Assembly: GCA_001603505.1 (NCBI GenBank)
Contig: LUZC01000025.1
Span: forward strand, 1-42,502
Length of the DNA: 42,502 nt
Direction: 5' to 3'
Origin: Bacteroidales bacterium Bact_11
Lineage (GTDB): Bacteria; Bacteroidota; Bacteroidia; Bacteroidales; UBA932
The position numbers and the translations under genes are program-made. Shown here one piece after another: positions 1 to 42,502 of this stretch. The notes under the pieces were generated by a model that saw only the letters and a list, made by a program, of their open reading frames with translations, ran no database searches and was not told the DNA's origin. How positions within the stretch are numbered: position 1 is the first letter of the stretch; every line of letters begins with the position of its first letter.

Positions 1-1314
1 CTTTTCGGCTGCGGGGGCATCATCCTGGAAACGTTTCTCTACGGTGATGCCTTGCGAGGTTGCAGTAACCCGTGTTTCTTCGCCCTGCGACTGCCAGTCC
101 AGCGCCACGTCCAGTATCCGCCGGGGCATGTTTTTCTCCAGTTCCCGCTCAAAGTGGATGTCGAAATTACGGTATATATGCATCCCCGCCTCCAGTCCGG
201 CGGTATCACGCAATTGTACGCGGTTTGCCCGGGCTACTTCTACCCGGCGCCCTGTCACTTCAAAGTTCTTCCCCACAAATGAGAGTCCGTCGCCGTTGGC
301 CAGCGGCTTGTCGCTTTTAACCACAATCTCCCTGCCGTGTACGGCTACAATCTCGCCGATCCATTCGCCGAGCGCCTTGGCCGCATCTTCGCTGGAGAGG
401 TGCTGCGTGCGTCCGTCAAGGAAGGCGGTGGTCCAGCCGCGGTTGAATGTCCGGTCGGGATCGGCGGTGAATCCACCCTCCAGCCGGCCAGCGGAGGCCT
501 GGCGGTAGAGAGGCCCGGACGAGGCGATGAAATCGTCGAGGACGCTGCGGTAATGCCGCACGATGTTCTTTACGTACGAGGCATTCTTGAGCCGTCCCTC
601 GATCTTGAACGATGAGATGCCTGCTTCTGCCAGCGCGCCGATATGGCTGTCCATGCGCAGATCCTTGGGAGAGAGCAGCGGACGGTCGCGTACAATCACC
701 CGCCCGTCGGCGTCTACCAGGTCGTAACGGGAACGGCAGGCTTGTGCGCAGACGCCGCGATTGGCGCTTCGTCCTGTCAGCTGCTGGCTCAGGTAGCATT
801 GACCGCTATAGCCCACGCAAAGGGCTCCATGGACGAAGAACTCCAGATCGCACCGCACGGCTTCGCGGATAGCGCGCACCTGCTCAAGCGTGAGCTGCCG
901 TTCCAGCACCAGCCGGGAAAAGCCGAGTCCCTCCAGTTCCCGGGCGCGCTCCGGCGTGCGGATGGCCGTCTGGGTGGAGGCGTGCAGTTCTACGGGCGGG
1001 AGGTTCCATTCCAGCAATTGCAGGTCCTGGATGAGGAAGGCGTCAACGCCGGCTTCATACAGTGCCTGCATCAGTTGTTCGGCTTCCCGCTTCTCCGCAT
1101 CCTGCAATAGGGTATTGACGGTTGCATGGACTTTCGCTCCGTAGCGGTGTGCATAGCGGCAGAGCCGGGCGATCTCTTCGACCGGATTGCCCGCAGCGGC
1201 ACGCGCTCCGAAAGCGGGGCCTGCGATATAAACGGCATCGGCACCACAGTCGATCGCTGCGATGCCGATTTCCGCTGTTCTCGCAGGAGCGAGAAGCTCG
1301 AGGCCTATTTGCAT
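1..1314 (-). CDS. Peptidase U32 / RNA hydroxylase family protein (3' end cut by window edge)
   Basis: The first 438 residues of a U32-family protein; the frame stays open to base 1. The N-terminus (ELLAPARTAEIGIAAIDCGADAVY form, broken here as ELLAPARTAEIG and GADAVYIAGPAFGARAAAGN) is the usual U32 start, and residues 158-176 fit the family signature EFFVHGALCVGYSGQCYLS. Cysteines 166, 173, 189 and 193 have the spacing C-x6-C-x15-C-x3-C, which in E. coli TrhP and RlhA binds a 4Fe-4S cluster. Members of this length (at least 438 residues) resemble RlhA/TrhP, which hydroxylate cytidine or uridine in rRNA or tRNA using prephenate; older annotations say collagenase-like protease. RNA hydroxylation is the better inference, but the substrate cannot be read from sequence. 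The ATG at 1314 overlaps the end of the upstream TPR gene by 10 bases, so the two are probably cotranscribed. Confidence 0.9.
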   Translation of the reverse strand, partial: MQIGLELLAPARTAEIGIAAIDCGADAVYIAGPAFGARAAAGNPVEEIARLCRYAHRYGAKVHATVNTLLQDAEKREAEQLMQALYEAGVDAFLIQDLQLLEWNLPPVELHASTQTAIRTPERARELEGLGFSRLVLERQLTLEQVRAIREAVRCDLEFFVHGALCVGYSGQCYLSQQLTGRSANRGVCAQACRSRYDLVDADGRVIVRDRPLLSPKDLRMDSHIGALAEAGISSFKIEGRLKNASYVKNIVRHYRSVLDDFIASSGPLYRQASAGRLEGGFTADPDRTFNRGWTTAFLDGRTQHLSSEDAAKALGEWIGEIVAVHGREIVVKSDKPLANGDGLSFVGKNFEVTGRRVEVARANRVQLRDTAGLEAGMHIYRNFDIHFERELEKNMPRRILDVALDWQSQGEETRVTATSQGITVEKRFQDDAPAAEK

Positions 1315-2243
1315 TTGAGCTGGGTGATCTGGTAGCGGGCGCCTTCGCCGTACTTGGCATCTTGGGCGATTTTCTGGAAATAGCCGCAGGCCTTGTCGTT
1401 CTCACCCGTGGCGATCAGCGCCGTACCGAGGTTGTACACGATACCGGGCTCCTTGGTGATGGCGTCGGGCGTCATCGCCAGGTAAGCCTCGAATGCTTCG
1501 GCGGCCACCTTGTTCTGTTTGAGCTGCAGGGCGCTCAGGCCGATAATCTTCTGGGCGTTGGCGTTGTCGACATACTGCGTGGACTTCTGGGCATTTTCGA
1601 GGGCGCCCTTGTTGTCCTTCGCTTTCTGGCAGGCAACGGCCTTCTTCACATAGGTGTTGGACAGCTGCTTGGCAGCGGCTTCTTCCTGTCCGTTCTCGGA
1701 GGCCAGCTCAAATGCCTTGATGGCATCGTCGGTCTTGCCGAGGGCGGCGAGGGCCTGTCCTTTGAGGAGGTGTGCCTGACCGTTGGTGGGATCGGCGTCG
1801 ATTACTTTCTGGTAGCCGTCTACGGCACCGGCGAAGTCTTTTGCCTTCAGGGCCTGGTTGGCTTCGGCCATCAGGATTTGCGGAATCAGGGTCTTGGCCT
1901 CTTCCGCTACGTCGGTGTCGCCAAAGGCCTCGCCCTTTTCGATGGCTTTGCCAAACTGGGCCACTGCGTCGTCATACTTCATTTCCTTGACGTATTCCTT
2001 GCCTAGGGAGATATAAAGTTTCGGGATGATGCCCTTGCACTGGGAAACAATCTCTGCGCCTTCGTCACCGAGCGTTCCTGCCATTTCCAGGGCTTGCTCG
2101 AACAGGGTGATGGCTTCTGCCTTGTTGTTGTCGATAGCGGCAGCGGCATTGTTGTACAGTTCGGTTGCCTTTTCCAAATCCTGTGCACAGGCGATGCCCA
2201 GCGAACAAAGGGCAATGAAGAGCGTTGCAAAAATCTTTTTCAT
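1305..2243 (-). CDS. Secreted TPR-repeat protein
   Basis: 312 residues. The first 21 residues (MKKIFATLFIALCSLGIACAQ) form a signal peptide with a basic start, hydrophobic core and a cleavage site after a small residue, so the protein is exported to the periplasm. The rest is alpha-helical with repeated TPR-like units, for example ATELYNNAAAAIDNNKAEAI near residue 26, a unit around 90-120 (YDDAVAQFGKAIEKGEAFGD) and one around 145-180 (GQAHLLKGQALAALGKTDDA). TPR domains mediate protein-protein contacts, so an adaptor or assembly role is likely; no catalytic motif is visible. It is the first gene of a minus-strand unit read into the U32 gene and has a good promoter at 2297-2328. Specific function unknown. 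Confidence 0.85.
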   Translation of the reverse strand: MKKIFATLFIALCSLGIACAQDLEKATELYNNAAAAIDNNKAEAITLFEQALEMAGTLGDEGAEIVSQCKGIIPKLYISLGKEYVKEMKYDDAVAQFGKAIEKGEAFGDTDVAEEAKTLIPQILMAEANQALKAKDFAGAVDGYQKVIDADPTNGQAHLLKGQALAALGKTDDAIKAFELASENGQEEAAAKQLSNTYVKKAVACQKAKDNKGALENAQKSTQYVDNANAQKIIGLSALQLKQNKVAAEAFEAYLAMTPDAITKEPGIVYNLGTALIATGENDKACGYFQKIAQDAKYGEGARYQITQLKCK

Positions 2244-2296
2244 CGTTTATGCGTTTTTGTTTTTGTTCAAGAAAAGTGTCCTTGCATAAAGGCTGC

Positions 2297-2328
2297 CAAA
2301 ATTATCAACTATTGTTTAATTTTGCAAA
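2297..2328 (-). promoter_or_regulatory. Promoter of the TPR gene
   Basis: On the minus strand TTTG (2328-2325) stands 20 bases before TAATTTTG (2304-2297), matching the Bacteroidota -33 TTTG / -7 TAnnTTTG pattern. Transcription would start near 2290, leaving a leader of about 45 bases. The region overlaps the plus-strand promoter box at 2317-2324, so the two promoters may interfere. Confidence 0.65.
2317..2324 (+). promoter_or_regulatory. -7 box of the DUF3109 gene
   Basis: TAATTTTG fits TAnnTTTG and ends 14 bases before the ATG at 2339, giving a leader of only about 8 bases. No clear -33 TTTG is seen. With the minus-strand box at 2297-2304 it forms a perfect 8-bp inverted repeat around a 12-base spacer. 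Confidence 0.45.
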
Positions 2329-2338
2329 ACTTTTTGTC

Positions 2339-2938
2339 ATGAAGGTGCCTTCCATTGTCCAAATCGGGGATATTCTGGTGTCATCCGAAATCCTTACGCA
2401 ATACTTCTGCTGCGATTATGACGTGTGCCGTGGGGCTTGCTGTATCATCGGTGACAGCGGAGCTCCGCTGCGGGATGACGAGCCGGAAATCCTGGAACGG
2501 AACTACCCCCGATACGAAGCCTGGATGTCGGTGGAAGGACGCCAGAAGGTGGCCGAGAGCGGCTTTTTCGAGATCGATGCCGATGGCGACCTGGTGACGC
2601 CGCTGCTCCATGGCAGCGAAGAGTGTGCCTACACCCGGTTCGAGGGAGAAGGCTGTTTTTGTGCCATCGAGCGGGCGTATTGCGCCGGGCGCTGCCCCTT
2701 CGTCAAGCCCATATCCTGCCGGCTCTATCCCATCCGGGCCTCCGTGCTCCGCAACGGCCTTACCGCCCTCAACCTCCACCGATGGGAAATCTGCAAATGT
2801 GCTTTCGAAAAAGGACGAAAAGAAGGGGTCTCCGTGGTTGAATTCCTGCGGAAACCCCTCATCGATGCCTACGGCGAAACGTTCTATTCGGAACTCTCCG
2901 CTGTGTCGAGGATCATCTGTGCTGATTCCAGATCATAA
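2339..2938 (+). CDS. DUF3109 family Cys-rich protein
   Basis: 199 residues from the ATG at 2339, chosen because family members begin with a short strand of the type VQIGDILVSSEIL and because the promoter box lies just upstream; the frame is open further upstream but codes nothing family-like. Cysteines cluster in two blocks: YFCCDYDVCRGACC at about residues 22-35 and ECAYTRFEGEGCFC followed by CAGRCPFVKPISCRLYP at about 98-135. This pattern suggests bound metal or an iron-sulfur cluster, as proposed for the related UPF0153 (YkgJ-like) families, but no activity is established for DUF3109. No signal peptide, so probably cytoplasmic. Its last 55 bases overlap, tail to tail, the DUF2007 gene on the other strand. 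Confidence 0.85.
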   Translation: MKVPSIVQIGDILVSSEILTQYFCCDYDVCRGACCIIGDSGAPLRDDEPEILERNYPRYEAWMSVEGRQKVAESGFFEIDADGDLVTPLLHGSEECAYTRFEGEGCFCAIERAYCAGRCPFVKPISCRLYPIRASVLRNGLTALNLHRWEICKCAFEKGRKEGVSVVEFLRKPLIDAYGETFYSELSAVSRIICADSRS

Positions 2939-3102
2939 TCGTGAACCATCAGCTGGATGCCATGGCGACCCATCTGGACGCCCGGGTAGGAGCTGTTGAG
3001 GTTCATGACCACCGATTCGATGCCTTCGCTCGCCAGGCGGCCCTTTGCAATCTCGGCCTCGTATTCGTTGTAGAATTCGGCGACAATTTTCAATGCGCTC
3101 AT
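2884..3102 (-). CDS. DUF2007 family protein
   Basis: 72 residues. It begins MSALKIVAEFYNEYEAEIAK and has the compact fold signature of DUF2007 (a putative signal-transducing, PII-like or CutA-like ferredoxin fold): a strand, a helix with AKGRLASEGIESVVMN, then GIQLMVHDYDLESAQMIL. The start at 3102 is decided by a strong Shine-Dalgarno sequence, AAGGAGG, ending 8 bases upstream; the frame is open to 3129 but that would put the ribosome site inside the coding region. Family members are thought to sense or relay a signal, but none has a proven role. It follows the two-helix membrane protein by 23 bases, probably in one transcript. Confidence 0.85.
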   Translation of the reverse strand: MSALKIVAEFYNEYEAEIAKGRLASEGIESVVMNLNSSYPGVQMGRHGIQLMVHDYDLESAQMILDTAESSE

Positions 3103-3118
3103 AACGGTTCCTCCTTTT
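3103..3118 (-). promoter_or_regulatory. Strong Shine-Dalgarno site of the DUF2007 gene
   Basis: Minus-strand AAAAGGAGGAACCGTT directly before the ATG at 3102. It is the only near-perfect Shine-Dalgarno I find in the window; the other starts have at most AGG or GAG. Bacteroidota ribosomes mostly ignore such sites, so one here may mark special translational control. Confidence 0.75.
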
Positions 3119-3125
3119 TTATTCT

Positions 3126-3605
3126 TCATTCTTCTTCGCGGGCGGCTTGCCGCACGCGGTAGTTGATCAGGCTGATGATACGGAGCAGGTCTTTGCGGTA
3201 GCCCTCAACGGTAGCGGCATCGCCCTCGAAGTCGAAGGTGATGCGGTCCTCATACATCCGAGTGAGGCGGGCATAGCCACTTTTCCTGATATAGGTGACC
3301 TTCCCGGGCGCTTCGGTTTCACGCACATAGTCGAGATTATTCATCACTTCGTCAACCAGTTCGGCATGTTTTGTGAAGCCTCCGTCAAGGAGCAGGTCTT
3401 TCTTGTAGAAGCTGAGTTTCGGATAGATGGCCGCTACTGCTACGAAAAAGAGGGCGATCTTCGGAAGCGAGCCTTCCTTGAAGAGGCCCGAGAACGGGAT
3501 GCCGGCCATCTTCTGGGCGGAGAACAGATAAACGATACCGACGATCAGAAAGAAGATGATGGCAAAATAAATCAGGTATTTAAGTGCGCGGACCAGGTAT
3601 CTCAT
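3126..3605 (-). CDS. Conserved two-helix membrane protein, unknown function
   Basis: 159 residues. Two hydrophobic segments, about 8-28 (LKYLIYFAIIFFLIVGIVYL) and 47-62 (PKIALFFVAVAAIYPKL), suggest two membrane helices with a short external loop. The C-terminal two thirds (about 65-159) is soluble and charged, with alternating strands (VTYIRKSGYARLTRMYEDRI, then TFDFEGDAATVEG) and a final helix. No family motif that I recognise. It lies upstream of DUF2007 and divergent from the coiled-coil membrane protein gene. The ATG at 3605 follows a promoter box at 3627-3634. Real gene by its codon use, length and context; function not assignable. Confidence 0.75.
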   Translation of the reverse strand: MRYLVRALKYLIYFAIIFFLIVGIVYLFSAQKMAGIPFSGLFKEGSLPKIALFFVAVAAIYPKLSFYKKDLLLDGGFTKHAELVDEVMNNLDYVRETEAPGKVTYIRKSGYARLTRMYEDRITFDFEGDAATVEGYRKDLLRIISLINYRVRQAAREEE

Positions 3606-3626
3606 GGCATGGATTGTTAATCTTTA

Positions 3627-3644
3627 CAAATTTAACTATTTTTG
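3627..3644. promoter_or_regulatory. Back-to-back promoter boxes for the 3126-3605 and 3673-4611 genes
   Basis: Minus-strand TAAATTTG (3634-3627) and plus-strand TATTTTTG (3637-3644) are separated by only two bases. The plus promoter has ATTG at 3613-3616, 20 bases upstream, as a -33 element. No convincing -33 is visible for the minus promoter. RNA polymerase could hardly occupy both at once. Confidence 0.55.
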
Positions 3645-3672
3645 CAGAACTAATCGAAAAAAAAGTAAAGTT

Positions 3673-4611
3673 ATGGAAGAACTTGATGAAGAGATGATCC
3701 AGTTTGAAAAGGATCACCCCAGCAAAAAAAGCAGCGGCGGAAATGGCGGCGGGAGCAGCTCCCTGCGTACCCTGGCCATTATCCTGGGCGCAGTCGCCGT
3801 AGCTCTACTGATAGCCCTCGGCGTGATGCTCTTCCAGAAGAGCGCATTGGTGAAAGACCTGAACATCGACAAGCAGAACCTCACCAACGAATTGATCGCA
3901 CTGCAGGGCGACTACGACGCTTTGAGCACCACGAATGCGGCCATCAACGACTCCCTCAACGTGGAAAAGGAGAAAGTTGGACAGCTTATTGAACGTCTGC
4001 AGAAGACGGAAGCGACCAACCGCGCCAAGATCCGCGAATACGAGAAGGAACTCGGTACCTTGCGTTCCATCATGAAGGGATACATCAAACAGATCGATTC
4101 GCTAAACACTTTGAACATTTCGCTCCGCAACGAGGCCTCCGAGGCCCGTCGCGAGGCCCAGGAAAGCAAGCGCAGGTATGAAGACCTGCAGACGACCACC
4201 GACGAACTTTCCAAGAAGGCGTCGGCGGGTGCCGTGGTCAAGGGGCGTGGTTTCAATCTGGTGGCCATCAACGAGTCGAACAAGGTGACCGACCGCAGCA
4301 GCCGGGCCCGCAAGCTGCGTGCTTGCCTGAGCCTGATCGAAAATTCCATCGCGGAACGTGGCTGGCGCAATGTGTACATCCGTGTCAAGGGTCCCGATGA
4401 CATCCTGATGACCGACGACAGTGGCAAGGTGTTCACCTGCAATGGTGAACAGATGATTTACTCGGCTTCGCGCGAGGTGGACTACCAGGGCGAGGAAGTC
4501 GAAATCTGCATCTACTTCGCTGCCTCCCAGGGCTTTGAGAAGGGCAAGTACACGGTCGACATTTACACCGATGAGACAAGGCTCGGTTCTGCCGAGATGA
4601 TCTTGAAGTAA
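3673..4611 (+). CDS. Single-pass membrane protein with long coiled coil, unknown function
   Basis: 312 residues from the ATG at 3673. Residues 1-30 are acidic then Gly/Ser-rich (SSGGNGGGSSS); about 31-53 is one membrane helix (TLAIILGAVAVALLIALGVM); about 55-180 is strongly heptad-like coiled coil rich in Glu, Lys, Leu and Arg; about 185-312 is a compact beta-rich domain (GRGFNLVAINESNKVTDRSS onward) ending in DETRLGSAEMILK. The topology is probably N-in with a periplasmic stalk and head. An upstream extension is open but falls across the promoter box at 3637-3644. It ends 9 bases before hemW and is probably cotranscribed with it. I do not recognise the family; the shape suggests a structural or assembly factor of the envelope, which is only inference. 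Confidence 0.8.
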   Translation: MEELDEEMIQFEKDHPSKKSSGGNGGGSSSLRTLAIILGAVAVALLIALGVMLFQKSALVKDLNIDKQNLTNELIALQGDYDALSTTNAAINDSLNVEKEKVGQLIERLQKTEATNRAKIREYEKELGTLRSIMKGYIKQIDSLNTLNISLRNEASEARREAQESKRRYEDLQTTTDELSKKASAGAVVKGRGFNLVAINESNKVTDRSSRARKLRACLSLIENSIAERGWRNVYIRVKGPDDILMTDDSGKVFTCNGEQMIYSASREVDYQGEEVEICIYFAASQGFEKGKYTVDIYTDETRLGSAEMILK

Positions 4612-4620
4612 GGCCGGGCC

Positions 4621-5706
4621 ATGGCGGGCCTCTACGTCCATTTTCCGTTCTGCGCTTCGAAATGCATCTATTGCGATTTCTATTCGCGGGTCAGGAAGGA
4701 CTGGACGCCCTATGTGGAGGCACTCCTGAAGGAGTTGTCCGACCGTAAGGAATTCTTGAAAGGCGTTCCTCCTGCGACGCTCTACTTCGGCGGAGGGACG
4801 CCTTCCTTGTTGCCGGTCCCGGCACTTTCGCGCGTGGCCGATGCCGTTCGTGAAACCTTCGGGCTATCGTCATGCCCGGCTCCGAACGGGCATCTCCCCG
4901 AAGAGTTCACGGTGGAGGTCAATCCCGACGATGTGACGCTTGAAAAGGCGACGGCCTTGCGCGCGATGGGCGTCAGTCGCATCAGTATGGGCGTGCAGTC
5001 GTTCCATGACGGCCATCTGCGCTGGATGAACCGGCGCCACTCGGCGGCACAGGCTATTGCCGCTTTCGAAACGCTGCGCCGCAGCGGTTTTGAAAATGTG
5101 TCGATCGACCTGATTTTTGGTTTCACGGGTCTCTCGCTCCCCGATTGGGAGGCAGACATCACCCAGGCGCTGGCACTGCACCCCGAGCACATCTCCTGCT
5201 ACCAGATGATGGGGCGGCACGCCGATCCCGATCAGGAGCATTGCTATCGTCAGTACGTTCTGATGCAGGAACGGCTCGAAGCAGCCGGCTACCTGCAGTA
5301 CGAGATTTCCAATTTTGCCCTCCCGGGCCGGATGTCGCGCCACAACAGCGCCTACTGGGCCCGCGCGCCCTATCTGGGCATCGGCGCAGCCGCCCATTCT
5401 TTCGACGGCAACCGCCTGCGCTGCTGGAACCTGGCCGATATCGACCGCTACCTGTCGGATCGTCCCGGCAGCAGCGAAACGCTCTCCGATCGGGAAGTTT
5501 TTGAAGAAAAGGTGATGCTGGCCCTTCGCACGGTTCGCGGACTAAAACTCGGTGACCTACTGCCCGAAGAACGACGTTTGCTCGACAAAAAAGCCCTGGA
5601 GGAACTCTCCAGGGCCGGTAAACTTGTCTGTGACGGCGCCTCCATCCGCATCCCGAAAGAAGAACTGTTCGTTTCGGACGGAATCGTGGCCCGCCTGTTT
5701 CCTTAG
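4621..5706 (+). CDS. hemW: HemW radical SAM heme chaperone
   Basis: 361 residues. Radical SAM motif C11-x3-C15-x2-C18 (FCASKCIYCDF), GGGTPSLL at 57-64, EVNPDD near 99, GVQSFHDGHL and the HemW-specific SRHNSAYW region near 240. HemW binds heme and a 4Fe-4S cluster and is thought to deliver heme to respiratory proteins; it lacks coproporphyrinogen dehydrogenase activity although often annotated as HemN. The cytochrome b gene sdhC lies tail to tail with it (4-base overlap), which fits a heme theme but may be chance. Odd: residues 84-94 (SCPAPNGHLPE) are extra compared with E. coli HemW as I recall it, and they are encoded by a perfect palindrome at 4872-4893. Confidence 0.93.
   Translation: MAGLYVHFPFCASKCIYCDFYSRVRKDWTPYVEALLKELSDRKEFLKGVPPATLYFGGGTPSLLPVPALSRVADAVRETFGLSSCPAPNGHLPEEFTVEVNPDDVTLEKATALRAMGVSRISMGVQSFHDGHLRWMNRRHSAAQAIAAFETLRRSGFENVSIDLIFGFTGLSLPDWEADITQALALHPEHISCYQMMGRHADPDQEHCYRQYVLMQERLEAAGYLQYEISNFALPGRMSRHNSAYWARAPYLGIGAAAHSFDGNRLRCWNLADIDRYLSDRPGSSETLSDREVFEEKVMLALRTVRGLKLGDLLPEERRLLDKKALEELSRAGKLVCDGASIRIPKEELFVSDGIVARLFP
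4872..4893. repeat. Palindromic element inside hemW
   Basis: ATGCCCG (4872-4878), an 8-base spacer, then CGGGCAT (4887-4893): a perfect 7-bp hairpin. With flanks it reads TCATGCCCGGCT...CGGGCATCTC, close to the repeats at 34334-34351 and 34506-34532. It encodes part of an extra stretch of HemW. Confidence 0.6.
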
Positions 5707-6371
5707 CAGCAGCCGTTGGCCTTGCAGAAGGCGAAAATAGCCACGACGGCGAAGCCCAGCATCAGCAGGGTGACGTAGATGATGGCAATCCATTTCCAGC
5801 GCTTGAACCAGATCTGGTTGTTCCAGCCCAGCGTCTGGAGCGCGCTCCAGAAACCATGCGTGAGGTGGAACCACAGAGCGGCAAACCAAATCAGGTAGAG
5901 GACAAGCACCCACCACTGGCCGAAGGTGGCGCTCATCAGCTGATAAGGGTCAGCTTCCACGCCGCCGAGCCAGTTCTGCAACTGCATTTTGGCCCAGAAG
6001 TTAACCAGGTGCAGGCCGAGACCGCAGAGGACGATCAGACCCAGGACAAACATATTGCGGGCCGACCAGGAGTCGGTCTTGGCCTTGTTCGAAATGGCAT
6101 AGCGCTGCTCACCGCGCGCTGCACGGTTGCCGATCGTCAGGATGAAGGCATAGGCGATGTGGATGATGAAGAAGGCCGCGAGAACGGGCACCACGACATT
6201 GACCCAGCCCATGGAGAGAATCTCGCAGATGGTCTTGTAAACCACTTGGTCGGGGTCGAACACGTAGGTGAGGTTCATCACCATGTGGAAGGTGAGGAAG
6301 AGGATGAGGCAGAGGCCGGTGACACTCATGATCAGCTTCTTGCCGATGGATGACTTGAATATGTTTGCCAT
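5703..6371 (-). CDS. sdhC: Succinate dehydrogenase/fumarate reductase cytochrome b subunit
   Basis: 222 residues with five hydrophobic segments (about 12-32, 58-80, 105-126, 148-168, 193-215). Histidines 29 (TFHMVMN), 71 (IIHIAYAF), 121 (GLHLVNFW) and 169/172 (WFHLTHGFW) match the axial heme ligands of diheme FrdC/SdhC proteins of the Wolinella and Bacteroidota type. It anchors the enzyme in the inner membrane and passes electrons between quinone and the iron-sulfur subunit. In Bacteroidota the usual order is cytochrome b, flavoprotein, iron-sulfur protein; here no sdhA or sdhB follows and the gene ends against hemW, overlapping its stop by 4 bases. It ends in Cys-Cys. The partner subunits must be elsewhere. 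Confidence 0.93.
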   Translation of the reverse strand: MANIFKSSIGKKLIMSVTGLCLILFLTFHMVMNLTYVFDPDQVVYKTICEILSMGWVNVVVPVLAAFFIIHIAYAFILTIGNRAARGEQRYAISNKAKTDSWSARNMFVLGLIVLCGLGLHLVNFWAKMQLQNWLGGVEADPYQLMSATFGQWWVLVLYLIWFAALWFHLTHGFWSALQTLGWNNQIWFKRWKWIAIIYVTLLMLGFAVVAIFAFCKANGCC

Positions 6372-6403
6372 AGTTTGCTTTTGTTTATATTCACTTAATT
6401 ATG

Positions 6404-6411
6404 CAAAGATA
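6404..6411 (-). promoter_or_regulatory. -7 box of sdhC
   Basis: Minus-strand TATCTTTG, matching TAnnTTTG, 32 bases before the ATG at 6371. No clear -33 TTTG at the expected distance. Confidence 0.55.
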
Positions 6412-6419
6412 ATCCGAAA

Positions 6420-6451
6420 CTTGATAAAATCATAATAAATGGCTACTTTTG
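6420..6451 (+). promoter_or_regulatory. Promoter of pyrH, likely leaderless
   Basis: CTTG (6420-6423), 20 bases, then TACTTTTG (6444-6451). Only four T residues separate the box from the ATG at 6456, so transcription should begin at or next to the start codon. Confidence 0.65.
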
Positions 6452-6455
6452 TTTT

Positions 6456-7166
6456 ATGAAATACAATCGAATCCTCCTCAAATTGAGCGGTGAGGCCATC
6501 GGCGGCCCGGATGGCGTCGGCCTCGACGAAAATGTGATGGCAACGTACGCCAGCCAGATCGCGGCGATCGTCGCGCGCGGAGCCCAGGTGGTAATCGTCA
6601 TCGGTGGCGGCAACATCTTCCGCGGCCTCAGCGGCACGCAGCGTGGCTTCGACCGTGTACGCGGCGACCAGATGGGCATGCTGGCAACGGTCATCAACAG
6701 CATCGGCCTGTCGCTTTCCCTTCGCAACGCGGGCCTGAAGGCCGAGGTCTTTACCTCCACACCCATGCGTCCGATGGCGAAGTATTATATGCGCGACGAA
6801 GTCGACGCTTATCTTCAGGAGGGTGGTGTGGCCCTGATTGCCGGCGGAACCGGCAATCCTTTTTTCACGACCGACTCCGCTGCCGCGCTGCGTGCCTGCG
6901 AACTTCGCTGCGACGCGCTGCTGAAAGGCACGAAAGTTGACGGCGTGTACGACGCCGATCCCGTGAAGCATCCCGAAGCCCGTCGCTACGACGCCCTGAC
7001 CTTCGACAAGGCAATCGCCGACAACCTCAAGGTGATGGACCAGACGGCCTTTACCCTGTGCAAGGAAAACGATATGCCGATCGTTGTGTTCAATATGAAT
7101 GACGAGGGCATGCTGGAAAAGGTGGTCGACGGCACCGGGCGCTGCACCGTATTGAGCAACAAATAA
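6456..7166 (+). CDS. pyrH: UMP kinase
   Basis: 236 residues, the usual length. It begins MKYNRILLKLSGEAIGG, with the amino-acid kinase motifs IGGGNIFRG (about 48-56), RGDQMGMLATVIN, the central GGTGNPFFTTDSAAALRA and the C-terminal DGTGRCTVLS. It phosphorylates UMP to UDP in the cytoplasm, the committed step to pyrimidine nucleoside triphosphates, and acts as a hexamer. It is followed 12 bases later by frr, the common pyrH-frr pairing. The promoter abuts the start codon, so no ribosome-binding leader is expected. Confidence 0.96.
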   Translation: MKYNRILLKLSGEAIGGPDGVGLDENVMATYASQIAAIVARGAQVVIVIGGGNIFRGLSGTQRGFDRVRGDQMGMLATVINSIGLSLSLRNAGLKAEVFTSTPMRPMAKYYMRDEVDAYLQEGGVALIAGGTGNPFFTTDSAAALRACELRCDALLKGTKVDGVYDADPVKHPEARRYDALTFDKAIADNLKVMDQTAFTLCKENDMPIVVFNMNDEGMLEKVVDGTGRCTVLSNK

Positions 7167-7178
7167 AGAGTAACCGAT

Positions 7179-7742
7179 ATGATTGACAAAGCTAAAGCCG
7201 TGATCGACGCTGTGAAGGAGAAAATGCAGAGCGCCGTCACCTATCTCGATGAAGACCTCAAGACCTACCGTGCCGGCAAGGCCAACCCCGCCGTTTTCAA
7301 CAATGTGCAGGTCAGTTATTATGGCACGATGACGCCGATTCCGCAGGTGGCCAGCATCAGCACGCCCGATGCCAAGACCATGCTCATCCAGCCCTGGGAC
7401 CGCAATCTGCTGCGCCCCGTGGAGAAGGCCATCATGGATGCCAATCTCGGTTTCACGCCGCAGAACAACGGCGAGGTCATCCGCATCAATATTCCGGCCA
7501 TCACCGAAGAGCGCCGCAAGGAGCTGGTGAAGAAGTCGCGCACCGCGGGCGAGAACGCCAAAGTGGGTGTGCGCAATGCCCGTCGCGATGCCATCGAGAC
7601 ACTCAAGAAGTTGCAGAAGGAAGGCCTTCCCGAAGACACCGAGAAAGATTTCGAAGACGAAGTCCAGAAACTGACCGACACCTTCTCCAAGAAGGTCGAT
7701 GAGATCCTCTCCGCTAAAGAGAGGGAGATCATGACGGTCTAG
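7179..7742 (+). CDS. frr: Ribosome recycling factor
   Basis: 187 residues, normal length. Domain I helices frame the conserved YRAGKANPAVFNNVQVSYYG and QPWDRNLLRPVEKAIMDANL stretches, followed by the signature PAITEERRKELVKKSRTAGE and the long C-terminal helix. With EF-G it splits the post-termination ribosome. It is cotranscribed with pyrH. Its TAG stop ends exactly one base before the stop codon of the convergent esterase gene, so there is no room for a separate terminator. Confidence 0.96.
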   Translation: MIDKAKAVIDAVKEKMQSAVTYLDEDLKTYRAGKANPAVFNNVQVSYYGTMTPIPQVASISTPDAKTMLIQPWDRNLLRPVEKAIMDANLGFTPQNNGEVIRINIPAITEERRKELVKKSRTAGENAKVGVRNARRDAIETLKKLQKEGLPEDTEKDFEDEVQKLTDTFSKKVDEILSAKEREIMTV

Positions 7743-8834
7743 CTAACGCCGCAAATACCGCAGAAACTCCTCCGACATGCGGAGGAAACCCAGGTCTGTC
7801 TGGTGACAGCCGTCCACGGCGCCTTCCCCGTCGGGGTCGGTGAGGTTGTCGGCCGGGATGTAGCGGAAGTTGTCGTATCCCGCCGCCCGCAGTTTTTCAT
7901 AAATCTCGCGCCAATAGGCGTTCTTTTCCGCAATCTGGTCGTGGACCGGCTTGTTGACCAGCGCATGGGAGAACCAGATGTGCTCCACCAGGTAGATGGG
8001 CGCGTCGGGCCGCTTTTTCGCCAGATAGGTCAGGAAATACCAGGCGCTGTCCTGCATCACCTTCAGCGTACAGTTTTCCAGGCAGTCGATCACGTACTGG
8101 TCGGCATCCACGCGCGCTACGATTTCGGCCAGGGCCTTGTCCATTCGCGCATTGCCGCTGAAGCCCAGGTTGATGCACTCCTTCTGGAGTGCCCGGCTGA
8201 TGATGGAGGTATACACCATGCCGGGACGGGAGGCGCATCCGCCCTGGGTGATGCTCGTACCGTAGAACACGATGGGTCTCTCCCTGCCCTTGGTCAGCAC
8301 TTCGCGATGGGGCATGCCCACACAGGCGTCTTTCGTCACGCCGATTTCTACCTTCGTCACGCCGTCGTAAAGCGGCAGATAGGCCATGTAGTCGTGGTCG
8401 TGCCCGTCCATCCCGCTGACCAGGATTTGCGTTTTGGTGGTGTCCTTGCCGTTGGGGATGGCCGTTCCGACGAATTGCCAATGCTCGTTCTCGTCGAGCT
8501 GATAGAGGTCGATACCCCGTATGCCTGTGCCGGCCATGTGGTGCATGATGAAGTAGTTGAGCAGCGTCCATCGGATGCCGATGGTGGGGCTGTCGCTCGA
8601 GAAACGGATGGCCAGGCCCGCCGAGTTGAGGCCCAGGTCCCATACCGCCTTGCGCGTAGCGGGCTTCATGTCGGCCGGCAGGCGGGAGTAGTCCAATTCC
8701 GTGTTATCAAAGCCCTGGTTGATGAGCATCAGGTTCCGGGCGTCGACATATTTGAGTTCCGATGCCTTCTGGGCAAATCCCGAGGCCGGCAGGAGCAAAG
8801 CCAGTACCGGCATGATCAGCAGTAAATGTTTCAT
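7743..8834 (-). CDS. Secreted SGNH/GDSL hydrolase (GxDLY type)
   Basis: 363 residues. A signal peptide (about 1-22, HLLLIMPVLALLLPASGFAQ) precedes an N-terminal beta domain with the GxDLY motif (RGIDLYQL, about 125) and a C-terminal SGNH hydrolase: block I YGTSITQGGC with the nucleophile Ser, block II GFSGNARM, the DCLENC variant of block III, and block V DGCHQTD with catalytic Asp and His. Such enzymes remove acyl or acetyl groups from carbohydrates; the true substrate is unknown. The start at 8834 overlaps the miaA stop (ATGA); a more upstream start in miaA would spoil the signal peptide. Last gene of a six-gene operon. Confidence 0.88.
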   Translation of the reverse strand: MKHLLLIMPVLALLLPASGFAQKASELKYVDARNLMLINQGFDNTELDYSRLPADMKPATRKAVWDLGLNSAGLAIRFSSDSPTIGIRWTLLNYFIMHHMAGTGIRGIDLYQLDENEHWQFVGTAIPNGKDTTKTQILVSGMDGHDHDYMAYLPLYDGVTKVEIGVTKDACVGMPHREVLTKGRERPIVFYGTSITQGGCASRPGMVYTSIISRALQKECINLGFSGNARMDKALAEIVARVDADQYVIDCLENCTLKVMQDSAWYFLTYLAKKRPDAPIYLVEHIWFSHALVNKPVHDQIAEKNAYWREIYEKLRAAGYDNFRYIPADNLTDPDGEGAVDGCHQTDLGFLRMSEEFLRYLRR

Positions 8835-9691
8835 GCTATGAGTCTCCATTCGATTTCGATTCCTTTGCGCTCCATGCCGCGGAACCAGGTCATCTGCCGT
8901 TTGGCGAACTGGTGGATGGCAGTCTGCAGCCGCTGCACCATCTCGTCGTAGGTGAGGGCACCGGTAAGGTAGAGCGTCACGAATTTATATTCCAGGCCGT
9001 AGTAAAGCAGGGCCTCGGGCGTCAGGCCGCCGTCGAGCAGCCCCTGCACTTCCTCCACCAGGCCTTCCTCGAGCCGGGCGCGGAGCCGGCGGTCGATGCG
9101 GGCATTGCGCTGGTCGCGCGACACGCTGATGCCGATGTATTTGGTGTGCTTGGGCAGGAACTGCGACCGGGTCACGGGATGCGATTCCTCCCAGATGGCG
9201 ATCTCAAGGGCGCGGATGAGCCGTTGCCGGGTGTCGTAGTCGGTGGTGTTGTGCGGGGTGCGGAGCGCTTCATACCGGGCTATCAGCGCCTCGGTGGGTA
9301 GTTTTTCCAGTTCGGCACGCAACGCCGGGTCAGGCGGCACATCCGGCAGGTGGTAGCCGCAGGTGGCCGCTTCAATATAGAGGCCGCTGCCGCCGCAGAG
9401 GATGGGAACGCGCCCCCGCTCCACGATGCCGTGGTAGGCCTGCTCGAAGTCGTGCTGGTACTGGAAAATGTTGTATTGGGTGCCGGCATCCACGATGTCG
9501 ATCAGGTGGTAGGGGATCTCGCCGTATTCGGCCAGGTCCTTGCCCGTGCCGATGTCCATTCCGCGGTATACCTGCCGCGAGTCGCCGGAAAGGATCTCCC
9601 CGCCGAGCTGGCGGGCCAACTGCACGGCGTAGCGGGTCTTGCCGCTGGCCGTCGGTCCGAGGACGCAGATCAGGTCGTAATCCTCGTACAT
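8831..9691 (-). CDS. miaA: tRNA dimethylallyltransferase
   Basis: 286 residues. P-loop GPTASGKT at 12-19, the tRNA/dimethylallyl-binding motif SGDSRQVYRGMDIGTGK at about 36-52, DAGTQYNIFQYQHDF, and RQRLIRALEI near 155. It adds dimethylallyl to N6 of A37 in tRNAs reading UNN codons. It starts in the overlap TGATG with the CNNM gene and ends in the overlap ATGA with the esterase, so it is translationally coupled on both sides. The C-terminus ends a little early compared with some homologues but keeps FAKRQMTWFRGM. Confidence 0.95.
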   Translation of the reverse strand: MYEDYDLICVLGPTASGKTRYAVQLARQLGGEILSGDSRQVYRGMDIGTGKDLAEYGEIPYHLIDIVDAGTQYNIFQYQHDFEQAYHGIVERGRVPILCGGSGLYIEAATCGYHLPDVPPDPALRAELEKLPTEALIARYEALRTPHNTTDYDTRQRLIRALEIAIWEESHPVTRSQFLPKHTKYIGISVSRDQRNARIDRRLRARLEEGLVEEVQGLLDGGLTPEALLYYGLEYKFVTLYLTGALTYDEMVQRLQTAIHQFAKRQMTWFRGMERKGIEIEWRLIA

Positions 9692-10773
9692 CAGTCGTCG
9701 CTGTCGCCTTCGAGGTCGGGCAACTGGATTTCCTTGAAGCGCTTGGCGCGGCGCTGCCAGCGTTCGCGCGCGAGCTGCTGCATGTCGGTCACCTCGTCGT
9801 TCTCGTCGATGATCTCCAGGCCGAGAATGGTTTCGATGATGTCTTCGAGCGTGAGGATGCCCTGGAAGCAGCCGTATTCGTCGATGATCAGGCCGATCTG
9901 CTCCTTCTTGGCCAGGAGCGTGTCCCAGATGTCGGCCACGGACTGTTCTTCGTTGAAGAAGGTCACGTCGCGCTTGATCTCGCTCAGGCGCATGTCGAAC
10001 TTATCTTCCGCCAGGTATTCGAGGGCTTCGCTGCGGAGAATGTAGCCCGTGATGTATTCGGGGCTTTCGCTATAGACCGGGATGCGGGAATAGTGCTCAA
10101 AGTCCTTGTCTTTGTAGAAGTTCTTGAGTGTCATGTTCTCCGAGGCGGTCTGCGCCACCACGCGGGGCGTCATCACGTCGTAGGCTTTTACCCCGTCGAG
10201 CTTGATGACATTTTGAATAATGCGGTTCTCGTCTTCGTCGATCACGCCCTCCTCTTCGCCCACGTTGGCCATGGCCGACACTTCTTCGCGGCTGACCGAC
10301 GCCTCGTCATCGTCTTTCTGGAAGATGCGGGTGATCAGTTCGATGAGGATGACCACCGGGTACATGAGCACGATGAGCCCGCGAAGGGTGCGGGTGGTGA
10401 AGCCCATGAGCTTGCGGTAGTAGGAGGTGCCGATGGTCTTTGGGATGATCTCTGCGAAGATCAGGATCAGCAGCGTGGTCAGCGCCGAGATCCAGCCGAA
10501 CAGCTCGGATCCCCCCAGGATCTGGGCCTGACGGCCAACGCCGGCGGCACCGACGGTATTGGCGATGGTGTTGAGCGCGAGGATGGCGGCCAGCGGGCGG
10601 GCGCTTTCCTCCTTGTACTGCATAAACCGGCTGGCAGGCTTGTAGCCCTCATTCTCCCGCATCGTGATGTAAGAGATGGGCGTGGACAGCAGTACCGACT
10701 CGAGGATCGAGCAGAGGAACGAGATGCCCATCGCACCCAGCAGGAAAAGCAGCAGAAGTGACAAAGGTGACAT
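9691..10773 (-). CDS. CNNM/CBS-domain membrane protein (HlyC/CorC family)
   Basis: 360 residues. The N-terminal CNNM (DUF21) part, about 1-150, has four hydrophobic segments and the conserved EIIPKTIGTSYYRKL. It is followed by the acidic linker ANVGEEEGVIDEDENRIIQN and a CBS pair at about 190-315 (YDVMTPRVVAQTAS; IDEYGCFQGILTLEDIIETI). Bacterial CNNM/CorB proteins export magnesium or bind Mg-ATP. The usual C-terminal CorC_HlyC domain seems absent: after the CBS pair only about 40 charged residues remain. Start directly abuts the CapA stop codon and stop overlaps miaA. Confidence 0.88.
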   Translation of the reverse strand: MSPLSLLLLFLLGAMGISFLCSILESVLLSTPISYITMRENEGYKPASRFMQYKEESARPLAAILALNTIANTVGAAGVGRQAQILGGSELFGWISALTTLLILIFAEIIPKTIGTSYYRKLMGFTTRTLRGLIVLMYPVVILIELITRIFQKDDDEASVSREEVSAMANVGEEEGVIDEDENRIIQNVIKLDGVKAYDVMTPRVVAQTASENMTLKNFYKDKDFEHYSRIPVYSESPEYITGYILRSEALEYLAEDKFDMRLSEIKRDVTFFNEEQSVADIWDTLLAKKEQIGLIIDEYGCFQGILTLEDIIETILGLEIIDENDEVTDMQQLARERWQRRAKRFKEIQLPDLEGDSDD

Positions 10774-11757
10774 TTATCGGGTTTTTCTAGTCAAAGTTCC
10801 GTTGTCGGAGATATCCAGCCCGTACTGGCCTCGGAAGTCCACTTCCGAAAGGGTGCGCATGTGCTGAGCCACGCGGTCGGAGGCGTCGAGGCGCGGTCCC
10901 GTGCCCGGGGTCTGGATGAACGAGTGGATGCGGCCTTCCACAAACCGGCCCTCGCCGTCGACCTTCACCACCAGCACAGGCGCATAGCCGTTTACGCCGG
11001 CGAGGTTCACGCCATAGGTGGTGCAGAAATTGCCGAGGCTGTAGGCGATCAGCCGGTCGTTGAAGAGTTCCACCGCGCGCGTGACGTGGGGGCCGTGTCC
11101 GAACACCACGTCGGCGCCCAGGTCCACGCAGTGGTGGGCGAATTCGCGCAGGTCGCCGCGGTTCTCGCCCAGATAGGTTTCGGGGCCATGGGGCAGGTGG
11201 GAATATTTCGAGCCTTCCGCGCCGCCGTGGAAGGTGACCACGAGGATGTCGCATTGCGGCCGCAGTTCGGTGAGGATGCGGGTAACCGTCGCGGTGTCGG
11301 TATGCTTGAGCGTGTAGGAGTTGTGCCCGAACGAGCAGATGCCGTAGCGCACACTGTCGCGTTCGACGATGGCGGTCTCGCAGTCGGGCAGGCCGCTGTA
11401 GGCGATGCCCTGCTCGTCGAGGATTTCGCGGGTGCGCTGCAGGCCGTAGGCCCCGAAGTCGTTGGTATGGTTGTTGGCCAGGTTGAGGTAGTCGAATCCG
11501 GCGTCGGCCAGCAGGTGGGCGTAGCTTTCGGGCATCCGGAAGGCGTAGTTGTTGGCCTTGCCGGTGTTCTTGGTGCAGGTGCCGCCGTCGCAGATCACGC
11601 CCTCGAGGTTGCCGGCGGCCAGGTCGGCCTTCTGGAAGAGCGCCGCCACATCCTGGAAGATATAGGCGCCGTCATGCTCCGGGAGCCGGACCGTGGGGTA
11701 GGTGGTTCCCATCATGATGTCGCCGCAGAGGGCGAGGGTCAGCAGCAACTCTTTCAT
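10774..11757 (-). CDS. CapA-like metallophosphatase-fold protein
   Basis: 327 residues of the CapA/PgsA (poly-gamma-glutamate synthesis) family, a calcineurin-like metallophosphatase fold. Seen: CGDIMMG near residue 12, AAGNLEGVI near 50, LANNHTNDFG near 97, VTFHGGAEGS near 182, FGHGPHVTRAVE near 228 and YSLGNF near 248. The metal-binding Asp, Asn and His residues are all present. Unlike CapA of Bacillus it starts almost at the catalytic core and has no membrane anchor or clear signal peptide. ATG at 11757 overlaps the lgt stop (TGATG); a GTG three bases earlier is possible. Substrate unknown; no polyglutamate genes nearby. Confidence 0.85.
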   Translation of the reverse strand: MKELLLTLALCGDIMMGTTYPTVRLPEHDGAYIFQDVAALFQKADLAAGNLEGVICDGGTCTKNTGKANNYAFRMPESYAHLLADAGFDYLNLANNHTNDFGAYGLQRTREILDEQGIAYSGLPDCETAIVERDSVRYGICSFGHNSYTLKHTDTATVTRILTELRPQCDILVVTFHGGAEGSKYSHLPHGPETYLGENRGDLREFAHHCVDLGADVVFGHGPHVTRAVELFNDRLIAYSLGNFCTTYGVNLAGVNGYAPVLVVKVDGEGRFVEGRIHSFIQTPGTGPRLDASDRVAQHMRTLSEVDFRGQYGLDISDNGTLTRKTR

Positions 11758-12620
11758 CACTGGCCTTTTTTGGGGGTGTGGTGGACCTTTTCGGGCGGAA
11801 TCCGCCTGGCGGGTATCTTCTTTTTATAAGCGTACACCAGCAGCACGATGCCTGCGATGATGAACGGGATGCTCAGCAGCTGGCCCATGTCGAAGGTCAT
11901 GGATTCCTCGAATTCGACCTGCGGCTCCTTGATGAATTCGATGAGCGATCGCATGCCGAAGCAGATAATGAAGAACATGCCGAGGAACCAGCCGCGGTAG
12001 CGCTTGTCGAGCCGGTGGTTGTAGTTCCATAGAAGGAACAGTCCCAGCAGCAGGTAGGTCAACGCTTCGTAGATTTGTGTCGGATGCTTGGGCAGCGTCT
12101 CGCCACGACGTTCGAAAATGAATCCCCAGGGCAGATCGGTGACCGTGCCGTAGATTTCCGAATTAAACAGGTTGCCCAGGCGGATGAGGCAGCCTGCGAA
12201 GGCCACGGCGATGGCCAGCCGGTCGAACACCCAGAGGATGTCGAAGCCGTTTTTCTTGCCGTATTTGTGCACGTACCACCAGGTGGCCAGCATCACGCCG
12301 ATGGCGCCCCCGTGCGAAGCCAGTCCGCCGCGCCAGGGCATGAAAATCTCCACCCAGTGGGCTTTGCTCAGATAGTAAGCGGGCTCATAGAACAGGCAGT
12401 GGCCGAGCCGGGCGCCCACGATGGTGCCGATGAGCAGGGCGTAGAGCAGTGGTTCAAGGAGCTTGGTGTCGAGTCCCTCGCGCTTGTAGAAGCGCTCGAA
12501 CAGCCAGTATCCAAGCGGGAATCCGGCGACGAAAAGGATCGAGTACCAGCGTATCGACAACGATCCGATCCTGAATATGACCGGGTCGACGTTCCAGACG
12601 ATGGAAAGGAAATCTATCAT
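11757..12620 (-). CDS. lgt: Prolipoprotein diacylglyceryl transferase
   Basis: 287 residues, integral membrane. Lgt motifs in order: SIRWYSILFVAGFPLGYWLF (TM1), VGARLGHCLFYEP near 90, GGLASHGGAIGV near 120, RLGNLFNSEIYG near 170 (the Lgt signature) and HPTQIYEAL near 205. It moves a diacylglyceryl group from phosphatidylglycerol to the lipobox Cys of prolipoproteins, the first step of lipoprotein maturation. The C-terminus is basic. It lies 4 bases after the methyltransferase gene and overlaps the CapA-like gene. Confidence 0.95.
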   Translation of the reverse strand: MIDFLSIVWNVDPVIFRIGSLSIRWYSILFVAGFPLGYWLFERFYKREGLDTKLLEPLLYALLIGTIVGARLGHCLFYEPAYYLSKAHWVEIFMPWRGGLASHGGAIGVMLATWWYVHKYGKKNGFDILWVFDRLAIAVAFAGCLIRLGNLFNSEIYGTVTDLPWGFIFERRGETLPKHPTQIYEALTYLLLGLFLLWNYNHRLDKRYRGWFLGMFFIICFGMRSLIEFIKEPQVEFEESMTFDMGQLLSIPFIIAGIVLLVYAYKKKIPARRIPPEKVHHTPKKGQ

Positions 12621-12624
12621 AGGA

Positions 12625-13527
12625 TTATCTTTTTAATCGGGAAAAGACACTTAGCGGCAGGGCCTTGCCGGCACGGTCGCGCAGCACGAGTTCGCCGTAG
12701 TCAAGGCTTGCACAGTTCGTGCCGAACGCGCTACGGACGAGCGTATCGGCCAGCACGGCCGAGTACCCGTTGGAGTAGAGGTTCAACACCAGGAAGCTCT
12801 TCTCGGGTGCCAGGATGGCGGCACACTGATCCAGCAGGTCGTACAGGCATTCATCGAGTTTCCAGCGTTCTCCGTCCGGCCCATGGCCGTAGGCGGGCGG
12901 GTCGAGGATGATGCCCTGATAGCGGTTGCCGCGCCGGGCTTCCCGGCGGGCGAACTTCAGGGCGTCTTCGAGGATCCAGCGGATGCCGTCCAAGCCGCTG
13001 ATCTCCATGTTGCCGCGAGCCCAGGTGACGACTTGCCGCACGGCGTCGAGGTGCGTAACGTGGGCGCCTCCCTTGCGGGCGGCCAGCGACGCGGCGCCGG
13101 TGTAGGCAAACAGATTGAGCACTTTCGGCGCTTCCGCCTGACCGGCGGCGAGGTCTTTCACGCTGCGGTAGATGAAATCCCAGTTCGGTGCCTGCTCGGG
13201 GAATACGCCCACATGCTTGAAGGCGGTCAGGCCGAGGCGCAGGTTGAATCCCACCGCAGGGTATGCGATTGTCCACTGCTCCTGCATCTTGTGGAGCATG
13301 GTCCAGGTGCCGCTGTCTTCCTTTCCGGCCTTCCCGAAGCCTGCGCCGGGCTTGAACTCGGTGTGCGCGAGGCGGCGCCATTCCGCATCGGAAAGGCTTC
13401 TGGGCCAAAGAGCCTTGGGCTCGGGCCGGATCGTGACGTACGGGCCGAACCGTTCGAGCTTCGAAAAGTCGCCCGAGTCGATCAGTTCATAGTCACGCCA
13501 GAGAGCAGAGGGTTGTTCAATCGTCAT
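12625..13527 (-). CDS. Class I SAM methyltransferase, RlmK/RlmI-like
   Basis: 300 residues from the ATG at 13527 (MTIEQPSALWRDYELIDSGD). The N-terminal part has the PEPKALWPRSL-type lead-in, followed by a Rossmann fold: NLFAYTGAASLAARKGGA (motif I, about 160), THLDAV, and DPPAYG (motif IV, about 235). NLFxYTGxAS and DPPxxx are shared with the C-terminal half of E. coli RlmKL and with RlmI, so methylation of 23S rRNA is likely; the modified base is not decidable. First gene of the six-gene operon, with a promoter box six bases upstream of the start. Confidence 0.85.
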   Translation of the reverse strand: MTIEQPSALWRDYELIDSGDFSKLERFGPYVTIRPEPKALWPRSLSDAEWRRLAHTEFKPGAGFGKAGKEDSGTWTMLHKMQEQWTIAYPAVGFNLRLGLTAFKHVGVFPEQAPNWDFIYRSVKDLAAGQAEAPKVLNLFAYTGAASLAARKGGAHVTHLDAVRQVVTWARGNMEISGLDGIRWILEDALKFARREARRGNRYQGIILDPPAYGHGPDGERWKLDECLYDLLDQCAAILAPEKSFLVLNLYSNGYSAVLADTLVRSAFGTNCASLDYGELVLRDRAGKALPLSVFSRLKR

Positions 13528-13533
13528 AACTGA

Positions 13534-13541
13534 CAAAGTTA
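13534..13541 (-). promoter_or_regulatory. -7 box of the six-gene operon, likely leaderless
   Basis: Minus-strand TAACTTTG matches TAnnTTTG; its final G is six bases from the ATG at 13527. No good -33 TTTG at 19-21 bases. It would drive methyltransferase-lgt-capA-CNNM-miaA-esterase. Confidence 0.55.
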
Positions 13542-13567
13542 ATGAATTTTCATGACAATCCCCCATA

Positions 13568-13589
13568 ATCTTCCGTTGCAGCGGAAGAT
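13568..13589 (-). terminator. Hairpin after the thioesterase gene
   Basis: ATCTTCCG (13568-13575), six-base loop, CGGAAGAT (13582-13589): a perfect 8-bp stem 19 bases after the thioesterase stop. No U-tract follows on the minus strand, so it may only be a weak terminator or an RNA-stabilising end. Confidence 0.45.
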
Positions 13590-13607
13590 GTGGCCCCCAA
13601 GGCGGGG

Positions 13608-14321
13608 TTACGCAAAAGTCATCTGGATGCAGAAGGAGCGTTCGCCGCCGACGCGGCCTTCGACGTAGCGGTCGCTGCCGGATTCACCGAGGAAGAAGTC
13701 GATGCGTTCGTCGGGGTGTGCTTCCCGGTAGTAACCGATGCGGATGTCGGAAAGATGGTGGGCTGACAGATACGGAAGTCCCATCAAGTCCATGGCCCAT
13801 TGCAGGTAGGTGCAGTTGTTCACGTGGTTGTTGGAGTCCAGGTCGGAATAGACCACCGTATGCGAACCCGCCGGGGTCATCGTCATTCCCGCCGGAGGCA
13901 GCGTTTTCACGCAATAGGGAAGAAGGTCGTCGGGCTCCATGAAATCGTCCGGGTACAGGAGTTCCCTGACGATGTTCCTTCCCTCCATGGTCAGGATCGA
14001 CCACGACGTTGTGGCCTTCATCAGCACCTTTTCCCCGCGCGATAAGAGGAAATGACGCTGGTAGAGCGGGCCCGTCCGTCCGCGGCACCAGGTCTGCAAC
14101 TGCACTTCATCGCCCCAGAGAGGCCATTCGTCCATGTGGATATGCACGCGGTTCAGCACCCAGAACAGGCCACGGGCGCGCAGATTTTCGTAGCTGGCCC
14201 CTCCCGCCCCGGAGGCGAGATAGGCCAGCTCCTGGATCCTGCACTGCAGCGACGCCGGTTTGATCATCCGGCGATAGTCTGTTTCGAAACTCTGAACGGT
14301 AAACGGATAGGATACTTTCAT
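13608..14321 (-). CDS. Acyl-ACP thioesterase (double hotdog, FatA/B type)
   Basis: 237 residues from the ATG at 14321 (MKVSYPFTVQSFETDYRRM). Two hotdog domains: about 1-125 with RGLFWVLNRVHIHMDEWPLW, and about 145-237 with the catalytic SDLDSNNHVNNCTYLQWAMD, holding the Asn and His of plant-type acyl-ACP thioesterases (PF01643). It releases free fatty acids from acyl-ACP. It starts 4 bases after the stop of the AMP-forming ligase, so one releases and the other activates fatty acids in the same operon. The open frame upstream of 14321 lies inside the ligase gene and is a shadow. Confidence 0.9.
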   Translation of the reverse strand: MKVSYPFTVQSFETDYRRMIKPASLQCRIQELAYLASGAGGASYENLRARGLFWVLNRVHIHMDEWPLWGDEVQLQTWCRGRTGPLYQRHFLLSRGEKVLMKATTSWSILTMEGRNIVRELLYPDDFMEPDDLLPYCVKTLPPAGMTMTPAGSHTVVYSDLDSNNHVNNCTYLQWAMDLMGLPYLSAHHLSDIRIGYYREAHPDERIDFFLGESGSDRYVEGRVGGERSFCIQMTFA

Positions 14322-14325
14322 GGGA

Positions 14326-15990
14326 CTACGAATACATGAAACGGCGGATGCTGCCCTTCGGCGTCTTGTCGAAAGGCTCCGCAGCCACCACATAGCCGCT
14401 GATCTGGCTGTAGGCCGGAATCTGCGCATTGACTTTCGAGAGATTCTCGTCGAGGATGGCCCGCAGCTGTTCGTTCGTCACGCCGTGTTCTTCGATCAGC
14501 TTGACGTTCGGCACGATGAGGGCGATCAGGTGGTTTTCGCGGCTCACGATGAGCGACTCGGCCACGTATGGCATTTGGTTGAGCACCACTTCAATCTCTT
14601 CGGGATAGATGTTCTGGCCGTTGGTCGACAGGATCATGCTCTTGCAGCGGCCCACGAGGAACACGCGGCCGATTTCGTCCTGGGTTCCCAGGTCGCCGGT
14701 GTGGAACCAGCCGTCGGCGGTGAAGGCCGCCCGGGTGGCCGCCTCGTTCTTGTAGTAGCCGGCAAACACCACATGGCCGCGGACGAGCACTTCGCCGGCA
14801 ACGTTGCGGGGATCCTCAGAGTCGATTCTGAGCTCGATGCCCTCGGGAACCGGCTCGCCGCACTCTTTCATCACATAGGTTTCCTTGTGGCCCAGGCAGA
14901 TGGTCGGGGCGCATTCGGTCATGCCGTAACCCGTGACGAACGGGACCTTGAGCTGGTGGAGGAAGAGGTGCTCCAGTGCCTCGGGCATCGCCGCGCCGCC
15001 GGTGATCAGCAGGCCGCAGTGGCCGCCGAGCGCTTTCATGAAGATATCGTGGAGCGCTTCGCAGAAGTCGGGATGGTTCTCGTAGTCAGCCAGTTTGGCG
15101 GCACCCGACTTGCTGTGGACGAATTCGCCGATGGTGTCGTCGAGCATCTTGTTGATGATGAGCGGAACGGCGAAGAAGACGAACGGCTTGTACTGCCGCA
15201 GCGCGGGCTTGAGGTTGGCCGGCACGGGCGGCACGAAGAGAATGCAGAGCGTCATGCCCAGGCACAGCGGCTCAATGAGGTCGTATACCAGGCCGAAGAT
15301 ATGGGCATACGGCAGCACGCTCACGTAGTTGTCTTCGCGGTGATACGGGAAGTGGTGAGGAATCAGCTGGACATTGGAGCTGAAGTTGCGGACGGTGAGC
15401 ATCACGCCCTTCGGGTTCCCGGTGGAACCGGAAGTGTACATGATGGCCGCCAGGTCGTCGAGTTCACGGGCGTCATAGTGGAGGGACGCGGCGGACAGGC
15501 CGTTCGGGTGGGCGGCGGCGAAGAGGGCGTCGCGTTGAGCGTAGACCGCTGCGAAGTCGCCGCGGCTGGCCAGCAGCTCGCCGCTATAGGTATCGAACAC
15601 GGCCAGCAGGGCGGGCATGGCTTCGAAATCCATCTTCGAGAAGATCATCTTCTCCGTGAAGAGGATCCGGCTCTCGGAATGGTTCACGAGGCCCTGGGCA
15701 TCCGCCGGCATGAAGCCGTTGAAAATCTGTACAGCCACGAAACCGCCAACCTGTGCGGAGAAGAAATTGACGCCCCAGCCCACGCAACTGCGTGCGTTGA
15801 TGGCGATTTTGTCGCCCTTCCGGAGGCCGGCGGCCTTCCAGCAGAGGATGTTCTTCTCGATCTCTTCCGCGAACGCACCATAGGTCAGGAACGGATTGTT
15901 GTATTCTCCCAACGCGGGCTTCTCCCAGCATTCCTTCACGGACTGCTCGAACACCTTTATAAAATCGTCTTGTTTTGTCAAATTGTACAT
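14326..15990 (-). CDS. AMP-forming acyl-CoA/acyl-ACP ligase
   Basis: 554 residues. ANL superfamily motifs: A3 YTSGSTGNPKGVML near 195, A5 GYGMTECAPTI near 325, A7 GWFHTGDLG near 410, and A10 KTPKGSIRRF at the C-terminus with the catalytic Lys. N-terminal LTYGAFAEEIEKNILCWKAA is typical of long-chain fatty acid ligases. It forms an acyl-adenylate and then a thioester; whether with CoA or ACP is not visible. Upstream of the acyl-ACP thioesterase. ATG at 15990 chosen: MYNLTKQDDFIKVFEQSV reads as a normal N-terminus, and the earlier frame lies in the promoter. Confidence 0.92.
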   Translation of the reverse strand: MYNLTKQDDFIKVFEQSVKECWEKPALGEYNNPFLTYGAFAEEIEKNILCWKAAGLRKGDKIAINARSCVGWGVNFFSAQVGGFVAVQIFNGFMPADAQGLVNHSESRILFTEKMIFSKMDFEAMPALLAVFDTYSGELLASRGDFAAVYAQRDALFAAAHPNGLSAASLHYDARELDDLAAIMYTSGSTGNPKGVMLTVRNFSSNVQLIPHHFPYHREDNYVSVLPYAHIFGLVYDLIEPLCLGMTLCILFVPPVPANLKPALRQYKPFVFFAVPLIINKMLDDTIGEFVHSKSGAAKLADYENHPDFCEALHDIFMKALGGHCGLLITGGAAMPEALEHLFLHQLKVPFVTGYGMTECAPTICLGHKETYVMKECGEPVPEGIELRIDSEDPRNVAGEVLVRGHVVFAGYYKNEAATRAAFTADGWFHTGDLGTQDEIGRVFLVGRCKSMILSTNGQNIYPEEIEVVLNQMPYVAESLIVSRENHLIALIVPNVKLIEEHGVTNEQLRAILDENLSKVNAQIPAYSQISGYVVAAEPFDKTPKGSIRRFMYS

Positions 15991-16017
15991 AATGGGGTTG
16001 GTTTTGGTTTTCGTCCG

Positions 16018-16025
16018 CAAAAATA
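16018..16025 (-). promoter_or_regulatory. -7 box of the acyl ligase-thioesterase operon
   Basis: Minus-strand TATTTTTG, 27 bases before the ATG at 15990. No clear -33 element. Confidence 0.55.
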
Positions 16026-16065
16026 GGGCATCCCACTTCAATTCAGGGACTGTCGGGCGCGGTAT

Positions 16066-16117
16066 GTGGCGAATGCCGCTGCGAAAAGTGGCGAATCGAC
16101 CACTTTCTGGGGCGAAT
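16066..16117 (+). repeat. Three direct repeats G(T/G)GGCGAAT at 21-22 bp spacing
   Basis: GTGGCGAAT at 16066-16074 and 16088-16096, GGGGCGAAT at 16109-16117. Spacing is two DNA turns, so the copies face the same side of the helix. The middle copy lies inside an inverted repeat, AAAGTGG (16085-16091) and CCACTTT (16100-16106). Located 26 bases upstream of the smpB -7 box in a 166-bp divergent gap; possible regulator array. Confidence 0.55.
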
Positions 16118-16142
16118 GATTACCAGTGCAGGTGAAAATCAT

Positions 16143-16150
16143 TACCTTTG
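16143..16150 (+). promoter_or_regulatory. -7 box of smpB-pgk, likely leaderless
   Basis: TACCTTTG matches TAnnTTTG; its G is six bases before the smpB ATG at 16157. This also argues against a TTG start at 16148, which lies in the box. Confidence 0.6.
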
Positions 16151-16156
16151 CATGTT

Positions 16157-16612
16157 ATGGCGAAGGAGAAGAAAAAGAGCACGGTGGAGATCCGCAACAA
16201 GAAGGCCGGATTCGAGTACGAATTTCTCGAGCATTTTACGGCCGGCATCGTGCTGTATGGGACGGAGATCAAATCGATCCGCGCAGGAAAAGCCTCGCTG
16301 GTCGACAGCTGGTGCTATTTCGTGAACGGAGAGCTCTATGTGAAGAACATGAACGTGGCCGAATACTGGTGGGGCTCGGCGTTCAGCCGTCAGGATCCCA
16401 AACGCGACCGCAAGCTCCTGCTCACGCGCCGGGAACTCCGCAAACTTGCCCGGGCCGTGAAGGAAAAGGGCCTGACCATCGTGGCCACCCGCCTGTTCAT
16501 CGCCGAAAACGGCTACGCCAAACTCAATATCGCGCTCGCCCGCGGCAAGCGGGAGTACGACAAGCGCGAGGCCATCAAGGAGAAAGACCTCAAACGATAT
16601 GAAACAGATTGA
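16157..16612 (+). CDS. smpB: SsrA-binding protein
   Basis: 151 residues. [20 protein letters not shown] (about 15-34), [21 protein letters not shown]-equivalent region [27 protein letters not shown] and the basic tail [19 protein letters not shown] are all SmpB. It binds tmRNA and takes it to stalled ribosomes in trans-translation. The C-terminal tail, which enters the decoding site, is intact. It overlaps pgk by 14 bases. No tmRNA gene is seen in the window. Confidence 0.95.
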
Positions 16613-17849
16613 TTCCTATGATTTCCGCGGCAAGAAAGCCATTGTCCGCGTCGACTTCAACGTTCCTCTGAACGAAAACTTCGAAATTACCGACGACACC
16701 CGCATCCGGGCTGCCATCCCCACGCTGAAGAAAGTGCTCGCCGGCGGCGGCGCGCTGATCATCATGTCGCACTTGGGCCGTCCGAAGGGACCGGCCGACA
16801 AGTTCTCCCTCAAGCACATCCTCGCACGCGTGAGCGAACTCCTCGATGTGCCCGTACAGTTTGCGCCCGACTGCCAGAAGGCCGACGAGCAGGCTGCCGC
16901 CCTCAAGCCGGGCGAAGTGCTCGTGCTCGAAAACCTCCGCTTCTACGCGGAAGAAGAAGGCAAGCCCCGCGGACTGGCCGACGACGCCACCGACGAGGAA
17001 AAGAAAGCCGCCAAGGCTGCCGTCAAGGAGAGCCAGAAAGCTTTCACCAAGAAGCTTGCCTCCTACGCCGACTGCTACATCAACGACGCATTCGGTACCG
17101 CCCACCGTGCCCACGCCTCCACGGCTCTTATCGCCAAGTATTTCCCCAACGACAAGATGTTCGGCTACCTGATGGAAGGCGAGATCAAAGCCATCGACAA
17201 CGTGCTCAAAAACGCGCAACACCCGTTCACGGCCATCATCGGCGGCTCGAAGGTCTCCTCGAAGCTCGAGGTGCTCAAGAACCTCGTGACGAAGGTCGAC
17301 AACCTGATCATCGGCGGCGGTATGGGCTACACGTTCATCAAGGCCGAAGGCGGCAAGATCGGCAATTCGCTCCACGAAGACGACCTGATCCCCGACGCGC
17401 TCGAGATCATGAAGATTGCCAAGGAGAAGGGCGTGAACCTGTCGCTCTCCGTGCAGACCCGCGTGGCTGACGAATTCAGCAACGACGCCAACGTGAAGGT
17501 AGTGCCCTCGCACGAAATTCCCGACGGCTGGCAGGGCATGGACGCCGGACAGAAATCCATCGACATCTGGACGGATATCATCCTGGGTTCCAAGACCGTG
17601 CTTTGGAACGGTCCCGTGGGCGTGTTCGAAATGCCGAACTTCGCAGCCGGCACGCTGAAGATTGCCGAAGCGCTGGCCGAAGCCACCGCTAAGGGCGCCT
17701 ATACCCTCGTGGGCGGCGGCGACTCCGTGGCGGCCGTCAACCAGATGGGCTACGCCGACAAGGTGAGCTACGTGTCCACCGGCGGCGGCGCCATGCTCGA
17801 GGCCATCGAGGGCAAGGATCTTCCTGGCATTGCCGCCATCCGCGAATAA
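16599..17849 (+). CDS. pgk: Phosphoglycerate kinase
   Basis: 416 residues, normal length. [10 protein letters not shown] (about 17-26) with the substrate loop, SHLGRPKG near 57, [12 protein letters not shown] near 110, the [14 protein letters not shown] signature near 160, [11 protein letters not shown] near 237, [10 protein letters not shown] near 335 and the nucleotide loop [11 protein letters not shown] near 374. It converts 1,3-bisphosphoglycerate plus ADP to 3-phosphoglycerate plus ATP. It starts inside smpB and its TAA shares a base with the next ATG, so three genes are coupled. Confidence 0.97.
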
Positions 17850-18409
17850 TGGAAGAGCGGGCTTACCTGGCACAATACGAGACGAGGCTCCAGGAGAGTC
17901 TCGTCTCTTTGTGTACCGCCTACGACATGATGGGCGGCGTACTGCTGGAAAACGACGACATCGAGAGCAAGTTCACGGAAGAACTCGCCAAACCCTACCT
18001 GACCGACGCTGTGCGCGAATACCGCGCCTATCCCGAGGCTGCCGTAGCCTGGGCGGGTTATATGGGCATGGCCGTCGCCAAACTCTGGGACGTCGACTTT
18101 CCGGCCTACCAGCAGGTGGTCTACGCCGACCTGCTGGGGCCCCGCGGCTTCGACGACATGGACGAACGGATCGTATCGCAAGTGCTTGGCTATGCGCTTG
18201 ACAGCGAACCTGCCCGACAGATTGCCGATATGCTGTCGAACTGTGCGGTAGAAGCCCTCACGATGATTCGCCACGAGCACATCGAGCCGCAGAGTCCGCG
18301 GGCCTACTACGTGTTCGCCCGCACGGTGCAGGTGCTCTACCGGATAGGGGCTTCGATGGAACTGTTTCTTCTCGGATACACGAAGCGCCCGGTTTTTCCG
18401 GGCGCTTGA
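17849..18409 (+). CDS. Conserved hypothetical protein downstream of pgk
   Basis: 186 residues, all-helical looking, no signal peptide, no strong membrane helix. Features: LVSLCTAYDMMGGVLLENDD near 18-38, EYRAYPEAAVAWAGYMGMAV near 57-76, and a C-terminal helix with YYVFARTVQVLYRIGASMEL. I do not recognise the family. Its ATG overlaps the pgk stop (TAATG), so it is translated as part of that operon. The last nine codons are themselves a near-perfect hairpin (18383-18407) that reaches into the stop codon. Confidence 0.75.
   Translation: MEERAYLAQYETRLQESLVSLCTAYDMMGGVLLENDDIESKFTEELAKPYLTDAVREYRAYPEAAVAWAGYMGMAVAKLWDVDFPAYQQVVYADLLGPRGFDDMDERIVSQVLGYALDSEPARQIADMLSNCAVEALTMIRHEHIEPQSPRAYYVFARTVQVLYRIGASMELFLLGYTKRPVFPGA
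18383..18407. terminator. Bidirectional hairpin overlapping the gene end
   Basis: AAGCGCCCGG (18383-18392), loop TTTTT, CCGGGCGCTT (18398-18407): a perfect 10-bp GC-rich stem between two convergent genes. It encodes the last residues KRPVFPGA and its last base is the first base of the TGA stop. No strong U-tract on either side; still the best terminator candidate in the window. Confidence 0.65.
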
Positions 18410-18412
18410 TGT

Positions 18413-18874
18413 TTAGAAGGAGTAGCGGGCGCCGAGGCTGACGTAGGGGTCAAAACCATGGAGCAGGCCGCCGAAGAAATTGTATGTCGGCCTGAAATCA
18501 AGCAGCACCTGGATCGGCGCATCAAACTGGTAATCGAAGCCGATCTGGCCACCCAGGCCCAGATTGAATTTCGGGCCGGGCCAGAGCGAGAGAGCCATCA
18601 TCGCGGCGGGCCCGCCATAGACGCCCAGGCCGCCGGTAAGGAACCAGTGCCACTGATAACCTCCGGCTGCCGTCAATGCGGCGTGGTGGCCATAAATGCG
18701 GAAGCCCAGGTCCGCCTCGATGCGGTTGATGTCGTTGAGGAACGTCTGGTACGACGCCTCCATGCCGAACCCTTTGATGGAACCACCGACCCGGAGGCCG
18801 ACAGCGTTCTCCTGCGCGGAAACGGCGGTAATCAGCGCCATAAAGGCCAGAATCGAAACAATCGCTTTTTTCAT
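18413..18874 (-). CDS. Small outer-membrane beta-barrel protein
   Basis: 153 residues from the ATG at 18874. Signal peptide MKKAIVSILAFMALITAVSA with cleavage before QEN. The mature part is made of alternating aromatic/glycine strands (GLRVGGSIKGFGMEASYQTF; HHAALTAAGGYQWHWFLTGG; NLGLGGQIGFDYQF) and ends in GARYSF, with terminal Phe as in outer-membrane barrels recognised by BAM. The size fits an eight-stranded barrel of the OmpA/OmpW or OMP_b-brl type. It starts 16 bases after the gcvP stop. Function unknown; the longer open frame upstream is a shadow of gcvP. Confidence 0.8.
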   Translation of the reverse strand: MKKAIVSILAFMALITAVSAQENAVGLRVGGSIKGFGMEASYQTFLNDINRIEADLGFRIYGHHAALTAAGGYQWHWFLTGGLGVYGGPAAMMALSLWPGPKFNLGLGGQIGFDYQFDAPIQVLLDFRPTYNFFGGLLHGFDPYVSLGARYSF

Positions 18875-18890
18875 AAGTATCATTTTCTGA

Positions 18891-21701
18891 TTATTCTGCG
18901 GTGGTGACAAGGTTGCGGTCACCATATCCGTTATCCACGCGGCTGACCGCCGGCCAGAGCTTGTTCTGGCGGATCCATTCCAACGGGAATGCGGCCTGTG
19001 TCCGGGAGTACGGGTGAGTCCAGGTATCGGCACATACTTCGTCTTCCGTATGAGGTGCCATCCGGACCGGATTGTCCTCGGCGTCGAGCGTGCCGGCTTT
19101 GATGGCCTCGCATTCGGCCACGATGGTTTTGAGCGTCTCCACAAAGCGGTCGAGTTCGGAGAGCGGTTCACTTTCGGTGGGCTCGATCATCAACGTTTCG
19201 TGCACCGGGAACGACAGCGTCGGGGCGTGGAAACCGAAGTCCATGAGTCGCTTGGCCACATCGGTGGCATCGACGCCGTAGGTGGCCTTGAAATGCCGCA
19301 GGTCGATGATGCACTCGTGGGCCACGCGTCCGGTTGCGCCGGTATACAGGGTGCCCAGTTCGGGCAGGAGCCTGGCCGACATGTAGTTGGCGTTGAGGAT
19401 GGCGATGCTGGTGGCCTTGCGCAGTCCTTCTTCGCCCAACATCTTGATGTAGGCGTGGGTAATGGGCAGGAGCAGCGGGCTGCCATAGGGAGCCGCGCTG
19501 ACCGCGTCCATGCCCGCGCCGCCGCATTCGCCGATCACCGGATGGCCCGGCAAATACGGTTTGAGGGCTGCGGTGCAGCAGATGGGGCCGACGCCCGGGC
19601 CACCGCCGCCGTGCGGCATGGCGAAAGTCTTGTGGAGGTTGAGGTGGCATACGTCCGCACCGATGTACCCCGGATTGGTGAGGCCTACCTGAGCATTCAT
19701 GTTGGCCCCGTCCATGTAAAGAAGGCCTCCGTGGCGGTGGATGATGTCGACGATCTCGCGGATGCGGACTTCGAACACGCCGTGCGTCGAAGGATAGGTG
19801 ATCATCATGCCGGCCAGCGTGTCGCCCGCGGCCGCTGCCTTCTCGGCAAGTTCTTCCACATTGATGTTGCCGTTTTCGTCGCAGCCCACGAGCGAGATGT
19901 CGAAGCCGGCCATGGCGGCGGAGGCGGGGTTGGTACCGTGTGCCGAGGTCGGGATGATCATCACGCGGCGTCCTTCGCCTTCGTGGGCGTTCAGGTAGCG
20001 GCGGATGGTCATCAGGCCGGCATACTCGCCGGCGGCGCCGCTGTTAGGCTGGAGAGAGCAGGCATCGAAGCCGGTGATGACGGCCAGGTCCCTCTCCAGT
20101 TCGTGGATTACCTGCAGGGTGCCCTGTGCCTGGTCGGAGGGGGCGTATGGATGCAGGTTGGCGAATTCACTCCAGGAGAGCGGCAGCATCTCGGCGGCCG
20201 CGTTGAGTTTCATGGTGCAGCTGCCCAGCGGAATCATGGAGTGGGCGAGCGAGATATCCTTGCGCTCCAGCATCTTGATGTAGCGCATCATCTCGGTTTC
20301 AGAGTGGTAGGTGTTGAACACCTGCTGCGTGAGGATGGGCGTCTCGCGGCGCAGGAAGATGGTTGTGTCGGGTACGCCGGGTCCGGAGGGACAGCCGAAG
20401 ATCTGCTCGATGGCGGCTGCTTCCTCCCGGGTGGACAGTTCATCGAAGGAAATCTGGACGGTGCTTGCATCCGGGTAGTAGAAGTTGAAGCCCAGGGTGA
20501 GGGCCTTCTCACGGATGGCGGCCGCATCGACACCGACCACGCGGAGCGTGTCGAAGAAATGCTCACAAGCGAGCCTGTAGCCGGCCTGTTTCAGCCTTGC
20601 GGCTACCACATGGGCATAGCCATAGGCATTCATGGCAATGTCGGTGATGCCCTGCGGACCGTGCCATACGGCGAACATGCCGGTCATGGTGGCCATCAGG
20701 GCTGTGGCCGTACAGATATTGGAAGTTGCCTTTTCGCGTTTGATGTGCTGCTCACGGGTCTGCAGGGCCAGACGCACGGCACGCTCGCCGAGACGACCCA
20801 CCGAAACGCCGATGATGCGGCCGGGGAGGTTGCGGCGGTATTTGTCGGAACAGGCCATCCAACCGGCGGTCGGGCCACCGAATCCCATCGGCAGGCCGAA
20901 GCGCTGGGCGGTGCCGCAGGCGACGTCTGCACCCCAGGCGGCAGGTTCCTTCAACAGGGCAAGGGCGAGTAGGTCGCACCAGGCCGCCACCAGGCAACCG
21001 TGGGCGTGTGCCTTTTCGCATAGGCCGCTGTAATCGCGGATCTCGCCGTCGGCAGCCGGATACTGCACCAGCACGCCGTAGCATTTCTCTTCGAATCCGT
21101 ATTCCAACGCTTTGCCCGTATGGATCTCGATGCCCAGTCCGGCGGCGCGGGTGCGCAGCACGGAAAGCACGTTCGGGAAGATATCCTCATCGACGAAGAT
21201 GACGTTGCGGCCGGCCTTGACGGCATCGCGCGAACGGAGTTCGAACATCATGCGCATGGCTTCGGCGGCGGCCGTGGCGTCGTCGAGCATCGAGCAGTTC
21301 GACAGGGAGAAGCCGGTAAGCGAGGAGATCATCGTCTGGAAATTGATGAGCGCCTCAAGGCGGCCCTGTGAGATTTCAGCCTGATACGGAGTGTAAGAGG
21401 TGTACCAGCAGGGGTTCTCGAAAACATTGCGCGTAATGACGGCGGGTGAGGCGGTCCCATAAAAGCCCATGCCGATCATCGACCGGAAATTCCGATTCTT
21501 GCCGGCGATCTCCTTGAGCCGCGCCAGATAGGCGTGTTCGCTCATCGGAGCGTCGAGTTTCAAGGGTTCCGGGAGACGGATGTCCTGGGGGACGGTCTGG
21601 CCGATGAGTTCTTCGAGCGAGGATACGCCCAGCGCCTCGAGCATTCGCTTTTCATCTGCGGGTCTCGGGCCGTTGTGTCGGTTGGCAAAGGAAAGAGGCA
21701 T
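18891..21701 (-). CDS. gcvP: Glycine dehydrogenase (decarboxylating), P protein
   Basis: 936 residues, fused P1 and P2 halves as in E. coli. It begins FANRHNGPRPADEKRMLEAL; N-terminal half ENPCWYTSYTPYQAEISQGR; C-terminal half SAHGTNPASAAMAG near 586, and the PLP site LNLHKTFAMPHGGGGPG with Lys691. It decarboxylates glycine and passes the aminomethyl group to lipoyl-GcvH. No gcvH or gcvT is present nearby. It follows rodA on the same strand after 61 bases with its own promoter box and a palindrome, so it may be separately controlled. Confidence 0.96.
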   Translation of the reverse strand: MPLSFANRHNGPRPADEKRMLEALGVSSLEELIGQTVPQDIRLPEPLKLDAPMSEHAYLARLKEIAGKNRNFRSMIGMGFYGTASPAVITRNVFENPCWYTSYTPYQAEISQGRLEALINFQTMISSLTGFSLSNCSMLDDATAAAEAMRMMFELRSRDAVKAGRNVIFVDEDIFPNVLSVLRTRAAGLGIEIHTGKALEYGFEEKCYGVLVQYPAADGEIRDYSGLCEKAHAHGCLVAAWCDLLALALLKEPAAWGADVACGTAQRFGLPMGFGGPTAGWMACSDKYRRNLPGRIIGVSVGRLGERAVRLALQTREQHIKREKATSNICTATALMATMTGMFAVWHGPQGITDIAMNAYGYAHVVAARLKQAGYRLACEHFFDTLRVVGVDAAAIREKALTLGFNFYYPDASTVQISFDELSTREEAAAIEQIFGCPSGPGVPDTTIFLRRETPILTQQVFNTYHSETEMMRYIKMLERKDISLAHSMIPLGSCTMKLNAAAEMLPLSWSEFANLHPYAPSDQAQGTLQVIHELERDLAVITGFDACSLQPNSGAAGEYAGLMTIRRYLNAHEGEGRRVMIIPTSAHGTNPASAAMAGFDISLVGCDENGNINVEELAEKAAAAGDTLAGMMITYPSTHGVFEVRIREIVDIIHRHGGLLYMDGANMNAQVGLTNPGYIGADVCHLNLHKTFAMPHGGGGPGVGPICCTAALKPYLPGHPVIGECGGAGMDAVSAAPYGSPLLLPITHAYIKMLGEEGLRKATSIAILNANYMSARLLPELGTLYTGATGRVAHECIIDLRHFKATYGVDATDVAKRLMDFGFHAPTLSFPVHETLMIEPTESEPLSELDRFVETLKTIVAECEAIKAGTLDAEDNPVRMAPHTEDEVCADTWTHPYSRTQAAFPLEWIRQNKLWPAVSRVDNGYGDRNLVTTAE

Positions 21702-21723
21702 GATTGCGTGTATTCTGTAAGAT

Positions 21724-21743
21724 GATTATGATCCGTGATAATC
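21724..21743. promoter_or_regulatory. Palindrome at the gcvP transcription start
   Basis: GATTAT (21724-21729) and ATAATC (21738-21743) around an 8-base spacer, immediately downstream of the -7 box at 21746-21753. Possible operator for gcvP. Confidence 0.35.
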
Positions 21744-21745
21744 TA

Positions 21746-21753
21746 CAAATTTA
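21746..21753 (-). promoter_or_regulatory. -7 box of gcvP
   Basis: Minus-strand TAAATTTG in the 61-base gap after rodA, 44 bases before the gcvP ATG. No clear -33; the element would fall in the rodA 3' end. Confidence 0.45.
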
Positions 21754-21762
21754 ATCAAAAAC

Positions 21763-23187
21763 TCAGTAACTGCGCTTTTCCATGTCCAATTTCAGGTAGA
21801 TGAAGATCAGGATGGTAAAAGCCCAGAGAGAAGACCCGCCGTAACTGATCAGCGGCAGGGGGATGCCGATGACCGGCATCAGGCCAATGGTCATGCAGAT
21901 GTTGATGACCACATGCATGAGCAGGCAGCAGGCCACGCACCATCCATAGATGCGTGCGAAACTGTCTTTCTGTTTCTCGGCCGAGCCGATGAGCCGCAAT
22001 ATCAGGCTCAGGTAGACGGCCAGTACGGCCAGCGCTCCAAGAAATCCCCATTCTTCACCGATGGTGCAGAAAATGAAGTCGGTGCTCTGTTCCGGGACGA
22101 AATCGAACCGGGTCTGGGTGCCGCCCCGGAACCCTTTGCCGGCAAACCCGCCCGAGCCGATGGCGATGAGCGACTGGTGGACGTTGTATCCCACGCCCTT
22201 GGGGTCTTCCTTGATGCCGAGCAGCACTTCGATGCGGGCGCGCTGATGGTCTTTCAGCACATGGTTGAACACGAATTCCACCGAAAAAATCAGACAGAGT
22301 CCCAGCAGGTAACCCAGCATCAGGTTGCGAAGGGATGTTTTCCGTCTTCGCCAGAAAACTAAGGTGAGGACGGCTGCGAGAACACCGGTCAGCAGGGCGA
22401 CCCACTGGTCTGGATCGAGCCGGGTGAGCGGCTCCAGCGATTCTATACGCAGCAGGCGGGGAACAAAAGCCAGCAGTATAACCGCGGCGGCTGTCGCGGG
22501 GATGCCGATCATCGGTCTTCGGCTATAAAAACTGGCTGTCACGCCCGTCAGGCCTGCAAGGACCAAAATGGAGACCAGGGGCGAAAAAACCAGCGTGAAG
22601 ACGAACAGCAGGATGGCCAGCAACCCGGCGACCAGAATCCATCCCGTCATCCCTTCGCGGTAGCAGACAATCAGGAAGCCTAGGTAAACGAGCGCGGAGC
22701 CCGTCTCCTTCTCCAGCAGGATGGAGAGGATCGGGATGGCCAGCACAACCATGATCCGGATGAAATCGCGAGGATTGCTGAACTTGAAATCGTATTTGCT
22801 CATGAGATGAGCCAGCAGGATCGACATCGAGATCTTGGAAAACTCGGCGGGTTGGAGGCCGAACGGCCCGATGGCAAACCACGACCTAGATCCGTTCACT
22901 TCCTTTCCCACGAAAGCCACGGCGACCAGCAGCACGACAATCAACACATACAGGGGCCAGGCGATGGCGGAATACACTTTGTGCGGGATGACAAACAGGA
23001 TGAGGCCGCCGATGACCAGGGCGGAAGCCACCCATATCATGTCCATCACATACTTCTGTTTCAGGCTCAGGATGAACCCCTCGTCCGACGCGGAGGAGGA
23101 ATAGATGTTCATCCAGCCGAATACCACCAGCAACAGATAGAGGCCGATGACCACCCAGTCGAGTTTCCTGTAGTTGATGTTTTCCAT
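21763..23187 (-). CDS. rodA: RodA peptidoglycan glycosyltransferase (SEDS)
   Basis: 474 residues, multi-pass membrane protein. SEDS features: GSRSWFAIGPFGLQPAEFSK near 98-117, EKETGSALVYLGFLIVCYRE near 160-179, GSGGFAGKGFRGGTQTRFDF near 347-366, PEQSTDFIFCTIGEEWGF near 368-385 and GIPLPLISYGGSS near 445. It polymerises glycan strands with PBP2 in the elongasome. Somewhat longer than E. coli RodA because of an extra hydrophobic and basic stretch around 220-300. Gap to mrdA is 3 bases. Confidence 0.95.
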   Translation of the reverse strand: MENINYRKLDWVVIGLYLLLVVFGWMNIYSSSASDEGFILSLKQKYVMDMIWVASALVIGGLILFVIPHKVYSAIAWPLYVLIVVLLVAVAFVGKEVNGSRSWFAIGPFGLQPAEFSKISMSILLAHLMSKYDFKFSNPRDFIRIMVVLAIPILSILLEKETGSALVYLGFLIVCYREGMTGWILVAGLLAILLFVFTLVFSPLVSILVLAGLTGVTASFYSRRPMIGIPATAAAVILLAFVPRLLRIESLEPLTRLDPDQWVALLTGVLAAVLTLVFWRRRKTSLRNLMLGYLLGLCLIFSVEFVFNHVLKDHQRARIEVLLGIKEDPKGVGYNVHQSLIAIGSGGFAGKGFRGGTQTRFDFVPEQSTDFIFCTIGEEWGFLGALAVLAVYLSLILRLIGSAEKQKDSFARIYGWCVACCLLMHVVINICMTIGLMPVIGIPLPLISYGGSSLWAFTILIFIYLKLDMEKRSY

Positions 23188-23190
23188 CGG

Positions 23191-25038
23191 CTAGCGCTTC
23201 TTGACTTTTACTTTGTGGAGCAGGTTGCCGTCGAACACGCGCTGCTCGAGCGGCTTGCGCTCCGGGGCGATCTCCCCGTTGAGGTATTTCTCCACCAGCA
23301 GCGAGGCGATGGGGGCGGCCCAGGTGGCGCCGAAACCGCCGTTCTCCACGTAGGCGACCACGGCAATCTTCGGATCGTCCTTGGGCGCGAAAGTGATGAA
23401 TACGGAGTGGTCGTCGCCATGGGGGTTCTGCGCCGTACCGGTCTTGCCGCAGGCAATTACGCCGGGCACCCGGGCGATATTGGCGGTAGCTCCGCCCCCG
23501 GTGTAGTTAATGGCCAGCTCCATGCCTTGGACGATGTCAGCGAAATGGGAAGTATCGACCATCGTGTAGTGGCGTTCCTTGAACCGGCCGTCGATGGGGC
23601 AGTCGGGCGTATCTTTCTGCAGGTGCGGGGTATAGAACCAGCCCCGGTTGGCAATGGTAGCGGCGAGGTTGGCAAGGTGGAGCGGGGTGCAGCCGATTTC
23701 GCCCTGTCCGATCGACAGGGAGATGATGGAGATCGATTTCCAGCGGCCTTTGCCGTGGATGCGGTCGTATCGCTCGACGGTGGGCATCGTGCCGGCCTTT
23801 TCGCCCGGAATGTCGGTGTCCAGTTTCCGTCCGAAGCCGAAACTTTCGGTATATTCCTTCCAGCGCTCGAATCCTTTTTGCACGGATTCGTATTTCGGAT
23901 TGTCGATAATGGACCGGAACACGTAGCAATAATACGCGTTGCACGACATCATGATCGACTGGTAGAGGTTGATCGGGCTGGGATGTCCGTGGCAGCCTAC
24001 CCTCAGGTTGCCCACCACGTAGCCGTGGTGGCATCCGTACAGGGTATTCGGCGTAAGCACGCCTTCCTGCAGGCCGATCAGGCCGTTGACCAACTTGAAC
24101 ACGGAGCCTGGCGGCTGCGGTGACATCACGGCGCGGTTGAACATCGGTTTGTAGGGGTCGGCGGCGATGTCCTTGTAGTGCTTGCTGATATCGGCCAGGA
24201 GGTCCACGTCGATACCGGGGCTCGAGACCATGGTGAGGATCTCGCCGGTGGAAGGTTCGATGGCCACCAGCGAACCGACCTTGTTCTTCATGAGCCGTTC
24301 TCCATAGGCCTGAAGGGGGCCGTCGATCGTGGTCACCACGTCGACGCCGGGGACGGCCGTCTTGTCGTACTCCCCGTCCTTATAGTGTTCCTGGATGCGG
24401 TTGTGTGCGTCGCGCAGGTAGATATTGTAGCCCTTTTCGCCACGCAGCAGCGTTTCATAGGCTTCCTCCATGCCGGTTTTTCCCACATAGTCGCCGCTTC
24501 GGTATTCAGGATGTTCGCGGATATAGCCGGGATCCACTTCAGAGATGTATCCGTAGAGGTTGCCGCCGCCCGGAAAGGGATAGGACCGCGTGGTGCGGGG
24601 GACGCCGGAAAATCCCGGGAACAGGTAACTCTTTTCAATGAACATGTTGTACTGCTCGCCGGTTACCTGACGCTTGAACACGAGGCTCTGGTACCCGATG
24701 CGGGTACGGAAGCGGCGGTATTCCCGGAACTTCTCGTGCACGAAAGCGGTATCGAGGTCGAAAATCCGACAGAAGGCCAGGGTGTCGAACGCCCGTACGT
24801 CATAGGGTGTGACCATGATGTCATAGGTGAGCTTGTTGTCCACGAGTACTTCGCCGTTGCGGTCGAGGATTCGTCCGCGGGCGGGGTACACGGTCTCGTA
24901 TTTAAGGGCGTTGTTCTCGGCCGTAATGCGGTATTCCTTGTCGAGGATCTGCACCTTGAACAGCCGGAAGGCAATCACCGCGAATACGATGACGATGGCG
25001 GCTACGACGATGTTCCGGCGGTTTTGGAAGGACGACAT
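23191..25038 (-). CDS. mrdA: Penicillin-binding protein 2
   Basis: 615 residues. One N-terminal membrane helix (about 10-28), dimerisation domain from YPARGRILDRNGEVLVDN, then transpeptidase domain with S312-x-x-K315 (GSVFK), S365-C-N367 and K532-T-G (GKTGTAQ). It cross-links lateral-wall peptidoglycan and activates RodA. In mreBCD-mrdA-rodA order, 3 bases after mreD. Complete, all three catalytic motifs intact. Confidence 0.95.
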   Translation of the reverse strand: MSSFQNRRNIVVAAIVIVFAVIAFRLFKVQILDKEYRITAENNALKYETVYPARGRILDRNGEVLVDNKLTYDIMVTPYDVRAFDTLAFCRIFDLDTAFVHEKFREYRRFRTRIGYQSLVFKRQVTGEQYNMFIEKSYLFPGFSGVPRTTRSYPFPGGGNLYGYISEVDPGYIREHPEYRSGDYVGKTGMEEAYETLLRGEKGYNIYLRDAHNRIQEHYKDGEYDKTAVPGVDVVTTIDGPLQAYGERLMKNKVGSLVAIEPSTGEILTMVSSPGIDVDLLADISKHYKDIAADPYKPMFNRAVMSPQPPGSVFKLVNGLIGLQEGVLTPNTLYGCHHGYVVGNLRVGCHGHPSPINLYQSIMMSCNAYYCYVFRSIIDNPKYESVQKGFERWKEYTESFGFGRKLDTDIPGEKAGTMPTVERYDRIHGKGRWKSISIISLSIGQGEIGCTPLHLANLAATIANRGWFYTPHLQKDTPDCPIDGRFKERHYTMVDTSHFADIVQGMELAINYTGGGATANIARVPGVIACGKTGTAQNPHGDDHSVFITFAPKDDPKIAVVAYVENGGFGATWAAPIASLLVEKYLNGEIAPERKPLEQRVFDGNLLHKVKVKKR

Positions 25039-25041
25039 GGC

Positions 25042-25548
25042 TCAGCTCTGATTGCGGACCGGCAGTGCCAGCAGCAGGGAAAGAGCGGTGCTGGCGGCGG
25101 TACTGACAATGAATTTGGCCAGGATGAATCCTGCAGGGCGGAAACTCACGCAGTCGAGCAGGATGTATGCGGCCATATAGGTGGCAGTAAGGGCTGCCAG
25201 GAACTTAAGGTATTTGACCGTGCCTACATCACTGATCCGAAGCACTTCCGTGCGGTCCTGCCGGTCTCCGTTGACCAGCGACCGGTAGAAGAAACGCCGG
25301 GGCGCGGCAGCCATCACCGCGGCGAAAGCATTCAATCCCGGAACGCCGTCGGAAAGGATGTCAAGCAGGATACCCAGTCCGAAGGCGATCAGCATCACGG
25401 AGTGCGGGCTGCGCTGGAGCGGGATGTTGAGGATCAGGAAGGGGATGAGGCAAAGATACAGCCATGGCCCCATATGCACATAGTCGGACAGGACCAGCTG
25501 CAGGAGGAATACCAGAAACAGGTAGAGGATGTTACCGTACTTTTTCAT
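25042..25548 (-). CDS. mreD: Rod shape-determining protein MreD
   Basis: 168 residues from the ATG at 25548 (MKKYGNILYLFLVFLLQLVL). Five to six hydrophobic segments, including LYLCLIPFLILNIPL and the family-typical GLGILLDILSDGVPGLNA. Function in the elongasome is to sit with MreC in the membrane. It overlaps the end of mreC by 17 bases. Identity rests on position and topology since MreD is weakly conserved. Confidence 0.88.
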   Translation of the reverse strand: MKKYGNILYLFLVFLLQLVLSDYVHMGPWLYLCLIPFLILNIPLQRSPHSVMLIAFGLGILLDILSDGVPGLNAFAAVMAAAPRRFFYRSLVNGDRQDRTEVLRISDVGTVKYLKFLAALTATYMAAYILLDCVSFRPAGFILAKFIVSTAASTALSLLLALPVRNQS

Positions 25549-26347
25549 AGAGTTCCTCCAGTTCCTCGCGGCGGTTATTCTTGACGATATAGACGTGACG
25601 GAGCGAACGGAAGTCTTCAAAGAGACGTACCGTCAGTTCCTGGGAAGATCCCTGGCTGACCATAGCCGAGGCTACGGTTCCGACAGGAATGTCGGGGGGA
25701 TAGAGCGTCGAATAGCCGCTCGAGTAGACCGTATCGCCCGGCGCGCTCTGGATGTGGACGGGGATTTCACGCAGCACAGTCATGCCGGGATCCGTGCCGG
25801 GCCAGGTCATCGGGCCGAAGGCGCCGCTGCCGGCGAGTTTGACGCTCACCGTCTGGTCGGTGCTGAGCACGGAAAAGACATACGAATAATGCCGGCTGAC
25901 GCCGCCGACGACGCCGATCACCCCCTGCGAGGTAACCACGCCCATCCCTTCTTCCACGCCTTCTTTCCAACCTTGATCGAGGATCAGGTAGTTGTGTTGC
26001 CTGTTGACGGAATTGCGCACCACCAGGGCTCCGATGTATGTGAATTCGGGCTCGATGATCCGGTCGAGGCTGTCGAGTTCCTTTCGGGCTGTTTCGTAGC
26101 GGGCGAGCTGTTGCCTGAGCTGCAGGTTTTCCGCGGCCAGCCGTTCGTTTTCCGGCCGCAGGCTGAAAAAGCTGCCGATGCGGCTGGTGCGTGCCCAGAC
26201 CACCGACTCGATGCTGCGGACAGTGCCCAGTACCTTGTACCGTTGAACAACCCCCCGGTTCACCACCAGAACGATGGAGAACGCTTCCAGCAGGATGAAA
26301 AGGATGACGGCGGAGGTGGTGGACAACAGCCCGTAGCGGCTTCTCAT
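25532..26347 (-). CDS. mreC: Rod shape-determining protein MreC
   Basis: 271 residues. N-terminal membrane helix about 10-30, coiled coil about 65-100 (ENERLAAENLQLRQQLARYE), then a double beta-barrel with GVVTSQGVIGVVGGVSRHYS near 137-156 and APGDTVYSSGYSTLYPPDIP near 205-225. It organises PBP2 and links to MreB in the periplasm. Its ATG overlaps the mreB stop (ATGA). Confidence 0.94.
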   Translation of the reverse strand: MRSRYGLLSTTSAVILFILLEAFSIVLVVNRGVVQRYKVLGTVRSIESVVWARTSRIGSFFSLRPENERLAAENLQLRQQLARYETARKELDSLDRIIEPEFTYIGALVVRNSVNRQHNYLILDQGWKEGVEEGMGVVTSQGVIGVVGGVSRHYSYVFSVLSTDQTVSVKLAGSGAFGPMTWPGTDPGMTVLREIPVHIQSAPGDTVYSSGYSTLYPPDIPVGTVASAMVSQGSSQELTVRLFEDFRSLRHVYIVKNNRREELEELYEKVR

Positions 26348-27363
26348 CGCATAAGGAAAGGATAACTCGGGTTCTTCAGTGCGATGCGGGTTCCCCGGGC
26401 CACGGCGCGGAGCGGATCTTCGGCCACGTGGAACGGGATGTTGATCTTCTTGGAAAGGCGTACGTCAAGTCCGCGCAGCAGCGCGCCGCCGCCAGTCAGG
26501 AAGATACCTTTGCGGACGATGTCGCTGTAGAGTTCCGGCGGGGTCTTCTCGAGGACCGTGAGGATGCTCGACTCGATCTTGACCAGCGATTTGTCGAGGC
26601 AGTGGGCGATTTCCTGGTAGGTAACCGGCGCTTCGACCGGGTGGACCGTCATAAGGTTCGGGCCTTTGACCACGAAGGGTTCGAGCGGTTCATCCAGTTC
26701 AGAGATGGCTGCGCCGATGCGGATCTTGATCTGCTCGGCGGTCGGTTCGCCGATGCGGATGTTGTATTGCTGGCGCATGTATTGCTGGATCTCGTTGGTG
26801 AACACGTCACCGGCGGTTTTGATGCTCTCGTCGGCCACGATGCCGCCGAGGGAAATCACGGCGATTTCGGTGGTGCCGCCGCCGATGTCCACGATCATGT
26901 TGCCCATCGGGGCGGTGACATCGAGCCCGATACCGAGGGCGGCCGCCATCGGCTCGAAGATCATCTGCACGTCACGGCCGCCGGAATGTTCGGCGGCGTC
27001 GCGGACGGCGCGTTTCTCCACTTCGGTGGAACCGGAAGGAATGCAGACCACCATCCGGAGGCTCGGGGAGAGGATCGAACGCTTGTTGTTGTTGATCATC
27101 TTGATGAACTCGCGGATCATCTGCTCGGAGGCGTCGAAGTCGGCGATCACACCGTCTTTCAAAGGACGGATGGTCTTGATGTTCTGGTTCTCCTTTCCCT
27201 GCATGGCTTTGGCCTTGGAGCCGACGGCCGCGCATTTTCCCGTAAGCTTGTCGATGGCTACGATGGAGGGTTCGTCGATGACCTTCTTGTCGTTCATGAA
27301 GATGACGGTGTTGGCCGTTCCCAGGTCAATGGCGAGCTCTTGCTGCAAAAATGAAAATGCCAT
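26344..27363 (-). CDS. mreB: Actin-like rod shape protein MreB
   Basis: 339 residues, normal. IDLGTANTVIFMND (phosphate 1, about 13-26), DIGGGTTEIAVISLGGIV (phosphate 2, about 165-182), LTGGGALLRGLD near 290 (adenosine). It polymerises under the membrane and positions the elongasome. First gene of the wall-elongation operon. It starts 101 bases from ispD, divergently. Confidence 0.97.
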   Translation of the reverse strand: MAFSFLQQELAIDLGTANTVIFMNDKKVIDEPSIVAIDKLTGKCAAVGSKAKAMQGKENQNIKTIRPLKDGVIADFDASEQMIREFIKMINNNKRSILSPSLRMVVCIPSGSTEVEKRAVRDAAEHSGGRDVQMIFEPMAAALGIGLDVTAPMGNMIVDIGGGTTEIAVISLGGIVADESIKTAGDVFTNEIQQYMRQQYNIRIGEPTAEQIKIRIGAAISELDEPLEPFVVKGPNLMTVHPVEAPVTYQEIAHCLDKSLVKIESSILTVLEKTPPELYSDIVRKGIFLTGGGALLRGLDVRLSKKINIPFHVAEDPLRAVARGTRIALKNPSYPFLMR

Positions 27364-27399
27364 ATGAAGTGTCTTTTTTTACAATTAGGATATACAAGA

Positions 27400-27407
27400 C
27401 AAAAGTA
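27400..27407 (-). promoter_or_regulatory. -7 box of mreB operon
   Basis: Minus-strand TACTTTTG, 36 bases before the mreB ATG. No TTTG at -33; a palindrome occupies that place. Confidence 0.6.
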
Positions 27408-27408
27408 G

Positions 27409-27428
27409 CAATAATCTCGTGATTATTG
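27409..27428. promoter_or_regulatory. 20-bp palindrome between mreB and ispD promoters
   Basis: CAATAATC (27409-27416), TCGT, GATTATTG (27421-27428): perfect 8-bp arms. It is centred at 27418.5, equidistant from the mreB box (ends 27407) and the ispD box (starts 27431), and takes the place of both -33 elements. Candidate operator for a dimeric regulator controlling both units. Confidence 0.55.
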
Positions 27429-27430
27429 AT

Positions 27431-27438
27431 TATTTTTG
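27431..27438 (+). promoter_or_regulatory. -7 box of ispD
   Basis: TATTTTTG, 26 bases before the ATG at 27465. GATTATT is repeated in tandem just before and into it (27421-27434). Confidence 0.55.
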
Positions 27439-27464
27439 TCTATCATTTTTTCGCATTTTTTTCG

Positions 27465-28148
27465 ATGAAGCGATATGCGGTAATCGTAGCTGGGGGACAA
27501 GGTGTCCGAATGGGTGCCGACCGGCCCAAGCAGTTTTTGGAAATCGGGGGGAAACCGATTCTTCGGCATACCATCGAACGGTTCCTGGCCTTCGATCCGG
27601 GCATCGAAATCATCGTGGTCCTGCCGGCTTCCCGGAAAGACTGGTGGCGGGAGTATTGTCGCCAAAGCGGATTTCTGGAGCGTTATTCGATGGTATCGGG
27701 TGGGTTCACCCGGTTTCATTCGGTGCAGAATGCGCTCGAACTGGTGGGCGACCAGGGGTGCGTCGCCGTTCACGACGGTGTTCGTCCGCTGCTGAGCCGT
27801 CCGTTGCTGGAGAGGACCTTCTCCGCAGTCCGCACATATGGTGCGGTCATACCAGCCGTACCGGTTGTGGAGTCGGTGCGTCGTGTGGGAGAAGAAGGCT
27901 CGGAGATCGTGCGGCGCGACGGTTTGGTGCTTGTGCAGACACCGCAGGTGTTCCGTACGGAAGTGTTGAAGGCTGCCTACCGGCAGCCGTTCTCACCGGC
28001 CTTTACCGACGACGCGTCTGTCGTCGAGGCCGCCGGCGGAACAATCCACATGGTTCCGGGCGACCGCTTCAACATCAAGATCACGACCCCGGAAGACCTG
28101 TCGCTGGCAGAAGACCTGCTCAGGCTTTCTTCTTTTTCGGAGCGGTAA
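27465..28148 (+). CDS. ispD: 2-C-methyl-D-erythritol 4-phosphate cytidylyltransferase
   Basis: 227 residues from the ATG at 27465 (MKRYAVIVAGGQGVRMG). Nucleotidyltransferase motifs: AGGQGVRMG near 9-17, RPKQFLEIGGKPIL near 20-33, VHDGVRPL near 105, QTPQVFR near 157 and TDDASVVEAAG near 180. It makes CDP-ME in the MEP route to isoprenoids, thus undecaprenol and quinones. A 13-codon upstream extension lies in the promoter and was rejected. Its last 29 bases overlap the end of the lrp-like gene on the other strand. Confidence 0.94.
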   Translation: MKRYAVIVAGGQGVRMGADRPKQFLEIGGKPILRHTIERFLAFDPGIEIIVVLPASRKDWWREYCRQSGFLERYSMVSGGFTRFHSVQNALELVGDQGCVAVHDGVRPLLSRPLLERTFSAVRTYGAVIPAVPVVESVRRVGEEGSEIVRRDGLVLVQTPQVFRTEVLKAAYRQPFSPAFTDDASVVEAAGGTIHMVPGDRFNIKITTPEDLSLAEDLLRLSSFSER

Positions 28149-28626
28149 GATAGTCGTACTCCTTGACCCAGACCTGGCGTTCGATGGCCTGGTCGAGCGA
28201 CACGAGGGTTTCGGTCTTACCGATGCCCGGAATATTCTGAATCGTGTCGATGATGATCTTCATCAGGTGGTCCTGGTTGAAGCAATAGATCTTCACGAGC
28301 AGGGAATACGGTCCGGTGACGAAATGGCATTCCACCACCTCGGGAATCTTGCGCAGGGCTTCCACTACCTTGGGATAGGCATTGGCTTCCGCCAGGGAGA
28401 CGCAGATAAACACGCATACGTTGAGGCCCAGGGCCTCCGGCTTGACGAGCAGGCGCGATCCGGTGATGACGCCGGCATTTTCCATTTTGCGGACTCTCTG
28501 GTGGATGGCGGCTCCGGATACACCGCATTCGCGGGCGATTTCCAGGAACGGCATCCTGGCGTTTTTCACGAGAAATGCCAGGATCTTCTGGTCGATATCA
28601 TCGACCTGGTAATTGATTTTAGACAT
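28120..28626 (-). CDS. Lrp/AsnC family transcriptional regulator
   Basis: 168 residues. Winged helix at about 8-55 (DDIDQKILAFLVKNARMPFL; GVSGAAIHQRVRKMENAGVI), then a RAM ligand domain at about 70-145 (VCVFICVSLAEANAYPKVVE; VVECHFVTGPYSLLVKIYC). Such proteins form octamers and sense amino acids. A basic tail (PKKKKA) is at the end. It lies 2 bases downstream of topA and is probably read from the topA promoter. Targets unknown; gcvP is a possible one, as Lrp controls gcv in E. coli, but no site is visible. Confidence 0.92.
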   Translation of the reverse strand: MSKINYQVDDIDQKILAFLVKNARMPFLEIARECGVSGAAIHQRVRKMENAGVITGSRLLVKPEALGLNVCVFICVSLAEANAYPKVVEALRKIPEVVECHFVTGPYSLLVKIYCFNQDHLMKIIIDTIQNIPGIGKTETLVSLDQAIERQVWVKEYDYLTAPKKKKA

Positions 28627-28628
28627 AA

Positions 28629-30920
28629 CTATTTTTTCTTCTCGGCTTTAGCGATGATGGCCTGGCAGTCCTCTTCCGTAAGCGTTTGCGGATCCTGCTT
28701 CCGGGGTATCTTGTAATTGTCTTTTCCTTTCTTGATGTAGGGGCCGAACCGCCCGTTGAGAATCTGGATGCCCGAGGCGGGGAAGTCGGCGATGACTTTC
28801 TTGGCTTCTTTTCCCTTGCTTTCCTCGATGAGGGCGATGGCCTGCTCTTCCGTGACGGTATAGGGGTCCATTCCCTTGGCGAGCGATACATAGTGGCCGT
28901 CGTATTTCACATAAGGGCCGAAGCGGCCGATGGCCGTGATGATCTCGTAGTCGCCGTAGTGGCCGACCACGCGGGGAAGCGACAGCAACTGAAGGGCGTC
29001 TTCCAATGTGACCGACTCGATAAGCTGGCCTTTCTTGAGGCTCACGAACTGCTTGTCGGGATCGTCGCTGGCACCGCGCTGCACGAGCGGGCCGAAGCGG
29101 CCTATGCGGGCGATAATGGGCTTTCCGGTTTTCGGATCGGTGCCGATCAACCGCTCGGAGTTGGTGTGCTCCCGGTCTTCAAGGCTGTCTTCCACTTCTT
29201 TATGGAAGGAGCCATAGAAGTCGCTGATCACCTTGTCCCATTTCAACTGACCTTTGGCCACTTTATCGAAAGACTCTTCCACGTGGGCGGTAAAACCGTA
29301 GTTGAGGATGTCTTCGAAGTTGGCAGCCAGGAAATCGGTTACCACCATGCCGATGTTCTCAGGCAGCAGTTTTTTCTTTTCCGCCCCAAAGATTTCAGTC
29401 CTGGTGACGTTGGATATGGCGCCGTCTTTCAAGGTGAGCTCGGTGACCGGTCGGGCTATGCCGGGCTTGTCGCCCTTGATTATATAACCGCGGGAGGTAA
29501 TGGTACTCACGGTGGAGGCATAGGTGGAAGGACGGCCGATGCCGAGTTCTTCCAGTTTCTTCACCAGCGTCTGTTCGCTATAACGCGGAGGATGCTGGGT
29601 AAACCGCTGGCTGGCGGTGACCTGGTCGCAATGGAGCGACTGACCCTGTTCGAGGCGTGGCAGCACGGTTTTCACCTCGTCGTCTTCGTCGTCACGGCCT
29701 TCGATGTATACTTTCAGGAATCCGTCGAAAAGAATCTGTTCACCGGTAACCAGGAATTTCTCGGCAATCCGGGAGCCGTGGATGGTGACGTCGGTCTTTT
29801 CGATCACGGCATCGGCCATCTGGCAGGCGATGGTGCGCTTCCAGATGAGGTTGTAGAGCCGTTTCTCGGTGGAAGTACCTTCAATCTCCAGATTGGATAT
29901 GTAGGTGGGGCGGATGGCTTCATGCGCTTCCTGCGCACCCTTGACGCGGGTGCGGTAGTTGCGGACTTTGGAGTAATTCGCGCCGTAAAGTTGCGTGACC
30001 GTTTCGCGGGCGGTGTTGATGGCCAGCGAAGAGAGGTTCATGGAGTCGGTACGCATGTAGGTAATCAAGCCGGCCTCGTAGAGGCGCTGGGCGATCGACA
30101 TGGTCTGGCTTACGGAGAAGCCGAGCTTGCGGGCGGCTTCCTGCTGGAGGGTGGACGTGGTAAACGGGGCGGCCGGGGAACGGCGCAGCTCCTTCGTTTC
30201 AATGGTTTCCACTTCGAAAACCTCGTCCTTGCAACGCTCGAGGAAGGAACGGGCCTCGGCTTCGGTGTCGAATTTCCGGTCGAGGGTGGCGCGCACGGGC
30301 CTCTTCGAGCCTTCCGGAAGGAAAATGCCCTCCACGCGGAAATACGGCGTCGAGGTAAACGCTTCGATCTCGCGTTCGCGGTCGACAATGAGCTTCAGGG
30401 CCACCGATTGGACACGTCCGGCCGAAAGCTTCGGCTGGATTTTTTTCCAAAGGATGGGAGAGAGCTCGAATCCTACGAGCCGGTCGAGCACACGGCGGGC
30501 CTGCTGGGCCTTCACCATGTCCATGTCGATGGCCCGCGGGTTCTCGATGGCCTCGAGGATGGCGGGTTTGGTGATTTCGTGGAAGACGATGCGGCGGGTC
30601 TTTTCGGGTGTCAGGCCAAGGGTTTCGGCCAGGTGCCAGGCAATGGCTTCGCCTTCGCGGTCTTCATCGGATGCGAGCCAAACGGTCTCGGCCTTTCCGG
30701 CGGCGGCGGCAAGTTCGGCCACGGTCTTCTTCTTGTCGGCCGGAATTTCATAGCAGGGTTCGAAACCATTCTCCAAATCGATTCCCAATCCCTTCTTTTT
30801 CAGGTCTCTGATATGTCCGAAACTCGATTTTACGGTATAGCCTTCACCTAAGAATCCCTTGATTTTGTCGGCCTTGGTCGGCGACTCAACAATGACTAAA
30901 TTCTCACCCATCGCGCTCAT
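28629..30920 (-). CDS. topA: DNA topoisomerase I
   Basis: 763 residues from MSAMGENL (ATG 30920; MGENL at 30911 is equally possible). Toprim: VIVESPTKADKIKGFLG and ASDEDREGEAIAWHLAE (acidic triad). Active tyrosine in GLITYMRTDS at about residue 288. The C-terminus carries several topoisomerase I C-terminal repeats (IGRFGPLVQRG, IGRFGPYVKYD, NGRFGPYIKKG) instead of Cys4 zinc ribbons. It relaxes negative supercoils. The open frame upstream of 30920 runs across its own promoter. Confidence 0.95.
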   Translation of the reverse strand: MSAMGENLVIVESPTKADKIKGFLGEGYTVKSSFGHIRDLKKKGLGIDLENGFEPCYEIPADKKKTVAELAAAAGKAETVWLASDEDREGEAIAWHLAETLGLTPEKTRRIVFHEITKPAILEAIENPRAIDMDMVKAQQARRVLDRLVGFELSPILWKKIQPKLSAGRVQSVALKLIVDREREIEAFTSTPYFRVEGIFLPEGSKRPVRATLDRKFDTEAEARSFLERCKDEVFEVETIETKELRRSPAAPFTTSTLQQEAARKLGFSVSQTMSIAQRLYEAGLITYMRTDSMNLSSLAINTARETVTQLYGANYSKVRNYRTRVKGAQEAHEAIRPTYISNLEIEGTSTEKRLYNLIWKRTIACQMADAVIEKTDVTIHGSRIAEKFLVTGEQILFDGFLKVYIEGRDDEDDEVKTVLPRLEQGQSLHCDQVTASQRFTQHPPRYSEQTLVKKLEELGIGRPSTYASTVSTITSRGYIIKGDKPGIARPVTELTLKDGAISNVTRTEIFGAEKKKLLPENIGMVVTDFLAANFEDILNYGFTAHVEESFDKVAKGQLKWDKVISDFYGSFHKEVEDSLEDREHTNSERLIGTDPKTGKPIIARIGRFGPLVQRGASDDPDKQFVSLKKGQLIESVTLEDALQLLSLPRVVGHYGDYEIITAIGRFGPYVKYDGHYVSLAKGMDPYTVTEEQAIALIEESKGKEAKKVIADFPASGIQILNGRFGPYIKKGKDNYKIPRKQDPQTLTEEDCQAIIAKAEKKK

Positions 30921-30937
30921 TTTTGTTTTTGGAAGTG

Positions 30938-30970
30938 CAAAGTAACGGATAATCACGGCAACTTTCCAAA
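30938..30970 (-). promoter_or_regulatory. Promoter of topA
   Basis: Minus-strand TTTG (30970-30967), 21 bases, TTACTTTG (30945-30938), one mismatch to TAnnTTTG. Its end is 17 bases from the ATG at 30920. Confidence 0.5.
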
Positions 30971-30980
30971 TCTTTTTTCC

Positions 30981-30988
30981 TATTTTTG
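30981..30988 (+). promoter_or_regulatory. -7 box of the PBP1A-ddl-prmC operon
   Basis: TATTTTTG, 45 bases before the ATG at 31034; no TTTG at -33. Divergent from topA. Confidence 0.5.
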
Positions 30989-31014
30989 CAAGATGGATAG
31001 TCCGCACCCGAATC

Positions 31015-31029
31015 TTTAACGAAGTTAAA
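31015..31029 (+). promoter_or_regulatory. Small palindrome before the PBP1A start
   Basis: TTTAAC, GAA, GTTAAA: a perfect 6-bp hairpin in the leader, ending 4 bases before the ATG. It could hide or mark the translation start, or be an operator half. Confidence 0.3.
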
Positions 31030-31033
31030 AAAG

Positions 31034-33367
31034 ATGAACTCGACGACGCAGAAAAGAATAACTAAGTGGTTCTGGATCCTGATCACCCTCCCGGTGGTGT
31101 GCCTGGTCGTGGCGCTCCTGCTGGTGGCCCTGTTCGCCAAGATTCCTTCGTTCGAACAAATCGAGAATCCCGACAGCAACCTGGCGACGCTGCTGATCTC
31201 GGAAGACGGCAAGATTCTCAATACCTATCATATCGAGAACCGTTCCTACGTCAGTTTCGAAGACATTCCGGATTATGTGGTCGATGCAGCCATCGCCACG
31301 GAAGATGCACGCTTCTACAAGCATTCCGGCATCGATTTCCGGGGGTTGGCCCGCGTGGCGGTCAAGACGCTGCTCATGGGCGATTCGTCGCAGGGAGGCG
31401 GCAGTACGATTACCCAGCAGCTGGCCAAGACGCTCTATCCCCGTCAGGACGTCAGCAGCCGCATTCCCGGCGGACGGATCTTCAAGATGATCGGCATCAA
31501 GCTCAAGGAATGGATTACCGCCGTCAAGATCGAGCGCAACTATACCAAGGAAGAGATCATTACGATGTATCTCAACCAGATTTTCTTCGGGGGCAATGCC
31601 TATGGAATCAAGGCCGCGTCCAATACGTTCTTCGCCAAAGACCCCGGGGACCTCACGGTTGAAGAGGGCGCCTGTCTGGTGGGTATGGTCAACAAGCCCA
31701 CCCGCTACAATCCCGCCCTGAATCCCGAGCAGTCGCTTGCGCGCCGCAACCATGTGCTCAAACAGATGGAAAAATACGACTATCTCTCGCAGGCGCAGTA
31801 CGATTCCATTTCCCAGATTCCGATCGTAGTGACTTACCGGCAACAGGACCACAACTCCGGTTATGGGCCGTATTTCCGCGACATGCTCCGCAAGTTCATG
31901 AACGCCCAGCAGCCCAAACGCTCCTCCTACACGCAAGTGGAGGACTACCGCGCCGACTCCCTTGCCTGGAAAGACAATCCCCTCTACGGTTGGCTGAACA
32001 AGAACCTCAAGCCCGACGGTACTCAGTACGACCTCGACCGTGACGGCCTGCGGATTTATACCACCCTCGATTCCCGGATGCAGAAATATGCCGAGGCGTC
32101 CGTCGCCGAACATCTCGGCAAGGAATTGCAGAACACTTTCTCTAAAGAACTCAAAAATCGCCGCAACTTCCCCTTCGCCGACGATGTGCCCAAGGATGAG
32201 ATTGACCGCCTGATGCGGAATGGCCGCCGTTGGAGCGACCGCTACCGCGGATTGAAGGAGGAAGGATATTCGGATGCCGACATCCTCAAGAATTTCGATG
32301 AACCTGTGCCGATGCGTGTGTTTGCATGGAACAAGAAGGGTTATGTCGACACGACCATGACGCCCAACGATTCCATCCGTTACTATAAATCTTTTCTCCG
32401 GGCGGCTTTTATGGCCATCGAACCGAACACGGGGCATGTGAAGGCCTACGTCGGCGGTCCGGACTACCATTTTTTCAAATACGACAATGTGGGCCAGGGC
32501 AAGCGACAGGTCGGCTCAACCTTTAAGCCGTTCCTTTACACGCTGGCCATGCAGGAGGGTTATACACCTTGTGACAAGGTGGTCAACACTACTTACACCA
32601 TCGATGTCAACGGGGAGGACTGGGCGCCGAAGAGCGAAGTCGACGAACGCGTAGTGACGCTCAAATGGGGCCTGACCAACAGCCGCAACAACATTTCCGC
32701 TTATCTGATGAAGCAGTTCGGCCCCTTCGCGACGGTCGAGATCTGCCGCAAGATGGGCATCAGCAGCTACCTCGACCCGGTGGTGTCGCTCTGCGTAGGT
32801 TCGTGCGACCTGAGCGTGATGGAGATGGTCGCCGCCTACAATACGTTCCCCGGCCGCGGTGTCTACAGCTATCCGATGTTTGTGACACGAATCGAGGACA
32901 ATGCCGGCAATGTGCTGGCAACGTTCTCTACGCGCAAGCGTGAGGCCATCAGCGAAGTGACGGCCTACAAGATGATCGACATGATGCGCGGCGTGGTCAA
33001 CGACGGCACGGCCGGCCGTATCCGCTGGCGCTACAACATTCAGGGCGATCTGGCCGGCAAGACCGGTACCACCAACGATAACTCCGACGGCTGGTTTATC
33101 GGTTACACGCCGAAGTTGACGGCCGGCGTCTGGGTGGGCGCTGAAGACCGGCAGGTGCACTTCATGAGTACGGCGTTGGGAGGCGGCAACAACATGGCGC
33201 TGCCGATCTGGGCCTTGTTCATCCAGAAGGTGTATGCCGATCCGTCGATCAATATGGGCTCGAGCGATGTGTTTGTTCCTCCTTTGGGATGGAGTGCCGA
33301 CCAACTGTGCGACGGCTCGTCGAACGATACGTCCGACGCGTCCGCCGGGAACGATTATTTCAATTAG
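31034..33367 (+). CDS. Class A penicillin-binding protein (PBP1A)
   Basis: 777 residues. Membrane helix about 15-35; GT51 transglycosylase with catalytic E90 (ATEDARFYKHSGIDFRGLAR), GGSTITQQLAKTLYP and the later KIERNYTKEEIITMYLN; transpeptidase with S495-TF-K498 (GSTFKPF), S550-RN552 and K676-T-G (GKTGTTNDNSDGWFIGYTP). It makes and cross-links glycan strands. Between domains is an insertion (about 360-450) common in Bacteroidota. One base before ddl. Complete. Confidence 0.95.
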   Translation: MNSTTQKRITKWFWILITLPVVCLVVALLLVALFAKIPSFEQIENPDSNLATLLISEDGKILNTYHIENRSYVSFEDIPDYVVDAAIATEDARFYKHSGIDFRGLARVAVKTLLMGDSSQGGGSTITQQLAKTLYPRQDVSSRIPGGRIFKMIGIKLKEWITAVKIERNYTKEEIITMYLNQIFFGGNAYGIKAASNTFFAKDPGDLTVEEGACLVGMVNKPTRYNPALNPEQSLARRNHVLKQMEKYDYLSQAQYDSISQIPIVVTYRQQDHNSGYGPYFRDMLRKFMNAQQPKRSSYTQVEDYRADSLAWKDNPLYGWLNKNLKPDGTQYDLDRDGLRIYTTLDSRMQKYAEASVAEHLGKELQNTFSKELKNRRNFPFADDVPKDEIDRLMRNGRRWSDRYRGLKEEGYSDADILKNFDEPVPMRVFAWNKKGYVDTTMTPNDSIRYYKSFLRAAFMAIEPNTGHVKAYVGGPDYHFFKYDNVGQGKRQVGSTFKPFLYTLAMQEGYTPCDKVVNTTYTIDVNGEDWAPKSEVDERVVTLKWGLTNSRNNISAYLMKQFGPFATVEICRKMGISSYLDPVVSLCVGSCDLSVMEMVAAYNTFPGRGVYSYPMFVTRIEDNAGNVLATFSTRKREAISEVTAYKMIDMMRGVVNDGTAGRIRWRYNIQGDLAGKTGTTNDNSDGWFIGYTPKLTAGVWVGAEDRQVHFMSTALGGGNNMALPIWALFIQKVYADPSINMGSSDVFVPPLGWSADQLCDGSSNDTSDASAGNDYFN

Positions 33368-33368
33368 A

Positions 33369-34346
33369 ATGAAGAAGATAGCTTTGATATATGGAGGAGA
33401 TTCCTCCGAATGGGGCATCTCGGTGCTCAGTGGCAAGTATGTCGCTACGTGCCTGGACCCTTCCAGGTATGAAGTGACGGAATTGTTGCTGCGCGGTGGA
33501 CAGTGGTCGGTGTGCGACCCGGCCGTGACCGACGTGGCCGTTCCGATGCGGCCGTTCATCCCTTCCGACCTGAAGCAGTTCGACGTGGCGATGATCATGA
33601 TCCACGGCACGCCGGGCGAGAACGGCATCCTGCAGGCGGAACTCGAGAAGCACGAAGTGCCGTTTACCACCTGCTCCTCGCGGGTGGCGGCCCTGACCTT
33701 CGACAAGCATGCCTGCAAGAAGGCCATGCGCGGGCTGGGGATTCCCCTGGCGCCGGAGATTTTCCTCCATCGCGGCCAGGCGTTCAATGCCGAGTCGGTC
33801 GTGGAACAACTGGGCCTGCCGGTTTTCGTCAAGCCCAACGACGGCGGCAGTTCCTTCGGCGTGACGAAGGTCAAGCGGCAGGAAGACCTGGCACCGGCCA
33901 TCGCGGCGGCGTTCTCCGAGAGCGACGACGTGCTGATCGAGAGTTACATTCCCGGACGCGAACTCACCGAGGGCGTGTTCAATCGCCATGGAGAGATTAT
34001 TCCGCTGCCCATCACGGAAATTATCCCGCACAACGAATACTTCGACTACGAGGCCAAGTACCTGGGCAAGAGCGACGAGGTATGCCCGGCGCAGATTCCC
34101 GCCGACGTCGCCCACACCGTGCGCGAACAGACGCGGCGCATCTACCAGCATTTCGGCTGCCGCGGCCTGATCCGCTGCGACTACATTATGACGGAGTCGG
34201 GGAAGGTGTACTTCCTGGAGATCAACCCGGTGCCCGGCATGACGAAGATGTCGCTGGTTCCCGCGCAGATCCGCGCCGCCGGCCTGACCACCGCTGAAGT
34301 GCTGGATACCCTGATTGACGAAGCCCTTTCGTCATTCCCGGCTTGA
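33369..34346 (+). CDS. ddl: D-alanine--D-alanine ligase
   Basis: 325 residues from the ATG at 33369. GGDSSEWGISVLSG near 10 (Glu of the EHE motif kept, the rest changed), HGTPGENGILQAELE near 79, VKPNDGGSSFGVTKV near 157, ESYIPGRELTEGV near 195 and EINPVPGMTKMSLVP near 285 (ATP-grasp metal site). It makes the D-Ala-D-Ala dipeptide of peptidoglycan. It follows PBP1A by one base. Its last codons and stop are embedded in a palindromic repeat (34334-34351). Confidence 0.94.
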   Translation: MKKIALIYGGDSSEWGISVLSGKYVATCLDPSRYEVTELLLRGGQWSVCDPAVTDVAVPMRPFIPSDLKQFDVAMIMIHGTPGENGILQAELEKHEVPFTTCSSRVAALTFDKHACKKAMRGLGIPLAPEIFLHRGQAFNAESVVEQLGLPVFVKPNDGGSSFGVTKVKRQEDLAPAIAAAFSESDDVLIESYIPGRELTEGVFNRHGEIIPLPITEIIPHNEYFDYEAKYLGKSDEVCPAQIPADVAHTVREQTRRIYQHFGCRGLIRCDYIMTESGKVYFLEINPVPGMTKMSLVPAQIRAAGLTTAEVLDTLIDEALSSFPA

Positions 34347-34351
34347 CCGGG
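34334..34351 (+). repeat. Palindromic repeat copy 1 at the ddl stop codon
   Basis: ATTCCCGGCTTGACCGGG, identical over 18 bases to 34509-34526. Stem TCCCGG / CCGGGA around loop CTTGA. It contains the TGA stop of ddl (SSFPA then stop). Confidence 0.7.
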
Positions 34352-34361
34352 ACCGCCGGCT

Positions 34362-35201
34362 ATGACCCTTCGCGAATTCGTCGAATCCTGCGTTACCCGC
34401 CTTGCTCCGCTCTATCCGGCGGCCGAGGCAAAAGCCATCGCTTTCCGCCTGCTAGAACATTTTACCGACATCCCTTCCTATAAGTATATCTCCGAGCCCG
34501 AACTGGAGATTCCCGGCTTGACCGGGGATCTCATGCCCGCGCTGGCGGACCTGGCCACCGGCCGTCCCCTCCAATACGTCCTTGGTTTCACGGAGTTCTG
34601 CGGACATCGTTTCAAGGTTCGCGAAGGCTGCCTGATACCTCGTCCGGAAACGGAGGAACTGGTGTCGCGCATCGTGGACGACCTGTCCGGCACCGAAATC
34701 GGCGACGAGCCGTTCAATATCCTTGACCTCTGCACCGGGTCCGGCTGCATCGCCTGGTCGCTGGCGGCCGAATTCCCCGAGGCCATGGTCTATGGCTGCG
34801 ACCTGTCGGACGCCGCCCTCGGCATCGCCTGCAGGCAGCGTGTAAAGGTCGGCGGTGCCAAGCCTGTCTTTTTCTTGGCCGATGTGCTGGCGGCGCCTCC
34901 TGGCGGTCTGCCCAGGTTCGATGTCATCGTATCGAATCCGCCGTACATCTGTGAAAGTGAAAAGGCGTCGATGCGGCGCAACGTGCTCGATTTCGAGCCG
35001 GCCGAGGCACTCTTCGTCCCCGACGACGATCCGCTGCGGTTCTACCGCGCCATCGCCCGATGGGCCGATGCTCTTCTCCGACCCGACGGCCACATCTACA
35101 TGGAAATCAACGAGCGCTTCGGTCCCGCCGTCGCCGCCCTGTTCCCCGGAAGCCGGATTCTTCAGGACATCAACGGCAAGGACCGTTTTATTGTCCGCTG
35201 A
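34362..35201 (+). CDS. prmC: Peptide chain release factor N5-glutamine methyltransferase
   Basis: 279 residues. N-terminal helical domain, then GCLIPRPETEELVSRIVDDL near 95, SAM motif I LDLCTGSGCIAWSLA near 124, and the catalytic SNPPYICESE near 190. It methylates the Gln of the GGQ motif in RF1 and RF2. It follows ddl by 15 bases. Residues 49-57 (EIPGLTGDL) are encoded by a 27-base hairpin identical in its core to the one at the ddl stop. Length is normal, so that stretch replaces rather than adds residues. Confidence 0.93.
   Translation: MTLREFVESCVTRLAPLYPAAEAKAIAFRLLEHFTDIPSYKYISEPELEIPGLTGDLMPALADLATGRPLQYVLGFTEFCGHRFKVREGCLIPRPETEELVSRIVDDLSGTEIGDEPFNILDLCTGSGCIAWSLAAEFPEAMVYGCDLSDAALGIACRQRVKVGGAKPVFFLADVLAAPPGGLPRFDVIVSNPPYICESEKASMRRNVLDFEPAEALFVPDDDPLRFYRAIARWADALLRPDGHIYMEINERFGPAVAALFPGSRILQDINGKDRFIVR
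34506..34532 (+). repeat. Palindromic repeat copy 2 inside prmC
   Basis: GAGATTCCCGG (34506-34516), loop CTTGA, CCGGGGATCTC (34522-34532): 11-bp stem with one G-T pair. Shares ATTCCCGGCTTGACCGGG with copy 1. Confidence 0.7.
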
Positions 35202-35227
35202 TGCTTCCTTTCGCCTGAAGCCTCCGG

Positions 35228-35527
35228 TCAGTGAAGGTAGCTGCGGAGCGCTTCGACGTAGGCTTTGAAGGCTTCGCGTCCATGGTCGGTGATGCGGCAG
35301 ATGGTCTGCGGTTTCTTGCCGTTGAAGCACTTCGAGACTTCGATGTAGTCTGCTTGCTGCAGCTTGTCGATCTGGACGCTCAGGTTGCCGGAGGTAGCCC
35401 CTGTCTGCGCCTTCAGGAAGACGAAGTCTGCTTCCGGGACGCCGAGGAGGATCGACATCACCGCGAGGCGGAGCTCCGAATGGAGCAGCGGGTCGAGCGG
35501 CTGGAAGGATTTGACAGTCTCGTTCAT
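35228..35527 (-). CDS. Winged-helix transcriptional regulator
   Basis: 99 residues. HTH_34/ArsR-like winged helix: LLHSELRLAVMSILLGVPEA (helix 1), FVFLKAQTGATSGNLSVQID (helices 2-3, recognition), then a wing KCFNGKKPQTICRITDHGRE. This small type is usually coupled to a membrane protein gene in Bacteroidota. Here it lies 6 bases after a six-helix protein in the same unit, suggesting self-regulation of that pair. Signal unknown. It ends 26 bases from prmC. Confidence 0.85.
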   Translation of the reverse strand: MNETVKSFQPLDPLLHSELRLAVMSILLGVPEADFVFLKAQTGATSGNLSVQIDKLQQADYIEVSKCFNGKKPQTICRITDHGREAFKAYVEALRSYLH

Positions 35528-35533
35528 GGCTCG

Positions 35534-36148
35534 TTATTTCGCAGTTTTTTTCTGGAAAATGATGCCCGGGACGATCAGGGCGATGACGCCCAGGATGGCG
35601 AAGCTCAGGATCTGGAGAGGCGAACCATCCGGAACGAGCAAAACGAGCAACACGGAAAGGGCGGTAGCGACGCAGGCGGCAGCCGACACGGATTTCATCT
35701 TCATCACTGCACCCGAAATGGCGCCGCAAAGGCCCATCATCAGCGCGATGATCAGGGTGAGATGGATGGTCATAACCACCTCAGTGTTTTTTGCGTAGAG
35801 AATCAGCGCCGTCACCCAGAGCAGGGCGTAGAGGCCGATCGAGAAGATGCCGAACCATTTCCAGATGCAGCCCAGAATGCGCTTGGTTTCGCTCTCAGGT
35901 ACTTTTTCCCGGTTGCGTGTAATGAGCATGGTTCCGAAGGCGCCGATGGCGGTCATCGCGAACCAGAGGAGATTCCACATCGGAGTGCCGGTCTTTGTCC
36001 AGAGGGCCCAGATGACGACAGAGGTGAGGGTGACGAGGCATCCCCAGAGGATGAGGGGTTTGCCTGTATTCTTCGCAATCGCGTTGCGGCTGCGTTCGAT
36101 GGTCTCCGCAATCAGACGAAGGCTGTTTTCTGCTGACAGGTTTTCCAT
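35534..36148 (-). CDS. Six-helix membrane protein paired with the regulator
   Basis: 204 residues. N-terminal 30 residues hydrophilic and helical (ENSLRLIAETIERSRNAIAK), then six hydrophobic segments at about 32-50, 58-77, 95-117, 122-147, 153-172 and 177-197, in pairs with short loops. No catalytic or channel motif recognised. Stop 6 bases before the regulator ATG. Promoter and a 100-base leader with a hairpin upstream. Real by codon use, topology and operon; function unknown. Confidence 0.78.
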   Translation of the reverse strand: MENLSAENSLRLIAETIERSRNAIAKNTGKPLILWGCLVTLTSVVIWALWTKTGTPMWNLLWFAMTAIGAFGTMLITRNREKVPESETKRILGCIWKWFGIFSIGLYALLWVTALILYAKNTEVVMTIHLTLIIALMMGLCGAISGAVMKMKSVSAAACVATALSVLLVLLVPDGSPLQILSFAILGVIALIVPGIIFQKKTAK

Positions 36149-36189
36149 TTTGATGGTGTTTTTATAAGTTTACCAATAAAAAATAATCT

Positions 36190-36205
36190 GCAAGGCGTCC
36201 CTTGC
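36190..36205 (-). terminator. Hairpin in the leader of the membrane protein/regulator operon
   Basis: On the minus strand GCAAGG, GACG, CCTTGC followed by AGATTATTTTTTATT: a 6-bp stem and a T-rich run between promoter and start codon. It looks like a weak intrinsic terminator and could act as an attenuator. Confidence 0.45.
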
Positions 36206-36254
36206 CAGACTCTCTGCCTTCCCGTTGCGCACCGGTTTAGCTTCAAATCCGACG

Positions 36255-36286
36255 CAAAGATAAATAAGTTTATTTTATAAACCAAA
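36255..36286 (-). promoter_or_regulatory. Promoter of the membrane protein/regulator operon
   Basis: Minus-strand TTTG (36286-36283), 20 bases, TATCTTTG (36262-36255): a textbook Bacteroidota promoter and, with that of the TPR gene, the best in the window. Start near 36249, leader about 100 bases. Confidence 0.75.
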
Positions 36287-36344
36287 TTATTTTCAAAAAT
36301 ATTTACTGCCGGCTACAAAACCGCCCCCGAACGTGGCCGGGACA

Positions 36345-36365
36345 CCCGCTCAAGTCGGGCAGGAC
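36345..36365 (-). repeat. Degenerate palindromic repeat copy 3
   Basis: Minus strand GTCCTGCCCGACTTGAGCGG then GT: about 17 of 21 positions match the copy at the ddl stop with its upstream GTC, and loop CTTGA is kept. Lies 20 bases from the 39-bp inverted repeat. Confidence 0.45.
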
Positions 36366-36386
36366 GAAAAGGGACGTCGGCAGGCG

Positions 36387-36425
36387 TCAGATTGTCAGTT
36401 CTTCCCCTTCCGAGTGGGCAATGAT
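36387..36425 (-). repeat. Inverted copy of the symporter 3' end (39 bp)
   Basis: On the minus strand this equals 42421-42459 at 38 of 39 bases (33 in a row identical); it would encode IIAHSEGEELTI and a TGA stop. No symporter coding sequence precedes it: the acyltransferase stop TAA (36427-36425) is directly adjacent. Remnant or inversion scar. Confidence 0.85.
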
Positions 36426-37696
36426 TACGCCAGTCCCGGGCGGCAGGGTTTGCCGATGGAGCGGCGGTAGGCGAAGTAGAGTTCTTCGGTGGCGAGGGCC
36501 ATCTTCGTGACGGAGCAGCCCGGAACCTTCGGGTAGGTGTACCACGTGTCAGTCAGCGTGTTGAGATCCACGCAGTCGCCCCATTTTCCCAGATAGTTGT
36601 ATTCGATGTGCACGGAATAGGCCGCCGGTACGGGGATGTCCATCGTGTGTTCCCGGCCCAGCAGGTCCTTCACGCGGACGCGGAACCCGTTCATGTCGTG
36701 GATCATCGTGCCCTTTCCCAGCGGGATGAAAGCCTTGGAGTTGGGCAGCGAGCGCACTTCGACGGGCAGTTCCCCTGTGGAATAGGTTCCCGCCTCTACT
36801 TCGGCACGCACGTTGGCGCGTTCCCATTCATACCAGTCGGGCACGTGCGAGAATTCAGTCTCTCCCTCCGAAGCGCTCAATTCGCCGTTCGGCGCCATGG
36901 TCCAGCGCTTGCCGCAGTACTTGCAGTAGAGGTCGTTGCCTTCGGAAGCCATCTCGTATTCTGTGCCGCAGTGCGGGCACTGGTAAAGCACACGCTCCAG
37001 CCCTTCGGACCGCTTCCCGAAGCGCATCTGCAGCCCCTTCTCCCGCAGCCAGGCGAAATCGTCGTACCGGAAGGCCGCCACCAGATTGTCGTTGATCTCG
37101 TCGACTGTCTTTTCCGCCAGCTGCTCAGGCGTGAACAACAGTTTGAAATCGGCTTCCGTGGGCTTGATGCCCCGGGAACGCAGGTTCCAGAACGGGGAAT
37201 TCACATGATGGCCGTGGCAGATGAACGTGGCCACGGGCACTTTCAGCATCTTGCACAACTTGCCTAGCGACTCCGGGAGTACCGCGGTCGTGCCGCAGAG
37301 CGAATAGCGTGCCTCCGGATAGATCACTGCGATGTCGCCGTTTTCAATGACCCGTGCCAACTGCCGCACCAGCGTCACGTCGGACGTGAACTTGCGCTTG
37401 CAGATGGCGCCCACGTTGCGCAGCAGCCACTCCCGTCCGATGAACCCGTCGATGGCCACCACGTAGTTGGCCCGTCGCGGGAAGATGGCCTTGGTGAGCA
37501 CCTTGAAGTCCATGAATGCGTTGTGGTTGCTCAGCAGCAGGAACGGCGGCTTGAGGTCGCGGGTGCCTTCGTAGTGGATATGCGTGTTGTGCACCATGAC
37601 GGCAGGGACGCTGAGCAGATAGGTCAGCGGCCGCAGGAACCAGCGGGTCCGCACAGGCGGACGTGACATGTCGAAGCGGGGCGTTTCGTCGGTCAT
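36425..37696 (-). CDS. 1-acyl-glycerol-3-phosphate acyltransferase-like protein with zinc ribbon
   Basis: 423 residues. PlsC-type domain at about 20-210: catalytic H-x4-D in LLSNHNAFMDF near 57, then VIYPEARYS near 128. From about 240 comes a rubredoxin-like zinc ribbon, CPHC ... CKYC, and a C-terminal domain of unknown type (about 300-423) that is not part of ordinary PlsC. It probably acylates a lysophospholipid or related acceptor. Starts 15 bases after radA. The stop codon abuts, by one base, a stray copy of the symporter end, so the C-terminus may have been altered by a rearrangement. Confidence 0.85.
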   Translation of the reverse strand: MTDETPRFDMSRPPVRTRWFLRPLTYLLSVPAVMVHNTHIHYEGTRDLKPPFLLLSNHNAFMDFKVLTKAIFPRRANYVVAIDGFIGREWLLRNVGAICKRKFTSDVTLVRQLARVIENGDIAVIYPEARYSLCGTTAVLPESLGKLCKMLKVPVATFICHGHHVNSPFWNLRSRGIKPTEADFKLLFTPEQLAEKTVDEINDNLVAAFRYDDFAWLREKGLQMRFGKRSEGLERVLYQCPHCGTEYEMASEGNDLYCKYCGKRWTMAPNGELSASEGETEFSHVPDWYEWERANVRAEVEAGTYSTGELPVEVRSLPNSKAFIPLGKGTMIHDMNGFRVRVKDLLGREHTMDIPVPAAYSVHIEYNYLGKWGDCVDLNTLTDTWYTYPKVPGCSVTKMALATEELYFAYRRSIGKPCRPGLA

Positions 37697-37711
37697 AAAT
37701 CGGCGAGAGGA

Positions 37712-39112
37712 CTATTGGAAGAGTTTCCGGCAGAGCGCGGCGATGTCGGCCACGGGCGTCACGGTGATGCCGCCTGCCTTCTTGTCGCGCTTGGCGAAGG
37801 AAGATTCCTTGTTGAAAGAGGATATGTAGATCTGTTCGAATCCGAGTTTTTCCGCTTCGGCGATGCGGCGCTCCACTTGGCTCACGGGACGGATTTCCCC
37901 GCTGAGTCCTACCTCGGCGGCAAAGCAGACCTTCGGCGAGATATATAGGTCGAAGTTCGAGGAGAGGATGGATGCCACGATGGCCAGGTCGCAGGCGGGA
38001 TCCGACACGCGCAAGCCGCCGGCGATGTTGAGGAACACGTCTTTGGCGGCCAGCTTGAAGCCGGCGCGCTTCTCCAGCACGGCCAGCAGCATGTTGAGCC
38101 GGCGGCCGTCGAAGCCCGTGGCCGAACGCTGTGGTGTGCCGTAGGCGGCGGTGCTCACCAGCGCCTGGATCTCGATGAGGAATGGTCGCGTGCCGTCCAT
38201 CATGGCGGCGATGGCGATGCCGGAAAGGTCGTCCTGATGCATCGGGATGAGGATTTCCGAGGGATTGCGTACTTCGCGCAGGCCGGTGCCGGTCATTTCG
38301 AATACGGCCAGCTCGTCGGTCGAACCGAAGCGGTTCTTGATGCTGCGCAGGATGCGGTAGGAGCCCTTGGTGTCGCCTTCGAACTGCAGTACCACGTCGA
38401 CAATGTGTTCGAGGACTTTCGGTCCGGCGATGGTGCCGTCCTTGGTGATATGGCCGATGAGGATCACGGGCGTGCCGCTCTCCTTGGCATAGCGCAGCAG
38501 TGACGAGGCGCATTCGCGCACCTGCGACACGCTGCCTGCCGAAGAGTCGAGCGCCTCGCTGTAGATGGTCTGGATGGAATCGACGATCAGCAGGGCGGGC
38601 TTCACTTCACGGGCTTGTGCAAGGATGTTTTCGAGCACAGTCTCGCTCAGGATGAAGCAGTCTTCGTCGGAACCGCCGAGCCGGTCGGCGCGGAGCTTGA
38701 TCTGCTTGGGGCTCTCCTCGCCCGAGACGTACAGTGTCTTGAGGTTCTTGCAACAGAGTGGAATCTGGAGCGAAAGCGTGGATTTTCCGATACCGGGCTC
38801 GCCGCCGATGAGAACCATGGACCCTTCCACCAGGCCGCCGCCGAGCACACGGTCGAGTTCTCCGATGCCGACGGAAAAACGATTGTCGCGCGACAGGTCG
38901 ATCTCGCGGAGCCGCGTCGGCTTTGCATCGGATGCGTCGATGTAGGCGCGGGAACGGCCGGCCGCAGATCCGCCTCCCGAAGAGGATTTCGGGGCCTTCG
39001 GCTCCTCCACCATCGTATTCCATTCACCGCACGCGGGGCACCGCCCCATCCATTTTGCACTCTCGTTTCCACACGACGTGCAATACCACACGCTTTTGAT
39101 CTTGTTTGCCAT
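37712..39112 (-). CDS. radA: DNA repair protein RadA
   Basis: 466 residues. N-terminal zinc finger C-x2-C...C-x2-C (WYCTSCGNESAKWMGRCPAC), RecA core with Walker A GEPGIGKST near 95 and the RadA motif KNRFG near 265, and a C-terminal Lon-like domain with SGEIRPVSQVERRIAEAEKL. It promotes branch migration in recombination as a hexameric helicase. ATG at 39112 lies 4 bases from its promoter box. Complete. Confidence 0.96.
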   Translation of the reverse strand: MANKIKSVWYCTSCGNESAKWMGRCPACGEWNTMVEEPKAPKSSSGGGSAAGRSRAYIDASDAKPTRLREIDLSRDNRFSVGIGELDRVLGGGLVEGSMVLIGGEPGIGKSTLSLQIPLCCKNLKTLYVSGEESPKQIKLRADRLGGSDEDCFILSETVLENILAQAREVKPALLIVDSIQTIYSEALDSSAGSVSQVRECASSLLRYAKESGTPVILIGHITKDGTIAGPKVLEHIVDVVLQFEGDTKGSYRILRSIKNRFGSTDELAVFEMTGTGLREVRNPSEILIPMHQDDLSGIAIAAMMDGTRPFLIEIQALVSTAAYGTPQRSATGFDGRRLNMLLAVLEKRAGFKLAAKDVFLNIAGGLRVSDPACDLAIVASILSSNFDLYISPKVCFAAEVGLSGEIRPVSQVERRIAEAEKLGFEQIYISSFNKESSFAKRDKKAGGITVTPVADIAALCRKLFQ

Positions 39113-39116
39113 ACGA

Positions 39117-39145
39117 CAAATGTAAGAAAAAAATTGCTATCTTTG
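39117..39145. promoter_or_regulatory. Divergent promoter boxes of radA and malQ
   Basis: Minus-strand TACATTTG (39124-39117), 4 bases from the radA ATG (probably leaderless), and plus-strand TATCTTTG (39138-39145), 20 bases from the malQ ATG at 39166. 13 bases separate the boxes; neither has a clear -33. Confidence 0.6.
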
Positions 39146-39165
39146 TTTGATTAGATTTTCTCTCT

Positions 39166-41196
39166 ATGGAAACGTTGACCATCAAAACCATCGGGCCGTG
39201 GATGCGGCACGGCGAACAAATCCTGCTGACGGGAAGCTGCCCCGCTCTGGGCGGCTGGGACCCCGCAAAAGCGCTGCCCATGACAGTGCAGCAGGGCATC
39301 CTCTGGAGCATCGAACTCGACAAGGCCTCCCTTCCGCAATTTTTTGAATACAAATTCATCTGCAAGGAAGCCGACGGCACCTATACCTGGGAAACCTGCT
39401 TCAACCGAACCGACCCTTACGCCGTCACCGAGACCACATTCCCCCATCAGCATCCCCGCTACGCCGGTACGGCGATTCCGGTGTTTTCGCTCCGGAGCTG
39501 TCACTCATCGGGCATCGGCGACTTCGCCGACATCAAGTTGATGGTCGACTGGGCCGCCGCCACGGGCCAGGCCGTGCTGCAGTTGCTACCGGTCAACGAC
39601 ACCACCTCCACCAAGACGTGGACCGATTCCTATCCTTATGGCGGCATCACCATCATGGCGCTGCATCCCGTGTACCTGAACCTGCAGGACATCGGCCCGC
39701 TCCGCGACAAAGATGCCCAGGCCGCGTTCGACAAGGAAGCCGCAGAACTCAACGCCCTGCCGCAGCTCGACTATGAACGCGTGTTCTCGCTCAAGGAACG
39801 TTATGTGCGCGCCATCTTTGCCCAGAAAGGCACCCGCACCATGGGCAGCAAGGCTTTCAAGGCCTTCCTGGAAGCCAACCGAGAGTGGCTGATGCCCTAC
39901 GCGGCCTTCTGCGTGCTGCGCGACCGTTTCGGGACGGCCGATTTCTCGCAGTGGAAACGCCTGAAGAAATACAGCGCCGCCGGCGTGTCCCGGCTCTACG
40001 GTGAAGCCAAAGCCGAGATGGACTATTACATTTTCGTGCAGTATCATCTTGACCGCCAGCTCCGCGATGCGCATGATTATGCCCGCAAGAAGGGTGTGGC
40101 GCTCAAGGGTGACATCCCTATCGGCATCACGCCTCACAGCGTCGAGGCCTGGGCAGAGCCCGAATATTTCAACATGGGCGAACAGGCAGGCGCTCCGCCG
40201 GATGCTTTCGCGGTGGATGGTCAGAACTGGGGCTTCCCGACTTACAACTGGGACCGTATGGCCCAGGACGGCTATGCCTGGTGGAAGCGCCGCTTCCGCA
40301 AGATGGCCGAATATTTCGACGCCTATCGCATCGACCATGTGCTGGGCTTCTTCCGCATCTGGGAAATCCCCGTGCCTTACAAGTCGGGCTTGATGGGCCA
40401 TTTCAGCCCGGCGCTGCCTTTCTCCGTGGATGAACTGCGCTGGAGGGGCTTCTATTTTGATGAGAACCGCCATGCACGTCCCTATGTGGGCGACGACCCG
40501 CGCGAAGTGCTGTTCGTGGAAGATCCGGTGCAGAAAGGCATGTGGCATCCCCGTATCAGCGCCCAGTACACGCGCAGTTACGCCGATCTGCAGCAGTGGG
40601 AGAAAGATGCCTACAACCGTCTCTACGATGAATTCTTCTATACCCGAAACACCGAATTCTGGCGCGAACAGGCCATGCGCAAGCTGCCCGAACTGATCGG
40701 CGCCACCAACATGCTTACCTGTGCGGAAGACTTGGGCATGATTCCGGCCTGCGTGCCGGAAGTCCTTTCCGACCTGCACATCCTCTCGCTGGAGGTGCAG
40801 CGGATGCCGAAGGATCCCAAGCAGATGATCGGTAATCCTTCCGAGTATCCGTACATGAGCGTCTGCACCACGGGTTCCCACGACACCAGCACCCTCCGTG
40901 GCTGGTGGGGCGAGAACCACGACGGCGAAGACTGCCCTGTCGAGACATGCCAGTGGATTGTGGCCGAGCACCTGTATTCGCCTTCGATGCTCACCATCCT
41001 GCCGCTGCAGGACTGGTTCTCCGTCGAGCCGTCGCTCCGCGTAGCCGACATCGCCGGCGAACGCATCAATATCCCGGCCAACCCCAAGCACTATTGGCGC
41101 TGGCGGATGCATCTCACCCTCGAAGAGATGATCGCGAACAAGCCGTTCTGCGAGAAAGTGTCTGAGATGGTGGCGCAAAGCGGAAGACAGGCATAG
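39166..41196 (+). CDS. malQ: 4-alpha-glucanotransferase with CBM20 (GH77)
   Basis: 676 residues. A starch-binding CBM20 at about 1-95 (GSCPALGGWDPAKALPM; PQFFEYKFICKEADGTYTWE), then GH77: QLLPVNDTTS near 142, nucleophile Asp in AYRIDHVLGFFRIWEIP, acid/base Glu in CAEDLGMIPACV, and GSHDTSTLRGWW. It transfers glucan chains between maltodextrins. Many Bacteroides homologues carry two CBM20 modules and are near 890 residues; here there is one. Three bases before the symporter gene. Confidence 0.92.
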   Translation: METLTIKTIGPWMRHGEQILLTGSCPALGGWDPAKALPMTVQQGILWSIELDKASLPQFFEYKFICKEADGTYTWETCFNRTDPYAVTETTFPHQHPRYAGTAIPVFSLRSCHSSGIGDFADIKLMVDWAAATGQAVLQLLPVNDTTSTKTWTDSYPYGGITIMALHPVYLNLQDIGPLRDKDAQAAFDKEAAELNALPQLDYERVFSLKERYVRAIFAQKGTRTMGSKAFKAFLEANREWLMPYAAFCVLRDRFGTADFSQWKRLKKYSAAGVSRLYGEAKAEMDYYIFVQYHLDRQLRDAHDYARKKGVALKGDIPIGITPHSVEAWAEPEYFNMGEQAGAPPDAFAVDGQNWGFPTYNWDRMAQDGYAWWKRRFRKMAEYFDAYRIDHVLGFFRIWEIPVPYKSGLMGHFSPALPFSVDELRWRGFYFDENRHARPYVGDDPREVLFVEDPVQKGMWHPRISAQYTRSYADLQQWEKDAYNRLYDEFFYTRNTEFWREQAMRKLPELIGATNMLTCAEDLGMIPACVPEVLSDLHILSLEVQRMPKDPKQMIGNPSEYPYMSVCTTGSHDTSTLRGWWGENHDGEDCPVETCQWIVAEHLYSPSMLTILPLQDWFSVEPSLRVADIAGERINIPANPKHYWRWRMHLTLEEMIANKPFCEKVSEMVAQSGRQA

Positions 41197-41199
41197 GCC

Positions 41200-42459
41200 A
41201 TGGCAGAGACAGGGAAGAAGAAAGGGCTTGCCCTGCACTGGCAGATCCTCATCGGCATCGGCCTGGGCATCGTGGCGGGCATCATGCTCTGCAAGATCTG
41301 GCCCTACGAGGAGTGGTCGAAGTACATCAAGTGGGCGGGCGACATCTTCCTGCGCGGCCTGCGGATGATCGTCATTCCGCTGGTGTTCACCTCCATCGCG
41401 CTGGGCGTGGCGGGCATGGGCAATTCCGCCGCACTGGGCCGCATCGCCGGCAAGACGCTGCTGTATTACATCGTCACCACCGTGATTGCCGCCACCATCG
41501 GCCTGACGCTGGTCAATCTCGTCAAGCCGGGTGTGGGAGCCAGCCTTAACCTTGCTGAAAAGGTTGCTTCTGTGGGTTCGGGAAACGTGTCGTTCATCGA
41601 CCAGATCGTGTCGATCGTTCCGTCGAACATCTTCGAGTCGATGGCCAAGGGCGACCTGCTGCCGGTCATTTTCTTCGCCGTCATTTTCGGTTTTTTCATG
41701 AACAAGGTGGATGCGAAACATACGGCTACGCTCTCCAACCTGTTTACGGCTATCTACGAAGTGATCATGAAGATTACCTTCTTCATCATCCGTCTGGCTC
41801 CGTTCGGTGTGTTCGCCATCGTCACCAATGTGGTGGGCAAGCAGGCGGGCAATCCGCAGGCGCTGCTGAGCATGGCCGGTTCACTCGGCGTGTTCGTCCT
41901 TGTGGTCTGGGGCGGTCTGCTGATTCAGGGCGGTATCGTGCTGCCGTTGCTGGTGCGGACGTTGGGCCGGCAGAACCCATGGCGGCATATTTCGAAGATG
42001 TCCACAGCGTTGCTGACGGCATTCTCCACCTGTTCATCGGGCGCAGCGTTGCCCATCAACATCCGCGATTCGCAGGAGAAATGCGGCATATCGAACAAGA
42101 TCGCCAGCTTCGTCCTGCCGCTGGGCAGCACCATCAACATGAACGGAACGGCGCTCTATGAATGCGTGACGGCCATCTTCATCGCCCAAGCCTACGGTAT
42201 CGACCTGTCGCTGGCCCAGCAGGTGATGATTGTCTTCACGGCGCTGCTGGCCGCCATCGGCACGGCCGGTATCCCGATGGCCGGGATGGTGATGCTGACC
42301 ATCGTCCTGACGGCAGTGGGCCTGCCGCTCGAAGGCATCGGCTTGGTGCTGGCTGTGGAGCAGCTATGCGACATGCCGCGCACCTGCATCAACACCTATG
42401 GTGACTCCTGCGGCGCTGTCATCATCGCCCACTCGGAAGGGGAAGAACTGACAATCTGA
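41200..42459 (+). CDS. Dicarboxylate/amino acid:cation symporter (DAACS)
   Basis: 419 residues, about eight membrane helices plus two hairpins. Family motifs: FSTCSSGAALPINIRDSQ (HP1, serine-rich), LPLGSTINMNGTALYECVTA (TM7), GIPMAGMVMLTIVL (HP2) and LCDMPRTCINTYGDSCGAV (TM8, with Asp and Arg for substrate). It takes up glutamate, aspartate or C4-dicarboxylates with sodium or protons; which one is not decidable. Follows malQ by 3 bases. Its final 39 bases exist a second time, inverted, at 36387-36425. The stop abuts the last codon of a convergent gene. Confidence 0.92.
   Translation: MAETGKKKGLALHWQILIGIGLGIVAGIMLCKIWPYEEWSKYIKWAGDIFLRGLRMIVIPLVFTSIALGVAGMGNSAALGRIAGKTLLYYIVTTVIAATIGLTLVNLVKPGVGASLNLAEKVASVGSGNVSFIDQIVSIVPSNIFESMAKGDLLPVIFFAVIFGFFMNKVDAKHTATLSNLFTAIYEVIMKITFFIIRLAPFGVFAIVTNVVGKQAGNPQALLSMAGSLGVFVLVVWGGLLIQGGIVLPLLVRTLGRQNPWRHISKMSTALLTAFSTCSSGAALPINIRDSQEKCGISNKIASFVLPLGSTINMNGTALYECVTAIFIAQAYGIDLSLAQQVMIVFTALLAAIGTAGIPMAGMVMLTIVLTAVGLPLEGIGLVLAVEQLCDMPRTCINTYGDSCGAVIIAHSEGEELTI
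42421..42459 (+). repeat. 39-bp inverted repeat, functional copy in the symporter
   Basis: The 3' end of the symporter gene (IIAHSEGEELTI and TGA). Matches the minus strand at 36387-36425 except for one C/T third-codon-position difference. Confidence 0.85.
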
Positions 42460-42501
42460 TTAGTCTTGCGTGGTCTGAATCAGGCTCACCTGGATTCCTT
42501 T
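42460..42501 (-). CDS. C-terminal 13 codons of an unidentified gene
   Basis: On the minus strand, entering from the right edge, the frame AAA GGA ATC ... reads KGIQVSLIQTTQD then TAA at 42462-42460. The stop touches the convergent symporter stop, in keeping with other gene ends here. Too short to identify. Confidence 0.45.
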   Translation of the reverse strand, partial: KGIQVSLIQTTQD

Positions 42502-42502
42502 G

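Follow-up and report, generated by a model that had tools for sequence, protein, structure and literature searches.

A 39-bp inverted duplicate of a symporter 3′ end beside a radA-malQ-symporter block found in both orientations in a genus of Bacteroidales

Introduction

The genome of Bacteroidales bacterium Bact_11 (GCA_001603505.1) contains a 6-kb gene block flanked by two inverted copies of the 3′ end of a symporter gene, one copy being the end of the gene itself. How did the other come to lie, inverted, at the opposite edge of the block? An earlier note on the window (the whole analysed stretch of 42,502 nucleotides, contig LUZC01000025.1) had proposed two readings: the scar of a past inversion with staggered breaks, where fill-in duplicates the ends, or a segment that still inverts by recombination between the copies.

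Both readings have counterparts. Phase-variable invertible DNA of Bacteroidales consists of a segment between inverted repeats; the window differs in that its repeat arms are the coding end of a gene and the genes at the edges are the same after a flip. Work on a Thermus strain has used the term duplications associated with inversion and cites H. pylori and Thiomonas as additional examples in which genes were born or lost at inversions (PMC8963470), and DNA duplication associated with inversion has also been named for H. pylori (PMC4671568). The probable scar at our locus would belong to this known kind. The matches listed in a search of literature titles and abstract starts held no description of the block or of its flipping. 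The locus would offer a small, datable example of a bacterial inversion without pre-existing repeats, in which a tiny duplicate serves as the fingerprint.

The repeat pair and its junctions

The window is the entire contig C25 of a 105-contig genome that is 81% complete. The features at its right end are:

34362..35201, plus strand: prmC, the left landmark that adjoins the block in relatives (TIGR03534, hemK_fam)
35228..36148, minus strand: winged-helix (HTH) gene (PF13601) and membrane-protein gene (no Pfam match)
36305..36386, no strand: GC-rich spacer, from the upstream region of the membrane gene to copy 1
36387..36425, minus strand: copy 1, duplicate of the last 39 bp of the symporter gene, non-coding except at the one base that also closes the acyltransferase stop
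36425..37696, minus strand: acyltransferase (PF01553)
37712..39112, minus strand: radA (TIGR00416)
39166..41196, plus strand: malQ, 4-alpha-glucanotransferase with CBM20 (PF02446, PF00686)
41200..42459, plus strand: dicarboxylate/amino acid:cation symporter (PF00375)
42421..42459, plus strand: copy 2, the symporter's own final 12 codons and TGA stop
42460..42502, minus strand: 3′ end of a metallophosphoesterase gene (PF00149), which runs on into contig C53

The claimed match between the copies was confirmed: minus-strand 36425-36387 and plus-strand 42421-42459 are identical at 38 of 39 positions, 33 of them uninterrupted, and the match includes the symporter TGA. The sole mismatch in the 39-nt core is ATC/ATT, at the third position of an isoleucine codon. 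A repeat finder (seed 14, minimum 22) extended the arms to 36387-36428 and 42418-42459 (42 nt, 95%); this pair is the longest among four such repeats in its list for the window. By chance, the window would be expected to contain ~3e-11 exact inverted 33-mers, and the 39-nt pattern with up to 3 mismatches occurred at two sites, exactly the two copies, and not at all in 100 shuffles. No third copy of the 39-bp repeat was found in the 1.88-Mb assembly (81% complete), where contig C53 carries 17 bp of the arm, and the exact 33-mer had no match in a viral sequence collection. A dispersed repeat was ruled out, as the assembly holds two copies only.

The gene order described between the arms, with acyltransferase and radA on the minus strand and malQ and the symporter on the plus strand, also stood, and recombination in silico inside the arms left symporter and acyltransferase whole with their stops kept, as had been claimed for both orientations. 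One detail was corrected: copy 1 had been placed one base from the acyltransferase stop and instead overlaps it, the TAA at 36427-36425 sharing its last base with the first base of the repeat.

Contig C25 stops 43 bp beyond copy 2, and the last 60 bp of the window are the exact end of contig C53, 17 of these bp lying inside the arm. Owing to this identity, the right junction, at which the symporter TGA abuts the metallophosphoesterase stop, is read on two contigs; the gap between the two stops is zero, and the homology between the copies ends at the same point. Past the phosphoesterase gene, C53 continues with a C26-peptidase-like and then a serine-hydrolase-like gene (our names, given without a family search), which belong to the distal flank in relatives.

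These junctions bear on two alternatives. An assembly or binning artefact at one of them is very improbable: the assembly is fragmented and incomplete, as would suit such an error, but the 60 bp shared by the contigs exceed the 33 bp of exact repeat, and the same order (radA to prmC, symporter to distal flank) was assembled in 7 other genomes. We also think it improbable, if less so, that RecA-type recombination between the 39-bp arms keeps inverting the segment at present, the second reading of the earlier note. The 33 bp of uninterrupted identity and the intactness of symporter and acyltransferase either way suit such a process. Repeated switching at the species scale (below) is the part of that reading that stood. 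Against inversion today, the assembly reads straight through copy 1, where two orientations present at comparable depth would be expected to break the contig; the C53 overlap begins inside the arm, at 42443, rather than at the edge or mismatch, where a mixed junction would be expected to branch; and copy 1 already differs by one base.

The block lies in two orientations among relatives

We surveyed 40 genomes of the genus, including that of the window, and found radA in 38 and prmC in 39; the symporter was detected in 54 of 61 genomes (37 of the genus), with distant homologues counted. Forty stretches were fetched from 37 relatives. The radA-malQ-symporter block lies between prmC and a common distal flank (Y, Yp1, C26 and serine hydrolase) in two orientations, which we designated S (symporter beside prmC, radA beside the distal flank) and R (radA beside prmC). 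Twenty genomes could be oriented strictly, 12 as S and 8, including the window, as R:

S genomes: G007, G003, G028, G027, G011, G030, G036, G032, G015, G018, G023, G034
R genomes: G008, G024, G004, G001, G002, G033, G026, window

Comparison of gene order, which had been suggested as a check, therefore found both orientations in relatives and not one alone. Some placements used one flank (the distal flank for G015, G018 and G023; prmC for G028 and G030), G034 was oriented by joining two contigs, each of which ends in malQ, and the window by joining C53 through the 60-bp overlap. G002 and G030 carry the block without malQ. Eighteen relatives were left out before the count, comprising those with the symporter beside prmC but radA non-adjacent or on another contig (G022, G013, G031, G016, G010, G029, G019), G063, which is S by its distal flank and was left unlabelled, and those that could not be oriented (G014, G017, G020, G061, G062, G005, G035, G025, G006, G021).

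The older order predicted for the window, with the symporter next to the HTH operon, was recovered in part. The arrangement prmC-(HTH-membrane gene)-symporter-malQ-radA exists, with the HTH/membrane pair present in G034 and absent from other S genomes. In G034 the winged-helix/membrane-gene pair sits between prmC and the symporter, in the order prmC-HTH-membrane gene-(Y1-like gene)-symporter. The prmC of the window scored 196.0 bits against TIGR03534, slightly below the cut-off of 199.1, and passed the cut-off of hemK_fam.

Two further features of the locus varied. The cargo behind radA is a ybaK-like gene, a pqiA-like gene (both our own names) or neither in relatives, and the acyltransferase in the window. 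In G027 (L126), the C26-Yp1-Y group beside the S block is turned round with respect to the serine-hydrolase gene, which makes a second inversion at this locus.

Orientation has switched repeatedly at the species scale

To place the orientations on a phylogeny, we used a tree of concatenated RadA, symporter, PBP1, TopA and MalQ proteins with 32 rows, 20 of them labelled. Orientation changed 5 times on this tree, with 4 changes forced by well-supported branches and 5-6 changes across bootstraps; looser labelling (27 rows, quick tree) gave 6 changes, 5 of them forced. Shuffled labels gave a mean of 6.5 changes, and 68-70 of 500 shuffles were as low as the real labels, so that orientation is hardly clustered on the tree. 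Removing the window still left 5 changes; the tree alone is thus no proof of a flip on the branch of the window, and it neither supports nor opposes a common origin of the R state of the window with that of the G001/G004/G008/G024 clade. Local controls were constant: the relative orientation of topA, pbp1 and prmC was the same in all 17 relatives showing topA and prmC, and topA kept its orientation with respect to its left neighbours in 7 of 7 stretches showing them.

Repeated switching of the block at the species scale, seen against controls that are local to the locus, is the more interesting and unexpected result. Recurrence across the genus amounts to a natural replicate experiment on flip-prone sites (3′ gene ends, palindromes, single-strand transposases) and also bears on whether repeats cause flips or flips create repeats.

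The duplicate is young and specific to the window

Copy 1 matches the window's own symporter end at 38 of 39 positions and the symporter ends of 34 relatives, none of them a near sister, at 23 to 34 of 39. An inverted second copy of a genome's own symporter end (at least 30 of 39) occurred in the window only, among the fetched stretches of 35 genomes, some of which fall short of the whole block. At four-fold sites, the symporter agrees with the six relatives measured at only 51-65%. Since agreement at these sites is so low and copy 1 is closest to the window's own symporter end, the duplicate arose in the lineage of the window and is far more recent than the divergence from any of the species sampled. 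The position and direction of copy 1 are those expected of the symporter end in the S orientation, on the side of the HTH and membrane genes.

A probable inversion that duplicated one end

We think it probable, on balance, that an inversion in the lineage of the window duplicated the symporter end, as a DNA duplication associated with inversion. Before the flip, the symporter would have lain beside the HTH/membrane-gene pair, pointing to prmC, and radA and the acyltransferase would have occupied the opposite end of the block. The whole acyltransferase-radA-malQ-symporter block would then have inverted, with a left break at about the last 39 bp of the symporter that was staggered or copied during repair, so that the 39 bp both remained on the left flank (copy 1) and moved along with the symporter (copy 2). 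At the other end, the break would have fallen at the acyltransferase stop. As both ends of the block are 3′ ends of genes, no gene would have been damaged. For the first reading of the earlier note, the past inversion is thus well supported, as relatives occur in both orientations, while the staggered breaks with fill-in fit the anatomy and would be one way to produce it, as would copying by repair or a copy that predates the flip.

Several observations point to such an event. First, the block lies in opposite orientation between the same flanks, and sequence from one breakpoint is found inverted at the other. Second, the homology stops precisely at the symporter/phosphoesterase junction, as a single new junction would give. 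A single inversion whose left break was staggered, or was copied during repair, accounts for the side, direction, extent and youth of the duplicate, and we infer that duplication and flip were a single event. Against this, the Y1-like gene of G034 parts the membrane gene from the symporter, and the exact junction predicted was not seen. The acyltransferase is also specific to the genome of the window among those searched, and its arrival could have produced the duplicate.

This last point leads to another explanation, which we regard as unlikely: an inverted duplication without a flip, in which the block was already R, insertion of the acyltransferase beside radA copied the 39 bp as templated filler, and the repeat might later permit inversion by homologous recombination. 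The R order could be inherited, judging from the tree, and the acyltransferase, whose 3′ end adjoins copy 1, is a sporadic gene: none of the other 39 genomes searched in the genus held a full-length relative. A search of the 40 genus genomes (E 0.001) matched 5, namely the window's own gene and four partial matches of 25-26% identity over about 110-120 residues. Among the matches listed (80 loci), relatives at 67-87% were mostly titled Bacteroidales or Clostridia. CxxC pairs, noted by eye, suggest a zinc ribbon in the protein. Carriage of a symporter remnant along with the acyltransferase was rejected: 26 of the 80 loci were inspected downstream, one being cut by a contig end, and 0 of 25 showed a symporter end after the stop (by eye).

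The left junction leaves room for the filler copy, because the spacer beside copy 1 (36305-36386) gave no usable alignment to relatives, the sequence downstream of the symporter in the S relatives included. No second copy of this spacer turned up in the genome, where the next-best match had E 0.085; the match of G034 to the window stops near 36305. A filler copy, however, leaves to chance both the S-type direction and side of copy 1 and a homology that ends exactly at the stop/phosphoesterase junction. In addition, the segment unlike that of relatives (acyltransferase and phosphoesterase in place of Y genes and, where present, ybaK) is contiguous in S, whereas an ancestral R order needs two replacements. 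The latter argument is weak, in that no fetched locus has phosphoesterase and acyltransferase together; joint import of the two was rejected on the same observation.

The preferred reading, an inversion with a duplicated end, can be set beside described systems. It shares with DNA duplication associated with inversion in H. pylori an inversion with DNA duplicated at its ends (PMC8963470, PMC4671568). The duplicate in the window differs from the H. pylori cases: it is 39 bp long, creates no new gene and sits at the edge of a block whose orientation changes repeatedly within the genus. In Drosophila, inversions by staggered breaks likewise leave the inverted arrangement with breakpoint sequence duplicated in opposite orientation, which has been interpreted as filled-in overhangs or as repair (PMC7584159); here the setting is a bacterial chromosome, the segment is 6 kb and the duplicate comes from a single breakpoint. 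A two-step model for H. pylori, in which illegitimate recombination is proposed to form the inverted repeats first and inversion follows later, shares the inverted repeat around a segment found both ways in relatives and lends some weight to the filler copy (PMC3046158). The order of events is fixed in that model, while either order is compatible with the window.

Other inverted arms at the borders of the block

Two genomes, G033 (R) and G036 (S), share 98-99% DNA identity over long matching pieces yet carry the block in opposite orientation. The reversed segment comprises the symporter, malQ, radA and a small pqiA-like gene, and the switch lies at the block ends. An inverted 87-bp double palindrome with arms 96.6% identical bounds the switched segment in G036; separate copies of the element elsewhere match at up to 82% over most of its length, and it is low-copy. 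Inverted copies of one element thus bound this switch, as homologous recombination between pre-existing inverted repeats would have it. G033 carries a Y1-like gene between two palindromic elements (~90 bp) at one block end and a remnant, identified by eye, at the other. The 87-bp arm of G036 (L133 9625-9711, 14979-15065) starts at the symporter stop TAG, where its sister G033 has TGA followed by other sequence; each junction therefore provides its own stop. Contig C105 of another bin, G018, again shows the prmC side of the R order of G033, with the Y1-like gene at 97%. This contig (L190) closely matches G033/G036 and holds a second radA besides that on C81 of the same bin; it is probably a contaminant.

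G004 has a 34-bp palindrome a few bases past the symporter stop and past the radA stop. Its 30-base pattern with up to 3 mismatches occurs at those two sites only in the genome, and a 19-bp part of it occurs once more, beside the radA copy. Inverted repeats that bound the block, lack another close copy and are mutually unrelated were thus seen in three genomes (the window, G004 and G036). Strong, well-separated inverted repeats were present in 5 of the 40 fetched stretches (700 kb), all at borders of block genes, in a scan biased by stretches centred on the block. They flank the whole block in G004 and G036, radA in G011 and G023 (in G023 with a Y1-like gene) and malQ-symporter in G025, whose contig stops within the second arm. 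With laxer settings, 20 of the stretches gave weaker pairs elsewhere too, for example in G034 and G018.

Six genomes have Y1-like genes at a block border: G033, G018 (on the extra contig), G023, G028, G034 and G013, where the gene lies 0.7 kb after radA by coordinates. An NHVH motif was invariant in all 8 aligned proteins, Pfam Y1_Tnp matched 6 of the 8 below its cut-off, and weak PDB matches (E 0.15-0.16) were all three labelled transposase. From these features the border genes appear Y1-transposase-like; 'RAYT' is our own label for them. Homologues of the G033 protein occur in 31 of the 40 genus genomes, with up to 8 per genome, and none was found at E 0.001 in the genome of the window (G000, 81% complete). 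REPtrons are TnpA-REP or Y1-like genes flanked by palindromes (PMC6006769), which the G033 gene between ~90-bp palindromes and the six genomes with a border Y1-like gene resemble; the genome of the window differs in having no Y1-like homologue, and the G036 elements differ in being low-copy. A REP/Y1 element as the cause in the window was not supported, the arms occurring twice only and no Y1-like homologue being found at E 0.001.

More tentatively, and with rather less than even confidence, we consider the block an inversion hot spot of the genus. It would flip repeatedly, with flips or their repair leaving at both ends fresh, unrelated inverted duplicates that lack another close copy in the genome (the window with 39 bp, G004 with 34 bp and G036 with 87 bp) and with Y1-like genes drawn to or acting at its borders, and would be tolerated since it is self-contained. 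Such tolerance may come from the gene 3′ ends at both edges and the divergent starts inside.

The neighbouring prmC, which borders the switching block, also varies. Relative to the prmC of the window, in-frame inserts of 10-109 aa are carried by G003, G004, G007, G010, G011, G013, G016, G018 C105, G024, G028, G032, G033, G034 and G036. They recur after window residues 52 and 114, and G013 and G016 have a further insert after residue 263. Several of the inserts are made of palindromes, one of them of the CGTCATTCCGGGCTTGACCCGGAAT type, and these resemble the Rickettsia palindromic elements.
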